NCBI GenBank assembly: GCA_963575745.1 | Contig: CAUYUJ010001305.1 | Location: forward strand, 1-64,000 | Length of the DNA: 64,000 nt | Direction: 5' to 3' | Origin: Prorocentrum cordatum | Lineage: Eukaryota > Sar > Dinophyceae > Prorocentrales > Prorocentraceae | Part shown: in pieces, positions 1 through 64,000 of the stretch | How positions within the stretch are numbered: position 1 is the stretch's first letter | Layout: each line of letters starts with the position of its first letter | Program-made: the position numbers and the translations under genes | The notes under the pieces: model-generated | Told to the model about the DNA's origin: nothing | The model's input: the letters and a program-made list of their open reading frames with translations, nothing else | The model's database searches: none

Positions 1-41
1 TCCTCCTCCTCCTCCTCCTCCTCCTCCTCCTCCTCCTCCTC
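1..41. repeat. (TCC)n microsatellite
   Basis: Uninterrupted TCC triplets open the window and grade into C/T-rich sequence up to about 180. The tract probably continues upstream of the window. Confidence 0.95.
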
Positions 42-616
42 TTCCTTTCCTTCCCATCCTCCTTATCACTCTTTTAATTCCCGTCCTCCTCATCCTCGTC
101 CTCCTTGTCCCCGTCTTGCTCCTCTTGCCCCCTCCCTCGTCCTCCGCCTCCTCCTCCTTCGCCTTCTCCTCTTCGCCCACCCCCCGCGCGGGCCCGGAGA
201 TGGCCCCAACGTGCCGTCCAGGCCGGCCTCCCTCGCTGTTTGACTATGCGTCTCTTTGTCTTTTCCCCCGCCAGCTCTCATGGGCATCGCTTCTGGATGG
301 GATCGTGGGAGTACCTTTGGGTGCGCGGGCGCGCGGAGCGAGTCGAACGCCGTGCAAGCAGGGGCAGGCTGTGCCACAAGCTGAAAAAAGAGGGTGGCGA
401 GCAACACCACGCACAGAACTGGACGGAACCCAACGCAGCCAAAACTGCGCGGACGGCACCGCGCGGCACCGGGAACACGTCCATGTGGGTGCCGAACTGG
501 ACGCAGATGCAATGGACGAGCGACCCCACGGCGACGAAGGATGAGTGCCACACTTACCCAGGACGGCGGTGACCAGGAAGGAAAAGGGCGAAACGGGCCA
601 ACGATTCCCCAGGTAC

Positions 617-733
617 CTTGCCGAACACGTAGCACAGGACACTGTAGGTCTCCACGACGTAGAACAGCGAACGGACCAGCAGGTGTAGCGAAAGCGCCAA
701 CGAGACGAACAAGAACGGCGGGTGAGTAGCAGT
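617..733 (-). CDS. Candidate exon with a membrane segment
   Basis: Read on the minus strand this stretch gives a hydrophobic peptide (PPFLFVSLALSLHLLV, then FYVVETYSVLCYVFGK) that stands out from the Arg/Ser/Pro-rich readings of the other frames. It ends in AAG directly before GTACCT, a plausible 5' splice site at 616. The upstream limit is not clear. Another hydrophobic piece (VLCVVLLATLFFQLV) is read on the same strand near 400-440, so several exons of a membrane protein may lie here. No family is recognised. It could also be chance hydrophobicity in non-coding DNA. Confidence 0.28.
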
Positions 734-1339
734 CGTGGAAGGAAGCGGCCTCCAGGAATCGCGTAGAACGCGCAGAGTCGCGACACGCAGGAGACAAGCA
801 CAGCGAAGAAGGAACGGAGGACGGGCGGGCTGCGGCCGCTCCAGGACCTCCCCCGTGAATTTCAAGTGCGAGGAGGAAGCGGGGTTGGCCGGGCGGCGGC
901 CGCTCCGCGCCCTCCAGCGGGCAGGCCAGAAGCCCCCAGGCGAGGCAGACTGACTGCAAATGCTGAGCAGGGAGCAGGGCCACCTCTCGCCAGCAAGGAG
1001 CTGCTGCGCGACCAGGGGCAGCGCGTGTTGGGCGGCCCGCGGGGCGGCTGCAAGCTGGTAAACAGGGCCAAGGGTGACGGAACAGTGGGCGATGGGGAGC
1101 GGCAGCTGATCGCTGCAAATGCACGGAGGACAAGATGGAAGGCAATGGCGAACCCCAGGAGCAGCTGATCGCTGCAAAACATGGACAGTGGAAGCGAGTC
1201 CAGGAGAACCCCAGGGAACGAAGCAGGAAATGATGCAAGGCCCAGGAACGCTCCTCCCCAGGGTTTCGTGGCCGTCCTGGAGCGCGGCTGCCTGCCTGGA
1301 CCCAGGGCGCCTGTCTCCGCGGCGGGGCATCGCCTTGCC

Positions 1340-1938
1340 CGCGTCATCGCCATGCCACAGGTACCGCCCGCGCAGCTGTTTCCAGTCAGCCCCGAGGTGC
1401 AGCGCGTCGCCCATGGACCGCGCGTCCCCTTTGCGGTGGCGGACAGGGTCCAAGAAACTGACGCGCGTTTCCTTGTCGTGCCGGAGCGGGTCGAGCGCTG
1501 CTCCGGAGCCAGGCGAGGCGTGCTTCTGGACGAACGCACGCTGGGCACCTGTGAACACCGCTCCCAGGGTGACTTGGAGTCGCTTGATCTTTTGCCCGGG
1601 GGCCCCCCGTAAACGCCCCACTGCGAGCCTTCGATCTTGACTTTGTGAAGCTGCTTTCCCGTGTCGGGGTCCACGGTTTCAGGCCGCTGGCGGACGGCGC
1701 GCCACCCGTCCCCGTCGGGCGTGGCGGCTCGCTGCTTCCAGGCGTTGCTGCTGCTGCTGCCGCCGTGCTCGCCGCCTGTCGTCTGTCGCCCGTCAGACCC
1801 CGCCAGGCCGTCGACGTTGCCGGGCGCCAGGTTCCGCCCCGCGGGCGGCGATGGGGGCTGGAGGATCGCCAGTTCTCGGGGCCAGGCCTGGCGTCCAGCC
1901 GCTCCCAAACAGACGTGCCAGCGGCGCGCGCTGGCCAT
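1340..1938 (-). pseudogene. Exon-like fragment with frameshift in a G/C run
   Basis: The minus strand reads as a plausible soluble protein segment (around DGWRAVRQRPETVDPDTGKQ and KVKIEGSQWGVYGG) down to about 1610. The sensible reading then moves to another frame (KIKRLQVTLGAVFTGAQ, then DWKQLRGRYLWHGDDAG). The change of frame falls on a GGGGG/CCCCCC run at about 1597-1608, so one indel (mutation or assembly error) would rejoin them. Upstream, the same frame runs into the 420-bp tandem duplication and is cut by a TGA near 1965; the duplicated unit has CGA at that place. No domain is recognised. It may be a decayed gene or a mis-assembled exon. Confidence 0.33.
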
Positions 1939-2573
1939 AGTGCCATCGCTCCTCGGCGCTGGGACTCACACTGTTGCGGGGGATGGCGGCGCCAGGATGG
2001 GGCGCATCCCTCCGCGCGTCGCTGTCGCGGACTGGAGGGTCAGTCGAGGAAGTGCGCGGGCGGGTGGTCGCCTGCTCCTGCTCGTCTGGCATCCCCGGCT
2101 TCTGTTCCGACGCCTGCTCTGTCCCCAGGTCGACGGCGTCGGCGTCGACGCCGTCGGCGTCGTCGTCGTCGTCGGCGTCGTCACCTCGGCGTCGTCGGTC
2201 GTCTGCCGCCTGTCAGACCCCGCCAGGCCGTCGACGTTGCCGGGCGCCAGGTTCCGTCCCGCGGGCGGCGAGGGGGCTGGAGGATCGCCGCTGCTCGGGG
2301 CCAGGCCCGAGTGTCCAGACGCTTCCAGGCAGACGCGCCAGCGCGGCACGCTGGCCGCAGTGCTGTCGCTCCTGGGCGCTGGGATTCGCAATGTTGCAGG
2401 GGATGGCGGCGCCAGGATGGAGCGTATCCGTCCGCGCGTCGCTGCCACAGGCTGAAGGGTCAATGGAAGTGCGCGGGCGGGTGGTCGCCTGCTCCTGCTC
2501 GTCTGGCACCCCCGGCTTCTGTTCCGACGCCTGCAACGTCCCCAAGTCGACGGTGTCGGCGTCGGCGTCGACA

Positions 2574-2609
<36 letters not shown>

Positions 2610-2990
2610 GCGTCAGCGTCGGCGTCGGCGTCAGCGTCGGCATCGCCGACGGCGTCGGCGTCGTCGGCATCGGCGTCGTCGTCGGCGTCGTTGGCGTCGG
2701 CGTCGGAATCGGCGTCGGCGTCGGCGTCAATCAGCGCGGGTGGGCTCTGCCAAACGGGCCCACCACATCCTCCAGGCCTCTGTCGAGACACCGGCCGCGC
2801 GGGGATGGAGGGTCAGTCAAGGAAGTGCGTGGGCGGGTTGTCGCTTGCTCTTGCTCGTCCGGCGCCCCTGGTTTCTGCTCCAACGCCTAGGTCGACGGCG
2901 TTGGCGTCGGCGTCGTCGGCGTCGTCGTCGTCGTCGGCGTCGGCGTCGTCGGCGTCGGCTTCGTCGGCATGAGGGCAGGCCGCGCTCGTG
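1792..2990. repeat. 420-bp tandem duplication with GTC/GGCGTC tracts
   Basis: The segment starting GTCAGACCCCGCCAGG at 1792 recurs at 2212, exactly 420 bp later, with high identity over some 300 bp. The core AGGAAGTGCGCGGGCGGGTG recurs a third time, diverged, at about 2815. Each unit ends in a variable GTC/GGCGTC tract (about 2115-2185, 2555-2735 and 2888-2970). The period is divisible by three, so minus-strand frames stay in register between units; for example PDEQEQATTRPRTS is read in both. The tracts would encode Asp/Ala or Thr/Pro runs. Confidence 0.85.
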
Positions 2991-3152
2991 CCAGGACAAC
3001 TGGCGACGGCTGACGGCGCAGGGGGGGCCTTGCACGCTGCAGGACAACGGCTGCGCAGCGCCGCCCTCCCCCATCTCCTCCGCAGAAGGGGCCGTCATCT
3101 CCAGATGGGCGTCTGCTCGTCGCCACTGTCCTGCGTGAGCATTCCCCAGGCA

Positions 3153-3487
3153 GGCGAATGATCGTCGCCGGTGCCCTGTGTAAAACTTCCCCACTCAGGC
3201 GACTGATCGTCGAAAATGCACCCTGGGAAACGGGAGGAAAAAAGGGAGGGGGGGCTTCATCTCCAGGTAGACGACTGGTCGTCGCAAATGTTCTCTTTGA
3301 GTCATCCTCAGGTAAACGACTGATCGTCGCAAGTGTCATGCGTGATCTTCCCCAGGTAGGCGACTGATCGTCGCAAATTTACTTCGGGAAACGGGAGGGG
3401 AGGAGGGAAGGGGGGGCATCGTCTCCAGCGACTGATCGTCGCAAATTCTCTCTGTGGATCATCCCCAGGTAGGCGACTGACCGTCTC
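3153..3487. repeat. Minisatellite with hairpin core GCGACTGATCGTCGC
   Basis: Seven copies of a 15-bp core close to GCGACTGATCGTCGC start at about 3154, 3199, 3271, 3316, 3360, 3428 and 3473. The core has 5-bp arms GCGAC/GTCGC around TGATC. Most copies follow CCAGGTAGGC or a variant and precede AAAT. Spacing alternates between about 45 and about 70 bp; the longer units carry a TTCGGGAAACGGGAGG-type insert. Confidence 0.85.
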
Positions 3488-3523
3488 ATGATACGGGAGG
3501 TCTGTGCCGGGCCAACCAGGTCC

Positions 3524-3612
3524 TGACGGCGCAAGCGACACGCTAAGCCCAGCGAGCGGATTGCGTGTCTCTCCACCTGGCGGCGCAGAAGGCCACAAAG
3601 AGCTCGGGACGT
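3524..3612 (+). repeat. Copy of the GCGACACGCTA dispersed repeat
   Basis: It contains GCGACACGCTAAGC, GCGAGCGGATTGCGTGTC and GGCGGCGCAGAAGGCC, matching the fuller copy at 23430-23632. A partial copy lies at 4048-4115 (GGCGAGCGGATAGCGCATCG) and another fragment at about 31990-32055. Confidence 0.6.
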
Positions 3613-3629
3613 TGGTGCGGGCGCCACAC

Positions 3630-3775
3630 GTGGAGCAGGTCAAGTTGCCATGGCTGAACATGCCGATGATCGCAACCGTGGTCCGGCGAAAGGTGGCGAT
3701 CAGGGCCGCCAACTCCGTCTACTTCTCGGCAGCGCTGCTGGCCGATATCTCCTGGAAGCCGACGCCGCCCGTCAT
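3630..3775 (-). pseudogene. Exon-like unit A of a repeated minus-strand family
   Basis: The minus strand reads MTGGVGFQEISASSAAEK, a TAG stop, then TELAALIATFRRTTVAIIGM and FSHGNLTC. The pattern (GF near the start, a charged A-E-K block, then a hydrophobic stretch) resembles the units at 3937-4035 and 6058-6210. The in-frame TAG suggests decay. The family is not recognised. Confidence 0.3.
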
Positions 3776-3936
3776 GGCAACGTTGCGCGGCCCGCGGTCT
3801 GGTCTTGGGGCAGCACGCTGAATGCAAGGTACGCCACGATCTGCGCCCAGTCCGCGGTGGGAGCCGTGTCGCCCCGCGCGGAGACAGCCAAGCCGTCCTG
3901 GAGGGGCATGCCGATGTCCGCCACCCAGGCCGTGCG

Positions 3937-4035
3937 ACTATATCGGCACTCTCGGTCATCAGTTTCTTATGCTTTTCCCCGGCGTGGTTGGACGTCGGCA
4001 CGCTGAAGCCGAAGTCGCCGGCCGTGGCGGATGGC
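3937..4035 (-). CDS. Exon-like unit B of a repeated minus-strand family
   Basis: The minus strand reads GDFGFSVPTSNHAGEKHKKL then MTESADIV, after which similarity to the unit at 6058-6210 stops, possibly at an exon boundary. The same strand and frame upstream (4100-4260) reads GYIAPNITGKPPCYLSLLAG, another plausible piece. The product is unknown. Confidence 0.3.
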
Positions 4036-4644
4036 GGCGGCCACGTAAACACGCTCTGCCTGGCGAGCGGATAGCGCATCGCTCCGCCCCGCGGCGCAGG
4101 AGGCCAGGAACAACTTGGGACATTATGTGCCCAACCGGCCGCGGGGACCGTGCAGGTCGCGCGAAGACCGCCCAGGATACCGGCGGACCTCAGGCCAGCC
4201 AGAAGCGACAGGTAACAGGGTGGTTTGCCGGTGATGTTGGGCGCGATGTAGCCCGTGGTGGTCATGTTACTGTTACTGTTACTGTAGGGGTTCTCGCGCC
4301 CGTAGGCGGCCCCCGATAGCCTGGGGACCTCCAAAAAGCATCACTTCCCCCGGAGGGGGGGGGGCGACGAAGGACGGCGGGGCCCGGGACCCTGCGCCGG
4401 GGGGGAGAAGGGGGAGACGAGGGAGGAGGAGGAGGAGGAACGAGGAGGGCACAGGGGGAGCCAGGGACCCGCAATACCTCGGCGACCCCCCCCCAGGGAA
4501 GTGCGCGATGGACGCCCTGCCACCCGAACCAAAACTCCGAATAGGATCGTCCGATTGGAGGGGACGGGTGAAGGGGTGGGACCCGCCTGCCCCTGGCATC
4601 TCCCGGTGCGTACCTGATGGCCGAGGCAACAACGAGATCTTAGA

Positions 4645-5604
4645 ATGCAGGGGGCGTCTGGGGGCTACTGGCTAGACCAACGATATCTTAGAATGCAGGG
4701 AGCCGCCCTGGCGCCCCATCTGCCTCACCAGACCACCCGCCTAGACGCCCCGCTGCCTCAACCACCCCGCGCTCCCAACCAACCACAACAACAACAACAA
4801 CCGACACACACCCCGGCCGCGGCAGCGCCACCAGGGTTCAAGACCCCCGCCCTCTGGGGAACGGCGCAAGGCCGAACCCCGGTACATTGGGCGACCCGAA
4901 GGCGAAGGCGGTGCAATGCAGCCGATCTGGAGGAAACACCTAACGAACCTCATTCCATCCCCCTGATCCCCCCGTCCAATAACCCCCCGCCACCGCTTCT
5001 CACTCCCAATATTGTTCGGCAGGCGCCCCACGCACGAATCCAGGCTATCACCTTAGGACCAAACACAACCAGCCGGGCACAATCCCACACAACGCCACCG
5101 GGGGAGGTGGTCAAGCTTATCCCCGGTGTCCACTCCAGGAGCATGACCAAGGGAAGCACCCCGAGGGGCGCTAACCGCCCAAGGCCACGCTGCCCCAGAG
5201 CACGGTGTCCTCCCACCCCTGGACACGAGCACCAAGCGGCACCACGAAAAACACAAGCGAAAGGGAGACGCGGACCCTCCCAGGTGGGCGGGCCTGGAGA
5301 GGGTCTCGTCTGGGTTTGCCGGAGCGGCCCGCCGAATCCCCCAACCGGCACAACCGGACGAAAGCCCCCGACGCGACCCCCCGTTTCCCCTGGCCCGGCC
5401 GGGCGGCCTGGACACCTCTTGGGCCAATCGGGTACCCGAATCGAAGAAACACGACCTCAGCACACCACGCTCCTGTCCGACTCGGCGGTCTGTGGACGCG
5501 CCGGTCGAGATGGCGAGTCTCGACCCGGCGCCGCGGCCCCAGGAGCAGGGCGTGGGGTGGTAAACACAGTGGTGGCACGCCCAACTGGGGAGAGGCTTCC
5601 TTAG
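4645..5604 (+). other. Long open frame, no recognised product
   Basis: A 319-codon frame is open here and encodes a Pro/Thr/Arg/Gln-rich peptide with a short CAA run (QQQQQ) and no recognisable domain. The opposite strand is also open for long stretches, so openness is weak evidence. A 48-bp duplication (CTTAGAATGCAGGG at about 4640 and 4688) lies at its start. Nothing else is identified between 4300 and 5700 apart from G-rich and GGA-rich sequence at 4350-4460. Confidence 0.15.
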
Positions 5605-6057
5605 GCACGTACCTTAACAGACACATCCCTCTCACAGCCCTCCCCCTCCCCATTCCATCCCTTTCGAAGACCCGTTCCTAGTAACTCGAAGCAGACATCT
5701 ATCTCGCTCTCCGCCGTGCCGCCACCCCCCGTGGTGGTCATAGTGCGCGGCCGTGTTTCAGCTCTGTCTGGCGCCTGCTGGCGAGGTCCTCCGCGCTACC
5801 GTCCGCGAAGGGCCCGATGGGTTCCCAAATATACGCGGGGCCCTGCCCGCCGGTGATGTCTGAGGTGACGCAGCTTATCGTCGTCAGCACGGACACACGA
5901 CGTGACCCAGCTTTGTTTGGCGCCGGCTGGCGAAGTTCTCCGGAGCCACCATCCGCTGTGAGGCCAGCGGAATCCCAGCCAACGGGGCCCCGCATGCCCA
6001 GCTCGCTCCCGAGCGCGCGCAGCGGGGAGCCCGTGCAGCACGCCCAGTCGTCCCAGG

Positions 6058-6210
6058 CGGGGCCGGCCGTGCCGTCATGGAATTGAACATGACGTTGGTC
6101 ACCAGTATGGCCAGACGACTGTTGGTGATTTCTGCCGCCAGCTTCTTCCGCTTGTCCTCGGCGCCGTTGGGCGCCAGCACGTGGAAGCTGAAACCATCCG
6201 CCGCGGCGGC
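6058..6210 (-). CDS. Exon-like unit C of a repeated minus-strand family
   Basis: The minus strand reads DGFSFHVLAPNGAEDKRKKL, AAEITNSRLAILVTNVMF, then NSMTARP: a charged helix followed by a hydrophobic segment. It is the most complete of three similar units (see 3630-3775 and 3937-4035). Just downstream on this strand, 5748-5960 holds a duplicated piece read as LASRRQTELKHG and FASRRQTKLGHV, consistent with tandem copies of one gene. No domain is recognised. Confidence 0.33.
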
Positions 6211-6224
6211 AGCCGTGGGGAGCG

Positions 6225-6640
6225 CGCCACAGGCGCCGGCGCCACGCCAGCCGCCGCGGAGAGGGCAGCAGCCGCGGCCACCGCGCCAGCGGCGCCCGTA
6301 GCCGAGCCGGCAGCCGCCGAGGCCGCGGCGCCGGCCGCCGCGCGAGCGGCCGCGGCGGCGGGCGAGACGGCGGCGGCGGCCGCCACGGGAGCGCCAATTG
6401 GCCTGGCCCACGCTGGCCGCGGCAGCCGCCCGAGCGGCCGCCGCAGGGAGCGGGGGGCCGCAACCGCGAGGGAGCGCGCAGCAGCCAGACGGGCGGGCGG
6501 CCGCGGCGCGGGCCGAGTCGGCCGCCACGTGAGCGGCGCCGGCCAGCGGCTGGCGGGCAACCCCGCAGCCGAGCCAGGGGGGCCGCCGCGGGCGGCAGCC
6601 AGGGTAGCGGCGAGCCGCGCGGCCGCCGCCCGGCGCTGAG
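6225..6640. other. GCC/GCG-rich stretch
   Basis: Extremely GC-rich DNA dominated by GCC, GCG and GGC triplets. Any frame gives Ala/Arg/Gly-rich peptide and both strands are open, so no gene is called. Confidence 0.6.
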
Positions 6641-6839
6641 CGCGGCGCAACGCCGTCGATCCGCGGCTCGCCAGGAGACGGGGACATGGCACCAGGGGAG
6701 GGGCGCCGGGAAGAGGAGGCCCCTCCCAGCGTCCCTGAGGCCGGCCGAATCAAGGGGGAGACTACGGCCCCCAGGCCGCGCCGGCCAACCTCAAGCCAGA
6801 GCGCCTTGAGCCAGTGGGGGCTACGGAGCTCGTGGGAAT

Positions 6840-7262
6840 ACGCGAAGCTTCAAGACTTGCACATTGGAAACCATCAGGTGTTTCAAGCTGTTCGGCTTCT
6901 CGCGCCTCTTGGCTCGAGATGTTTCCAAGAGGGCTCGGAGGAGGCGAAGAGCCCAAACTAACCAATGTGATTTTCAGTAGAACTGCCAGACGGCCTGGGA
7001 CCGCTCCAAGAAGGCTCCAAGATGACCCACCCAATCGAGCCCAGAGACAGCCCCAGGGGACTCCAAGATGGGGCCCACGAGAGCCCGACGAGCCCCCCAA
7101 GGCAGCCCCGACAGACCCCCCAGGCGGGCAAGACGGCCCAAGCCAGCACCAGGACGGCCCAAGAGGGTCCCAAAGAGGGCCCCGAGGCGGCTGCACAGGA
7201 GCCCAGGAGAGCCCCTGGAGAGCCCCCCCCCCAAGAATCGAAGGGCCCTCGGGGCGTCCGTT
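6840..7262. repeat. Degenerate CCAAGAGGCC repeat block, copy 1
   Basis: Irregular repetition of CCCCAAGA, GACGGCC and GAGGCCC motifs every 11-22 bp. It is preceded by a less GC-rich island (GGTGTTTCAAGC, GGCTTCTCGCGCC) also found in the blocks at 30480-31400 and 56080-56640. The minus strand reads as Gly/Leu/Trp/Ser-rich peptide (for example GASWGLLG-type words). Confidence 0.6.
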
Positions 7263-7299
7263 CCGTGAAGGGGTGCCAGGGCCAGAATCACCAGACAGG

Positions 7300-8670
7300 C
7301 CCACAAGGACAAGGACGGCCTCGTGAGAATCCCAGGAAGAAAAAGGAGGATAACGAGGGGCCGGGGGAGGATAACGGGGAAGGGAGGACGAGAGGGGGGG
7401 GGGGGAATGAGGACGGCGACGAGGATGAGGGACACCCCGAAACGACGCGGAAGAGCTGGTCGCGTGTTACGGATCCGGATCTCTGATGGCGAGGGACGAG
7501 AGGTGTCACATGTGATGGCCCTGCTCATCATTCGCACCCACCCCTGCCCCCTCCTCTACTTCCTGCTACTCCGCCCCCCTTCCCATTCCTCCTGTCCTCC
7601 TCGCTTCCCTCATCCCCCTCCTCCTATCGCCCTCCATTTCTTCCACGTCCTCCTGTGCTCCTCTTCCTTCTCATGCTCGCTCCCAGCGGGCCCTTGAGAG
7701 CCCAAAGAGCGACGCAGATCAGGAGGTGGAGCAAAGAGAAGATAGGGAGGACAGAATGGGACAGGCAGAAGCGGGCAATCGCGCAGAACGCAGACCACTT
7801 AGTGGCACAACCCTCGAGCCAGGATGGAGGTCCTGGCGCGCTCCTGGCCCAACGACTTGTGGCAGACGTTCAGGGGGCACTGGCGGGGAGAACGATAACA
7901 TCCTCTTGCCTTGCTTCTGGCGACGGCTATCCCTGGCGGGCCTTACACCAAGCCGAAGCTTGTGAGGCAACTCATTGGATGCCTCCGTAAGAACGATTCG
8001 GCCAGATTCGGCCATTCTGCCAGATTCGGCCGGATTGAGCGGGGCATTCAGCCTTACCAGACGCGATGTATCAAACTTACACTGGATGATGCTGGTTTCG
8101 GCTGGTTTTCCTCCACGGAGAGACCAGCGCCGATGCTGAAGTGCACCTCCCGGGAGGTGCATCCTAACAGAGCCACCTCTGCGGCTCCCGGGCGCCCGGT
8201 GCCCCCCACACTCCTGCTCCGTCGCCTGCTGCCCGAGGGACGCCACGCCATGGCGGCGGGCAAGGCTGGCGTGGGCAGCGGAGCATGCACGTCCGCTGAG
8301 CAAAGGCTTGCTGGTGGCCAAACAAACTGCCCCTCCGATGCACTTCAAGTCGTCTGCCGACGGCGCGAGGAGGGCTGACTGCGTGGTGGGGCCAGTGATG
8401 TTGCTGATTGAGTTTGGATGCGCCAGCAGCCCTTCTTCACCATCATCAGGAGGAGGCTGTCCCCTGCCCGTCAACTCACCATGGTCTCAACTCCCCTGGG
8501 TGCCGTCGGTCCGCACGAGATTCGACTGCTCTGGTAGACACAGCCATGGCATACGAATCATTCACTTCCTGCTTCAGCGAGTGCCACGTCTATAACTCCC
8601 GAAATCATCTCCTCCTTGCTTCCGCAATACGCTCCCTGGCATCCCCTCTGCTTCTTCTCATATACGCCCT
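7300..8670. other. No recognised gene
   Basis: C/T-rich sequence at 7510-7680 is followed by ordinary mixed sequence. There is a small repetition of AGATTCGGCC at 7996-8038 and a palindrome CCTCCCGGGAGG at 8147. A 251-codon minus-strand frame (7719-8474) is open but shows no domain, and no splice-bounded exon could be picked. Confidence 0.4.
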
Positions 8671-8680
8671 TCATCATGGG

Positions 8681-8818
8681 TCACTTCACTCTCTGGATGG
8701 CTTGGCAACTTCTGGTATGAATCCGCTCTCTTTGGCAAATGGCGGCATCCCTTATCCCAGCGCGCCGTTTCTTGATGCGCTCGGCATACTTCTCGCAGGT
8801 CAGCCGGGAGTGGTACGG
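8681..8818 (-). CDS. Candidate exon, Cys/Lys/Arg-rich
   Basis: On the minus strand the sequence after a CTCAG acceptor (8823-8819) reads PYHSRLTCEKYAERIKKRR then AGIRDAAICQRERIHT, ending in a stop at 8681 or at a GTGAAG donor a few codons earlier. The PYH-x(3)-TCExY pattern resembles the segment after the IBR zinc motif in some RBR-type ubiquitin ligases. It is too short and has too few cysteines for a firm call. No neighbouring exon was found. Confidence 0.28.
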   Translation of the reverse strand, partial: PYHSRLTCEKYAERIKKRRAGIRDAAICQRERIHTRSCQAIQRVK

Positions 8819-9105
8819 CTGAGCGTTTTTTAACACAGGACCTCCATTACCCTGTCTGCCACGAGGTTAGACAGTGCTGCTCATCTGCCCTCCCAAGCGA
8901 AAGAAATTGTTTCGTTTGTGCATTCGCCAGAAATCATCTGGATAGAGTGGGCTCGCCAGGCACGCTCGCCAGGTGCCAAGCAAACCCGACCACGTGTATG
9001 ATCATTCCAACCAGCTCGGCACGCGCTGGCCAAAGAGCGAGGCCTTCGTGGCAGGACTCGACCAAGGAGGACGGCGAATCACCCCGATGGAAGGCGAGGG
9101 TGTTC

Positions 9106-9388
9106 GTGTGTTGTTGTGTTTGTGTGTTTGTGCGTTCGTGTGTTTGTGTGTTTGTGTGTTCGTGTGTTCGTGTGTTTGTGTGCTTGTGTGGTTGTGTGTG
9201 TGTGTGTGCTTGTGTGTTCGTGTGTTTGTGCGTTTGTGTGTTTGTGTGTTTGTGTGTTCGTGTGGTTGTGTGGTTGTGTGGTTGTGTGGTTGTGTGTTTG
9301 TGTGTGTGTGTGTGTTTGTGTGTGTGTTTGTGTTTGTGTGTGGGCGCGCGTGTGTGTGTGTGTGTGTGTGTGTGTGGGGGGGGGGGGG
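9106..9388. repeat. GT-rich repeat (GTGTTT, GTGTTC, GTGTGG)
   Basis: About 270 bp of alternating GTGTGTTT, GTGTGTTC and GTGTGGTT words end in a perfect (TG)n run and an 11-base G run. The plus strand is almost free of A and C. Confidence 0.95.
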
Positions 9389-10547
9389 AGGGCAGGTCCT
9401 CTCGGAAGGGCGGCGGGGCTTCCCCAGAGGCCCCCAGGCCTTCCGAGGAGCCGCCCGCCTGGGCGCCCGAAATGTCACTCTGCACGGACCTTGCAGACGT
9501 GCTGCAGCGGACTTTTGCGTGGATTCCTGTCAGCTCAAAACCCTGAATTGGCGAGCGAAAAACGAAGTGAATGTCACGTGGAGTTCTTGTAATCTTCGTT
9601 CCTGAAGTCCTGAACGAAATTCTTCAGGACAGTCCGGGCCCATCCCATTGTGTACCAAACGAGATCCACTCTGCGATGTTGGCGCCATGAGATATGGGTT
9701 CCTCATCTCCTCGCCCAAGCAAAGACGGCATAAGCATTAACGTTTGGAGGTCCGTGTCGATTTCTTGGATCGGCGATCGACACCCCTCCAGTCAGGAGGA
9801 CCTCCAGAAGCTCATGCTTCATCTGCCGCGTGCCGCTCAGCCTTCTCTTCGGCCTATCTGCTGGAGCGCCCTGGCGCGTCCGCGGACCTCCAGAAGTTTA
9901 TGCCTTGTACTCCACGTGCTGTTTTCCCGGCACACACACACACACCCTAGCGGCTTGTGCGCAGGGGTTGTACCCCTAATAACTATTCTACATTGCCCGG
10001 TGCGTGATGCCGGACCGACGGAAAATTCGGTGGCCGATCATGACCACCCATAGTGGCCCCCCTCGTGAACTGTGCGCTAAAGCTTCGAGTAATTGGGGCA
10101 TCGGCTGCAGAGTTGACCTACGCACCCCGACATAGATTTTCCAGTCGACTCCATGAAGCATGCTACGTCTTCCTTTTAGATACGACGAGGAGGCCAGTTC
10201 TGGGATAACTCAATTCTGCAGTCGACCCCCTACTCGAAAGCTGTTCGAGATGTTCTGTAGCAAGCAAGGATGTCATTTCTTCCTCGGCTGTTCTGCCGGA
10301 GCGCCCTGGCGTCAGGAGGAGACCTCCGCAGCCCGCAGAGAGAAATAAAAAACAGGGGAGGGATGACTGGCAAGGGGCGGAAGCATCGACCTGGAATCGG
10401 CAGTACATCGCCAATAGATCCGCGATCGGCCCCCGATAGCGAATCCGCAGCTTCCTGGGCGGGGTTGGGCCATCAGAGCCCTATATACGTGATCCATGGG
10501 CGAGTGGAAGTGGAAGCGTACCCCCCGCCTCAGACCCCCGACGTCAT

Positions 10548-10700
10548 GTTTTTTCGTCTGTGTCCAAACGTCGACGCCGAGAGGTCTCGACCCATTCCCC
10601 AGGACCAAATGTTCATCCTGAATCGTTTTTTGACGGCCCCGAGGCCTGGACCCCCCCGCCCCATGGAGGCCGAACATAGCGAACAACCTTGCGCCTCGAG
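10548..10700 (+). repeat. Dispersed repeat A, copy 1
   Basis: It contains GTCGACGCCGAGAGG, TCTCGACCCATTCCCC, AGGACCAAATGTTCATCC and TTTTTTGACGGCCCCGAGG. The same order of blocks occurs at 28370-28512 (opposite strand), 62636-62765 and 63003-63112. Confidence 0.75.
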
Positions 10701-10770
10701 TTTCGTACTGGCTCGAGGGCGTCTGGGGGACTTGGACGCACGGGATGGGCACGGAAGAATGGGCACTATG

Positions 10771-10890
10771 CCCAACAACAAATGTTGTCCAAAACCGACA
10801 GCGGCAGCTGTTGGGCAGGCGCCCTTCTGTCCCAGATGGACGACGTCCGCGGCGGCACCGACAGCGAATCCTGTTCGAAATGAAAGGGAA
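10771..10890 (+). repeat. Dispersed repeat G, copy 1
   Basis: The order AATGTTG, ACCGACAGCG, GCTGTTG and GCAGGCGCCC, followed by GCGGCG-CACCGACA sequence, matches 26598-26715. It directly follows repeat A here. Confidence 0.65.
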
Positions 10891-11169
10891 CTGCGGTCGG
10901 TCCTCCTGCCAACTCTTGCTGTGCCCGTTCCGTGGTGAAGACACCCTCGCAGCCCGCAAGGGGCGGGGGGGGGGGCGCGAATGATGGGGGGACGATACGT
11001 GGGGAGGGAAGAAAGGTACCCTTCTCGGGCGCCAGAGGCCCTCCCCATTCTGGGCCCGAAAGCACCCCTCCAGGGGCCCTGAAGGGCCCCTTCCTGCAGC
11101 ACTCGCTGCCCCGCCCTTCACTGCCCCACCCCCCTGATGCGCCCCCCTCGGCAACACACAGGAGCGGCC

Positions 11170-11334
11170 CTGGGTAAGAGTGGCCTTCGGTGCGCGGCTT
11201 CTTGGGCTCCGAAGGGGGGGCCCAACACCAGCGCGCAGGACGCAACGATCGCATCGCGCTTGGCGATCGGAGGGGCCCCGATGAGCCCGCGCCACAGGTC
11301 ACTCTGGCGAAGGATCACTTTTGCGTCTGTGCGC
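11170..11334 (+). repeat. Dispersed repeat B, copy 1
   Basis: It contains TGCGCGGCTTCTTGGG, CGCTTGGCGATCGG, GGGGCCCC and CACAGGTCACTCTGGCGA. Related copies lie at 33545-33690 and, more diverged, 61690-61830. It abuts the foldback element that begins at about 11335. Confidence 0.6.
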
Positions 11335-11572
11335 CCCTAGAGGCCTCCTAGATGGGGTCGGAGTAGATGGGGTCGGAGGATCTCGCCACACCGTCGATAC
11401 ATCGGCGATGCATCGGCGATGCATCGGCGATGCATCGGCGACATCGGCGATGCATCGACGACGTCGACGTGAAGCAAATCGGGCTGCACATCGAGCCGCA
11501 TCGGCAATGTATTGGCGATGCGGCGCGGTCCTCCGACCCCATCTACTCCGGCCCCATCTAAGAGGCCTAGGG
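11335..11572. mobile_element. Foldback/MITE-like element, copy 1 (40-bp terminal inverted repeats)
   Basis: The arm at 11341-11380 (AGGCCTCCTAGATGGGGTCG to GGTCGGAGGA) is the reverse complement of 11529-11568 with two mismatches. The interior carries GCATCGGCGAT-type units five or six times, themselves palindromic, followed by GTGAAGCAAATCGGG. Diverged or truncated copies are at 30122-30246 and 62146-62312. There is no coding capacity, so it would be non-autonomous. No clear target-site duplication is visible. Confidence 0.8.
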
Positions 11573-11790
11573 CCCCCCAACGGGGGGAGGGGGGGCGGGG
11601 CAGGCCGCCGGAGCCCTGGCCTGGGCCCCGCAGCGCAGGCACGACGTCTTGCGGCAGAGAGGGCACCTCGCGGCGAGGGGCGCGCCCACGGGCCGCGGCT
11701 GCCGGGCCGCGGCTGCCAAGCCTCTGGCTCCTCCTCCTCGTCCTCCTCCCCGCCCAGCGTCCTCATCCTGCTCCTGCCCCCTCCTCCTCG

Positions 11791-11875
11791 TCCCACGTCC
11801 CACGTCCCACGTCCCACGTCCCACGTCCCACGTCCTCCTCCTCCTCCTCCTCCTCCTCCTCCTCCTCCTCCTTAT
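11791..11875. repeat. (TCCCACG)6 followed by (CTC)n
   Basis: A perfect 7-bp tandem repeat at 11791-11832 passes directly into a (CTC)n run. A second CTC run lies at about 12150-12187. Confidence 0.9.
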
Positions 11876-12544
11876 CCGCCTCCTCCGCCTCCGCCTCCTC
11901 CCTCCCGCAGCGCCGGGGGTCCCGAATCCGAGAGGGCCCCCAGGGCCAGGCGGGCGGCGCACGCCCGCGCCCGCGCTCGCCCGCGCCCACGCTCGCCCGC
12001 GCGCGCGGCCGCCGCGGCCGAGCCAGGCGGCGGCGGGGCCGGCGGCGAGGCAGGCGGCGGGGCCGGCGGCGGGGCCGGCGGCGCCGGGGGCGGCGGCGCG
12101 CGGTGCGGGCAGCTCCTCGGCCTCTGGCTCCTCCCCGCCCACTGCCTCCGCTTCTTCCTCCTCCTCCTCCTCCTCCTCCTCCTCCTCAACCTCCGAGCGC
12201 CGTGCTTCTACGGTTCGAGCCCCCCTTATCCTTGTCCACCTCCTCCTGCCCCCTCCTGCTCCCGCAACCCTTCCCGCATTTAGCGTTTTTTTGTTGTGTG
12301 TGCTTGCTTTTGGCCGCCACTTGTCGTTTTGATAGGTTTTCCACCAGCCGCGGCTTGCTTCTCTTCCTTTTTCTCCTCAAGGGGGGGGGGGAGAGGAGCA
12401 GGAAAGGGGGGAGGGGAAAAAGGGTAATGATGGCGGTGATGACGGTAAGCCTTCGCCAGTTGCCCCAAACGCATCAAACATCCAAAGAGGTCCACCGCCG
12501 ACCCGAGGACTCCGCGCGGATCTCCGAGAGCTCAGATGCCTCGA

Positions 12545-12781
12545 TCTTACCGCCCGCCTCCTCCTCCTCCTCCTCCTCCTCCTCCTCCTCCACTTCTCCC
12601 TCTCTCCTCCTCCTCCTCCTCCTCCTCCTCCTCCTCCTCCACTCCCCTCCTCCTCCCCTCCTCCTGCTCCTGCTCCCTCCTCCTCCTCCTCCTTTTGCTC
12701 CTCCCTCCTCCCCTCCTCCTCCTCCTCCCCCTCCTCCTCCTCCTCCTCCTCCTCCTCCTCCTCCTCCTCCTCCTCCTCCGG
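12545..12781. repeat. (CTC)n microsatellite, interrupted
   Basis: Long CTC arrays broken by single-base changes and short C/T words. A smaller array lies at 13329-13363. Confidence 0.95.
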
Positions 12782-12910
12782 CGTCCTCCTCCCCCCCCTG
12801 CCCCCATTCCCCTTCTCCCTGTCTTGCCGCTGGTGGCGCGCAGCTGCACGCGGGTTCGCCAGGCCGGGGCGCGCCCCCGCGCCTGGCCGCTTCGCCGGGC
12901 CGGCACGGGG

Positions 12911-13166
12911 GCGCCAGCCGCCTTGAGGGCCTCTGGGCCCCCAACCGCCTCGAGGGCTTGTGGGCCTGTGGCCCCGCATGCTCGTCCATCGGCGGCGAGC
13001 GAGGGGGGCAAATGAGACGGAGAAGACCTTCTCAGGGGGCGCCAACCGCCTTGGGGGCCTCTGGGCCCCCAACCGCCTCGAGGGCTTGTGGGCCTGTGCC
13101 CCCTCATGCTCGTCCATCGGCGGCGAGCGAGGGGGGCAGATGAGGCGGAGAAGACCTTCTCAGAAG
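12911..13166. repeat. 128-bp tandem duplication
   Basis: The unit starting GCGCCAGCCGCC at 12911 recurs at 13039. Both end with GCGGCGAGCGAGGGGGGCA and GACGGAGAAGACC or a close variant. Confidence 0.85.
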
Positions 13167-13492
13167 GCGGCGGGACGTCTCAGATGCCCTCTGCCTTCAG
13201 GGAGGCCTAGAAGACTTCTCAGGTGGCTGGGGGGCTTCCGGACCTTCTGAGGAGGATCTGTCTTTTTCGCATCCCCCCTCGCTCGCCGCCAAGTCCAACG
13301 TCTGTTTTTCCCCCCTGTCCCTCAGTGGGTCCTCCTCCTCCTCCTCCTCCTCCTCCTCCTCCTCCTTGATTTGGTACACGACTCGAGAGGGTGTGGGCAC
13401 ATGGCTGGAATATGGCCTGGTCTCGCGTGCCCGGGCCAAATCCTGCAGGTGCGCTCCATGGCAGGAGAGCCCAGAAAATCGAATCTGCAATT

Positions 13493-13684
13493 AAGTCGGG
13501 CCTGTCCCCCTACAGGGGGGTTGTCGACGAAACATAAAAGATACCCCCCAAAAAATACCCCAAAAAGGCCAAACAATACCCAAAACATAGTCCCCATACA
13601 ATTTTTGGAATAGTTTTTGACTATGTTTGGGGTATTTGTTTATTCTTCGTCGAAAATCCCCCTGTAGGGGGACAGGCCCGACTT
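13493..13684. mobile_element. MITE-like element with long terminal inverted repeats and 10-bp flanking repeat
   Basis: The left end AAGTCGGGCCTGTCCCCCTA (13493 on) is the exact reverse complement of the right end (to 13684). The inverted repeat continues for about 60 bp through CAGGGGG, TCGACGAA and AAATACCCC. The centre (ACATAGTC, then GACTATGT) is also self-complementary, so the whole 192 bp can fold. The flanks GAATCTGCAA (13481-13490) and GAATCTACAA (13685-13694) look like a 10-bp target duplication with one difference. Long inverted repeats with a 9-10 bp duplication recall Mutator-type MITEs, but no transposase is present to test this. Confidence 0.82.
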
Positions 13685-13938
13685 GAATCTACAAGTCGGA
13701 TCGGCGACCGAAATGAACCGGATCGGCGGAAATCGGCAGCCGAATCGAGAGACCTGCGTCAGCAGGAACGGCCAGCAGAACCGGCAGAAATATCGGCAGG
13801 TCCACCTGGGGAAATCGGAATCCAGATCGGAACCCGAAGTCGACTCGAAGCCAGATCGGAAGCCATCGAATCGGACCCGAATCCGGAAACGCATCGAACT
13901 CGGGTCGGGCGAAAGGGTGGGATAGCAAAGGGGGGGTT

Positions 13939-14095
13939 TGAGAATCAGCTCACGTAGCTGATTTTCCCGGCGCCTCCCGGCGCCGGAGGCGGCCATGTAT
14001 ATCGAGGAATGGGCCCCGTGAGGCCGAAAACAGCTGCATGCAGCAAATTTCGTAACCCGTCCTTTCCCAATCCCCCCCCCTTTCGCCCGGCCCGA
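13939..14095 (+). mobile_element. 157-bp multi-palindrome element, copy 1
   Basis: It begins TGAGAATCAGCTCACGTAGC and ends CCCGGCCCGA. It carries three palindromes: ATCAGCT/AGCTGAT, CCGGCGCC/GGCGCCGG and AGCTGCATGCAGC. A near-identical copy is at 45530-45685 in unrelated flanks, which marks it as a discrete, probably mobile, short element. It has no coding capacity. Confidence 0.82.
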
Positions 14096-14310
14096 CGAGC
14101 CCGCGGTCGAATCGAACCGCATCGAGCCGCGAGGCATCGCCGCGAGCCCTGCGCCGGCCGGGACTCTTCGAGGGGAGCCCCGGGCGCGCGCGGCGGAGAG
14201 AGGCCCGCGCCCCCTCCGCGGGCGCCCCCCGCGGTACGCGACGCGCCCCCTCGGAAGCAAGCGCGAGGTTTTTCACGGTGGCCGGCGCGCGAAGCGCGGC
14301 CCACGGGGTC

Positions 14311-14670
14311 CGATGCTCGTGTCTGCAGTCGCCAACTCCGGCGCGAGCGTGGACATATTGGGGTCCTGGGGCGCCGCCACGTGGCGGGAAGACCGTGTGC
14401 TTCATCTCGAGGAAAGAGAACTGTGCACATGCACCGATTCTGGCCAGGCCCATCCTGAGCCCAGGATCGGTGCATGCGCCCTCTTTACCGTGGCCAGGAA
14501 TGTATGTGCACCGATCCTGGGTCAAGGATGGACGTTGTAAGGATCGGTGCATGTGCATAGTTCTCTTCGCCCGAGTGTCTGCAGTCGCCAACTCCGGCGC
14601 GAACGTGGAAATGTTGAGGTCCTGGGGCGCCGCCACGTGGCGGGAAGAACGTGCGCTTGATCTCGAGGGG
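14311..14670. repeat. Direct duplication enclosing a nested inverted repeat
   Basis: The block GTGTCTGCAGTCGCCAACTC ... GGCGCCGCCACGTGGCGGGA ... GCTT-ATCTCGAGG at about 14315-14412 is repeated at about 14575-14670. Between them 14415-14438 (AGAGAACTGTGC-ACATGCACCGAT) pairs with 14543-14566 with one mismatch. Inside, CCCAGGATCGGTGCAT at 14460-14475 pairs with the region around 14507-14522. The middle 150 bp could form a long hairpin. Confidence 0.8.
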
Positions 14671-15887
14671 AGTGCAAGGAACCCACAAAAAGATGGCACA
14701 CGGCAGTCGGAAGCGGTTTAGGTACAGATATGGCGCACGAGCGCATACAAAGCAGATTGGGCCGAGGCCCTCCCAGAGAAAAACCAGGCACAGCAGACGC
14801 TCATCGGCTCTTGAAGCGGGAAGGCCCCGGGGAGTCCCAAACTATACCTACCTTCAACGACCGGCGTGCACGCGCCCAGCCGCGTGCACGAACACAGCCC
14901 CCCTCAGTCCGCAACGCGCGCGCAGTGTGGGAGGCCTGGACATTGGCACCAACACCAGCACAGGGGTTTGCCTCCACATGGGGAAGATGATCCTCGATTT
15001 CGGTGTTGGTGGTAATATTTCGGTCACCTTGGAAGCCAGAATATTACCACCAGCACTGAGATCCGGATCGTCTTCCCTCGGTGGATGCACACCGCCGATC
15101 TTGGTGTTGGTGTCAACCTCTAGGCCTGCGACAGTACGGGGGGAGGGAGGGAGCAGGGAGAGGGGGGTGGCAGGCCTCCTCAGCAGGGCGACGGGGCCTC
15201 CCAGGGGCCCTCTGGCCTCCAGAGAGGCCGTCTGCGTCTCGCGGGGGGGAGGCGCAGAGGACGCTGCTCCGGAGGCCGGAGGGCTCCTGGGCCTCCCGGC
15301 AGGCCCGCCCCTCCTCGCCTCGGCTGCCCCGATACGCCGCACGCGGCACGTGGCGTGTCGGCACGGGGCTCAACACGCAGACTGAAACCGCAGGCCTGGC
15401 GCGGTGCACTCGCCAAAAAAAAACGTGGACCAGCACGTGCCGAGCCCACACGCGGCGTGCCAACACAGACGTCTTGAACACCGGGCGCAGCAGGGCAGCT
15501 AAGCTCCTCACTACCCCCCCAGGCTCGCCGCCGAATCCTTTGACGCGGTGATCTTTGCCATCCGCGGCCCCGGGGGGCTCCCGACCCCTTCCCCAGGGGC
15601 AGCTTCCGCCCCGCATCCGTGCCCGATGGCCCCAGGGCCCGATCACGGGCCTCTGCGGGGCGGGGATCGGGGGAAGGCGCCGCGATTGACAAACATCACA
15701 ACGTCCGAATCCTGGGACCGTCGATGCTGGATCTCCGATCCCAGGCCTGGCTCCCAGGACTTCCCGGGCGGCCCCCGCGGCCTCCAGAGCCACCCGCACG
15801 AGGCCCAGAGGGCCCCAGGAGCGCCGAAATGGAGCGAAAAGTCGAGGGCATCTTGGGCCAGGGGCACCTCTGGCGACCCCCGAGAGG

Positions 15888-16081
15888 AGGAGGAGGAGGA
15901 GGAGGAGGAGGAGGAGGAGGAGGAGGAGGAGGAGGAGGAGGAGGGAGGAGGGAGAGGAGGTAGGAGGAGGAGGAAGGAGCAGAAAGAGGAGAGAGGAGAA
16001 GAGGGGAGAGGAGGAGGAGGAGAGCCCGGAGGAGGAGAGGGAGGAGGAGGGAGGAGGAGGAGGAGGAGGAGGAGGAGGAGG
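15888..16081. repeat. (GGA)n microsatellite, two blocks
   Basis: A pure GGA array (about 15888-15945) is followed by interrupted GGA-rich sequence and a second array to 16081. Confidence 0.95.
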
Positions 16082-16776
16082 GGCACCCCTGGCAACCCCC
16101 GACCGCAGAGTGCGCAGAGGCACGCTGCCGGAGCGACGGGCGGCGGGCGGCGGCCAGCGGGCGGCGCCTGAGGCGCGGCGGTCCGCCCTCCTCCAGCGCC
16201 ACGCGCATGGGGCAGTCCGGGGTGGGGCACGCGCGCAGGTCCGCGGCCGAGGACACGGCCTGCTCCAGACCTTCGGGGGGGGGGCAGGGGCAGACACCCT
16301 CGAGTCACGAAGCAGTCCACGGCGCGAGGTGCTTCGCGCCGCTTCCGGCCTCCGGGGGACCTCGCCAGTCCTCGGGACCGTTGGCCCACGACTCTGGATG
16401 GAACCCCGGCCCCAGGGAATCGGTGGAGAGCTCTGGGGGTCCGAAGATGTGGAAGAATCATGGCAACAGGGTCTGGGCCTGATGCTGTTAGAGAACGGCG
16501 TCATGCTCACCATTCTGCAGGCGGCTCAGAAGTGCCGCCGCGCTACAGCAAGGAGGGAGCGAAACGAAAGTGTCCCCTGCAACAGGGCTACTGTTTCGCG
16601 GCCTCGGTGAGCTGCGTCGCGCCGCGTGGGAATGTCTCGTGTGTACGTCTGCACTTATGTACGTGTGTATGTATGTTTGCATGCTTGTATACACGCGCTT
16701 TTCCCTCGATTCAACCATATATGTATACATGTCTACACATTTATAGATGTACATAAGTATGCATATGTATATCTAT

Positions 16777-16981
16777 GGGCGATTTCGGAAACCCTGAACC
16801 CAGAAACGCTTTCATCTCTTGAGGACAAAATATTTCACTTCCGCCGGCTTCCCTTTCGCCGGCTTCCGCCAGCTTCCGCCGGCGGAAGCGGCCTAGTTTC
16901 ACTTCCGCCGCCCTTCCACCGCCCTTCCGCCGAGGAAGACATGACAAATCCTTCGATCCTCGAGGGCAAAGCCCTATTTGG
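16777..16981 (+). repeat. Dispersed repeat C, copy 1
   Basis: It starts GGGCGATTTCGGAAACCC and continues through CGCTTTCATCTC, TTTCACTTCCGCCGGCTTCC and CCGCCCTTCCGCCGAGGAAG. It matches 32366-32700. Here CTTCCGCCGGC words are locally repeated; the 66-bp unit present in the other copy occurs once, diverged. Confidence 0.75.
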
Positions 16982-17738
16982 AATGCCCATGTACATGCAT
17001 ATACACACTGCACACGCTCTTCCCGCCCCATCCCGCTCTTCTCCGAGGCCGCCCACGGCGACGGGCAGGCCGCCAGCAGCCTGGAAGGGCGCAACACCAA
17101 CGCACCAACGACATTCCCTGAGATCCTGGCGTTGCATTGTTTTCACAACGGGCGTTTTCGCCTTGATTCGGGCCTGGGGACCCTCGCAGACCGATCCGCC
17201 TCGAAAAATGACCCAGAAAGATGAGGTCGGGGGCTCTGGTTGCGATCTTGTGCGATGCTGCAATTTTTCTGCAACGTCAGATCTCAGGGTGACAACCGAG
17301 CGGATCGAACCGGGTGAACGCATCCCACTGCGTCGCGGCCGAACCGAGCGAATCGCGGACACCCGTCCTCCCACCCTTCTCCTCTCCTCCGCCTCTTCAT
17401 CTCCCCTTCTTCCTTCTTCCTAACGGCACCGAAGCACGAACGCTAAAGAGATGCAACACATTAAACATAGGAGGAGGGGTGGAAGAGGATGAGGAGGATG
17501 AGGAGGAGGAACGCCCGTGGCTCCAAGGGATCAGCTCGCCTAGGCGCACCGGGGGGCGACTGGCACCTCAGCGTCGGCGAGTGTGGAAGTTGTGCTTCGG
17601 ACGGTCTGGAGGAGACCGCCCCTCAGGAAGGAGGAAGAAGAGGAAATGGCGCGCCCAGGCGGAGCTCGGCGCGAGACGCCCGTCACACCTGGGCCATGTC
17701 CTCAGTCAGTGCGCCTGCTTGCACGGGAAGCGGGGAGG

Positions 17739-17777
17739 AGGAGGATGAGGAGGAGGAGGAGGAGGAGGAGGAGGAGG

Positions 17778-17812
<35 letters not shown>

Positions 17813-17930
17813 AACCGTCCTCGTGTTCTCCTCCTCCTCTTCCTCCTCCTCCTGCTCCTCTTACCTTCCCCCTCCCTTTCCTCCTCCTCCTTCTCCTCCT
17901 CCTCCTCCTCCTCCTCCTCCTCTTCCCCTT
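17739..17930. repeat. (GGA)n, (GCA)n and (CTC)n in succession
   Basis: GGA repeats to about 17778 are followed by nine GCA triplets to 17811 and then CTC-rich arrays at 17824-17930. A further GGA array follows at 18049-18100. Confidence 0.93.
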
Positions 17931-18179
17931 CGCCTGTCCCCCGCGTGCCCTCCCCCCAAAACCCTGTCCCCCTCCCGCTGCGGAGACGAGCTGCTCAGAG
18001 ACGGGCTGGTGGGGATGAGCAGGAGGCGGACAGCGATGGCGGGCAAGAGGAAGAGGAGGAGGAGGAGGAGGAGGAGGAGGAGGAGGAGGAGGAGGAGGGA
18101 GGGAGGAGAAGGCAGAAGACGAAGGCCAGATGCGGGATCCAGCCCCCGCACTCGGGGCACTGCTTCCGCGGGGCTGGCC

Positions 18180-19975
18180 TCAGCCCGCTGGCTGCCACCG
18201 CTCAACGGCGGCACGGCGGGCGACATCAGCCAGGAGTACGAGGACATCGAGGTGCTCCAGCTACGGAACCTGCAGGTACATGGACGTGACGAGCCCGACG
18301 GGGCCTAGGCCGCTGCGAGCTGCGGCGCGCAGGAGCAAATGGAGTGCCCTGTCACTCTTGGCCGCCGCCATGACGAACGTGCGAGCTGATGGCGAGCAGA
18401 CGTACGTGCCGAAGTACGACCAGTGCAAAAGCATGTACGATACGTACAACACCAAGTACGACACCACGGACGACAAGGCCGAGCAGCCCGAGGGGTGGCC
18501 AGGTACATTGTCGTGGAGATGCCGGTGGACCACGGCTACGCCGCCCACGACGAAGACGACTACGACGCCTACAACGACTACGACGAACACAATGGCTACG
18601 ACGACTGCGCCGCGTACGGCTTCCTCACCCTGCCGCCAACCGTGCCCGCAGAGTTTCGAGGGCCACCAGGGGAGCTTCGAGGGCCACAGCAAAGCTACGA
18701 CGGAATGGCGGAGAGCTGTGACGGCGCGACGGCAAGAAGCAGGACTTCGAATACCACTCGCACAGCCACCAGGGCCACCAGTAAAACTTCGAGACTGGCT
18801 AGCTGAGCTACGAGGGCCACCAGCAGAGCTACAACGGCAAGAAGCAAAGCTGCAGCTTCGAGAGCCACTGGCTGAGCCTCGAGGGCCAACAGCAGAGCTT
18901 CGACGGCAAGAAGCAGAGTTTCGAGAGCCACCAGCTCTGCTTCGAGGGCCACCAGCAGAGCTACGACGGCAAGAGGCAGAGTCTCGAGGGTTATTGGATG
19001 AGCTTCAGGAGCTACCAGTTGAGCTTCGAGAAACAACCAGCTGAGCTACTGGGGCGACGCAGAGCTACGACGGCAAGAACCTGAGCCCCGAGAGGCACCA
19101 GCAAAGCTACGCGAGCCAGCAGCGCGGAGCATCGAGAGCCGGCAGCCGAGCTACGAGGGCTACCACGAGAGCTGTGAAAGGGCAAGCCGTGGAGCCTCGA
19201 GAACTACCGGCAGCGCTACGGGGAGCATCCGCAGAGCTCCGAGGGCCACCGGCGGTGCTGCGAGACCCACCAGCCGAGCTCCGAGGGCGACCAGCAGCAT
19301 TTCTGAGGGCACCCAGAGTGGCTCTGAGGGCGACAGGCAGAGCTTGGAGAGCCACTCGAACAACTACGAGAGCCACTGGCAGGGCCACCGGCAGAGCCTC
19401 GAGAGCCACCAGCAAAGCCTCGGGGGCCACCAGCAGAGCTGCATGGGCGACCCGCAGACCCACGACGGCGACCCCGAGGAACTCCGAGAGCTGCCGGCAG
19501 AGCTTCGAGGGCCGCCCACCCCACCACACTACGAGGGCCACAAGCAGAGCTTCGAGGGCCACCAGCTGAACTACGAGAGTCACAAGCAGAGCTTCGAGGG
19601 CCACCAGCCGAGCCACGACAGCCACAGGGGGAGCTCCGAGAGCCACCATCTAAGCTACACGGGCGACCAGCGGAACCGCAAGGGCCACGCGCTGAGCTAC
19701 GAGGACCACCGGCTGAGCTCGGAAAGCCATCAGAGGAGCTACGAGATCCAGCTGAGCCGCGAGGGCAAGAAGCAAAGCTACTCGGACCACACCCCGGAGG
19801 CACGACGGCCACAAGCAGAGGTTCCAGGCCCACCAGCAGAGCCTTACGGGCAAACGGAAGGGCAATCAACAGAGCTAGGAGGACTTCCCGCATAGCTACG
19901 ACGGCCACGGGCAGAACCGGGAGGGCAACCAGTGCGGCTTGTCGGACTCCGCGCGAAGCCAAGCCTAAACGGCAA
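18180..19975 (+). pseudogene. Decayed gene encoding a SYEGHQQ-type repeat protein
   Basis: An N-terminal piece ends GDISQEYEDIEVLQLRNLQ before a GTACAT donor at 18276. It is followed by Tyr/Asp-rich pieces (MTNVRADGEQTYVPKYDQC from 18371; HDEDDYDAYNDYDEHNGYDD near 18580), each in a different frame. From 18650 a 21-24 bp unit (GAGGGCCACCAGCAGAGCTTC) encodes repeats such as SYEGHQQ, SFDGKKQ and SFESHQL. No frame stays open: the repeat moves through all three frames and meets in-frame stops, for example S-TAG-EDF near 19876 where the repeat would have TAC. It is either a pseudogene or a gene damaged by assembly indels. The product is unknown; composition suggests a low-complexity structural or matrix-like protein. 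Confidence 0.5.
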
Positions 19976-20039
19976 AGAGGAGGCGCCAGGCCCCTACGAC
20001 GCGGACGCTGCTCAATAGGTTTTCCAAGGAGGATCTACC

Positions 20040-20288
20040 GACATTCGCGTCAAGGCGAGCAACATTGAGATGGTTGGCGAGCGCCCTAAGAAGTAGATCG
20101 CATTCGAGTTCCAGGCCGAATGCCGCGCCATCCAGTACGGCGACATGCTGTTCAATGATTTCGTTTTCGAAAAGATGTCAGGTCTGGCAGCCGCCGAGGG
20201 GCAGCCTGGCGTCGCTGTCTTCTTCGAGCTACTGTTCGACGACGAAGCGACCTTCGACAAGTGCTGCGAACAGATGACACCAACGACT
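20040..20288 (+). pseudogene. Conserved-looking coding block with one in-frame TAG
   Basis: One frame reads DIRVKASNIEMVGERPKK, TAG at 20094-20096, then IAFEFQAECRAIQYGDMLFN, DFVFEKMSGLAAAEGQPG and VAVFFELLFDDEATFDKCCE. The balanced composition is unlike the surrounding shadow frames and suggests a real globular exon. A second TAG lies just upstream (after YDADAAQ, near 20016). It directly follows the repeat gene and may be its C-terminal exon. No family is recognised. Confidence 0.42.
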
Positions 20289-20734
20289 ACGGCGAGACGG
20301 GCCTATCCGAAGGTGCAGACTACCTCTAGAAATATACTCGCCTTAACGCAATGTGCCACAGCTGCATAGATTCCCGATTCCGTCGACATCGCTGCAGGCA
20401 ATGGCATTACATGTACAGTTGCGTCTTCGGCATTTACGCTGTAACTTCTTCTTCTCTTCCCCCTCTGCGCCCTGAGCCTCGGGACGAAAGACGGACACGT
20501 GGCCTCCCTGCCCCGCCCCCCCGTTCAACGGAAAGAAGGTCCCCCGGTGGTCCCGGGAGGGGCCCCGCGCACCCTGCACGCGGCGCGCCCGTCGGCGCGC
20601 GCGCGGCGGCGCGCAGCTGGGAACGCGCGGAGGCACGCTGCGGCGGGGGGGGAGGCGGTGGACGACGACGACGAAGACAAGGGCAAGAGGCGGAGAAAGA
20701 AAGAGAGGATGAGGATGAGGAGGAGGAAGAGGGG

Positions 20735-21075
20735 GGGGGAATGAGGAGGAGGAGGAGAAGGAGGAGGAGGAAGAGGAGGAGGAGGAGGATAAGGAGGAGA
20801 AGAAGGACGAGGTGAAAGCAGAAATAGAGCTGGAATGACAAGAGGGGGGAGGAGGAGGAGGAAGAGGAGGAGGAGGAGGAGGAGGACGAGGAGGAGCAGA
20901 AGGAGAAGAGGCAGGCAGGCAGAGCACAGAGGGGCGGGCAGGCAGGAAGAGGCGAGAAGGGAGAAAAAAAGGGAGGAAGAGGAGAAGGAGGAGGAGGAGG
21001 AGGAGGAGGAGGAGGAGGAGGAGGAGGAGGATGGAGGAGGAGGAGGAGGAGGAGGAGGAGGAGGAGGAGGAGGAG
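20735..21075. repeat. (GGA)n-rich microsatellite
   Basis: GGA arrays with short interruptions, densest at 20990-21075. Another array follows at 21309-21352. Both strands give only Glu/Gly/Arg or Ser/Pro/Leu runs. Confidence 0.93.
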
Positions 21076-21419
21076 GGACAACGACATCGACAGCGATAAC
21101 CTCGAGGGGAGCAGAAAAAGGGCAAGCACGAGGACGAGGAGGACGTAGAGGGCGGGGAGAGAGGGAGGGAAGAGGGACGTGGGGCCAAAGGGGGGTACAG
21201 TGATAAGGAGGAGGGAGAAGGGGGAGGGGATGAGGGGTGACCGCGAGGAACAGATCCTGCCGACGGGGGGCGGCGCAGCAGGAGCAGGAGAGGGAGGAAG
21301 CAGGAGACAGGGAGGAGGAGGAGGAGGAGGAGGAGGAGGAGGAGGAGGAGACACGCCGCGCACGCCGGCCTGAACAGGCGCCACCAGCTGCAAGTGTTGG
21401 GGAGCGCCGCCGGCTCGAA

Positions 21420-21486
21420 AACAGAAGTTTGGTGGATCAGAACCGGCGGAGCGACACGCTAAGTAAACATTCCCAACCGTACACAA
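21420..21486 (-). repeat. Copy of the GCGACACGCTA dispersed repeat
   Basis: AACCGGCGGAGCGACACGCT, then AAGTAAACATTCCCAACCGT, is the reverse complement of the start of the copy at 23430-23632 (ACGGTCGGAAACTCTTGCTT). Confidence 0.65.
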
Positions 21487-21489
21487 GCG

Positions 21490-22240
21490 GAGGGCAGTCC
21501 TTTTGAGAATGGGGCTCTCGCCTGATCTGCCCTCGCTCTCTATTGCGAGAAGCACCAGATTGTGCGACAGACCGACGGATGGAGGGCAGATGGTTGTGAA
21601 AGCGGACTCCCACTTGACACATGATAGTCGATTAGTAATCCTACTTCGTTTAAAGCGAGACAGAACGGGAATTTCGCTTGAATTGCAAGCCCATGGGGCT
21701 CTCGTCTTTTAAGGGGGGCGCCCCCCCATGAAAAGGCATACCTGCAGGGAGTTGTGACTTCATAAGGAATTTGGACGGAAAGGTGTTTTCCAGCATAGTC
21801 GAGGCAATAAAAGGCTTACTCTCCTTCTCCTCCTCCTCCTCTTCCTCCTCCTCCTTCTCTGTCCCTCCTCCCTCCTTTCCTCCCTCCGCCCAGCCTCTGT
21901 ATCAGTTTCTCTTTGTTTCTCTCTCTCTCTCTCTGTCTGTTGGATCATAGCACGTGTCCGTAAGCCAGGCCAGTCGTCTCGCACTAGACTCGCTCACAGC
22001 TCGTACCTTGCAGCTGAGAGGCCCGATTGGTAGACCTTCGCGCAGTGCGCGCTCGTCTTGCATGCTGCCAGCGACTGAAAGGACAGAGGGCCCATGCGTT
22101 TCCAAAGTGTGACTCTCGCTTTAGCGCCGCGGACGTTCTGGTTCACAGTCTCCGACAGCTACAACGATTGAGGCTGGCACGTTCTCACAGTCACACTGCG
22201 GCGATCGCCCTGGTGCCGCGCACAGTCCTCCCCCCCCCTC
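21490..22240. other. No recognised gene; 82-bp-family fragments
   Basis: Less GC-biased sequence with a short CTC stretch at 21815-21865 and (CT)n at 21921-21935. Around 22105-22205 are words such as GTGACTCTCGCTTTAGCGCC and GGTGCCGCGCACAGTC, which belong to the 82-bp repeat family at 48190-48790. Confidence 0.5.
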
Positions 22241-22303
22241 CTGCTCCTCCTCCATCCTCCTCCTCCTCCCCTCCTCCTCCTCCTCCTTCTCCTCCTCCTC
22301 CTC

Positions 22304-22305
22304 GG

Positions 22306-22366
<61 letters not shown>

Positions 22367-22502
22367 AGCAGCATACTCACCATCATCGTCATCAAAAAAC
22401 AGCATCAGGCTCAGCATCACCAGCATCATGATGATCAGCATCGTCATCATCGTCACCAACTTCATCATCATCATCAGCAGCATTTTCAGCAGCAGCAGTA
22501 TC

Positions 22503-22542
<40 letters not shown>

Positions 22543-23292
22543 GCATCATCATCATCATCATCATCAACATCACCTTCATCAGCTTCATCCTCATCAGCAT
22601 CGTCATCGTTATCGTCGTCGTCATCATCACTATCATCACCACCATCATCACCATCATCATCAGCGTCATCACGGTTATCATAATGATCGTCATCATTGCC
22701 ATCATCATCTTCATCAGCATCATCATCAATATCATCACCACCATCATCACAAGAACACTAGCAATAATGATAATCGGCATCGTCGTCATCATCATCCGCA
22801 CAGTGATCATCACCGCCAACAAACATCAACGTCAGCATCATCGCCATCCTCGGCATCATCATCAACACCAGTATCATCAGCATCATCAGCATCATCATCC
22901 TCATCATCACCCTCATCGTTATCCTCCTCACCATCGTCACCATCAGAATCACCATCATCATGAGATTCACCATAATCGTCATCAGCATCATCATCACAAT
23001 CATCAGCATCATCATCAGCATGGTCATCATCCTCATCGTCATCATCAGCCTCATCGTCAACAACATCATCATCACCATCACCACCACCATCACCACCACC
23101 ATCATCATGATGATCATCATCACCATCATCATCATTAGCATCGTGATCACCATAATTGCCATCATCATCAATATCGTCATCACCGCCATCATCATCATCA
23201 CCACCATCACTATCATCATCATCCTCATCATCATCAGAACAGTCACCAGTACCATCACTCCCATCATTATCAATATCGTCATCACCGCCAGT

Positions 23293-23326
<34 letters not shown>

Positions 23327-23336
23327 CAATCATCAC

Positions 23337-23393
<57 letters not shown>

Positions 23394-23417
23394 TACCACC
23401 ATCAACACCATTATCAT
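22304..23417. repeat. (ATC)n microsatellite domain 1
   Basis: A perfect ATC run at 22304-22352, GCA triplets at 22353-22373, then about 1 kb of ATC repeats with scattered GTC, ACC, AGC and TTC variants, and a perfect run at 23300-23393. The long Ile/Ser/His/Met/Asp frames are produced by the repeat. Confidence 0.95.
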
Positions 23418-23429
23418 CATCTCCACCTA

Positions 23430-23632
23430 CGGTCGGAAACTCTTGCTTAGCGTGTCGCGGCGGCGGCGGCCCCGGCGACACGCTATACCTTGCAAGCGGA
23501 TGGCGTGTCGCTCCGATCCGCACGGCAGGAGGCTGAACAGCTCGGGCCCTCGGCGCTTGGGAATGGGGACGTGGATAGCGTGTCGCGCCGAAGCGCAGTG
23601 GGCCAGAGCCGGCGGAGTGACACGATAAGCCC
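23430..23632 (+). repeat. GCGACACGCTA dispersed repeat, most complete copy
   Basis: It starts ACGGTCGGAAACTCTTGCTT, then AGCGTGTCGC, CGGCGACACGCTATACC, TTGCAAGCGGATGGCGTGTC, and ends CGGCGGAGTGACACGATAAG. The repeat is built from inverted AGCGTGTCGC/GCGACACGCT pairs. Other copies lie at 3524-3612, 21420-21486 and 37044-37125. Confidence 0.75.
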
Positions 23633-23869
23633 TCCTCCTTCCGATCCCCCTCCTGCCGCCCATGCTCCTCCTCCTGCTCCTCCTCCCCCCCCAGTCATGC
23701 CCCCAGGGCCTCGCTGGAGGAGGCGCTCCATGATTGCGGCGGGCAAGATCTGCTTCAGGACGTGCTGGCGGGAACCGCGTGCCCGTGCGCCCCCTTTACC
23801 CACGTTCCTCCTCCTGCTCCTCCTTCTCCTCCTTCTCTTCCTCGTCCACCTCCTCCCCCTCCTCCTCAT

Positions 23870-24465
23870 CACCATCGTCACAACCATCAACACCATGATC
23901 AACATCATCACCATTGTCATCACCATCCTCACCATCACCATCATTCCCGTCATCCTCATACTCATCCTAATCACCACCATCATCACCATCAAAATACGAA
24001 TCAGCACCCGCATCATCAATACCACCAGCAACCGCAACAGCGTCACCGGTATCATCAATCTTGACAGGATGTTTCAGAATCACAATCAGCATCCTAAGCA
24101 TTGTCATCCTCATCCTCACCCTCACCCTCATCATCACTTCATCCTCATCCTCAGCACAATCATTACCAGGATCAGCATTGTCATCCTCACCCTCACCCTC
24201 ATCCCCGTCGACATCTCATCATCACCCCTCCTCCGTCGATCCTCCGAGGGCGGGCCGCACTCACCACTGGCCAGAGCTCCTGCTGCCGATCCTCTGCCGC
24301 AGCTCCCGCTCCCCATCCTCTCCCTCCCAGCCACCTCCACCTCCTGATCCTGCTGCTCCTCTCAGCGTACCCCTGCCCTTCCTCGCCCTGCCCCCCCTCC
24401 CCCTCCACATCCATGTCCTCCTCCTCCCCCTCCCCCTCCTGATCCTCATCCTCATTAGCCTGCTT

Positions 24466-24523
<58 letters not shown>

Positions 24524-25139
24524 GCATCATCAGCATTATCATCATCACCATCCTCATCGTCATCCTCAGCGTTCATCATCTCCGCCACCCCCACCCCCAC
24601 CACCACCAGCAGCATCAGCATCATCATCATCATCGGCATCGGCAGCGGCAGCGGCATCGGCATCATCCTCATCATCATCCCCATCCTCATCCTCATCATC
24701 ATCCTCATCCTCATCCTCCTCATCATAATCGCCATCACACCCCACCGGCATTTCCATGCCCGTCATCGACATCAGCAGTATCGCAGTCACCACCACCAGC
24801 ATCAACATCAACAGCATCTACATCACCATCATCGTCGTCTCCGACATGATCCTCAAACTTTCCACCATCGGTGTCGTCATAACCAGCAGCATCGCCATCA
24901 GCAGTACCAGTGTACTCATTAGTATTAACAGCAGCATCAGCAGCATCATCATCTTCAGCAGCAGCACTATCACCATCATCGTCATCAGCATCGTCATCAT
25001 CATCTCCATCACCACAACCACCATCATCAACATCATCACCATCATAATCATCATCACCATCACCATCACCATCACCGTCACCATCGCCATCACCAGCACC
25101 ACCATCATCAGCACCACCATGGCCACCACCATCATCATC

Positions 25140-25205
<66 letters not shown>

Positions 25206-25215
25206 GTCATCATCA
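23870..25215. repeat. (ATC)n-rich microsatellite domain 2
   Basis: ATC/ACC-rich sequence interrupted at about 24230-24440 by C/T-rich mixed DNA, with purest runs at 24469-24525 and 25130-25212. Confidence 0.93.
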
Positions 25216-25639
25216 AAGTCACCCCCTGTCCTTCCTCCTCCTCCTCCTCCACCCCCTCCTCCTGCTTCCTCCCCCTTCTCCTTTTTGCTGCCCCCCCTCC
25301 TCCTTATCCTCCACCTCCCCTGCCCCATCCCCCTCCGCGTGACCATCCTTCTCCGAGTCCTGCCCCTCCCCATCCCCTCCCCTCCCCTCCCCTTATTATC
25401 CTCTTCCTCCTCTTCATCTTGCTCGTCCTGGCCATCCGCCATCTTCCACGGATCTTCGTCTTCCTCCTGCTCCTCTTCCTCGTCCGCCCGCCATCAAGAG
25501 TCATTCCCGCCCTCCTTCCTGTCGGGCTCCATCGGCCACCCGCCGGCTGGTGCAAACCCTCCTCCGACCCCTGCGCTTCGCGCATCGTGCCCGAACGCTG
25601 CCCGTAAAAACCTCGGAAACTTGATAGGTTCTACACCTC

Positions 25640-25757
25640 ATCCTTCTCCTGCTCCCCCTCCTCCTCCTCCTCCTCCTCCTCCTCCTCCTCCTCCTTCTCT
25701 TCCTCTTTCTTTTCCTCCACGTCCATCCTCCTCCTCCTCATCAGCATCATCATCATC

Positions 25758-25821
<64 letters not shown>

Positions 25822-25918
25822 GCATCATCATCATCATCAGCAGCATCATCAGCATCATCAGCATCATCAGCGTCATCAGCATCAGCATCAGCATCAGCAT
25901 CAGCATCCCCATCAGCAG

Positions 25919-25959
<41 letters not shown>

Positions 25960-25966
25960 GCATCAG

Positions 25967-26063
<97 letters not shown>

Positions 26064-26064
26064 T
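25640..26064. repeat. (CTC)n then (ATC/AGC)n microsatellite
   Basis: CTC repeats at about 25655-25693 give way to ATC arrays with AGC variants at 25740-26063; the last 90 bp are pure ATC. Confidence 0.95.
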
Positions 26065-26390
26065 CTCCCGTCCTTACCCCTCCTCCCCCTCCTACTCCTC
26101 ATCCTCCTCCTCGGGTCGGGGAGCAGCGGGCGAATGGAGGATGGCAAAAATCAGACGGCACTGACACCACTACTCTACTCCACGGGCCTCTGTCGGGACA
26201 TCTTCTGACCGCTCTGGAAGGAGTTCCCAGCCGTGGCGGCGAGGGATCTCAGGAGCGAGCAGCGCTGCCGCTGTCCGCCCCTCCGCCGAAGAGGGGGGGC
26301 GCGGCGGAAGGGGCGGGCGCGGCAGAGCGAGGAAGGGGCCACCCGAACCCCAACGGCATGATGTCTGCCACAGCACCGACCCCCAGATTT

Positions 26391-26550
26391 TCAGGAGGGA
26401 AAAAACACACAGACACAATTAATCGTCGATTCCCCATAGAATATTGGCAAATATTGGAAAATATGGGGAAAGGTTGGAACAGATGGGAAAATATGGGGAA
26501 TCTTTTTATTTGTGTGTATTTATGTGTGTGTGTGTCCTGGTGCCCCTTCA
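26391..26550 (+). repeat. Dispersed repeat E, copy 1
   Basis: It begins TCAGGAGGGA and contains ACACACAGACACAATTAATC, GTCGATTCCC, repeated AAATATGGG words, TTTTTATTTGTGTGTATTTA, and ends CCCCTTCA. It matches 36872-37034 closely. The AT-rich centre is unusual for this window. No inverted ends or target duplication are visible. Confidence 0.82.
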
Positions 26551-26597
26551 GATTTGGAGGCACAAAACGGGCACGTACGAAGAAAGTTGGTTCGATA

Positions 26598-26715
26598 CCC
26601 AAACAACGAATGTTGCCCAACACCGACAGCGACCGCTGTTGAGCAGGCGCCCGTGTGTACCAAATAAACAACGGCCGCGGCGACGCCGACAACGAGCCTT
26701 GTTTCTCGAGCACGA
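26598..26715 (+). repeat. Dispersed repeat G, copy 2
   Basis: AACGAATGTTGCCCAACACC, GACAGCGACCGCTGTTGAGC and AGGCGCCCGTGTG, then CGGCGACGCCGACAACGAGC, match 10771-10890. Here it follows repeat E; at 10771 it follows repeat A. Confidence 0.65.
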
Positions 26716-26719
26716 ACGA

Positions 26720-27770
26720 TACCCTGAGCCCTACCTAGGCAAGGTGGCAGGGGGCGGGGAGGGCGACTCGTCTCGGCTGACGTCGGCTGACGTCGGCCGA
26801 TTGAACATTGCAGGGCGCTGTCTTCTTCAGGCACGCGGTGGCACCAACGGCACGTGCGTTCGATTTGACGGAATGGCCGACTCCGCGTTGGTCGCTGTCG
26901 AACTGGGCCAGCTAATTCGGAGACGCACCTCCAGAGGCACATATCGAGGCGTTGGGGGTCAATGCGCGTTCGAGGGCACATGCGAACAATTCTGGCGCGA
27001 TTGTCAATTCGCGACGCCCACCAGATCGCGAATTGCCCGATGCAGAGGCACGGTGATTCCGAACGCTAGGCGAAGTCGCTAGAGACCGCCCCCTTATTGG
27101 ACGGACCTCCAAAACTCACCTCAGCTAGGTCGAGGTATGTCTCAGAAGCCAGAAAACAGACTCGTACATAGCCAAGGTGTCTGAGCACAACCCCAGCTAG
27201 GTCCGGCCCACGCCCGTACCTAGCCCAGGTGGCGAGCAGACATGCCGAAAACGCTCTTGAGCACATCGCAAGCCCCCCAGAGTCGTTCCCGACGCGGCCG
27301 CTGCAGCCCATTAGGGGGCGCGACATTGCAACGTCTCTCATGAGGGCGATCCCAGACGCATTGGTTTCCAGGATAGCGGGGACATGTCGCTTATTAATCG
27401 ACTAGGACAGGCGCCACCACTCGCAGGCGGCTTTGAGCCGCGCGCGCACCACGAAACCCCCAGAAGCCACCATCAAAATCAACGCTTGTCGCGCAATCAG
27501 ACAGCCGAGCATTGAACGCGCTGTTGCGTCTTGACGCGCAGATGCTACACTGGAGCGCGCGCGCGACAGGCTAATGGGGCACAATGGCAGGCGCCCAATC
27601 CCGCGGGCGGCCATCTCACCCTGACTGACCCCCCCCGCGAGGGCTCCCAGAGGCTAGTGATAGTAACACAGCGGTCCGACATGCTTTCACGACGCGAGCG
27701 GGGGAGCATGCTACGCATGGAATGATGTCCCTGGAAGAAATAATGGGTGTGGGATCCGTAAGTAGATCAA
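26720..27770. other. No recognised gene
   Basis: Mixed, non-repetitive sequence. CAGCTAGGTC-type words recur three or four times at 27120-27230. Frames of 70-210 codons are open but show no domain. It could hold further exons of the minus-strand RING gene, but none could be defined. Confidence 0.35.
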
Positions 27771-27771
27771 T

Positions 27772-27973
27772 CTATCGAATTTTGAGCCGGCTATGATGCC
27801 TCTTCTGGTTCTTGGGTCGGCTATGATGCCTCGTTTGACCTCTGGGGCGGGGACGTCTTGCCGCGCGGGCGCCGCGGGCGCAGCAGGCCCCGGGTGGGTC
27901 CTCGGCGACGTGCGTGCTGCACACGGGGCAGGGCACCGTCGACGCGCCCGCCTCCAGCCGAGACTCTGCGTAC
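27772..27973 (-). CDS. RING-finger protein, exon 2 (second half of the zinc-binding motif)
   Basis: After a CCCGCAG acceptor (27980-27974) the minus strand reads YAESRLEAGASTVPCPVC, then STHVAEDPP, supplying the last Cys pair (C-P-V-C) of a C3HC4 RING. It joins exon 1 in phase 2: TCC-AG plus G-TAC gives Ser-Arg-Tyr. The reading continues to a stop at 27772, but the tail (Arg/His-rich, including a duplicated GAGGCATCATAGCCG) is unlikely to be real, so another donor probably lies soon after the motif. The role is inferred from the family: most C3HC4 RING proteins act as E3 ubiquitin ligases. Confidence 0.68.
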
Positions 27974-28120
27974 CTGCGGGAAGAGCCCATCCGCCGCGCG
28001 GAGGCCCTGCGACGCAGCCGAGGAGGGTGGCAAGGGCGTGGTACGGCGGGCCCCAAAAATCTTCAAACCATTTTTCCACCCCTTCCAACTTGTCGGTTTC
28101 CGGCCAACGACAACGGAAAC

Positions 28121-28121
<1 letters not shown>

Positions 28122-28178
<57 letters not shown>
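28122..28178. repeat. (AAC)n microsatellite
   Basis: About 19 perfect AAC triplets, the only AAC array in the window, inside the RING-gene intron. Confidence 0.95.
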
Positions 28179-28369
28179 CCCAATACGGACACGTAACGGA
28201 AATTCAACACGGAACTGAACCGAAAACGGCGCGAACGTTACCCCCCGAACGTAAGCACAATTCACCCTAGAACGGGAAAACACGTCGATCTTGAAAACTG
28301 GCAAACAAAGGCCCCAGCGTCCTTAATATCATCACCCCGTAGCGTGAACAACAAAAACACGACGGACGA

Positions 28370-28512
28370 TGTTTTCTGTCTGCGGCCTCTGAAGGCCCTT
28401 CCCGGGCCGCGGGGCCATCAAGAAACGGCTCGGGATGATAAGGCGGTCGCGGGGAATGGATCGAGACCTCAGGGGGTCGACGTTGTGAACAAAATAGAAG
28501 GCCCAGGTGTTT
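28370..28512 (-). repeat. Dispersed repeat A, copy 2 (inverted)
   Basis: The minus strand reads CGTCGACCCCCTGAGGTCTC, GATCCATTCCCCGCGACC, ATCATCCCGAGCCGTTTCTT and GATGGCCCCGCGGCC, matching the copies at 10548, 62636 and 63003. Confidence 0.78.
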
Positions 28513-28753
28513 GGAGAAGAGGCTTGCAAGGCATGGCGTGGCGGAGGATGGGGGAGGAGGGGGAAGGGGGAGAGGAGGGGGAAGGGCATGTAGAGTGGGG
28601 TGGGGGCGCGGGGGGAAGGAAGGCGAGGCGAGGACGATGGCCACAGCGGCAGACTAATGTCTTCCCCTTGCTCATGGGCGTCACTGGCTTCGACTTGCGG
28701 GGGGGACGCCGCGGCAATTGCAACAATAGGGAAATTGAAACTTCCATGCGGAC

Positions 28754-28881
28754 CTGGATACGCACTGCAAGCAGTACCAGCCGTGGCTGCACTTGAGCTG
28801 CACTGCGCTGTCCGGAGCAAGGTCCTCGCAGCAGATGCTGCAGGTCTCCTCGGACGGGGAGGGGGGCGCGTCGTGTGTCAT
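28754..28881 (-). CDS. RING-finger protein, exon 1 (first half of the zinc-binding motif)
   Basis: From ATG at 28881 the minus strand reads MTHDAPPSPSEET, then CSICCEDLAPDSAVQLKC, SHGWYCLQCVS, and ends at AG|GTCCGC. With exon 2 this gives C-x2-C-x13-C-x-H-x3-C-x2-C-x17-C-x2-C, a complete C3HC4 RING pattern with all eight zinc ligands. The frame stays open upstream to a TGA near 28966, so this ATG may be the start or an internal Met of a longer exon. The zinc-binding fold is sequence-based; an E3 ligase role is inference from the family. No substrate or partner is indicated. Confidence 0.72.
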
Positions 28882-29340
28882 ACCCCCATCTCGCGATGCC
28901 CTCCATCTCCCACGCAGCCTTTCCCGAGGACTACCACGAACGGTCCCTCGAACTAAACCGTGTTCTCATAGTCCGATGGCATGGCGGACGACTGGATCAA
29001 CAGTACATCCCGTGCAATTCGCGCACGGTTCTTAGAGCATTCCTTGGTGGGATTACAACAGGTCGAGACCCTGCGCCACTGCTTGACAACAGGGGGAGGG
29101 ATGAGTAGGGCCATCCCCCGAACCTTGCAAACAGCAACATGCAACGAGCACCGGCCATCATCAGTGGACTAGAACCACGCGCGCGCTTCGCGCGCTTAGG
29201 TGCTAGTCGATTCCGAAGACGGTGTCTATTGACACCTTTTCCATGTGGTCTTCCGGGTTCCTCCCTATCACCAATGAGTGATTTTCGGGCGGATGCGGCG
29301 AAGTTCAAGGAAGGATTTGGCCTGTAGCGTACCAGCGACG

Positions 29341-29342
29341 AC

Positions 29343-29378
<36 letters not shown>

Positions 29379-29379
29379 A
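29341..29379. repeat. (GAC)n microsatellite
   Basis: About 12 GAC triplets, giving an Asp run in one frame. Confidence 0.92.
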
Positions 29380-29579
29380 CCACCGACGATCAGCATCATT
29401 GTCACCTGGCCCACGTGTGCGGGAGAGGCGTTTCCGGAGCGTCTTGCAGGCGTCATGGGGGCGTCCTCGGGCCTCGACGTTGGGTGGGCGGGTCGGGGGG
29501 TGCAGCCAGGGCCACGTGTTCCGAAGGGCTGTTCCGCAGCATGTAGGACGAAGGGCTTCTGGCGAGCTTGCGAGGGTCT

Positions 29580-29850
29580 ATATAGGAGGCCTCCTACGAG
29601 CTCGGTGGGAGTTTCTCGGGAGCTTCTCGGGTCTTTCTGGAGCCCTTTTGGGAGCTTCTTGGGGCTTCGTGGAGGCCTCCTGGGAGTCTCTTGGGGCCTC
29701 CTGGGTGCCTCTTGGGGCCTCCTGTTCGGGCATTTGGAGGGCTCTCTGGAGCCTCCTGGAAATATCTTGGGCCAGCTTGGGAGCCTCTGGGGGGGTCCGG
29801 GGCCCCTTCTGAACCCTCTTGGAGCCCTCAAGGCCCCCCCGGCGCCTCAT
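29580..29850. repeat. Degenerate CCTCTTGGGGCC repeat block, copy 2
   Basis: The plus strand is dense in GGAGCCTCTTGG, GGGGCCTCCTGG and TTGGGAGCC words, the complement of the CCAAGAGGCC family. One frame reads GLLGVSWGLLGASWGLLF, typical of this repeat. It continues more sparsely to 30110. Confidence 0.6.
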
Positions 29851-30121
29851 GCCAACCAGAGGTCTCAGTTCTGTGCCCATCCCGCCACCGTGTCTGGGTT
29901 GTGGGTTAGAGGCTTCTCGGATGTTCGCTGGGATGATATCGTGGGATGCCTCTCGGGGGGCCTTTTGGAAACAGGTTTGAAGCCTCCACGGGGGCGTTGT
30001 GGAGCTTGTCGGACCTCTCTTAGGCATCTTTGGGGCCTCCCTCTTTGGAGCCTCTTGGAGCCACTTACGGGCCTCTTGGGGCCTCCTGGGGGCCCTGGGG
30101 GGCGGGAAGCTCGAAAGGCGG

Positions 30122-30246
30122 TCCCACGCCGGCATCGCCGATGCATCGCCGATGCCGGCGTGGGAAAGCGCGGGCTCCACATGAAGCTGCATCGTCGATG
30201 CATCGAAGATGCGACGCGAGCCTCCGACCCCATCTAGGAGGCCTAG
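30122..30246. mobile_element. Foldback/MITE-like element, copy 2 (5'-truncated)
   Basis: It starts with a near-perfect 44-bp palindrome (arms TCCCACGCCGGCATCG and CGATGCCGGCGTGGGA, 30122-30165). It continues through GCATCGTCGATGCATCGAAG and ends GCCTCCGACCCCATCTAGGA, matching the right end of the copy at 11335-11572. The left terminal arm is absent. Confidence 0.72.
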
Positions 30247-30479
30247 AGGTTCGCGCGTCGCGACAAAACTGCTCTCTCTTTTTTGTTCGGGCGGGGCCGA
30301 TGGTGGGCAAGACAGTCGGGCCGCTGAAACTCGCCGGCCCAAGGGGCGGGAGGCGTGCTAAGCTCTGCGGTGGTAAATGACCCATACTCCCATACTCTAG
30401 TTCGCGCGCGCGTGGCGGCCTGTGAGGGTCGAACAGTACCCCGGGCCACTCCCTGCAAGTCTGGGCCAGAGATGCCGGA

Positions 30480-31410
30480 ACTCTTGGGCGCGGGCCTGGA
30501 GGCCTCCAAAACCGTCCAGGAGCGGCCCACTGAGTCGACAAAGAGCTGGCAGGCCCTACGGTCAGAAGCCAACAGCGCCCCAGGGCGACCCAGTATGGCC
30601 TCACGATGGCCCTCGATGCCCCCAGCACGTCTCTCGAGGCTTCCAAGAGGAGTCCCCAAAGGCAAGAATCCTTGTTTTCTTAGGTATTTGGGCAGCCTTC
30701 CTCCCTTTTCGGTTTTCCGACGCTCCAAGAAGGCCCAAGAGGCCGCCAAGACCGCCTCAACACAGCCCAAGAAGCTCCGTAGATGGCCCCACGATGGCCC
30801 AAGGCGGTTCCAAGACTGCCCAAGAGGCGGCCACACGGGCCAAAGAACGCCACAAGGAGGTCCCAGAAGGGGCTGGAGACGCCCCCAAATCACTCCAAGC
30901 CGCCCAAGAGGGCCTCCAGACGGCCCAAGAGGCCGCCAAGACGGCACAAGAGGCTTTCAAGAGGCCTTCCAAGAGGTCCTCAGGCGACGAAAATCAATGA
31001 TTTTCCAAAAGGTTTTCGAAGGTGTTCAGCCTTCTCGCCTTTTCGGCTTTCCCACCCTCCAAGATGGCCCAGAGGCCCGCTAAGACCGCCCCAAGACGGC
31101 CCGAGAGGCCCCCAAGAAGGCCCCCAGACGGTCCAAGACGGCACCAAAATGGCCCCCACATGCACCCAAGATCACCCAAGAGGGCCCCGAGACGGCCTCA
31201 AGAGGGGCCCAAGAGGGGGAACATGAACCACCAACTCGAGCCTTCCACCCCAAGAAGCCCCCAGAAGGTCCTAAGAGGCCCCGAAAGGAGCCCCGGAGGC
31301 CCCAGGAGGCCCCACGAGGCCCCCAAGAGGCTCCAAAAGAAGCTCCAAGGGGCCCCCAATCGCCCCCTAAGAGGCCACGAGCGCGCAGGCAAACGCCTGC
31401 GATGGCTCAA
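30480..31410. repeat. Degenerate CCAAGAGGCC repeat block, copy 3
   Basis: The longest block of the family: CCCAAGA, GACGGCC, AGAGGCC and AAGATGG words repeat irregularly for about 900 bp. Two islands (near 30665-30735 and 30985-31060) share ATCAATGATTTTC-like and CTTTTCGG-TTTCC sequence with the island at 56180-56240. Frames are open on both strands because of the repeat. Confidence 0.65.
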
Positions 31411-32060
31411 AACGGGCATGCGGAGTGAGCGGAGCGATTGAACCAGGGACAGAAAATCATGAACGAAGCCCCTCTTGGGCCCCCCAAAGCGCCAGCGTAT
31501 CACCAGGAGGGCTAGAAGAACAACCACAACTAATGACCTGAGGAACACCGAGCCCCTTTCGTTCCCAAACTGCTCCTGACTGCAGCGTCTGTCGGGCGTT
31601 GGCAGAACTGGGTTTAGTGGAACCTGGTTTAGTGATGTGTACCGGGGGGCGCCCCCCCCCCGCCCCGTTCCGCTAACCGGAACTGTCGTCACCCGAAAAG
31701 CACCAGCTACGGCAGACCTGGTTTAGTGATTCTGGCCAATTCAGGGGCTCCCGGGCCCTACAGTCGGGGCCCTGAAGAAGGAACCCTTTTCGCTGGGGAG
31801 GGGCTCCGCGTTCCCTAGGTGTTTCGCAGCTGGCCTCAGGTGTTCCTTGTGCGTTCGATCGGAGATCGAAGTTTAACTGAGGGGCTCCTTGGGTCAAGGC
31901 CCCCACTGTACCACTAACCGGGCCCCCTTACCCGGGGTCCTGGCTACACCCGAGTCTGGACTGTATGCGAGGGGGATGCCTGCGATCCCCCTCGTGGCGC
32001 GCCGGCACGCGGTGGGCCAGAACCGGCGGCGCGGCGCGCTCCGAGCAAACGTCCCTGACC
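31410..32060. other. No recognised gene; short duplications
   Basis: A duplicated ACCTGGTTTAGTGAT (31618 and 31710) lies in a region also containing TGTACCACTAACCGGGCC. The end (31990-32055) resembles part of the GCGACACGCTA repeat family. Confidence 0.4.
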
Positions 32061-32065
32061 GGAGG

Positions 32066-32203
32066 AGGAGGAGGCGGAGGAGGAGGAGGAGGAGGAGGAG
32101 GAGGAGGGGGAGGAGGAGGAGGAGGGGGAGGAGGAGGGGGAGGAGGAGGGGGAGGAGGAGGAGGAGGAGGAGGAGGAGGAGGAGGAGGAGGAGGAGGAGG
32201 AGG
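32066..32203. repeat. (GGA)n microsatellite
   Basis: About 45 GGA triplets with a few GGGGGA interruptions. Confidence 0.95.
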
Positions 32204-32365
32204 TCTGGGGACGAAGAACGGTATCAAGCACACTGCTCCGCCGCCGGGGGCGCCTGCCCCCCGGCCGGGCGGCTGCAGAGGCTGCACCCATGCGGCATGC
32301 CCCTGCAAAACTGTCCAGCCGCCCAGGAGGGCGCAGGCGCCCCCAACGGCTGACACAACGTAAAT

Positions 32366-32700
32366 GGGCGATTTCGGAAACCCGGAACCCGAAAACGTTT
32401 TCGTCTCCTGGGGGCACATCTTTCACTCCCGCCGACTCTCGCAGAGCTTCCCCCCGGCTTCCGCCGGCGGGGGCGGCCTCGTTTTGCCTCCGCCGACCCT
32501 CCCGCCGCCCTTCCGCCGAGGAAGAGCTGGCCACTCCCTCGCTGCTCGAAGGCCAGGCCCAAACTTGCCGCCGCCCTTCAACCGAGGAAGAGCTGGCCAC
32601 TCCCTCGCTGCTCGAAGGCGAGGCCCAAACTTGCCGCCGCCCTTCCACCGAGGAAGAGCTGGCCGCTCCCTCGATGCTCGAAGGCACGGCCCAAACTTTG
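32366..32700 (+). repeat. Dispersed repeat C, copy 2, with 66-bp tandem units
   Basis: It starts GGGCGATTTCGGAAACCC like the copy at 16777. Its 3' half holds three 66-bp units (CGAGGAAGAGCTGGCCACTC starting at 32517, 32583 and 32649). In one plus frame each unit reads RPSTEEELATPSLLEGEAQT, so the period keeps the frame. The flanking sequence is not convincingly coding. Confidence 0.78.
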
Positions 32701-32929
32701 GAACGCCCCGTGTGTCACACCGCGCTCCGCCCACGAACGCAGGAGGGCGGAGCACCCGCCTGCCGCGGAGCGAGCGCCTCGCACGCCGAGGCAGGCCCAA
32801 GGGGCGCTGCCTCCGTCGAAGGGCGAGGGTCGGCTGCGCGCGAGGGCGGCCCCCGGGCAGGCGGATCTTGGCCAGGGACCCTCGCGACGCAGGGCGTTCC
32901 CCGTCGCAGCCCCTCCTGCTCCTCGCTCC

Positions 32930-33483
32930 TCCCCCCCCTCCCTCCCTCCCTCCTCCCTCCTCCTCCCTCCTCCCTCCTCCTTCCTCCTTCCTCCTTCCTC
33001 CTTCCTCCTTCCTCTCCTTTCCTCCCCTCCTCCTCCTCCTCCTCCTCCTCCCCTCCTCCTCCTCCTCCTCCTCCTCCTCCTCCTCCTCCTCCTCCTCCTC
33101 CTCCTCCTCCTCCTCCTCCTCCTCCTCCTCCTCCTCCCTCCCTCCCTCCTCTCCCTCCTCCTCCCTCCTCCCTCCCTCCTCCCTCCCTCCCTCCCTCCGC
33201 TCCCTCCCTCCCTCCCTCCCTCCCTCCCTCCCTCCCCTCCCTCCCTCCCTCCCTCCCTCCCTCCCTCCCTCCCTCCCTCCCTCCCTCCCCCCTCCCCCCT
33301 CCCTCCCTCCTCCCTCCCTCCCTCCTCCCTCCCCTCCCTCCCTCCTCCCTCCCTCCCTCCTCCCTCCTCCCTCCTCCCTCCCTCCCTCCCTCCCTCCCTC
33401 CTCCCCCTCCTCCTCCTCCTCTCTCCTCCTCCTCCCCTCCTCCTCCTCCTCCTCCTCCTCCTCCTCCTCCTCCTCCTCCTCTT

Positions 33484-33484
<1 letters not shown>
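32930..33484. repeat. Polypyrimidine tract: CCTC/CTCC then (CTC)n
   Basis: About 550 bp with almost no purines on the plus strand: CCTCC and CCTTCC words, CTC arrays at 33027-33135, CCCT tetranucleotide arrays at 33136-33400, and CTC again to 33482. Confidence 0.95.
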
Positions 33485-33538
<54 letters not shown>

Positions 33539-33539
33539 A
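33485..33539. repeat. (GAC)18 microsatellite
   Basis: Perfect ACG/GAC triplets directly follow the pyrimidine tract; the base composition switches abruptly at 33483. Confidence 0.95.
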
Positions 33540-33544
33540 TGACC

Positions 33545-33690
33545 TGTGGTGCGCGGCTTCAGCGGAAGCGCGAGGGGGCCAGACCCGAGCGAGCAGGCCG
33601 CTGCTATCGCACCGCGCTCGGCGATCGGGGGGCCCCAGGGAGCCCGCAGGGTCACCCCACCGAAGGGCCACTCTTGCGCGCAATCGAAAG
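33545..33690 (+). repeat. Dispersed repeat B, copy 2
   Basis: GTGCGCGGCTTCAGCGG, CGCGCTCGGCGATCGG, GGGGCCCC and GCCCGCAGGGTCACCCC follow the same order as 11170-11334. Confidence 0.6.
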
Positions 33691-34054
33691 GGGACGTAAG
33701 ACCTGGGTACAGGGGACTCGGAAATCCCCGACGAGGTCGTCAAAAAAATGACGAGGCCGAACCTGCATTTTGACGAGGCCTCCCGCTGCAGACATCCCAC
33801 GAAACTCCTCCTCGTCAAACTCCGAGGCGCGGTCGTCAAAAAACGATGGCGAACCCGAGTCCTGGCAAACCCGGGTCTTACGCTCCCCCGATAATCGATG
33901 ATCCCGGCAAAGCAACCTAACAGCGATGTGTAGAAGCATATCTGAAAGCATTCCCCTTAAGATTCAGATGAAAGTCCAGTTGTCGAATTCTGCTGTTCTC
34001 GCAGTCGTAGTCGCATTCGCGATGACAGTCGCAGCGGCAACGGCAGTCGCAGTC

Positions 34055-34370
34055 ACAGCCTCAGCCTCAGCCTGCCTCAGCCTCAGCCTGCCTCAGCCTC
34101 AGCCTGCCTCAGCCTCAGCCTCAGCCTGCTTCAGCCTCAGCCTCAGTCTGCCTTCAGCCTCGGCCTCAGCCTCAGCCTGCCTCAGCCTCAGCCTGCATCA
34201 GCCTCAGCCTCAGCCTGCCTCAGCAGCCTGCTTCAGCCTCAGCCTCAGCCTGCCTCAGCCTCAGCCTCAGTCTGCTTCAGCCTCAGCCTCAGTCTGCCTT
34301 CAGCCTCGGCCTCAGCCTCAGCCTGCCTCAGCCTCAGCCTGCCTCGGCCGCAGCATCAGCCTGCCTCAGC
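34055..34370. repeat. (CAGCCT)n / CAGCCTGCCT minisatellite
   Basis: CAGCCT hexamers mixed with CAGCCTGC and CAGTCTGC variants over 315 bp; the frame gives Ala/Ser or Pro/Gln dipeptides. Confidence 0.93.
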
Positions 34371-34692
34371 ATTCAAAATGTGGCCCAGGAATGAAGTTCT
34401 GGGAACTAGAAGAACACGAAGTGGCCTACAGTTGGCTCCGGGCATTCGAAATCATGCCCAGGAATGGAGTTCTGGGAACTTGAAGAGCACGAAGTGGCCT
34501 ACAGTTGGCTCCGGGCATCCAAAATGTGGCCCGGGAATGGAGTTCTGGGAAATCGAAGAGCACGAAGTGGCCTACAGTTGGCTCCGGGCATCCAAAATGT
34601 GGCCCGGGAATGGAGTTCTGGGAAGTCGAAGAGCACGAAGTGGCCTACAGTTGGCTCCGGGCATCCAAAATGTGGCCCGGGAATGGAGTTCT
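34369..34692. repeat. 73-bp tandem repeat, about 4.4 copies
   Basis: Units starting GCATTC or GCATCC lie at 34369, 34442, 34515, 34588 and 34661, exactly 73 bp apart, with 95% or better identity between neighbours. Because 73 is not a multiple of three, the same peptide words (EFWE-EEHEVAYSWLRA) turn up in successive frames, which argues against coding. Confidence 0.95.
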
Positions 34693-34699
34693 AGCAGCG

Positions 34700-35480
34700 C
34701 CAAGAGCGATTTTGCGAGGATGTCCCAAGCGATTTGGGCTTCGGCGGCACCGCCCCGGGTCCCGCCCCGACCCCCCTGTGGAGTCATCTGCTGCTCTCTT
34801 TTGAGACCACTAGAAACCTATCAGCAAAAGCTGTTAGGTAAAAAGGAAGACTTGGCGGGACTGTATGAGGGGCGAGCCCAGCGAGCCACCAGTGCAGAGA
34901 TTCCTCGGGGCCTATCGAAGGCTAGGCGGGCGAGGCCGTGGCATCTCTCTCATTCTCTCCATCCATATATATATATATATAATTGTTTATACTATTTATA
35001 TAGTCAAACCTATTTATATGTGTAAATGTATAGAATACTGTCGTGTCTGGAAGACACATGCGCGTGTGCTGCGAGACAGAGAAAAGCCGTGAGCTGTGGA
35101 GGAGACGGGCAGGATAATCCTGGTGGTCGGAGTCCGCGTGCGTGGGTGGTGCTGTGGAGGTGTGTGTGTGTGTGATCGTTGATGAGTGTGCTTTGTTTCT
35201 GCTGTTGACCATGTCGTTCTCAAGCCTCGACCAGGTGATGGCGGCTTGAGCAGTTGGTGCAAGGTGTTATCTTTCGATTGTCCGTTTGTGCTGGCTGGTG
35301 CGGGAGGTGGCTGTAGGTCTGGTCGGCGCTGCCGAGGGATGGGGCTGATATCGTCTTCCCACCGCGTGGGGCTTACGAGGAAGGGACTTAGGGGAGGGTG
35401 GATTGCAGCATCGTTGACGCATCGTAGGTTCACTCTGGTCATCCTCCCCCAATTCATGCTCCTCCCTGTTCCTCCATCCT
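34700..35480. other. No recognised gene; AT-rich island
   Basis: Includes a (TA)n run at 34966-34982 and an AT-rich stretch to 35035, unusual for the window, then ordinary sequence. Confidence 0.4.
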
Positions 35481-35482
35481 CA

Positions 35483-35597
35483 TCCATCGTCTCCTCCTCC
35501 TCCTCCTCCTCCTCCTCCTCCTCCTCCTGCTCCTCCTCCTCCTGCTCCGTCCCCCTCCTCCTCCTCCTCCTCCTCCTCCTCCTCCTCCTCCTCCTCA
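35483..35597. repeat. (CTC)n microsatellite
   Basis: CTC triplets with rare TGC and GTC interruptions. Confidence 0.95.
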
Positions 35598-35599
35598 CC

Positions 35600-36865
35600 A
35601 TCATCCTTCACCAGCAGCCGGCCGAAAACAGAGGCCCTGTTCCTGCGGACCCCTCCCGTTCAGGGGCGACCACGAAATAAAGGATTCGCTCCGACGCGGC
35701 CCTCGACGGGAGCCCGGCCGCGGCGACGAAGAGCCCGCCGGAGGCCCTCCCGCGACGACTTTTTCCAGCTGCGGCACTGGCGGCCGCGCAGCGCAGCGCG
35801 AGGGGCGCTGCACGGGCGAGCCGGTGCACGAGCGGGCTGGCGGGGGGAGGGGGGAGAGGAGCGCGGCACCCGGCCATCGCTCGGACGTCCATTTCCCGCG
35901 ATTTTTGTCGGTTTCGTGCGTTTTTTTTTTTTTTTTTCGCCAAGTGATCAAGGATGCTCCTCGATGGTCCTCGCCGAAGGAAAAAAGCACACTGTCCGAG
36001 TGATGCCAAGGGCACGCGGAGAAGGCAAGGGGGGGGACGGCGGCGCACCCGTGCCCGTGCAGGTCTCCGCCTCGCCCCACGGACAGGAAAGCACGCGCAG
36101 ACGCGAAGAGAAGCTTGCCAGGCATCCGATGCCGTGCTTCTGTTGACTGCGGGCCCCCCCCGGAGGTCCCGGGCCTCTCCTCTGGGCCCGATCCTCGTGC
36201 CGAAGATTTCTGTCGACGGTCCTGTGGCCCGGCGAGCGCACCTGGAGGCCGCATACAGCCACACAACGCTCCCGTCACGATTTCTGTGCTGCGATCTCGG
36301 GCATCGCAGCGTCCCCGTCGTTGTCCACATACAAACAGCGCAGCTGCTGAGGGCGCTGCTATCGAGAGCGTGGCTGTCGAGAGCGTTGCCATCGAGAGCG
36401 CGGGGGCCCCAGCACGTCAAGGCTCGAGCCCCAGACAACCGAAGATCCCCCGAAGAGCGGCGGCGCCGATGCCGTCCAGGGTAGGAGCAAGGAAAAGCGA
36501 CACCACCATCATCACCAGCCAGGGACAGCCAGCGGGAGGAGCCAGGGAGGGTCCCCTTGGTGGTGTGGTCCCCCCCCTCGCTCGAGGCATCCCCAAGCCC
36601 CAACTCTGGGAGGCATCGTGAGCCTCCTCCCTGGAGATGTCCCCCCCACGGTGATGGTGCTGAGATTCTTGCTGGGGTTGCTACGGGGATAGGGAAGTCA
36701 GAAGTGAATCTTTTAAGGTGGGTCATACCTGGCCCTAGGCGGTGTAGGGTGTTTGGGTCAGTCCGCCAAGTGGGATCCGCCCATTTACACCAGGTCGATG
36801 CCACTTGTGCCACCTGGAACCCACGTAATACGCCAGGCCAAGCCATAGGTGACCCACAAAGCCTC
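35600..36865. other. No recognised gene
   Basis: A minus-strand frame of 430 codons (35608-36900) is open but has mixed composition, a Lys run from a T17 tract (35921-35937) and no recognisable domain. A 17-18 bp repeat (TCGAGAGCGT) occurs three times at 36360-36400. Confidence 0.4.
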
Positions 36866-36871
36866 CTACTC

Positions 36872-37034
36872 TCAGGAGGGAAAGAAACACACAGACACAA
36901 TTAATCGTCGACTCCCAGGAAAATATGCAAAAATATGGGAAGTGGTGGGGAAGACAAAAACCCAGAAAATATGGGAAAATATGGGGGCTATTTTTATTTG
37001 TGTGTATTTATTTGTGTGTTCCAGTTCCCCTTCA
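36872..37034 (+). repeat. Dispersed repeat E, copy 2
   Basis: TCAGGAGGGA start, ACACACAGACACAATTAATC, GTCGACTCCC, AAATATGGG words, TTTTTATTTGTGTGTATTTA and CCCCTTCA end, as at 26391-26550. Confidence 0.82.
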
Positions 37035-37043
37035 TACTCGAGA

Positions 37044-37125
37044 CCCCCAACGGTCAGAAACTGCTGCTGAGCGCGTCGCCCCGGCGGCCCCGTCGACACG
37101 CTGTGCCTTGGAAGCGGGAGGGGAG
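37044..37125 (+). repeat. Copy of the GCGACACGCTA dispersed repeat
   Basis: ACGGTCAGAAACTGCTGCTG, AGCGCGTCGCCCC and CGTCGACACGCTGTGCCTTG match the copy at 23430. It follows repeat E by 10 bp. Confidence 0.65.
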
Positions 37126-37166
37126 GCGCGGCGGCGGAGCAGCTCGTTCTCTTTGAAAACGGGGGG

Positions 37167-37575
37167 AGGGGGGAATGGAGCAGAAGGAGGAGGAGGAGGA
37201 GGAGGAGGAGGAGGAGGAGGAGGAGGAGGAGGGGGAGGGGGAGGAGGAGGAGGAGAGGAAAAGGCGAGGACTAGGACAGTGGTCTGCCTCCGGAAGTCAG
37301 GTCTAAGGATGAGGATGAGGAGGGTGAGGAGACGGATGATGATGAGGGGGGAGGAAGCAGAGGAGGAGGAGGAGAGGAGGAGGAGGAGGAGGAGGAGAAA
37401 GAGCAGTGATGAGGGAGGGGGATAAGAGGAGGAGGTAAGCATGTCGATGAGGAGGAGGAGGAGGAGGAGAGAGGAGGAGGAGGAGGAGGAGGAGGAGGAG
37501 GGATGGGTGAGGCGCCCCCTGGGAGGAGGGAGGAAGGAGGGAGGAGGGAGGGAGGAGGAGGAGGAGGAGGAAAAG
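37167..37575. repeat. (GGA)n-rich microsatellite
   Basis: GGA arrays at 37177-37256, 37362-37395, 37450-37500 and 37530-37570 with short mixed interruptions. Confidence 0.93.
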
Positions 37576-37713
37576 GCTGGCAGCAAACCCGTGCGTCCTG
37601 CGCGGCGTTACGTCGTACCGAAGGCGGGGGGCTGAGGCTGCGGGCGGCGAAGCACCTCGGCCGGGTAGGTGGGTGGGGGGATGGACTAACCTGTTCCTCT
37701 CTCCTTCGGTCCC

Positions 37714-38052
37714 TCCTCCTCCTCCTCCTCCTCCTCCTCCTCCTCCTCACTCCTCCTCCTCCTCCTCCCTCCTCCTCCCCCTCCTCCTCCTCCTCCACCT
37801 CCTCCTCCCCCTCCCTCCTCCTCCTCCTCCTCCTCCTCCCTCCTCCTCCACCTCCTCCTGCCCCCCCCCCTCCTCCTCCCTCCTCCACCTCCTCCTCCAC
37901 CTCCTCCTCCCCCTCCTCTCCTCCTCCTCCTCCTCCTCCTCCTCCTCCTCCTCCTCTTCCTCCTCCTCTCCTCCTCCTCCTCCTCCTCCTCCTCCTCCTC
38001 CTCCTCCTCCTCCTCCTCCTCCTCCTCCTCCTCCTCCTCCTCCTCCTCCTCC
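37714..38052. repeat. (TCC)n microsatellite directly 5' of the LINE
   Basis: About 340 bp of TCC/CTC triplets with ACCTCC and CCCC interruptions; the last 130 bp are nearly pure. The array keeps its triplet register up to 38052 and then stops at the first base of the spliced-leader match. The same motif in the same orientation resumes at 44411, after the LINE. Confidence 0.95.
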
Positions 38053-38073
38053 CCGTAGCCATTTTGGCTCAAG
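38053..38073 (+). other. Genome-encoded dinoflagellate spliced-leader sequence
   Basis: CCGTAGCCATTTTGG followed by CTCAAG is identical over 21 of 21 bases to positions 2-22 of the conserved dinoflagellate spliced leader (DCCGUAGCC...CUCAAG). In expressed mRNAs this sequence is added in trans; finding it in the chromosome at the 5' edge of a retroelement marks a copy made from a trans-spliced RNA. The base before it (C at 38052) belongs to the TCC repeat and does not fit D at position 1. An ATG follows immediately. Confidence 0.95.
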
Positions 38074-38210
38074 ATGTTGAGTTCCGCAGGGGAACAAGTG
38101 GATACCGCTAGTCCGCGGCAGTGCCAGGGCTGTTCAGCCCGACATCTTCTCTCGAGACCTGTACGGGGAGCTCCGCGCTGCCGTCCAGAGTCCCAGCTCA
38201 GCCCGCCGCC

Positions 38211-39470
38211 ATGTCGGAACGCAGGCGCGGAGGCGGCAAGTCACCAGTGCCAAGGGTCTCCTTCTCGTCCGACTTCGTGGGATGCAAGAAGTGCGGGTAC
38301 CGTTGGACCTACAAGACCAAGCAGTCCTGCTACAGCTGTGGGCAGGCCCTGCGACCATCGTACTCACCTGCTCCCAAGCCCCGTGGCGTCTGGGCTAGCG
38401 GCAGCGGAGGCTGGTGGCAGGACAACCACAAAGGCGCCGGCTGGTACAAGGAAGCTGAGGAGACCACGCAGAGGACCGAGCCGCTTGAGATCGGCGAGGT
38501 GGTGCAGACCCTCGGCGGGCACGCCCTCTCCGAGGCCCAGAGGCAGGCGCTCCAGCAGCTCGAGAGCGCCTTCGCCCCGCCGGCCCCTGCAGGGCGCCCC
38601 GCGCTCCTGGAGGAGGGCATCCAGCGGGCGGCCGCGGCAGAGAGGGCGGCCCGTCGGGAGCTGGAGAAGCGCGCCAAGCAGCTGGCCGACGCCAAGCTCT
38701 GGCTCGACGAATGCCAGGCTCGATCCGATGCGGCAGCTGACGCCCTGGTGGGGGCTGAGGTCAAGCTGGCGCAGGAGAAGAAGGCGTTTGCGTATCCAGG
38801 CAAGGACCCTCAGCCCGAGGGGACCAACAAGGGCGGCGGGGTTATCAACCTCTCAGCCTTGTTGGGCGAAGGAGAGGCCAGTTTTATCATCGAGGACGGC
38901 CCCCTCTTCGACCTGGAGGGGCTGGATGTCACATCCGAGCAGCGGCACCAGTTCAACAAGCTCAAGCAGACCTTCGAGGCGTCCGTGCAGCAGGCGGTCC
39001 GCACGCACTTCGGGCCAGGGGCTGACGTCCTCAAGTCCCAGCGCGAGCAGTTCGAAGAGATCAGGACGCCCCGCGAGACCTTCAAGAAGCGCAGACGGGA
39101 GCACCCCCCTGCGACCGCGGCGGCAACAGAGGCGTCGTCGCCCCAGACCCCCGAGGGGAGCCCGCCGCAGGCGCCTGCCCAGGCCAAGCCCGAGGGCCCG
39201 CCTGCGGAGGCGGCGGCGGCAGAGGCGCCAGCGGCCCAGAGCCCCGAGAGAGGCCTGCCGCAGGCGCCAGCCCAGGCCTCCCAGGAGGCCCAGCAGGCGG
39301 CCCAGCCCGCCGCGGAGCCGCAGGGTGCCCAGGGCGCTTCGCCCGGCGCTGCCAGCTCTGACGCTGGCCCTGACGCTGGTCGCGAAGCCGCTGGCAAGGA
39401 GTTGGCGGAGGCCTTGCAGCGCGCCAGGGCTCGCAGGGCGGAGGCAGCCGCCAAGCCAGTACCTCTGTAG
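38211..39470 (+). CDS. LINE ORF1 protein (zinc ribbon, coiled coil)
   Basis: A 419-residue protein starting at ATG 38211 in a good context (CGCCGCCATGT). An upstream in-frame ATG at 38121 would add 30 residues of poor composition and is not preferred. Residues 25-43 form a Cys4 motif (C25-x2-C28-x11-C40-x2-C43; CKKCGYRWTYK...CYSC), followed by a Trp/Gly-rich stretch. A likely coiled coil follows at about 120-190 (ERAARRELEKRAKQLADAK), then a conserved-looking segment and an Ala/Pro/Glu-rich tail (about 300-419) with repeated PQAPAQA words. By analogy with LINE ORF1 proteins it should bind and package the element RNA; nucleic-acid binding through the zinc motif is inference. ORF2 domains begin about 190 bp downstream in another frame. 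Confidence 0.82.
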   Translation: MSERRRGGGKSPVPRVSFSSDFVGCKKCGYRWTYKTKQSCYSCGQALRPSYSPAPKPRGVWASGSGGWWQDNHKGAGWYKEAEETTQRTEPLEIGEVVQTLGGHALSEAQRQALQQLESAFAPPAPAGRPALLEEGIQRAAAAERAARRELEKRAKQLADAKLWLDECQARSDAAADALVGAEVKLAQEKKAFAYPGKDPQPEGTNKGGGVINLSALLGEGEASFIIEDGPLFDLEGLDVTSEQRHQFNKLKQTFEASVQQAVRTHFGPGADVLKSQREQFEEIRTPRETFKKRRREHPPATAAATEASSPQTPEGSPPQAPAQAKPEGPPAEAAAAEAPAAQSPERGLPQAPAQASQEAQQAAQPAAEPQGAQGASPGAASSDAGPDAGREAAGKELAEALQRARARRAEAAAKPVPL

Positions 39471-39471
39471 C

Positions 39472-41118
39472 CCGCACGGGCTCGGCAGCCTGGCCTCCAC
39501 GGCTGCAGGTACCAGTACACAATGCTCTACATGGTCGGGTTCATGGCATGAGTCCAGCACGTCGCAGGAGCCAGAACCTTTCAGAGGGTCTCCTCCTGAC
39601 GCAGTCAGTACATCATTCTCTACATGGTCAAGTTCACCGAAGGCGAGCCCTCCGCGTCGTCGAGGCAAGGGCGGCACGCGCAACGTGGGGCTCGAGTTCA
39701 TAGGCTTCAACTGTTCATCTTGGGCGCAGGCCATCGATGTCTTGGATGAAGCCGCTACAAGGAAGATCGTGGGCCCCATGCATATCACGTTCCTTCAGGA
39801 GCATAGGCTCACCGCGCCCATCGCCAAGGACATCGAGGCGGCCAGCTTCAACAGGCATTACACGGCAGCACTGGTTCCAGCTGTCAGCGGCCCAGGCGGA
39901 CGGCCGACTAGTGGAGTTGGGTTCCTCGTGCCAAGGAATGTTGGCCTTACACATCTGGAAGGCATGAATACGTTCGATATCTCACCTCCTGGGTCGCCTG
40001 GCCGCGTGGCAGTGGGCTGGTGCTCTGCTGGACAGAAGGGTGGCCTCATGATTATCACGGCATACTTTTGGACACGGGAAGGTTGGACGATTCGAAATTT
40101 GTCAATTCTGGAGTCCATTGCAACGGTCATCAAGCAGTATGACATACCGTGGGTATTCCAAGCAGACTTCAACGAGACGGGGGAGTCTTTACTCAATACT
40201 GGTTGGTGCCAAGATGTGGGTGGAGTTGTGCGACTCCCTTCCACTACCACGTGTGCAGGAGTCGGCGGAGGCAGTATCATCGATTTCTTTGTGATCGACG
40301 CCCGCATCCAGCATGCTTTCGGAGACACGGTAGAAGTGTTAGACACTGCAGCCACACCTCACTCGCCCGTTCGCCTAGTCATGCAGTCCAGGATGCGAGC
40401 TAAAGGCGGCTGGAGGCTTGCCAAGCCCAGACCTTTCCCAATGGAGAGGCCGTGCGGACCAGTCCCGCAGCCTGCACAGTGGCCAGATTTCGATCATCAG
40501 GACGATTTAAATGGCACCCAGCTTGACCAGCTTTGGAAGCATATTTCACACTGTGCTGAAACAGAGCTGGTGAATCTCCTGGGCGTGGAAGAACCCCAAT
40601 CCTACCTCGGTCGGGGCGATCCCCCTCGGTGGACCTGGGCCCCCCTCGCTGGTCCTCAATCGCGCGCACGCCCCAGGGGAACGCCTAGCTCCCGAGCTTG
40701 GCGGTGGGTCGCCGCACGAGCCAGTGACTTTATTTTCCTTACACAAGCTGCCCAGCAGGAAGGTACCTGGATGCATGCACGGGCGCGACGAGCAAAGCTC
40801 GAGCGCCGCGTCGAAGGAGGAAGGAGTCGGTTGGTTCACGACTTGGGGGAGGAGGCTGAGCACGTAATCGCCCAGTTTGAACGGCACCGCGCCTTTTGTC
40901 TCGAGGGCCCAGCGCTCAGGGAGCAGGCCCCCGAGATCATGGGTCTCCAGCGACGAGCTGTAGCCAATGCTCAGACCATCGAGCGGCAGCAGGCAGCCAC
41001 ACGGTCAATTGAAGACGGAATCGGCAGCTGGCTCTTCCTTCATCCACAGGATCAGCAAGTGGCGTGCCCCTCCTCCCCCCGTCACGGGTTACTCCGTCTC
41101 CAACCTCGAGCTTGCTGA
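39472..41118 (+). CDS. LINE ORF2, part 1: APE-type endonuclease
   Basis: The frame is open from 38074 to the TGA at 41118, but only the part after ORF1 looks coding. The endonuclease domain spans about 39664-40400: FNCSSW (Asn 39709), LQEH (Glu 39799), WVFQADFN (Asp 40165, Asn 40171), SIIDFFVID (Asp 40282) and TPHSPV (His 40360). The usual SDH triad end is TPH here, so the Asp paired with the catalytic His is replaced by Pro; this may weaken activity. No ATG lies in frame between the ORF1 stop and the domain. The role is to nick target DNA for reverse transcription. After about 41010 the coding sense passes to the next frame (+1). Confidence 0.82.
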   Translation, partial: PHGLGSLASTAAGTSTQCSTWSGSWHESSTSQEPEPFRGSPPDAVSTSFSTWSSSPKASPPRRRGKGGTRNVGLEFIGFNCSSWAQAIDVLDEAATRKIVGPMHITFLQEHRLTAPIAKDIEAASFNRHYTAALVPAVSGPGGRPTSGVGFLVPRNVGLTHLEGMNTFDISPPGSPGRVAVGWCSAGQKGGLMIITAYFWTREGWTIRNLSILESIATVIKQYDIPWVFQADFNETGESLLNTGWCQDVGGVVRLPSTTTCAGVGGGSIIDFFVIDARIQHAFGDTVEVLDTAATPHSPVRLVMQSRMRAKGGWRLAKPRPFPMERPCGPVPQPAQWPDFDHQDDLNGTQLDQLWKHISHCAETELVNLLGVEEPQSYLGRGDPPRWTWAPLAGPQSRARPRGTPSSRAWRWVAARASDFIFLTQAAQQEGTWMHARARRAKLERRVEGGRSRLVHDLGEEAEHVIAQFERHRAFCLEGPALREQAPEIMGLQRRAVANAQTIERQQAATRSIEDGIGSWLFLHPQDQQVACPSSPRHGLLRLQPRAC

Positions 41119-43246
41119 TCCTCAGGAAGCGGCCGACAGGGCTGCGCAAGAGTGGTTTGACGTTTGGGGCTCCCATGGGCAGGAAAGCACGGGTCCCTCA
41201 GATCGACCCTGGGAGGCCGCTCGTTTTGCCCATCCGTTGGTCCACCTGGACCGCCAGCTGTTTACCAAAATATGTTTGAGTTTTCCTGCCAGGACGGGAA
41301 TAGGCTCCGACCACTGGCACCCACGCTGGTGGGCGTGGATTTCGGACGAAGGCAAAGACTGCCTGATTCAGCTAGTGATGTTTATATCTCGCACGGCACA
41401 GTTCCCTTCGCAGGTCAGGTACATCATATACTTCCTACTTTCGAAGGAGTCGGGAGGCACACGGCCGATTGGGCTCCTCCCCTCCCTCATGCGTGTAGTT
41501 GAACGAGCACACTCTGGCCTCTTTCACGACTGGGAGCGCTCTGCCAAGCGCAAATATGACTTCGGGGGCCCTGGAGGGGGCTCCGAAGAGGCAGCTTGGC
41601 ACCAGATGGTGCACGATGAGGGGGCGCGTGAGGGGGAGGTGTCTGTGACGGGGGTCCTGGATTTGTCGCGTGCTTTTGAACATGTAACCATGAATGCTCT
41701 GTGGGTTGTAGCCCCTCTGTGCGGCTTCCCACAGCAGCTAGCCAAGCTTCTCATCAGCATCTACACGTCCACCAGGCTGGTTGCATTTCGAGGGGTCCTA
41801 GCCAATAAGGCGATGCAAACTTTTTCAGCCGTTGTGGCTGGCTCGATCGGTGGCACCAGGGCACTCAAGATGGTGGTGCTGCAGGTCACAGATGCAATAC
41901 ATCAAGCCTGGGGGGCGCGCCTCCAGATGAAATTATTCGTCGATGACCTCAGTATTCAAGTCCGAGGAGCGTTGCGATGTCTCAATGTTCTGCAGGCCGC
42001 TGTCACGTTCTATATCCGTGAGATTGAAGGTACCTGGCGCATCCCTGTCTCCCGTGGTGCCCGCGGCAAAGGGTACATCCTCGTCGCCTCGGCCTCGGCT
42101 CGAAATCACTGTGCTGCCTGGGCCAAAGACCTGGGTCTTGCCATCACCGACGCCAGCTCACAGCTGGGAGTGGACAGCGCTGGAGGCGCCGTAGTTCGCA
42201 AAAGAAAGAACATGCAGAAGAGATTTAAATACGCCTGTCACCGCAAGGCCAAATTAAAAGCCCTCTCAAAGCAAGGGGCCCGCCTCGCCAGGGTTGTCCG
42301 CCAAGGGGTGATCCCGTCCGTGACCTACGGGTCGAGCTGTTTGGGAGTCTCGCCTGTCTCTCTGGACAGAATGCGTGTCATGGTTTCGGGCAGCCTGGGC
42401 GGTAGTGCGATTGGTCGAGATAGAGTCCTCCGACTCTGGACGTATCAAGTTGATCCTGTGGTCGAGGGATCGCAGAGGCCGCTATGCATGTGGGCCACGC
42501 AGGCATGGAATGGAGTGCATCAGGTAGACATGGCCAGGGCCTGGCGCAGGGAAATGTCACGCGAAGCGGCCAGACGGAGTCGGACGCTAGATCGCCCCTG
42601 GAGCCAAGTTCGAGGGCCTGCCTCTGCTTGTAATCTTACGCTGCAGAGGCTGGGCTGGTCCTGGCCTAGCTGGCACACCATCCGCACTCACGCTGGTGAA
42701 ATGTTTGACATGCGCCGATCGGCGCCAAGCATGCTGCGCAAGTATATTTACCTTCGTTTAGAGGATCAGGAGCTCACCGACTGGGCAACGCAGCGAGGCA
42801 TGCCCTTTCGGAAGCCCTTCCTCGAGCCTTGTCGCGCAGCAGTCAGGACAAAAAAGAAAAAGGGCCAGAAGCAGTCGGCTATGCTAGCGTTCCTGTGCAG
42901 CGATTTTTGGACGCAAGACAAAGTGTGGAGAGCAGGCCACTCTGAAGATCGAAGTTGTCAAAAGTGTGGGCACGCCATAGGAAATCAACACCATAGATTT
43001 TGTAGGTGTCCAGCGTCTCAGGGGCAGCGCCAGGCTGCAGGTGAATCCACCGTGCCTCCTCCTCGAGCTCCTCCTCCCATCTCTTCTCCAGGGCTCTTGC
43101 GCCACACCCACTGGGGGACCCCTTCCAGGACGCCACGCCCAGCATTGAGACCCTGGACCCCGAGTACGGGGACGATCCCCTTCTCTCGCCCCTTCTCTCG
43201 GGCCTGGCCTATTCGGATGGGTCGGGGGTCGGGGTCTCTGGGTTGA
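40967..43246 (+). CDS. LINE ORF2, part 2: reverse transcriptase and CCHC finger
   Basis: The open frame of 759 codons makes sense from about 41030. RT motifs appear in order: KESGGTRPIGLLPSLMRVVE, motif A LDLSRAFEHV (Asp 232 of this frame, 41660), motif B GSIGGTRAL, motif C LFVDDLS (Asp 326-327, 41942-41947). All three catalytic Asp are kept; FVDD replaces the common F/YADD. A CCHC finger (C-x2-C-x7-H-x3-C; CQKCGHAIGNQHHRFC) lies at 42956-43003. It should synthesise cDNA from the element RNA at the nicked target. Meaningful sequence ends about 43050, where the frame changes again; the last 65 residues are Pro/Ser/Arg-rich shadow. Confidence 0.87.
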   Translation: MLRPSSGSRQPHGQLKTESAAGSSFIHRISKWRAPPPPVTGYSVSNLELADPQEAADRAAQEWFDVWGSHGQESTGPSDRPWEAARFAHPLVHLDRQLFTKICLSFPARTGIGSDHWHPRWWAWISDEGKDCLIQLVMFISRTAQFPSQVRYIIYFLLSKESGGTRPIGLLPSLMRVVERAHSGLFHDWERSAKRKYDFGGPGGGSEEAAWHQMVHDEGAREGEVSVTGVLDLSRAFEHVTMNALWVVAPLCGFPQQLAKLLISIYTSTRLVAFRGVLANKAMQTFSAVVAGSIGGTRALKMVVLQVTDAIHQAWGARLQMKLFVDDLSIQVRGALRCLNVLQAAVTFYIREIEGTWRIPVSRGARGKGYILVASASARNHCAAWAKDLGLAITDASSQLGVDSAGGAVVRKRKNMQKRFKYACHRKAKLKALSKQGARLARVVRQGVIPSVTYGSSCLGVSPVSLDRMRVMVSGSLGGSAIGRDRVLRLWTYQVDPVVEGSQRPLCMWATQAWNGVHQVDMARAWRREMSREAARRSRTLDRPWSQVRGPASACNLTLQRLGWSWPSWHTIRTHAGEMFDMRRSAPSMLRKYIYLRLEDQELTDWATQRGMPFRKPFLEPCRAAVRTKKKKGQKQSAMLAFLCSDFWTQDKVWRAGHSEDRSCQKCGHAIGNQHHRFCRCPASQGQRQAAGESTVPPPRAPPPISSPGLLRHTHWGTPSRTPRPALRPWTPSTGTIPFSRPFSRAWPIRMGRGSGSLG

Positions 43247-44352
43247 AAGCGTTCGGTTGGGGCCTCTGCTTTGTGGACCAGCACGGCAACGTACGCAAAG
43301 CGATGCATGGCACGGTCCCAGGAGTAAGGCAGGCACAAAGTGTGCTTAGAGCTGAATTGCATGGTTTCTTGAATGTTCTTCGCCACGGCACAGCCCCTCT
43401 GCAGGCAGGGATCGATAATTCCACAGTCGTTCGGGGCTTCAGGCGAGGCCCAGTTTGGTGCCGCCAAGCCAGGCGACCGCATGCAGATTTATGGCACATG
43501 ATTTGGAATGCGATTGAGGACTCGTTCTCGGGGGAGGGGGACCTCGTCGTCGTCAAGGTCAAAGCGCATTCCAAAAAGGCTCAGGCCCAGCAACTCGAGG
43601 GACTCGAGCTGTGCAACTATCTAGGGAATCAATGCGCCGACCTTCAAGCGAAGGAGGGAGCCAAGCTAGACGCCATCCCGCCTCACACTCGTGACACGTG
43701 GGTGTCTAGATCCAAGGAGGTTTGTGCTATCCTCGGGCTCGTCGGTGACATGACTTGTAAAATAGGCACGTTTGACGACACCACAGGCCGTCTCCAGAAT
43801 GCCCCCCAGCCCCCTGGCCCTCGGCCGCGCCGTTCGGTGCTGCCTCCCCCAGAATCTCGGCACGTCCTGGAGTGGGATAGGGGGTCTTGGAGGTGTGCTT
43901 GTTGTGCTAGACGGGCCCACAGCTATAAGGCCAAGTTGGTGCTGTCGCGTAAGTTTTGCAGGAAGGGTTTCTCCTCCCACGGTAAGTGGAAGAAGATAGC
44001 GCGTGTCGACGGGGCTCCTTTGCAGGGGCCAAGGCGACACAAGCTGTCTCGAATAGGCCACTATACCTTCTGTCGAGAGTGCGGCGCCTTTTTGAGCGCC
44101 AGGGCTTGTGGGTTGCTTGCTGGATGTCCTAAGGACCCGAAGGACCACAACGCCAAGACTCGACGAAATCGTTTGCTGGCAGGTAAGCACCCGTATAAAA
44201 ATGATAGACTGCCTGGAGAGGTGGTCGCGCTGTCAAGAACCCAGGAATTGAATTTTCTGGAGTCGATTGGGATTGCTGCCAGGGCCTCTGCCGCTGGAAG
44301 CGGCGTGGAGGCACTCTCTTCCTCCGCCGCCTCAGGCGGTGCGGAGGTCTAA
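43045..44352 (+). CDS. LINE ORF2, part 3: RNase H and Cys/His-rich C-terminus
   Basis: The frame opens after a TGA at 43042-43044 and runs to TAA at 44350-44352. RNase H is complete: YSDGSG (Asp 43216), RAELHGF (Glu 43354), GIDNST (Asp 43414) and GNQCADLQ (Asp 43639) give the D-E-D-D set, with VKAHSKK (His) before the last Asp. Start codons are of no help; this is the C-terminal part of the ORF2 polyprotein. After RNase H come two Cys-rich patches (WRCACCARRAHS; HYTFCRECGAFLSARACG), probably a zinc-binding tail. RNase H would remove the RNA strand after first-strand synthesis. Confidence 0.87.
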   Translation: MHRASSSSSSSHLFSRALAPHPLGDPFQDATPSIETLDPEYGDDPLLSPLLSGLAYSDGSGVGVSGLKAFGWGLCFVDQHGNVRKAMHGTVPGVRQAQSVLRAELHGFLNVLRHGTAPLQAGIDNSTVVRGFRRGPVWCRQARRPHADLWHMIWNAIEDSFSGEGDLVVVKVKAHSKKAQAQQLEGLELCNYLGNQCADLQAKEGAKLDAIPPHTRDTWVSRSKEVCAILGLVGDMTCKIGTFDDTTGRLQNAPQPPGPRPRRSVLPPPESRHVLEWDRGSWRCACCARRAHSYKAKLVLSRKFCRKGFSSHGKWKKIARVDGAPLQGPRRHKLSRIGHYTFCRECGAFLSARACGLLAGCPKDPKDHNAKTRRNRLLAGKHPYKNDRLPGEVVALSRTQELNFLESIGIAARASAAGSGVEALSSSAASGGAEV

Positions 44353-44410
44353 CCAGGTCTGTCGCAGGTGGACGCGAGGTGCTCGCCCACGCTGTGCTCG
44401 CGGGAAAAAA

Positions 44411-44472
44411 CCTCCTCCTCCTCCTCCTCCTCCTCCTCCTCCTCCTCCTCCTCCTCCTCCTCCTCCTCCTCC
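44411..44472. repeat. (CCT)n microsatellite directly 3' of the LINE
   Basis: About 20 CCT triplets begin immediately after the six-A run and end CCCC at about 44474. Motif and orientation match the array before 38053. Confidence 0.95.
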
Positions 44473-45001
44473 CCTTCTCTATCAACGCTACCAACGCGGC
44501 TGGGTCACGAATCGAGCTGGCCGCGCTTAAAACATGTTTTGCTCCCGGGTGAAAACGCACGGACGCCGCTATGCTGCGGCAAATGTATGTTCCTTGGTGT
44601 GTCTGGTCCGCCCCAGTGCCACCTCCTGCTTCCCGCGTGCGTTCGCGGGTCAGCAGACACTTCATAGTGGCTACGATCTTGGCGCGGTCGATCCGTCCTG
44701 CTGCGAGCAGCCTCGCGGGTCCAGGATGCTGCCCAGGGCCGACGGAGCCGACCAGTCCAGGAATGCCACGCAGTGTGCGCTGACGGCCACTGCCAGGCGT
44801 GGCAAGCAGTGCCCGCCCACTGTCGGCGGATGGTCCTGGTGGCATCACGGTGGCCAAGGCAGGTGCGGCGAGTGCAACGCGGCCAAAAGGTCGGCGTGCG
44901 CAGGCCCGCGGCCTGCCCCAGGCGCCCCGTCGACGCGTGCGCCAGGCTGGAAGCTCTGCCCTGACAGAAGGGTGCGGTCGCCATTCGGGGAGGCGGAGTG
45001 A

Positions 45002-45400
45002 GCAGCCCTGCTTGGGCGCGCGGCCAAGGCGGAGTCTCGAACCGAGGGTGGCAGGCACAGGGATGTGGAGTCGCGGGGCGAAGTCACGTTGGAGGAAAAG
45101 GAGCTGCAGCGATAGATTCGGCTCGACTGCGTCGCCGCAGGCCGTTCGCAGATGGAGGCGAAGCTCAAAGCTCTTCGCGAGTTTCACGCAGAGTCTCGGC
45201 CAGTCGGTGCTCGCAGCAGGGACCTGTCAGAGAAACAGCTCAAGCTAGAGAAGCGCTTCACGGCACAGCCTGAAAATTTGGAACAGCTGGGCAAGCAGTT
45301 GGCTGAGCCGGGCTCCACACGGGTTGAACAGGCAAAGGATCTGGCGGAGACGGAGACGGAGCTGCAGCGTGTGCAAACTGCGTGCTACTGCCGCCGCTGA
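45002..45400 (+). pseudogene. Coiled-coil fragment resembling a LINE ORF1, with in-frame TAG
   Basis: One frame reads HRDVESRGEVTLEEKELQR, TAG at 45113-45115, then IRLDCVAAGRSQMEAKLKAL, DLSEKQLKLEKRFTAQ, ENLEQLGKQLAEPGSTR and AKDLAETETELQRVQ, with strong heptad character. Upstream (44780-44900) a Cys/Trp-rich piece (GKQCPPTVGGWSWWHHGG) recalls an ORF1 zinc region. Type and position, just before an RNase H remnant, suggest a decayed LINE ORF1, but there is no clear sequence match to the intact ORF1. It could be an unrelated coiled-coil gene. Confidence 0.42.
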
Positions 45401-45529
45401 ACCGGCTGCTGACGGAGCGGGGGACGCCTCTGCTCATGCTGGTGCTGCTGCTCATGCTACTCCTAGGCCCTCTGCACCCACTGGCTCGTCATCAGGCGTT
45501 GCTGGTGTCGATGGTCAAGGTGGGAATGG

Positions 45530-45685
45530 TGAGAATCAGCTCACGTAGCTGATTTTCCCGGCGCCTCCCGGCGCCGGGAGGCGACCATGTATCGAGGAAT
45601 GGGCCCTCGGTGGGGCCGAAACCAGCTGCATGCAGCAGATTTCGTAACCCCCCCTTTCCCAATCCCCCCCTTTCGCCCGGCCCGA
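45530..45685 (+). mobile_element. 157-bp multi-palindrome element, copy 2
   Basis: Nearly identical to 13939-14095, from TGAGAATCAGCTCACGTAGC to CCCGGCCCGA. It lies between an Ala/Ser/Gly-rich reading (to 45529) and repeat-encoding sequence (from 45686), so it probably interrupted an older gene-like unit. No target duplication is evident. Confidence 0.82.
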
Positions 45686-45935
45686 TTGTGGCGTGTAGCT
45701 GCTGCTGCTATTGCCGGGACGTCTCATGGGATGGGCATTCGCAAAACGGTACTGCAGTGAATTCGCCGACGCGTTCTGGTGGTTTTGCTGACAGACGTGC
45801 TGATGGGATGGTCATGTCCAGTGGCGCTGCAGTTACCTCGTCTTTGCGTGCTGGTGGCTTCGCTGATCGCCATGCTTGTGGGACGGGTATGTCCAGTGGC
45901 GCTGCAGTTACTTCAGAAGGATGATCATGTCATCA
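45686..45935 (+). repeat. Roughly 70-bp tandem repeat with coding sense
   Basis: Three units encode variants of SGGFADRRADGM, MSSGAAVTSS and LRAGGFADRHACGT, MSSGAAVTS in one frame; DNA words GTCCAGTGGCGCTGCAGTTA recur at about 45825 and 45892. The source protein is unknown. Confidence 0.55.
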
Positions 45936-46283
45936 TGTCCAAGGGTGCTGCAATCACTTCGACAGCTGCAGTTACTTCAAGCTGGTCGGCGTCGGCTTCA
46001 GGGTCTTCTGGGTCCAGAGGTTGTGGACAATCCTCGCATGTCATTGCCCAGATGCAGTTAGGCGGCGCGCATTGCCTAGCGTGTCTGGCAGCGCCCAGCG
46101 GGGCAATGTAGAGACAGCCGGGCGGTGCGCACGGCCTGGCGGGTCTGGCACAATTGCGAACCCCGAGAGAGCTCCAGGCTGGGGGGAGCTGGCCGCTCCT
46201 GCTGCGGCTCGAGCCTCAGGCAGGGGAGGGCTTGGCCCCCCCTGCTGCGGCTCAGGCGCTGGAAGTGCTACACAGGAGTTGGG

Positions 46284-46508
46284 CGCCCGAGTTATCCGGG
46301 GTATCTCGGGTCCGGGGTAACTCGGGTTAAGATTCCCGAAAAAGGAACCCGAATTAGCCCTGACCCGAGTTACCCCTGATGATGTGGGGCTCTGGACGCC
46401 CGAATTATCTGGGGTAACTCGGGTCCGGGGTGACTCGGGTTCGGAATCCCGAAAAACGAATCCGAGTTAGCCCTGACCCGAGTTACCCCTGATGATTCGG
46501 GGCTCTGA
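46284..46508. repeat. 113-bp tandem duplication with internal inverted repeat
   Basis: Unit 1 starts CGCCCGAGTTATC at 46284 and unit 2 CGCCCGAATTATC at 46397. Each contains GGGGTAACTCGGGT or GGGGTGACTCGGGT and, about 45 bp later, ACCCGAGTTACCCC, so each can form a stem of up to 14 bp. Confidence 0.88.
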
Positions 46509-46562
46509 AGGCGTGCACGAGCTCACGCGACGAAGCCCCCGAGTGCCGGGCAGCGCGGTGCG

Positions 46563-46865
46563 GGCGATGGGCCGGCCGTCCGAGGGCAGGTCACCGCGTG
46601 GAAGTGCGCCGCCTCCGGGGAGCTCTGGTGGAGGCGTGCCCACCATGTGCACCGGAACTGCCACGCCCCGACGCTCGAGCGGACCCCTGCCCACAAGGGC
46701 TCGGAGGCGGTGCTGGCTGACCCCGATGCTGGTTTGTTGCACGCTGTCGGGAATGCTTGGGCCGACATGCTCGTCGAGTGGGGTTCCGAGCCTCACGGAG
46801 TTCCGAATGCGATGGTCGAGACTCACGTGAGGGGGCTTAAAAGTGTGCCAAAGCCAAGTCGGATG
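46563..46865 (+). pseudogene. RNase H domain remnant of a second LINE
   Basis: One frame reads VTAWKCAASGELWWRRAH, LERTPAHKGSEAVLADPDAG, LLHAVGNAWADMLVEWGS. The pairing of PAHKG (RNase H His) with GNAWAD (last catalytic Asp) in the right order and spacing is the C-terminal half of a LINE RNase H. It differs from the intact element (VKAHSKK...GNQCADLQ), so it is another family or an old copy. The first half and the RT are missing. Confidence 0.5.
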
Positions 46866-47221
46866 TATCCGCTTGGAGGGTTTGGCCCAGAAGTCGGCCG
46901 AGCTCATGCCCAGGAGTGCTCACCCGCCTCGGCCCTCTCGGGACCCCGACCTCGTGCTCTCCACGACCCGGCACGACCTCTTGCGTTTTTGCGAGCGCGC
47001 GTGGCCATGGGTGTCTGCACTGCAATCGGTTCGCGCGCACGCCGTACAGTCTGCGTGCGCCGCGCGCGATTGTGCGTGTGAGGCCACGGCAGCACATGCG
47101 GGAGCGGCAACGAGGTTCTGTGCCGCTCTGCCCCCGCCTGCGTGGCAAGCCGCCCGCTCTGAGGCCGTGTCGGAGGCGATCCGGGCCGCAGAACTGCTTG
47201 AGGCCGAGGCCCAGGAGCCTT

Positions 47222-47505
47222 CGCTCCCTCCTCCTCCTCCTCCTCCTCGTCGTGCCGGGGGCGGGGGAGAAGGAGGAGGAGGAGGAGGAGAAGGAGGAGG
47301 AGGAGGCGGAGGAGGAAGAGGAGGAAGAGGAGGCTGAGGAGGAAGAGGAGGAGGAGGCGAAGGAGGAGATGAGGAGGAAGAGGAGCAGGAGGAGGAAGAG
47401 GATAGGGGGGAGGAGGACAAGGAGGAGGAGGAGGAGGAGGACGAGGAGGAGGACGGGAGGAGGACGAGGAGGAGGACGAGGAGGAGGACGAGGAGGGCAT
47501 CCTCC
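47222..47505. repeat. CTC run then (GGA)n-rich microsatellite
   Basis: A short CTC run (47228-47248) is followed by GGA/GAA arrays over 230 bp. Confidence 0.93.
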
Positions 47506-47699
47506 CGTGGCGTGCGGGCGCGGCTCTCCTCCGCCTCGAGCGCGGCGGGGGTGCCCCGCGGGGCAGGGGCGCAGCCCCGAGCTCAGCGCCACGTGCGGAG
47601 GGCGCCCGGGGGGCCAAGAGCACCCTGGCCGAGGCGCGCGCCCGAGCGCCGCGCGCCCCCCAAGGGGGCGCACTCCCAGGTCTTGAGCTCTCCCTACTC

Positions 47700-48064
47700 C
47701 TGGTCCTCCTCCTCCTCCTCCTCCTCCTCCTCCTTCTCCACCTCGTCCTCCCTCCTCCCTCCTCCTCCTCCTCCTTCTCCTCCTCCTCCTCCTCCTCCTT
47801 CTCTCCTCCTCCTCCTCCTCCTCCTCCTCCTCTCCTCCTTAACCGGGGAACCGCCCCTACTCCTGGTCCTGTGGCGCCGCTGCCGCCTCTCTGTCGCTCT
47901 CTCTCCCTCTCTCTCTCTGTCTCGGTGTGGTTTTTCCGTGACTCGGCTGCCCCCTGCTGGCCCGCAGCCTCCCTTCTCCGACTCCTCGTCCTCCTCCTCC
48001 TCCTCCTCCTCCTCCTCCTCCTGCATTCCTCCTCCTCCTCCTCCTCCTCCTCCTCCTCATCCTC
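47700..48064. repeat. (CTC)n microsatellites
   Basis: CTC arrays at 47703-47840 and 47985-48062, separated by mixed sequence with a (CT)n stretch (47896-47920). Confidence 0.93.
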
Positions 48065-48189
48065 CATTCCTTTCTTCATGAATACCTCCTCCCTGTCGCA
48101 TCCCAGGGCCAGTCGGACGGGTTGGCCAGGCGTTCCGTTTGAGACTCCCTCACCATCTACAAGCCTGAAATTTACATTGCAACAACTTG

Positions 48190-48790
48190 ACGGGTGGAGA
48201 GCGGGTGGCTTTGAACCGGCGGCTCTTGTCTCAGCGCCGCACACATCAAACAGATGCAAGGGATTCACGGAGAGAGGGCGGATCGCTTGCAAAATGCAGC
48301 TCTCGCCTTAGTGCCGCGCACATTTCACACACATTCAAGACCTTCACGAACGGGGGCGCGTCGTTTTCATAATGTGGTTCCCGCCTCAGCGCCGCGAACA
48401 TCCGTCATCAATAACTGTAAGAGCTTCGCGGATGGAGGGCGGGCCGTTTTCAAAATGTGGCTATCGCCTGAGCGCCGAGCACATTCCTTTCAAATATTCG
48501 TCGCATGGAGGGCGGGTCGTTTTCAAAATGTTGATCTCCCCTCCAACATTCGTCTAACACATTGCAAGGGCTTCACGGATGGAGGGCGGGTCGCTTTCAA
48601 ACATGTGGCTCTCGCCTCAGTGTCACACTCAGTCGTGCTAAAAACATTGTAAGGGCTTCGCGAATGGAGGGCGGGCCGTTTTCAAAATGTGGCGTTCGCC
48701 ATGGCGCCGCGCAGATTCGTTTCAAACATGTGCGCATGGAGGGCGGGCTGTTTGCAAAACGTGATTCTCGCCCTAAGAAGCCTCAAATGG
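48190..48790 (+). repeat. 82-bp tandem array, about eight units
   Basis: Units share GATGGAGGGCGGGTCGTTTT, CAAAATGTGGCTCTCGCCT, AGCGCCGCGCACA and GCAAGGGCTTCACG, recurring at about 48195, 48271, 48352, 48434, 48513, 48580, 48664 and 48737. Single diverged units are dispersed at 49825-49960 and 22105-22205. Confidence 0.85.
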
Positions 48791-49250
48791 GGCCCTCGCC
48801 TCTGCGCGGCGCACAGTCGTCTCAACGGGCTCTTATGTGGCATCCGCGGGGGACCTTGTCTGTCCCCTCTCGGCCCTATCCGCGTCGACTCCGTGCCGAA
48901 TCCATGTCGGACTCGTCGGGCCCGTGCCGAGTCCACATCGGATCCACGACAAGTCCGCGTCGAGCCCGCGGCGGGCAAAGGTTGGTCGGGAGCGGCCAAG
49001 AGGGGGGTGTCCAAGAGGGGGGGGGTGCAAATCATGGCCGGCGGCACGTGCGCGGCCCAGGGTGGGGGCCAGGAACGTAATGAAACAAGAAGAGGCGCCA
49101 TGACATCTGGGGAAATGTCATGGCCGACGCCATGATCTCCACCACCCCCCCCTAGTCAGCACCCCCCTCTCTCTGCCGCCCCCTCGAGCTGGGGCAGGCG
49201 AGGCCCCCAGCGGAGCACGCGCAGCGCGAGGGCTCTCTCTCCCGCTGCTC
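48790..49250. other. No recognised gene
   Basis: Mixed sequence with a short GTCGGACTC/GTCGACTCCGTGCCGA-type repetition at 48885-48965. No coding sense is recognised. Confidence 0.4.
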
Positions 49251-49267
49251 AGCATATGTTGCTCTCG

Positions 49268-49384
49268 CCCTCCTCCTCCTCCTCCTCCTCCTCCTCCTCC
49301 TCCTCCTCCTCCTCCTCCTCCTTCTCCTCCTTCTCCTCCTCCTCCTCCTCCTCCTCCTCCTCCTCCTCCTCCTCCTCCTCCTCT
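49268..49384. repeat. (CTC)n microsatellite
   Basis: CTC triplets with two TTC interruptions. Confidence 0.95.
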
Positions 49385-49516
49385 AGGTCCGTCATCGGGC
49401 TTGCGGCCCACAGCGAGAACAAGAAAAAAAGGCAAGAGCCCCACGGACGGAGGGCGGCTCCTGCGCGCTCCTCCGCGCCGCGTGCACGCCGTCCCTTCCT
49501 CATCGCGCTGCTTTCT

Positions 49517-49760
49517 GAGTGTGCTCGTTTCTACGGTGCTTCTGGCTCCTTTAGGGGCCAGGAAGAGGCCCGGGATAGAACAAGTAGAGATGAAAGGATC
49601 TTGGTCCCCCAAAGACCCCCCAAAAAGCTCTCAAACAAGTGTGCTCGTTTCTAAGTGTTCCTGGCCCCCCAGGGGGCCAGGAAGAGGCCCAGGATAAAAA
49701 CAATTAGAAATAAGAGGATCTTGGTCCCCAACCCCCCCCCCCCCCCCCCCAAAAAAAAAA
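49517..49760. repeat. 120-bp tandem duplication ending in C and A runs
   Basis: GTGTGCTCGTTTCTA occurs at 49519 and 49639. Both units contain GGGGCCAGGAAGAGGCCC and GGATCTTGGTCCCC. The second unit ends in a run of about 20 C and 10 A (49732-49760). Confidence 0.85.
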
Positions 49761-49984
49761 ACTCGAAGAATTAGAAACTGAACAGTGTGTACACTCGCTG
49801 AACAACATTGCACGAAGCTTCCTGGGTGGAGGGCGGCTCCTCTTCAAAACGTGGCTCTCGCCCTGGCGCCGCGCACAATCGTTCTCTAGGATCTCCAGGC
49901 AGCGCATCGGATGGAGCTCGAAATGTGGCTCTGGCCTTAGCGCCGCGCAGATTCGCCTCGAGGCTTTGCAGCAGTTCGAAGGCT

Positions 49985-50190
49985 TCTCACGGTTGACGTC
50001 CCAGAACTACTGTTTTGGCACGATGTCGGACTGCGATGGCGCAACAGTCACGCTGATTTGCAGCGTTGAAGTCCCAAGAATGGTGTTCCGGCACGGTTGA
50101 GGATCGCCAAGACGCAACGGTAACGATGATTCGCATTCGCGGCGTTGAAATCCTAAGAACGGTGTGCTGGCACAGTTCCGCTTTTTTCAA
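49985..50190. repeat. About 80-bp tandem repeat, 2.5 units
   Basis: GTTGAAGTCCCAAGAATGGT and GTTGAAATCCTAAGAACGGT, each followed by TCCGGCAC or GCTGGCAC, recur with ACGCAACGGTAACGATGATT-type sequence between them. A first diverged unit starts at about 49993. Confidence 0.75.
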
Positions 50191-50317
50191 ACGGCTGTTT
50201 ACCAACGGGGCACTTCCCTCCGCACAAATGAGCCCTTGTAGGGGCTTGTGAAGAGGAACTTGGAGGGAGGGTTCATCCCACTATTGTTGATGAGTCTTGG
50301 GTTTACACTGGTCCTCC

Positions 50318-50530
50318 TACTCCTCCTCCTCCTCCTCCTCCTCCTCCTCCTTCTCCTCCTCCTCCTTCTCCTCCTCCTCCTCCTCCTCTTCTGTCTCCCT
50401 CCGTCCCTCCCTCCTCCTCCTCCTCCTCCTCCTCCTCCTCCTCCTCCTCCTCCTACTCCTCCTGATCCTCATCTTAATTCTCCTTATCCTCGTCCTCCTC
50501 ATCCTCCCCCCCCTCCTCCTCCAACGACGA
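50318..50530. repeat. (CTC)n microsatellite with C/T-rich tail
   Basis: CTC arrays at 50318-50388 and 50411-50462, then C/T-rich sequence. Confidence 0.93.
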
Positions 50531-51264
50531 CGGCGGGCGGCGCTGGTGACGACGGACGACGAAGATGACGATCAAACAGAACACCTTTCTTGGAACGGTG
50601 TCTAGACCGATACTGTCTCCATGCCTCAACGAGCGTGGCAAGCCCAGGCATCATTCGATACGATTGTTTCAATGCGCGGCCGCAGAGGTCCCGACCATTT
50701 CTCTGGCGCAGGTTTTCTCCCGAAGGCCGAAAGCGGCCCCAGCAGGCCGAGATGAAAGGAAAACGTCCACATTGATCAAACATCATGTCGTCGGAATCCT
50801 GAATCTTGACGACGGCGGCGACGACGACGACCACGACGACGACTGCGACGGCGGCAGTGCTGGCGACGGCGGTGATGGGTCGCTTGATTTTCGGATCAGT
50901 CTCTGGCGGCCGTTCGGGACGATCTATGCATCCCTAGAACGCTCTCGGCGAGGCACAGCTGCTGGAACGCACCCCGAGGCCGAAAAACCACCGAGAACCG
51001 ACTGCGGCGATGACGGGGGAGCCTCCGCGGCGTCGCCGGAGCGGCGCGAGATCTCCGCGGCGGCTCTGGGCTTCCTGCGGCACGTGGGGGTGGCGCGGGC
51101 GCTTGCCGGGCGCCATCGTCCTCATCGTCGTCGCCGTGGTGGTCGTCGTCGTCGTCGACGGCGCTGCCGCCACCAACGCCTGCGGCGCTGCCGTCGTCGC
51201 CGCCGCAGTCGCCGCCGCCGTCGAATCCTCGTCGTCCTCATCGGTCTCCTCGTCTCTCTCGCAT

Positions 51265-51490
51265 CCTCCTCCTCCATCATCCTGCGCCTCCTCCTCCTCC
51301 TCCTCCTCCTCCTCCTCCTCCCTCCTCCTCCTCCTCCTCCTCCTCCTCCTCCTCCTCCTCCTCCTCCTCCTCCTCCTCCTCCACCTCCTCCTCCTCCTTC
51401 CTCCTCTTCCTCCTCCTCCCCTCTCCTCCTCCTTCCTCCTTCCTCCTTCCTCCTCCTCCTCCTCCTCCTCCTCCTCCTCCTCCTCCTCCC
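51265..51490. repeat. (CTC)n microsatellite
   Basis: Pure CTC from about 51292 to 51380, then mixed CTC/TTC to 51490. A short GCT run lies at 51600-51615. Confidence 0.93.
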
Positions 51491-52315
51491 TCCTCCCGTC
51501 CTGCTATTTCTTCTCCTATGTTATTGTCGACCGCCTCCTCCTGCTTCTTCCACAGCTCCATACACTTCCCCCGTCCATCCCCCAAAGACCGTTTGTCCTG
51601 CTGCTGCTGCTGCTGCTCCTCCTCCTCCTCCTCCTGATTTTCACGTTCCTCCCTCGCCTATCTCTCTCCGAGCCCGTATCGGCGGTCAAAGGGCGATTGG
51701 GGGTCGATACGTTCTCCCTGGGCCTACCCCCCCCCCTGACGCTGCCCCTCACCAATCCTTCGCCTCCCGCCTCCCACCCTTGGAGGGCACGGGCGGTCTC
51801 ACCTGGCGGCCCCCCTGTGAGGAGGTGGGCGGTCGCCGTCGCCGCCGACGCTGCGGTCGGCGCCGTCGCCCTCGCCGCTGCGCCGCCGCTCCCGTCATCG
51901 CCGCCGTCGCGCCCCCTCCCGTCGGGGGCTGCTGACGGTGTCCCTGGCCCAGTGTGCCCCCAGATTTTCCCTTGGATGCCCAGGGAACGGGCACCTTGAG
52001 CTGGCCCCCCCCCTGTAAGGGGGGCCGCGTTCGCCGTCGCCGCCAGCCTTGCAGCCATTCCCGCCGCCACCGCTGCGGTCGCCGCCTCCGTTGCCCAGCC
52101 CTGAATTCCTTGAACCACTGCTGATAACAATTGAGAGGATTTGAGTCGTTTCAGATTAGGCCTTAGGCCAAAGTCTCTGTCTAAGTCTAGTGCTTGTTCT
52201 GTCGACGTCAGGGTCCAAAACGTCACAATCCCTTACCTCCGGCGCACCGTGGCGTGCCTGCCACTCGCGGGCGGCGCGCGCGCCAAGCCGGCGGCCGCCC
52301 CCCGCCCCCCCCGTA

Positions 52316-52590
52316 AGCAGGTTGCCGCCGCCGCCGCCGCCAGTCGTCGCCGACGACGTCGTAGTCGTCATAGTCGCCGCCGTCGTTGTCGTCGCTGCCG
52401 CCGTCGCCAGTCGTCGCCGACGACGGCGTAGTCGTCATCGTCGCCGCCGTCGTCGCCGCCGTCGCAGTCGTCGCTGCCACTACCGCTATCGCCGCCGCCG
52501 CCGCCGTCGCCCCCGCAGTCGCCGCCGTTGTCGCCGCCGCCGCTGCCAGCGTCGTCGTCGCCGCCGCCGTCGTCGCCGCCGCCGCAGCAA
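52316..52590. repeat. Cryptic GTC/GCC triplet repeat
   Basis: GTCGCC, GCCGCC and GTCGTC triplets intermixed over 270 bp; a weaker stretch lies at 51110-51235. The longer CAGTCGTCGCCGACGACG occurs twice (about 52342 and 52409). The frames give Arg, Ala or Val runs. Confidence 0.85.
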
Positions 52591-53179
52591 AATTTTGCCC
52601 TCGGCCCTCGAAGTTCAATGGGGAGGCCATTTGGGCCCTTTTCGGACCTCCGGGTGCCTCCAGAGACCGCCGGGGACCTCATGAAATCAGGACACAGGGC
52701 GGAAGCAACACTGAATCTAGCCGCCGCCGCCGCGTCGCCGTCTCCGTCGTCGTCGTTGCCGCCACGGGGGACGATGACAGGAAAGGACGCGTTGACGGTG
52801 GAGGGATAGGAGATGAAAGGAGGGGACCTCCCCCTCCCCCTTCCTCACCCCTCCTCGACCTTTCCCTCACCCCGCTCCGCGTCCGCTTCCCAGGGTGACT
52901 TGCGCCACGTAGATCGCACCATTGCACAGCACACGGCGAAGCCAATATCTTGCTTAACATGTACTATCGATTAAAGAAACTCGGATCAACCAACCTCCCC
53001 CAACCGGGATAATCCGCCTGCCTCTTGTGTGTTGCAGTTTATATACGACCCTGCCACATCGTCAGCCCTGAATATGATCGCGTACCATTCCAGTCCAACG
53101 GACATCGACCCTGCCCACCATCCTTTGGAAGAAACTATGCGCCCCGTCCACTTATCAAACATCATCAGGTTTCAAGGAT

Positions 53180-55560
53180 ATCTTCCAAAAAACGGGACGA
53201 AGTGCACGCGCGCGCGTCGTCGCGCACGCGTGCCGTAAATGTCAAAAACCTCCGTGCCCTGAAGGAGTTCAAAAGCGAGTGCCTCAGACATATACCAAAC
53301 ACGCGCGGCTTTGCAACATCCGTTTGAAGAATAAATGTGCGCCCGCGCTCTTGCGAATTCGTGAAAAACCGTTTGGTTTTCAACGCGTTCATCACATGCG
53401 TCCTACCGGGCCTTCTGCGCGAACGTCTCAAAATCATTCGAACGTCTTTTCGCGCGTGCTGTGGGGGCACGATTTCCGTCAACTGATACCACGCGGGCAA
53501 TTCGCGCGCGTCGGCCGCGTGGGCATGGCGAACTGCCTCGAAACCTTCATCACCGAATCGAAAACACCATCATCGGTGCCGGCATTGGCCTTGCCGTCGC
53601 TATTGTCACGATCTTTACCATCACCGCTACAACCATCATCGTGTCTACCATTGTCGACATCGCCATGATATCACGCCCGCCAAAATCACCGATTCGAAAT
53701 GGAACGCCCGCGCGTCAGCACGGCTTGCGAAACGCGCCGGGAACTGCCCAGCGGTCTGGGTCAGCGCCACCGCGGTCGCGTCGGTCGCGCTGAACTAGTT
53801 GGCCGCTGCGCGCGCGAGCGTACGCGAGCTAGTGCGGCCGCACAAATGCACCAGCCAGCGCCGAACACTCATCGCGTTCGCCGCAGCATGGGTTGAGCAA
53901 GCCAAGTTGCGGGCGGGCGTGTGTGATGGTACCGCGAGCAGCGGGGTTGACAACTCGACATTTTCCAAAAGTACTTGCACCACGTAGCTTGCACCACATA
54001 TTCTCTCCTGCTTCAAACGAGATTCGGATCTCTTTCCCCCCCCCCCCCCCTCGGGTTTGCTGACGTTTCCCCCCCTGGGATTACGCCGTTTACATATGAT
54101 TCTGCCCCGCCGCTCATTTCAAAGAATTTGTACTTGTCACTGGGGGCCTGATAGCCCCCCCCTTCACCCCTGACAAATGATACCATGCGCGCGCACTCGT
54201 TCATCAAACAGCATCAAAGGATCCCAAGAACCCCTTTGCAAAGGCAACGTGACAAAGTCCGCGCGCGCGTCGTCGCGCGCGCATGCTTGAATCTTTCAAG
54301 TGTTTGGAACATTCCGTCGTAATTTGAAAATCGAATGATCCGGAAACGCATCAAACACACATGGTTTCGCAACCAGAAATGGCAAGGAAGCATGCGCTTG
54401 CGCTCTTGCGCATTCTGACACAAGTCATTTGCCTTTCAAATTGTTCATTTAATCGGACCACCCGACGGGCCTCCCGCGCGAACATGTCGAGATCACTCGC
54501 AAATCCTTGCGCGCCCGCTGGGTGGGCACGAACTGCTTTGGAAACCTTCATCGCCGAGTCGAGGACACCATCATCGTAATCGGCGTGATCAGCATCAGCG
54601 CCGTCATTGGCCTTGCCGTCACCGTCGCCATCACCGTTATTATCATCGCTGCCACCATCATCGTGTCTCCCAGTGTCGATATCGCCATGATACCGCGCCC
54701 GCCCGAATCACCGACTCGCAATGAAACGAACGCGCGTCAGCGCGGCCTGCGAAAAGCGCCAGGAAGTGCCCGGCGGTCTGGGTCTGGGTCTCGGTGCCCG
54801 ACCTTAGCGTCACCTCCCTCCACCGCCCTCCCCGCCTCTCTGACACATGCGCGCTTTCGTTTATACAATTACAACAGCAGTTTCCAAGACACCCCTGCAA
54901 AGACACAGTGGCAAAGCCCACGCGCGCGCGACGTCGCGCGCATGCCGCACCTGTTCAAAAACATAGCTTCCGCAATGGATTCGGAATCGAGTTTACCGAA
55001 GACATAGCGAACAAGGGCTTTGCAACTTGACTTCTCAAAACAATCTCCGTGCGCCCTTGCGAATTTTTACGAGATCATCTGTGTTACAGGATCTGTTTGA
55101 ACCAAAAAACAACAACATGCAACGCAACTGGCCTCTAGCACGCGCGTGGGTCGGAATCATTCGAACGCCTTTTGCGCGCTTGCTGGGTAGGGGGGCACGA
55201 TCCGCGACACATAACACCATGCGGGCCGCTCGCGCCCGTCGGCCGCGCGCGCATGTCGATATCCTCCAAACCCTTCATCGCCGACACGTGGATATCGTCA
55301 TCGTCACCGGCGTGATCGGCATCGGCGCCGTTAGTGGCTTTGCCGTCGTCATCGTCATGTCGTCCACGCTGCAATGATACAGCGCCCGCCCGAGCCACAA
55401 ATTCGCAGTGAAGTGCCCGCGCGTCAGCGCGGACTCCGACACGCGCCGGAAAGTGCCCAGCGGTCAGCGCCACCCCCTCCGCGTCGGTCGCGCCAAACTT
55501 GCTGGCCCCTCTGCGCGCGAGCCTGCGCGCGCTAGCGCGGCCGCAGCGATGAACCAGCCA
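53180..55560. repeat. Long-period diverged tandem repeat, three units
   Basis: Homologous landmarks recur in the same order: a GCGCGCGTCGTCGCGC-type palindrome (53208, 54268, 54922), CCTTCATC-CCGA followed by an ATC-like hydrophobic stretch (53547, 54547, 55276), ATGATA-CGCGCCCGCC (about 53665, 54687, 55374) and GCGCGTCAGCGCGG (53708, 54733, 55421). Units are about 1.0 and 0.7 kb. In each, one frame reads a run of Ile/Val/Ala/Thr (GAGIGLAVAIVTIFTITATT; GLAVTVAITVIIIAATIIV). No known gene is seen. Confidence 0.7.
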
Positions 55561-55715
55561 AGCACACACAATCGTGGAATTAACAACCCCGAGCTCTTCG
55601 ACATCAGTTGCACAACATGCATTGGATGATCTGTACGTACATCTGTCATTTGAGCACGTGTCTTGGACCAGCTATGTTGCGCCACGTATATGCGTCACCC
55701 GACCTTACACCATAC

Positions 55716-55716
<1 letters not shown>

Positions 55717-55746
<30 letters not shown>

Positions 55747-55797
55747 TATATACATATATATATGTATATATATATATGTGTGTATGCATACACATAT
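55717..55797. repeat. AT-rich TATACATA repeat
   Basis: (TA)n and CATATA words over 80 bp, followed by TCTCCGCTGCCGTGCCGCTG. A similar AT-rich tract at 56820-56905 is followed by the related CTCCCCCGCCGTTCCTGCTG, so tract and flank may be one dispersed unit. Confidence 0.85.
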
Positions 55798-56079
55798 ACC
55801 TCTCCGCTGCCGTGCCGCTGGGCACGGGGTGGACGCGTCCTCTGGTCATTTGCCTCATCCTCGGAGCCTCACTCCTCACCCCTGAGGATTCCTCAAGAAG
55901 GACCTGGGGCCCTCGCTGTCAAATCTCCTGGACCTTGGCGCGTGCCCCCTGGGGCGTCCTGATCCACCGCGTCCTGCCGCCCGATTTTTTCGGGCCCGCG
56001 AGGGCCCCAACACGCGCCGAGAGAGCCTCGACATGCCCCCCAAGACGGTCTAAGAGGGCCTCGGCTCGCCCCGAACGAT

Positions 56080-56640
56080 CGCTCCATGACGCGTGAAGTG
56101 GCCCCCAGACGGCCCGAGAGGCCTCCGAGACGCTCCAAGAGGCCTCCAAGAGACCTCAGAAGAGGGCCCCAAGAGGCAAAAATCATTGACTTCACGGAGG
56201 TGTTTGAAAGACTTTGGTGTTCTTGCCGTTTTGGCTTCCCGACGCTCCCGGACGGTCCGAGAGGCCCCAAAAGCCGCCCCAAGAGGGCCCGAGAGGCCTC
56301 CAAGAGGGCCACGAACCGGCCCAAGAGGCGCCCAAGACGGCCCAGGAGGTGTCCAAGACGCCCCAGGAGGGCCCCAAGATGGCCGCAGGAGGAGCCCAAC
56401 AGAGGGAGCACGAAGCGAAGATCCGAGCCGTCCGCCCCAGGAGGCCATCAGGAGGCCCCCGGGGCCCCCAGGAGGCCCTCAAGAGGCCCCCAAGAGGCCC
56501 CAAGAGGACCCTTAGAGGCGCAACAGAGCACCCAAGAGGCTCCGAAACGACCCCCAAGAGGCCTCCGAACTGCCTCCAAGAGGCCTCTGTGAGGTCTCCC
56601 ACGAGATCCCAACAAACATCCAATAGGCTTCATACCCACA
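56080..56640. repeat. Degenerate CCAAGAGGCC repeat block, copy 4
   Basis: Dense CCAAGAGG, GAGGCC and AAGACGGCC words, with an island at 56180-56240 (AAATCATTGACTTC, TTCTTGCCGTTTTGGCTTCC) shared with the block at 30480-31410. Confidence 0.65.
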
Positions 56641-56819
56641 ACCCAGGCACGGTAGCGGGATGGGCCGAAGTTGTTCAACACCGATTGCACCACACAGCTT
56701 ACATCACATGAATTACACCACATAAGTTGCACCACCAAGCATGCCAGAACAGCAACTGTTTGGGCTCCACGCTGGCTAACATAGCCACGCACACACACAG
56801 AGACACACACTCACCCACC

Positions 56820-56910
56820 CACACACTTGTATGTGTATATGTGTACATACATATGTATACATACACATATACACCTATATATATATATACACACATAGAA
56901 ACATACATAT
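56820..56910. repeat. AT-rich TATACATA repeat, second copy
   Basis: ACATATGTATACATACACAT and TATATATATATACACACA words, preceded by CACACACAGAGACACACACT. Confidence 0.85.
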
Positions 56911-57610
56911 ACATAGATCCCTCGCTCTCCCCCGCCGTTCCTGCTGGGCCGCTGGTGGCACCGGCAGCAGCTGCCGCGCCGAAGCTGGCGCTGAGCTTCC
57001 TGCAGGCTCGGCGGGGTCAGCGGCCGCTCCCAATCGCCAGCGATGGCCGACCAAACGGAAGGGGCCCTTGAAGCATGCCGATCAGCGCGTGGCCGCTGAG
57101 AATTCCAAAACGCGGATGCTGGCGCCTCGGGGTCCCGCACCGACAGCGCTGAGTCACCAGTGCGCCCAGCCTTGGCGTTGAGACAAGGGGCGACACGCGG
57201 CTGAGGTCGGCTGGTGCGGGCATGAAATCGAGACTTCTGGCGCGACCAGCCTCCCATTAGTTGGTACCCTCTCTGCCGGCAGGCAACCCGCTGGAACATG
57301 CGGCGGGCACCCTGCTCGGGCGCTTGTCAGAGAAAGGGCAACGGCAAGAGCAAGGCAAGCAGGAGCAGACGAAGGGTGGAGACGGGGAGCTAGTATTGAT
57401 TTTGCGCGAGCGTCTCTGAAAAGCTGTTTTCAGCCAGCGAGCCTTAAAGCAGCAGCAACGAACGAATCGAAACGAACTGACGAACATCTACGTGGGGGGA
57501 GTGCCACATACGTTTGACTTGGAGGCCCCAGAACACGTACGAAACGACGCGTTTGGAGCATTACGCCGTTTGAAACGAGGGTACGCTGAGCATGTCGGAG
57601 AGTAAACGCA
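56910..57610. other. No recognised gene
   Basis: Non-repetitive mixed sequence. Open frames of 70-160 codons overlap on both strands without a recognisable domain. Confidence 0.35.
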
Positions 57611-57799
57611 CTCAGTTTGAACAAGTCTCGGCACACATGATGCGCACTATGGCACTCGGTTCCGACAGTCGCAAGTCTTCTCTATGAAGGCCGCTTATGG
57701 TTACCAGTCGGTTGACTACTAACGGCAAGCACTTCAAAAACATCTCAACAGGCTCGACATTCTGGGGCTCATGATGACTTCCTCTTAGATGGCAACAAA

Positions 57800-58274
57800 T
57801 CATCCGCAGACGCGTTTGATGTGGCGCGTCTTTACACAACGTTGACGCCAGCTTGCTGCCAACAATCCGAGGGGGGGAGGGCCACGGAGCGCACTGAAAG
57901 AAGGAGGGGGGGGCCACGACGGCACCCGCACGCCCCTGGCCCTCGACCCCCTCCTCCTGGACGCCCCCGAGCCGTGGAGCAGGGCCGCCCTCGGGGCACG
58001 GGCCGGGGCGCGCCGAGCCCGATCCCGCCCACCCCCCCGCCGCCCCTCGACGGGCAGCGAGCTTCCAGCGCCGCCCTGGCGCCAGAGAGCACCGGAGCGG
58101 CAGCCCCGAGCCGTCGACCCCACTAGACGGCGCCCGGGGGTCCGCGAGCGCGCGCAGCGGGTCCTCAGCTTGGGGGCCCGCGAGCGCCGCAACGGGTGCC
58201 TGGGCGGCCCCAGCGGCGGGGGCGGCGGCGCCGCCGCCTTGGGTGCCGTGCAAGGAGGACAGGCACATTCCCAT
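57800..58274 (-). CDS. Candidate first exon with N-terminal lipidation motif
   Basis: A minus-strand frame from ATG 58274 begins MGMCLSSLHGTQ: Gly2, Ser6 and Cys4 fit a myristoylation and palmitoylation signal. The next ~100 residues are Ala/Gly/Pro-rich (AAQAPVAALAGPQAEDPLRA; DGSGLPLRCSLAPGRRWKLA). No domain is recognised and the frame runs on to 57612 without a clear exon end. It may be a chance frame in GC-rich DNA. Confidence 0.2.
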
Positions 58275-58419
58275 ACCCCAATTTCATCCACCCTCTTGTT
58301 CCCAATGATCCTGTGGTGTTGGGTCTTCGTTTTGAAGGGACAACGCCAAGCGTTCACTGCTCACCCACTCCTCCTCCATCTCCTCCCTCTTCCCATCCGT
58401 GCCTCTGCCTTCCGCATGC

Positions 58420-58451
58420 CATCATCACCGTCATCATCGTCATCATCGTCG

Positions 58452-58484
<33 letters not shown>

Positions 58485-58659
58485 ACATCAGCATCATCAT
58501 CATCATCATCAACATCAACATCATCATCATCACCATCGCCACCGCAATCATCCACATCCTCAGCATCATCCGCAGCATCATATCCGCATCATCAACACCA
58601 TCATCATCATCATCATCATCATCATCCTCATCATCATCATCATCTGCATCATCATCGTA

Positions 58660-58708
<49 letters not shown>

Positions 58709-59256
58709 ACGTCATCAACATCATCGTCATCGGCATTACCGTCATCCTCATCATTTTCATCATCATCAGCATCGTCCTCAGCATCATCATCATGAGTATG
58801 ATCACCATCATCAGAATCCTCACCATCAGACTTAGCATCATCGCCGTCACCAGCACCATTATCATCATCACCATCATCATTACCATCATAATCCGTATCA
58901 GCATCAGTACCAACATCTGCATCAGCATCACCAGCATCATCCTCGTCGGCCTCGTCGTCATCATCATCACCAGCATCATCATAATCATCATCGTCATCAT
59001 CATCCTCGTCAGCATGGTCGTCAGCATCGTCCTCCTCATCATCATCAGCAGCATCATCGTCATCACCATCATCATCAACATCACCATCACCGTCACCATC
59101 ACCATCACCACCACCACCATCATCATCATCAGCATCATCATCATCATCACCATCGCCATCACCATCATCATCATCATCATCATCATCATCAGCATCAGCA
59201 TCAGCATCATCATCATCATCATCATCAGCATCATCATGATCATGATTACCCTCATC
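58420..59256. repeat. (ATC)n microsatellite domain 3
   Basis: ATC repeats with AAC, ACC, GTC and AGC variants. All frames are open (Ile, Ser, His; Met and Asp on the other strand) because of the repeat. Confidence 0.95.
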
Positions 59257-59269
59257 ATGGCAGGCATTG

Positions 59270-60625
59270 TTCGCATGGCGGCCACAGTCCATTTGGGTAC
59301 ACCCCTTACACGCTACGCTGCCTCATAGGGAGCTCCACCGAAGGCCTCAGTGGCAGGGTCCGCATGGCGGCCTCGCGTCCATTTCGGCTCACCTTCACAC
59401 GCTTCGCGGCCACATAGTAGGGAGCTCCACCGAAGGCCCCAGCGGGAGGGTCAGCATGGCGGCCTCAGTCCATTTCGTAACACCCCACACACGGTTCGCG
59501 GCCCCATATGGAGCTTCACCGAAGGTCCCAGTGGCAGGGTCCGCATGGCGGTCTCGGGCCCATGTCGGCACACCCCTCAAACGTTTCGCGGCCCGACAGG
59601 GAGCTCCACCAGAGGCCCCCAGTGGCAGGGTTCGCATGGCCTCAGGCCATTTGGCACACCCCCCACACGCTCCGCGGCCCTATAGGGAGCTCCACCGGAT
59701 GCAGGGTTCGCATCGAGGCATCGGACAATTTCTGCACATCCCTCACACACACACTCACACACACACACACTCACACGCGCTTTGCGGCCCCATAGGGAGC
59801 CCCCGGTGGCAGGGTTCGCATGGTGGCCTCGGGCCATGTCTGCAAACCCCTCACATGTTTCGCGGCCCAACAGGAAGCTCCACCGAATGCTCCACTGGCA
59901 GGTTCCGCATGGCGGCCCCGCTCCATTTCGGCGCACCCCTCACACGCTTCGTGGCACCATAGGGAGCTCTGACGAGGGCCCCAGTGGCAGCGCCCGCAAG
60001 GCCGCCCCGCCCCATTTCGGCACACCCTTAACATCATGCTTCGCGGCCCCTTCAGAAGATCCAGCGAAGGCGATACTCACAACGACGGTGCTCGCTACTG
60101 CAAATGGTTGGGATCTTCGCCAGGATGATGATGTTCCAACTCTCCTGTGTGTTGGGTCCTCGTTTTGAATTCGCAGCGCCGCGCTCCATATACCTCCTCC
60201 CCTCCTCCTCTCCTTTTTCCACCACACTCCTCTTTCCACTTCCTCCTCATCCTCCCTTGTCCTCTCCCACCACCACCACCACCACCACCAGCTCGGCACA
60301 CCTCTCACGCCTTTCGCGGCCCTGTGGGGAGAACCACCGAAGGCTCCAGTGACAGGGTTCGCATGCGTACACGGGTCCATTTCGGCACGCCTCTTACTAC
60401 ACGTTTCGTGGGCCCTTGGGGAGCTCAACTGGAGGCCCCAGTGGCAGGGTTCGCATGCATGCTCGGGTCCATTCTGGCGCACCCCTCTAACTAACGCTTC
60501 GCGGCCCGACAGGGAGCTCCTCCAAAGGCTCCAGTGGCAGGGTTCGCATGACGGCCTCGGGCCATTTGGCACACCCCTCAGACGCTTCGTGACCCGGGAG
60601 GGCCAAAGGCCCAAGTCACAGATTG
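59270..60625 (+). repeat. About 90-bp tandem array, 12-13 diverged units
   Basis: Units share GGGAGCTCCACCGAAGGCCC, AGTGGCAGGGTTCGCATGGC, GGCCTCGGGCCATTTCGGCA and CACCCCTCACACGCTTCGCGG. The first twelve lie at about 59329, 59420, 59508, 59599, 59684, 59791, 59872, 59962, 60050, 60338, 60418 and 60510. The array is interrupted at about 59735-59775 by (CACA)n and at about 60070-60290 by unrelated DNA with (CCA)n. Confidence 0.85.
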
Positions 60626-60639
60626 TACATAGGTTTTGG

Positions 60640-61290
60640 TAGGTTCTGGGGCCCCCAAACCGGTTCACCACTCTTGATCGACCGATGTGGCGCGACTCCT
60701 GAGGAGGTGATGAAGGGGGGAGACAGACTAATGTAAAATAACAATACTTGCACTTGGGGTTTCTTGATTCCTCTCGCTTCGCGGGGTGCACGTCCAGAGC
60801 ACTTGCAGTCCAGTCGTTACGGGGCCTCTCAGGAGCCTCTCAGGAGGTTCTAACGAGCTGGTAAAAGCCACTGAGGAGGCTCCAAAGGTACCCCTAAGGA
60901 ACCACTCAGGAGCTTCCAAAGTGGATGCAATCAGTACCAATTGGTTGGGATTGGTACCGAAAAATGGTTGGAGTCTGACCTACTTGGTTGTAATTTCTCC
61001 TATTTTCGGCTCCAGCCCCCCCTCATCCACGCACGATCGTTTCTGTTACCCCCGGGGGGGGAGGGATGGGTTGGCCTGGATTTCGCCCGCCACGCGCGAG
61101 AGGACACAACAACAATCTCCCTCGGCACCCCTCTAGGAGAGGGATCCCGAGGGAGATCGTCCTCGCCTTTCATGGTGATAATGGATTGGCGTGCGAGGAG
61201 CGCCGTGAGGACGCCATCGGCACGCCATCCGCATGCAGAAACAAGGAACATGCCAGAACCGAGTTTCACGTACACTGTATAGCTTCCCAT
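60640..61290. other. No recognised gene
   Basis: Mixed sequence with local GGCCTCTCAGGAGCCTCTCA repetition at 60823-60915. No coding sense is recognised. Confidence 0.4.
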
Positions 61291-61299
61291 GAGTTGCAT

Positions 61300-61690
61300 C
61301 CTGGCCCCCCGCCCGTGGCGAACACCGTCCCTCCGCCGCCCAGGAGGGTCGGCGGGCCTCCTCCCCCGAGGCAGCCGCGGCCTCCTCGTCCACGGCGCCC
61401 TCTTCCCCCCGCGGCGCGTCTGCTGCGGCCTCCTCGTCCACGGCGCCCTCTTCCCCCCGCGGCGCGTCTGCCGCGGCCTCCTCGTCCACGGCGCCCTCTT
61501 CCCCCCGCGGCGCGGCGGCCGTGGTCTCCTCGCCCACGGCGGCGCCCTCCTCCCCCTGCGGTGCGGCGGCCGCTCCGCTGGCCTCCTCCAGGGGGGCTTC
61601 CTCCTCCTCCTCCTCCTCCAGCGCCGCAGCGGCGCCGGCCTCCTCGAGGGGCACCTCCTCGGCTGCACGCGGGAGCGACCCTGGGCCAAG
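61300..61690 (-). CDS. Candidate exon with 16-residue acidic repeat
   Basis: A 48-bp unit (CCTCCTCGTCCACGGCGCCC) starts at 61381, 61429, 61477 and, diverged, 61525. On the minus strand each unit reads RGEEGAVDEEAAADAP, and the flanks stay Glu/Ala-rich (PLEEAGAAAALEEEEEEE). The period keeps the frame, and the acidic reading is more protein-like than the Arg/Pro-rich plus strand. No function can be assigned; it may be a low-complexity tail or a coding-like minisatellite. Confidence 0.28.
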
Positions 61691-61830
61691 GGTGACCTTT
61701 TGGCGCGTGGTTTGGGGGAGCCGGCGGGGGGGCCAAATCGAGGCGCGCCAGCCAGCCCTGGGGAAACCCCTGTGGTCCCGCACCAAGAGGTCGCTCTGGC
61801 GGAGGGTCGCGCTTGCGCGTAGCCGATCCT
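61690..61830 (+). repeat. Dispersed repeat B, copy 3 (diverged)
   Basis: GCGCGTGGTTTGGGGGAGCC, GGGGGGCC and GAGGTCGCTCTGGCGGAGGG, then CGCGCTTGCGCG, follow the order seen at 11170-11334. Confidence 0.45.
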
Positions 61831-62145
61831 CCAGCGGCGCAGCGGCGCCGGCCTCCTCGAGGTGTACCTCCTCCCACGGCGCGCTCCGGTCGGGGGGCGC
61901 CGCGCTGGTGTCCTGCCGAGGCCCTCGCCTCCGTCGCCATCGCGGTCGCCGACGCCGCCATCACCCCAGACATCCTCCGAATCTGAAATCTTCTTCTAAT
62001 CCAAGGCCCCAGTGGTCCGCGGAAGATGCAAAAGCCTCCTGTCGCGATTTTTGTTCCACGCCGCCAGAAAGTCCAGCGCGGAGGTGTACAGATGCCTTCC
62101 GCGGGCTCTGACAACTGGTGACCTCCCGAATGGAGTCCGGGAACA

Positions 62146-62312
62146 TGGGGTCGGGGGACCACGCCGCATCGCAAATGCATCACCGATGAATCGGCGGTGC
62201 GTCGGCGACGTCAGCGATGCGTCGGCGCCGTCTGCGTGAAGCAAATCGGGAACCACATCGAGCCGCATCGCCGATGCATCGGAGACGCGGTGTGATCCTC
62301 CGACCCAATCTT
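62146..62312. mobile_element. Foldback/MITE-like element, copy 3
   Basis: It contains GTGAAGCAAATCGGG, CACATCGAGCCGCATCGCCG, ATGCATCGG and GATCCTCCGACCC, as at 11335-11572. Short terminal arms ATGGGGTCGGGGGACCAC and GTGTGATCCTCCGACCCAAT pair imperfectly. Confidence 0.72.
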
Positions 62313-62635
62313 GGCAAGGCTTCAGGTTGCGCATAGAACAGCCCCCCCCCCAGGTAGTCCCGGCAGGCCTCACCAGGCCACCCGAGTGAGGAGCCCCAGC
62401 TGGACTCAACAGGCCCCCCGAGTAGCCTGTGACGGTCTCAACACTTCCGGCGGCGCCCCAAGGGCGCTCAGCTCCCAGTGGGTCCTGTTGAGGCCAGCTG
62501 GGACAGCCCGGGGGGCCTGCATTGAGGCCGGCTAGGACTACCTGAGGGGGCTGTCTGCGCGTAGCCCGAAACCTTACCACATCCTCCCCTCCCCTCTCGG
62601 GCGCCCCGGGGGAAACCCGACGTCATGATTTGCTG

Positions 62636-62765
62636 ACAACGCGTCGACCCCCAGAGGTCTCAACCCAATCCCCGGGACCAACTTTTCATCTCGAATCTTC
62701 TTTTGACGGTCCCGAGGCGGGGGCCCCTGGAAGCCGAAGGTGGCAACAAGACCGTCTGCCGTGTT
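62636..62765 (+). repeat. Dispersed repeat A, copy 3
   Basis: CGTCGACCCCCAGAGGTCTC, AACCCAATCCCCGGGACC, TTTTCATCTCGAATCTTCTT and TTGACGGTCCCGAGGCG. It also shares CGTCTGCCGTGTTTTGTCGC-type sequence with copy 2. Confidence 0.78.
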
Positions 62766-63002
62766 TTGTCGCGACGCAACGGGGCCCGTCTGCGCGAAAC
62801 CCAGGGCCTGACCGCCCCATCTGCTGGGACCCCCTCTGGGAGGCCTGGAGCCAAGGAGTGAGGCTCGGGGGGCGATGAATCGGGGGGCAGCGAAGGCTGC
62901 CGAGGAAGGGGGCCACTGGGCCCTTCCAGGGCCTCGAAGGGCCCCAAAGTGGGGCCTTCAGGGCTCGAAAAGGGCACCTCTCTCCCCGACGCCACGTGTT
63001 TT

Positions 63003-63112
63003 TCACAGCGCCGGCCCTCAGAGGTCTTGACCCATTCAGCTGGACCAGTTTTTCATCCCGAGTTGCCTTCTGGATGGCCCCGAGGGCTGGGCAGGGTCTC
63101 CAGAGGCCGAGC
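63003..63112 (+). repeat. Dispersed repeat A, copy 4
   Basis: CCCTCAGAGGTCTTGACCCA, TTTTTCATCCCGAGTTGCCT and GGATGGCCCCGAGG match the other copies; it is only about 240 bp from copy 3. Confidence 0.72.
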
Positions 63113-63182
63113 ATACAGACAAACAGATCTGCGATGCATTTGTCTCAATGACCGAGGGGGTCTGGGCTCCCCCCCCCCGTTT

Positions 63183-63282
63183 NNNNNNNNNNNNNNNNNN
63201 NNNNNNNNNNNNNNNNNNNNNNNNNNNNNNNNNNNNNNNNNNNNNNNNNNNNNNNNNNNNNNNNNNNNNNNNNNNNNNNNNN
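63183..63282. other. Assembly gap (100 N)
   Basis: Exactly 100 N, the usual placeholder for a gap of unknown size. It is directly followed by a 12-bp minisatellite, which probably caused it. Confidence 0.99.
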
Positions 63283-63455
63283 TTTCGGCGGCGAGTTTGG
63301 TGGCAATTTCGGCGGCGATTTCGGCGGCAAATTCGGCGGCAATTTCGGCCGCAATTTCGGCGGCCCTGTCAGCGGCTCTTTCGGCGGCCCTTTCGGCGGC
63401 AATTTCGGAGGCCCTTTCGACGGCTCTTTCGGCGGCCCTTTCGGCGGCGCTGCTT
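63283..63455. repeat. 12-bp TTCGGCGGCAAT minisatellite (FGGX / PPKX)
   Basis: Twelve-base units TTCGGCGGC plus AAT, GAT, CCT or TCT repeat about 14 times. One plus frame reads FGGNFGGDFGGKFGG; one minus frame reads PPK-type repeats (LPPKSPPKLPPN). The period keeps any frame open, so coding cannot be decided. Confidence 0.92.
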
Positions 63456-63579
63456 TTGCCAACTATCGACCGTGGCTGCCGGGAGCTCTGGGCACTCGGA
63501 GGTCCCGGCGGGCCCTGGGAGGGCCCTCGAAGGGCCTCGCCAGAAAGCGTCTGCGAAGTAGCTCAAGCCACGCGTGATT

Positions 63580-63636
63580 GGCACGCAACGTGCAGAGCGA
63601 ATTCCTCCTCGCAACGTGCAGAGCGAATTCCTCTCG
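63580..63636. repeat. AACGTGCAGAGCGAATTCCT direct duplication
   Basis: AACGTGCAGAGCGAATTCCT occurs at about 63588 and 63614, 26 bp apart. Confidence 0.85.
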
Positions 63637-64000
63637 TTCTGCGTCAGCACGCAATACGCTGCGCATGGAAACCACCGCGCGACAGGGCGCGCCTGCACAC
63701 CGAAACCATCAAGAAAAACTCAATTTCGTTTGGAATCAATTTCGGCGAAACGCCCCGTTCCGTCTCCAAAGAAAGTGCCACTACGAACCCCCCTCCCACT
63801 CAATGCAAGTAAACGTGCCGGAATCTAGCAAAAAAATGCCGCATGAAGAATCCAGGCTCTGGAAGCCGGTGGAACTCCAATCGTGGACTTGCCATGTTTA
63901 CATTACCGCCGCCCTCATCGGGTAAGGAATCCTCCAGGGTCTGAAACCTCCTGAGCACATTCTTTCACCAACGATCTCACTGCACGAGGGCGGCGCCCAT

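What the first reader, a model, noticed from the sequence alone, without database searches (positions are those of the whole stretch)
38053..38073. A LINE whose genomic 5' end is the trans-spliced leader
Seen: 21 of 21 bases of the dinoflagellate spliced leader sit at the exact 5' boundary of a LINE, and the element ends in an A-run. Known: the leader is added in trans to dinoflagellate mRNAs, and relict leaders mark genes retroposed from mRNA. Inference: this LINE was copied in full from its own mature, trans-spliced, polyadenylated mRNA. If it happens repeatedly, each new copy carries a leader relic whose internal AG (CCGTAG, CTCAAG) could act as acceptor for the next leader. That would tie element life cycle to host trans-splicing.
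Basis: partly seen in the sequence, partly recalled or inferred. Interest (0 to 1): 0.92.

Follow-up and report, generated by a model that had tools for sequence, protein, structure and literature searches.

The report
LINE capped by host spliced leader
A jumping gene in a dinoflagellate genome starts exactly with the 21-letter tag that the cell splices onto the front of its messenger RNAs, so this copy was likely written back into DNA from the element's own finished messenger, which would tie its spread to a host RNA-processing step.

Summary
All 21 bases of the dinoflagellate spliced leader (SL) lie at 38053-38073, with no base between them and the 5' leader of a 6,358-bp LINE (38053-44410) that has ORF1, an APE-type endonuclease, a reverse transcriptase, probably RNase H, and six A's at its end. 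It sits inside a CCT microsatellite: CCT repeats abut both ends. Its 137-nt 5' UTR and 52-nt 3' UTR fit published dinoflagellate mRNAs. No intron donor follows the SL, so it is not an SL RNA gene. The three ORF1 relatives found are from Prorocentrum cordatum. Best reading: this copy was reverse-transcribed in full from the element's own trans-spliced, polyadenylated mRNA. SL relics on host genes are known; my searches showed no LINE reported with one. Whether the family cycles this way is untested: the genome search answered none of 20 tries, so no second 5' end was seen. ORF2 changes frame twice, so this copy is not intact as assembled, and a one-off processed copy remains possible. New here: the CCT landing site puts 40 of 40 pyrimidines just before the SL's first AG, reached by 2 of 4035 AGs on that strand, itself included.

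The parts
37712..38052 (+). (CCT)n microsatellite, 5' flank and presumed landing site
   Evidence: TRF, 112.7 copies, 90% match; abuts the SL with no base between
38053..38073 (+). Dinoflagellate spliced leader, 21/21 (positions 2-22 of 22)
38074..38210 (+). 5' UTR between SL and ORF1 start (137 nt)
   Evidence: sequence; length inside the 51-369 nt range reported for A. carterae (PMC2488372)
38211..39470 (+). ORF1, 419 aa, CxxC..CxxC finger and a charged, helix-prone stretch (both by eye); intact
   Evidence: 95% identical to P. cordatum P0001, same length; third-position GC signal in this frame over most of its length; no Pfam family
39667..40512 (+). APE/EEP-type endonuclease domain (ORF2, frame 1)
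   Evidence: relatives P0008/P0009 share N, E, DxN, D, H positions; AF2 pLDDT 63, pTM 0.71, Foldseek EEP superfamily, TRAS1 endonuclease 1wdu target TM 0.70
41069..43060 (+). Reverse transcriptase with FVDD box, then a zinc-finger-like stretch (ORF2, frame 2)
   Evidence: RVT_1 3.9e-8; zf-RVT 0.038, below its cut-off; RT relatives
43084..44352 (+). RNase H-like and C-terminal region (ORF2, frame 1), stop at 44350-44352
   Evidence: PF00075 E 0.0067, below its cut-off; 31% identity to the C-terminal part of P0005
44353..44404 (+). 3' UTR, 52 nt
   Evidence: sequence; inside the 42-143 nt range reported for A. carterae
44405..44410 (+). A6 at the 3' end, followed by C
   Evidence: sequence; fits the AAAAG/C poly(A)-site motif
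44411..44472 (+). CCT array (20.7 copies), 3' flank, presumed continuation of the landing site
   Evidence: TRF, 100% match; 5' and 3' flanks match for every length 3k+2 up to 59 nt, the longest tested

Best explanation
The complete spliced leader at 38053-38073 is the 5' end of a LINE copy that was likely made by full-length reverse transcription of the element's own trans-spliced, polyadenylated mRNA into a CCT microsatellite. Shown: the SL, the 5' UTR, ORF1, the endonuclease, the reverse transcriptase and the A6 follow one another in mRNA order, and CCT repeats abut both ends. Inferred: the host spliced the SL onto the LINE transcript, the mRNA was translated and then used as template by its own endonuclease and reverse transcriptase (target-primed reverse transcription, with the usual cis preference), and synthesis ran to the second nucleotide of the mRNA. 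Inferred with less certainty: because the translated mRNA is the template, the leader is the normal 5' end of full-length copies of this family, and any promoter upstream of the acceptor is left behind each time. A new copy must then be expressed by read-through plus re-splicing, or from the leader itself.
For: Exact SL, unique in 64 kb. Zero-base junction with the leader region of a real LINE. UTRs of 137 and 52 nt and A6-C fit dinoflagellate mRNAs (PMC2488372). CCT repeats on both sides mark the insertion ends independently of the SL. No intron donor after the SL, unlike the SL gene in L003. The family is multicopy: protein relatives of the element named P. cordatum come from four contigs of different length, three of them close (P0001 95%, P0003 85%, P0007 92% in its ORF1 piece) and one distant (P0002 57%).
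Against: Only one 5' end was seen; the genome search did not answer in 20 of 20 tries. ORF2 has two frame changes, so this copy is not intact as assembled. The A-run is only six bases. A target-site duplication cannot be read inside the repeat. The SL lacks its first base. No transcript evidence was available. Not every dinoflagellate transcript is seen with an SL: 4.95% of assembled P. cordatum transcripts (PMC10666404; the authors warn of fragmentation) and 13.54% and 50.39% of full-length Polarella transcripts (PMC7245778). A published view favours Ty1/copia, not LINEs, as the retroposition enzyme (PMC6050394).
Confidence: 0.82

Rival explanations
1. Dead-end processed copy: the master LINE has a longer 5' region with its own promoter; trans-splicing removed it from one mRNA, and this copy is a one-off retropseudogene, not a step in the normal cycle.
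For: ORF2 changes frame twice; a single SL with no stacked relic fits a parent without an SL; trypanosome L1Tc keeps an internal promoter and makes unspliced transcripts (PMC4748587).
Against: ORF1 is intact and 95% identical to that of another copy; with cis preference the translated, trans-spliced mRNA should be the usual template (established knowledge, not tested here).
Confidence: 0.3
2. The genomic leader itself is the start of transcription: the retroposed SL acts as promoter (TTT(G) motif), so the element's transcripts begin at the SL without a need for an upstream promoter.
For: Proposed for dinoflagellate retrogenes (PMC6050394 section 7); a genomic SL (21/22) at the exact 5' RNA end of a PCP gene is reported, with initiation there as one reading (PMC2488372). 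It would explain one SL without relics.
Against: No transcript data here; the promoter role is a hypothesis in the source, which also gives a counterargument. It accounts for later rounds, not for the first capture of the SL.
Confidence: 0.15
3. The LINE inserted by chance directly behind a pre-existing SL relic of another retrogene.
For: SL sequences occur in dinoflagellate genomes (496 and 244 in two Symbiodinium genomes, some in SL gene arrays; PMC8045281).
Against: It needs insertion at the exact last base of the SL; CCT repeat then SL with nothing else between means that the 'other retrogene' has left no sequence on either side.
Confidence: 0.03
4. Template switching from the LINE RNA onto SL RNA during reverse transcription, as in LINE-1 chimeras with small RNAs.
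For: [quoted passage not shown]
Against: A jump to the 3' end of SL RNA would bring in its intron part; here only the exon is present, ending exactly at the exon border.
Confidence: 0.04
5. SL RNA gene, or a LINE inserted into an SL RNA gene as the SL-gene-targeting LINEs of trypanosomatids do (SLACS/CZAR, recalled).
For: Full SL exon present.
Against: No GT/GC donor after the exon (ATGTTG; compare GTACGC in L003); no SL piece over 10 nt at the 3' end; no Rfam hit in the window at gathering threshold (whether Rfam models the dinoflagellate SL RNA was not checked).
Confidence: 0.01
6. Assembly artefact at the CCT-SL junction.
For: CCT arrays are hard to assemble (general knowledge); the two frame changes in ORF2 might be indel errors.
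Against: An artefact would not be expected to place an exact SL flush with a 5' UTR of ordinary length.
Confidence: 0.03

Closest known systems
Dinoflagellate retrogenes with DinoSL relics ('recycling of processed cDNAs')
   Same: Genomic SL at the 5' end, short A-run at the 3' end, mRNA-like UTRs.
   Different: Here the retroposed mRNA is that of a LINE, which encodes its own endonuclease and reverse transcriptase; the SL is complete (21 of 22) and single.
APE-type LINEs with RNase H; among the 50 PDB rows shown the TRAS1 endonuclease has the highest target TM-score
   Same: ORF1, APE-type endonuclease, reverse transcriptase, RNase H-like end, 3' A-run. Insertion in a simple repeat recalls repeat-targeting LINEs.
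   Different: The 5' end is a host spliced leader; the endonuclease matches solved ones only by fold, and a target preference rests on one copy.
Trypanosomatid L1Tc and related LINEs (Pr77)
   Same: LINE in a host with SL trans-splicing; AP endonuclease, reverse transcriptase, RNase H (PMC4748587).
   Different: L1Tc carries an internal promoter that gives unspliced transcripts, and Pr77-driven reporter mRNAs lacked the SL (PMC4748587); this copy carries the SL.
DinoRNAV endogenous viral elements near DinoSL and LINEs
   Same: RNA copied into a dinoflagellate genome with an SL nearby (6 of 26 RdRp elements), with LINEs proposed as the agent (PMC10235124).
   Different: There a virus RNA is copied in trans; here a LINE carries the SL itself.

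Membership tests
LINE (APE-type non-LTR retrotransposon) | Reverse transcriptase domain | tested here: met
   RVT_1 E 5.5e-8, above its cut-off; FVDD aligned with YVDD/YFDD of relatives
LINE (APE-type non-LTR retrotransposon) | APE-like endonuclease upstream of the RT | tested here: met
   Conserved N, E, DxN, D, H; EEP fold in a model of pLDDT 63, pTM 0.71. No Pfam family for it by sequence
LINE (APE-type non-LTR retrotransposon) | No long terminal repeats | tested here: met
   blastn of the element against the window: apart from the element itself only an 80%-identical 82-bp repeat inside ORF1
LINE (APE-type non-LTR retrotransposon) | RNase H domain (present in some clades) | tested here: inconclusive
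   PF00075 E 0.0067, below its cut-off; 31% identity to P0005
LINE (APE-type non-LTR retrotransposon) | 3' poly(A) or repeat tail | tested here: met
   A6 at 44405-44410; short
LINE (APE-type non-LTR retrotransposon) | Target-site duplication | tested here: inconclusive
   Every length 3k+2 up to 59 nt matches inside the CCT repeat
LINE (APE-type non-LTR retrotransposon) | Intact ORF2 | tested here: not met
   Two frame changes relative to P0005, P0008 and P0009; concerns autonomy of this copy, not membership of the family
DinoSL-marked retrocopy | Genomic SL directly before a coding unit | tested here: met
   21/21 at 38053-38073, 137 nt before ORF1
DinoSL-marked retrocopy | Stacked truncated relics after repeated cycles | tested here: not met
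   No further SL word over 10 nt in the window; not required for a single cycle
DinoSL-marked retrocopy | Loss of introns relative to a parent | not testable with these tools
   No parent copy available; the genome search unanswered
SL RNA gene | Splice donor (GT/GC) after the SL exon | tested here: not met
   ATGTTG follows
SL-gene-targeting LINE (SLACS/CZAR type, recalled) | Insertion inside the SL exon with exon sequence on both sides | tested here: not met
   Whole exon at the 5' side, no SL word over 10 nt at the 3' side
Microsatellite-targeting LINE | Copies repeatedly in the same repeat and orientation | not testable with these tools
   One copy only; CCT arrays of 18 nt or more cover 1434 of 64000 bases on this strand, those beside the element included, so one hit by chance is about 2%

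The most novel reading that the evidence does not exclude
This LINE family has handed its 5' end to the host splicing machinery. It lands in CCT microsatellites on the pyrimidine strand, so each landing site supplies a polypyrimidine tract just before the leader's own AGs (CCGTAG, CTCAAG). Read-through transcripts of a new copy are trans-spliced there, a fresh leader is restored, and the CTCAAG acceptor regenerates exactly one leader per round. The element then needs no promoter of its own, and its machinery would be a strong candidate for the enzyme that seeds dinoflagellate genomes with SL-marked retrogenes.
Probability: 0.22. Interest if true: 0.9.

Novelty: new variant of a known kind. Interest (0 to 1): 0.62.

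Why it matters
Which reverse transcriptase writes SL-marked retrogenes into dinoflagellate genomes was stated to be unknown in a 2018 review, which favoured Ty1/copia (PMC6050394). A LINE that carries the same SL on its own 5' end would be direct evidence that LINE machinery copies mature trans-spliced mRNA to within a base of its end. It also poses a clean question: how a LINE keeps itself expressed when trans-splicing strips everything upstream at each round. T. cruzi L1Tc solves this with an internal promoter and unspliced transcripts; this element would be the opposite solution. The test is simple: align the 5' ends of all copies.

Tried and rejected
Rejected: SL RNA gene and SL-gene-targeted LINE (no donor, no SL at the 3' side); chance 21-mer.

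Led nowhere: the RT query in viral contigs matched nothing, and three further queries there (an RT alignment, P0009, P0005) gave 59, 2 and 3 pattern matches but no relative; ORF1 in genome contigs, 203 pattern matches and no relative; stacked-relic pattern in viral contigs, 0; endonuclease, RNase H and RT against PDB sequences, nothing convincing (profile hit to R2 at E 0.22); 10 other ORFs of the window, of the 81 listed, against Pfam: one sub-threshold hit. The protein searches returned 3 hits each, scoring only the 7,984-7,993 candidates that shared most words, so relatives may be missed. The first endonuclease alignment with whole proteins (A2) was misaligned and dropped for A3.

Results against the reading: ORF2 frame changes; a single 5' end; no acceptor consensus beyond AG was found in A. 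carterae (PMC2488372), so the polypyrimidine idea rests on analogy; many dinoflagellate transcripts are seen without an SL.

Full report
What is there. The window is dinoflagellate DNA. GC is 62%, near the 59.7% published for Prorocentrum cordatum (PMC10666404, passages). The ORF1 of the element at issue is 95% identical over 419 aa to a protein named Prorocentrum cordatum; 3 of 3 hits to ORF1 carry that name, and so does a fourth protein from the endonuclease search (P0007). At 38053-38073 on the + strand lies the dinoflagellate spliced leader, 21 of 21 bases, the only match with up to 3 mismatches in the window; 0 of 100 shuffles had one. The full leader has 22 nt with a variable first base (PMC7245778, passages); here that position is C, from the repeat, so the copy reaches nucleotide 2 of the mRNA.

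Anatomy. CCT array 37712-38052 | SL 38053-38073 | 137-nt leader | ORF1 38211-39470 | ORF2 with endonuclease 39667-40512, RT 41069-43060 and RNase H-like part 43084-44352 | 52-nt 3' UTR | A6 44405-44410 | CCT array 44411-44472. ORF1 shows the highest third-position GC in its own frame over most of its length. The RT is certain (RVT_1). The endonuclease has no Pfam family, but it shares N, E, DxN, D and H positions with two unnamed relatives, and a three-sequence AlphaFold2 model (pLDDT 63, pTM 0.71) finds the DNase I/APE1/Tdp2 fold; the TRAS1 LINE endonuclease has the highest target-normalised TM-score, 0.70, among the 50 rows shown. RNase H is weak. Relatives carry endonuclease and RT in one frame (P0008, P0009) and RT and RNase H in one frame (P0005), whereas this copy changes frame between them: somewhere between 40482 and 41045, and between 43042 and 43084. 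So ORF1 is intact and ORF2 is not, as assembled.

Why it is a copy of a mature mRNA. SL, 5' UTR, coding region, 3' UTR and A-run are in mRNA order with nothing extra. In Amphidinium carterae the 5' UTR averages 165 nt (51-369), the 3' UTR 72 nt (42-143), and genomic poly(A) sites read AAAAG/C (PMC2488372, passages). Here they are 137, 52 and AAAAAAC. The insertion ends are marked independently by the CCT repeat on both sides; the two flanks agree for every length 3k+2 up to 59 nt, so a target-site duplication is possible but cannot be measured. The SL is not an SL RNA gene: in L003, a contig with rDNA (by eye), the SL exon is followed by GTACGC; here ATGTTG follows. Template switching onto SL RNA would have brought intron sequence.

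The landing site. CCT arrays of at least 18 nt cover 1434 of 64000 bases in this orientation (40 arrays, those beside the element included), so a random insertion would hit one about 2% of the time: suggestive for one copy, no more. The consequence is notable. In the 40 nt that end two bases before the AG of CCGTAG, 40 of 40 are pyrimidines, a value reached by 2 of 4035 AGs on this strand, itself included; for CTCAAG the fraction is 0.85, reached by 17 of 4035, itself included. In trypanosomes such tracts drive trans-splicing (general knowledge). In A. carterae no simple acceptor consensus beyond AG was found, so this is inference.

What cycle would follow. Relics in transcripts are truncated at the AG after CCGTAG (PMC3229502, passages). 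If that AG were used here, the next copy would carry SL plus CCATTTTGGCTCAAG. No such relic is present. Either the parent had no SL, or the leader is exchanged exactly at CTCAAG, or the genomic SL itself starts the transcript, as proposed for retrogenes (PMC6050394 section 7) and considered for a PCP gene (PMC2488372). Stacks may also arise from tandem SL genes (PMC6616646, passages). Only other copies can tell, and the tool for the window's own assembly was unreachable in 20 of 20 tries (listed in Tried and rejected). No second 5' end was therefore examined.

Known or new. SL-marked retrogenes are well known (PMC12014239, PMC7245778, passages), and LINEs have been proposed as the agent for viral inserts (PMC10235124, passages). 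L1Tc in T. cruzi does the reverse of this element: internal promoter, unspliced transcripts (PMC4748587, passages). In the listings (8 of 8 papers; 20 of 41; 8 of 8; 20 of 21; 15 of 26; 0; 12 of 88), and in passages of 12 papers (of one of them, PMC6050394, also a whole section), I saw no LINE reported to carry its own SL. The library lacks most subscription journals, and one key paper (Song et al. 2017) was not held.

Verdict. Observation confirmed; origin from the element's own trans-spliced mRNA well supported for this copy (0.82); family-level cycle open; CCT-assisted self-renewal a testable speculation (0.22).

Noticed in passing
L001 (IMGVR_UViG_3300045993_001077), about 1785-2766 minus, and 2893-2913 minus: A giant-virus-like contig (GC 6-26% in 250-nt windows outside the block and its edges) holds a block of about 50% GC that begins exactly with a full DinoSL, encodes a 254-aa ORF and ends near an A-rich stretch; a second exact SL lies 147 bases upstream. 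It looks like a host dinoflagellate mRNA copied into a viral genome.
   Followed up: partly
38074-39663, frame 1: The ATG directly behind the SL opens a frame with no stop across all of ORF1 and into the ORF2 endonuclease. Within ORF1 that frame has 0 stops; synonymous-codon shuffles of ORF1 give 3.9 on average and 0 stops in 0.35% of 2000; the other alternative frame has 8, with 8.8 expected. Post hoc, and that frame seems less conserved than ORF1 where P0007 covers it (66% over 38 aa against 92%). It may hint that ORF2 is read from the SL-proximal ATG.
   Followed up: partly
L002 (CAJXDJ010000191.1) 1-60: End of a contig in a Dehalococcoidia MAG, probably chimeric: (TCA)n, then T and the 21-nt SL, then CCAGATGG. 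Another SL standing directly behind a trinucleotide array.
   Followed up: no
L003 (JAKUNN010000063.1) 4334-4354 minus: A contig labelled Dehalococcoidia carries what by eye is alveolate-like 28S and 18S rDNA with an SL RNA gene in the spacer (SL exon then GTACGC): probably a contaminant in a bacterial MAG.
   Followed up: no
44800-45550 (+): By eye, a decayed ORF1-like remnant (CGECN finger and a charged, helix-prone stretch) just downstream of the 3' CCT array; perhaps a second LINE family.
   Followed up: no
P0007 (P. cordatum, 1357 aa): A predicted protein named as AAA+ ATPase is joined to ORF1, endonuclease and RNase H pieces of this LINE family (ORF1 piece 92% identical): a LINE inside a gene model, by exonisation or by annotation error.
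   Followed up: partly
46280-46507: Two tandem copies of a 113-bp unit made of GGGGTAACTCGGG-type sub-repeats with their inverted forms.
   Followed up: no
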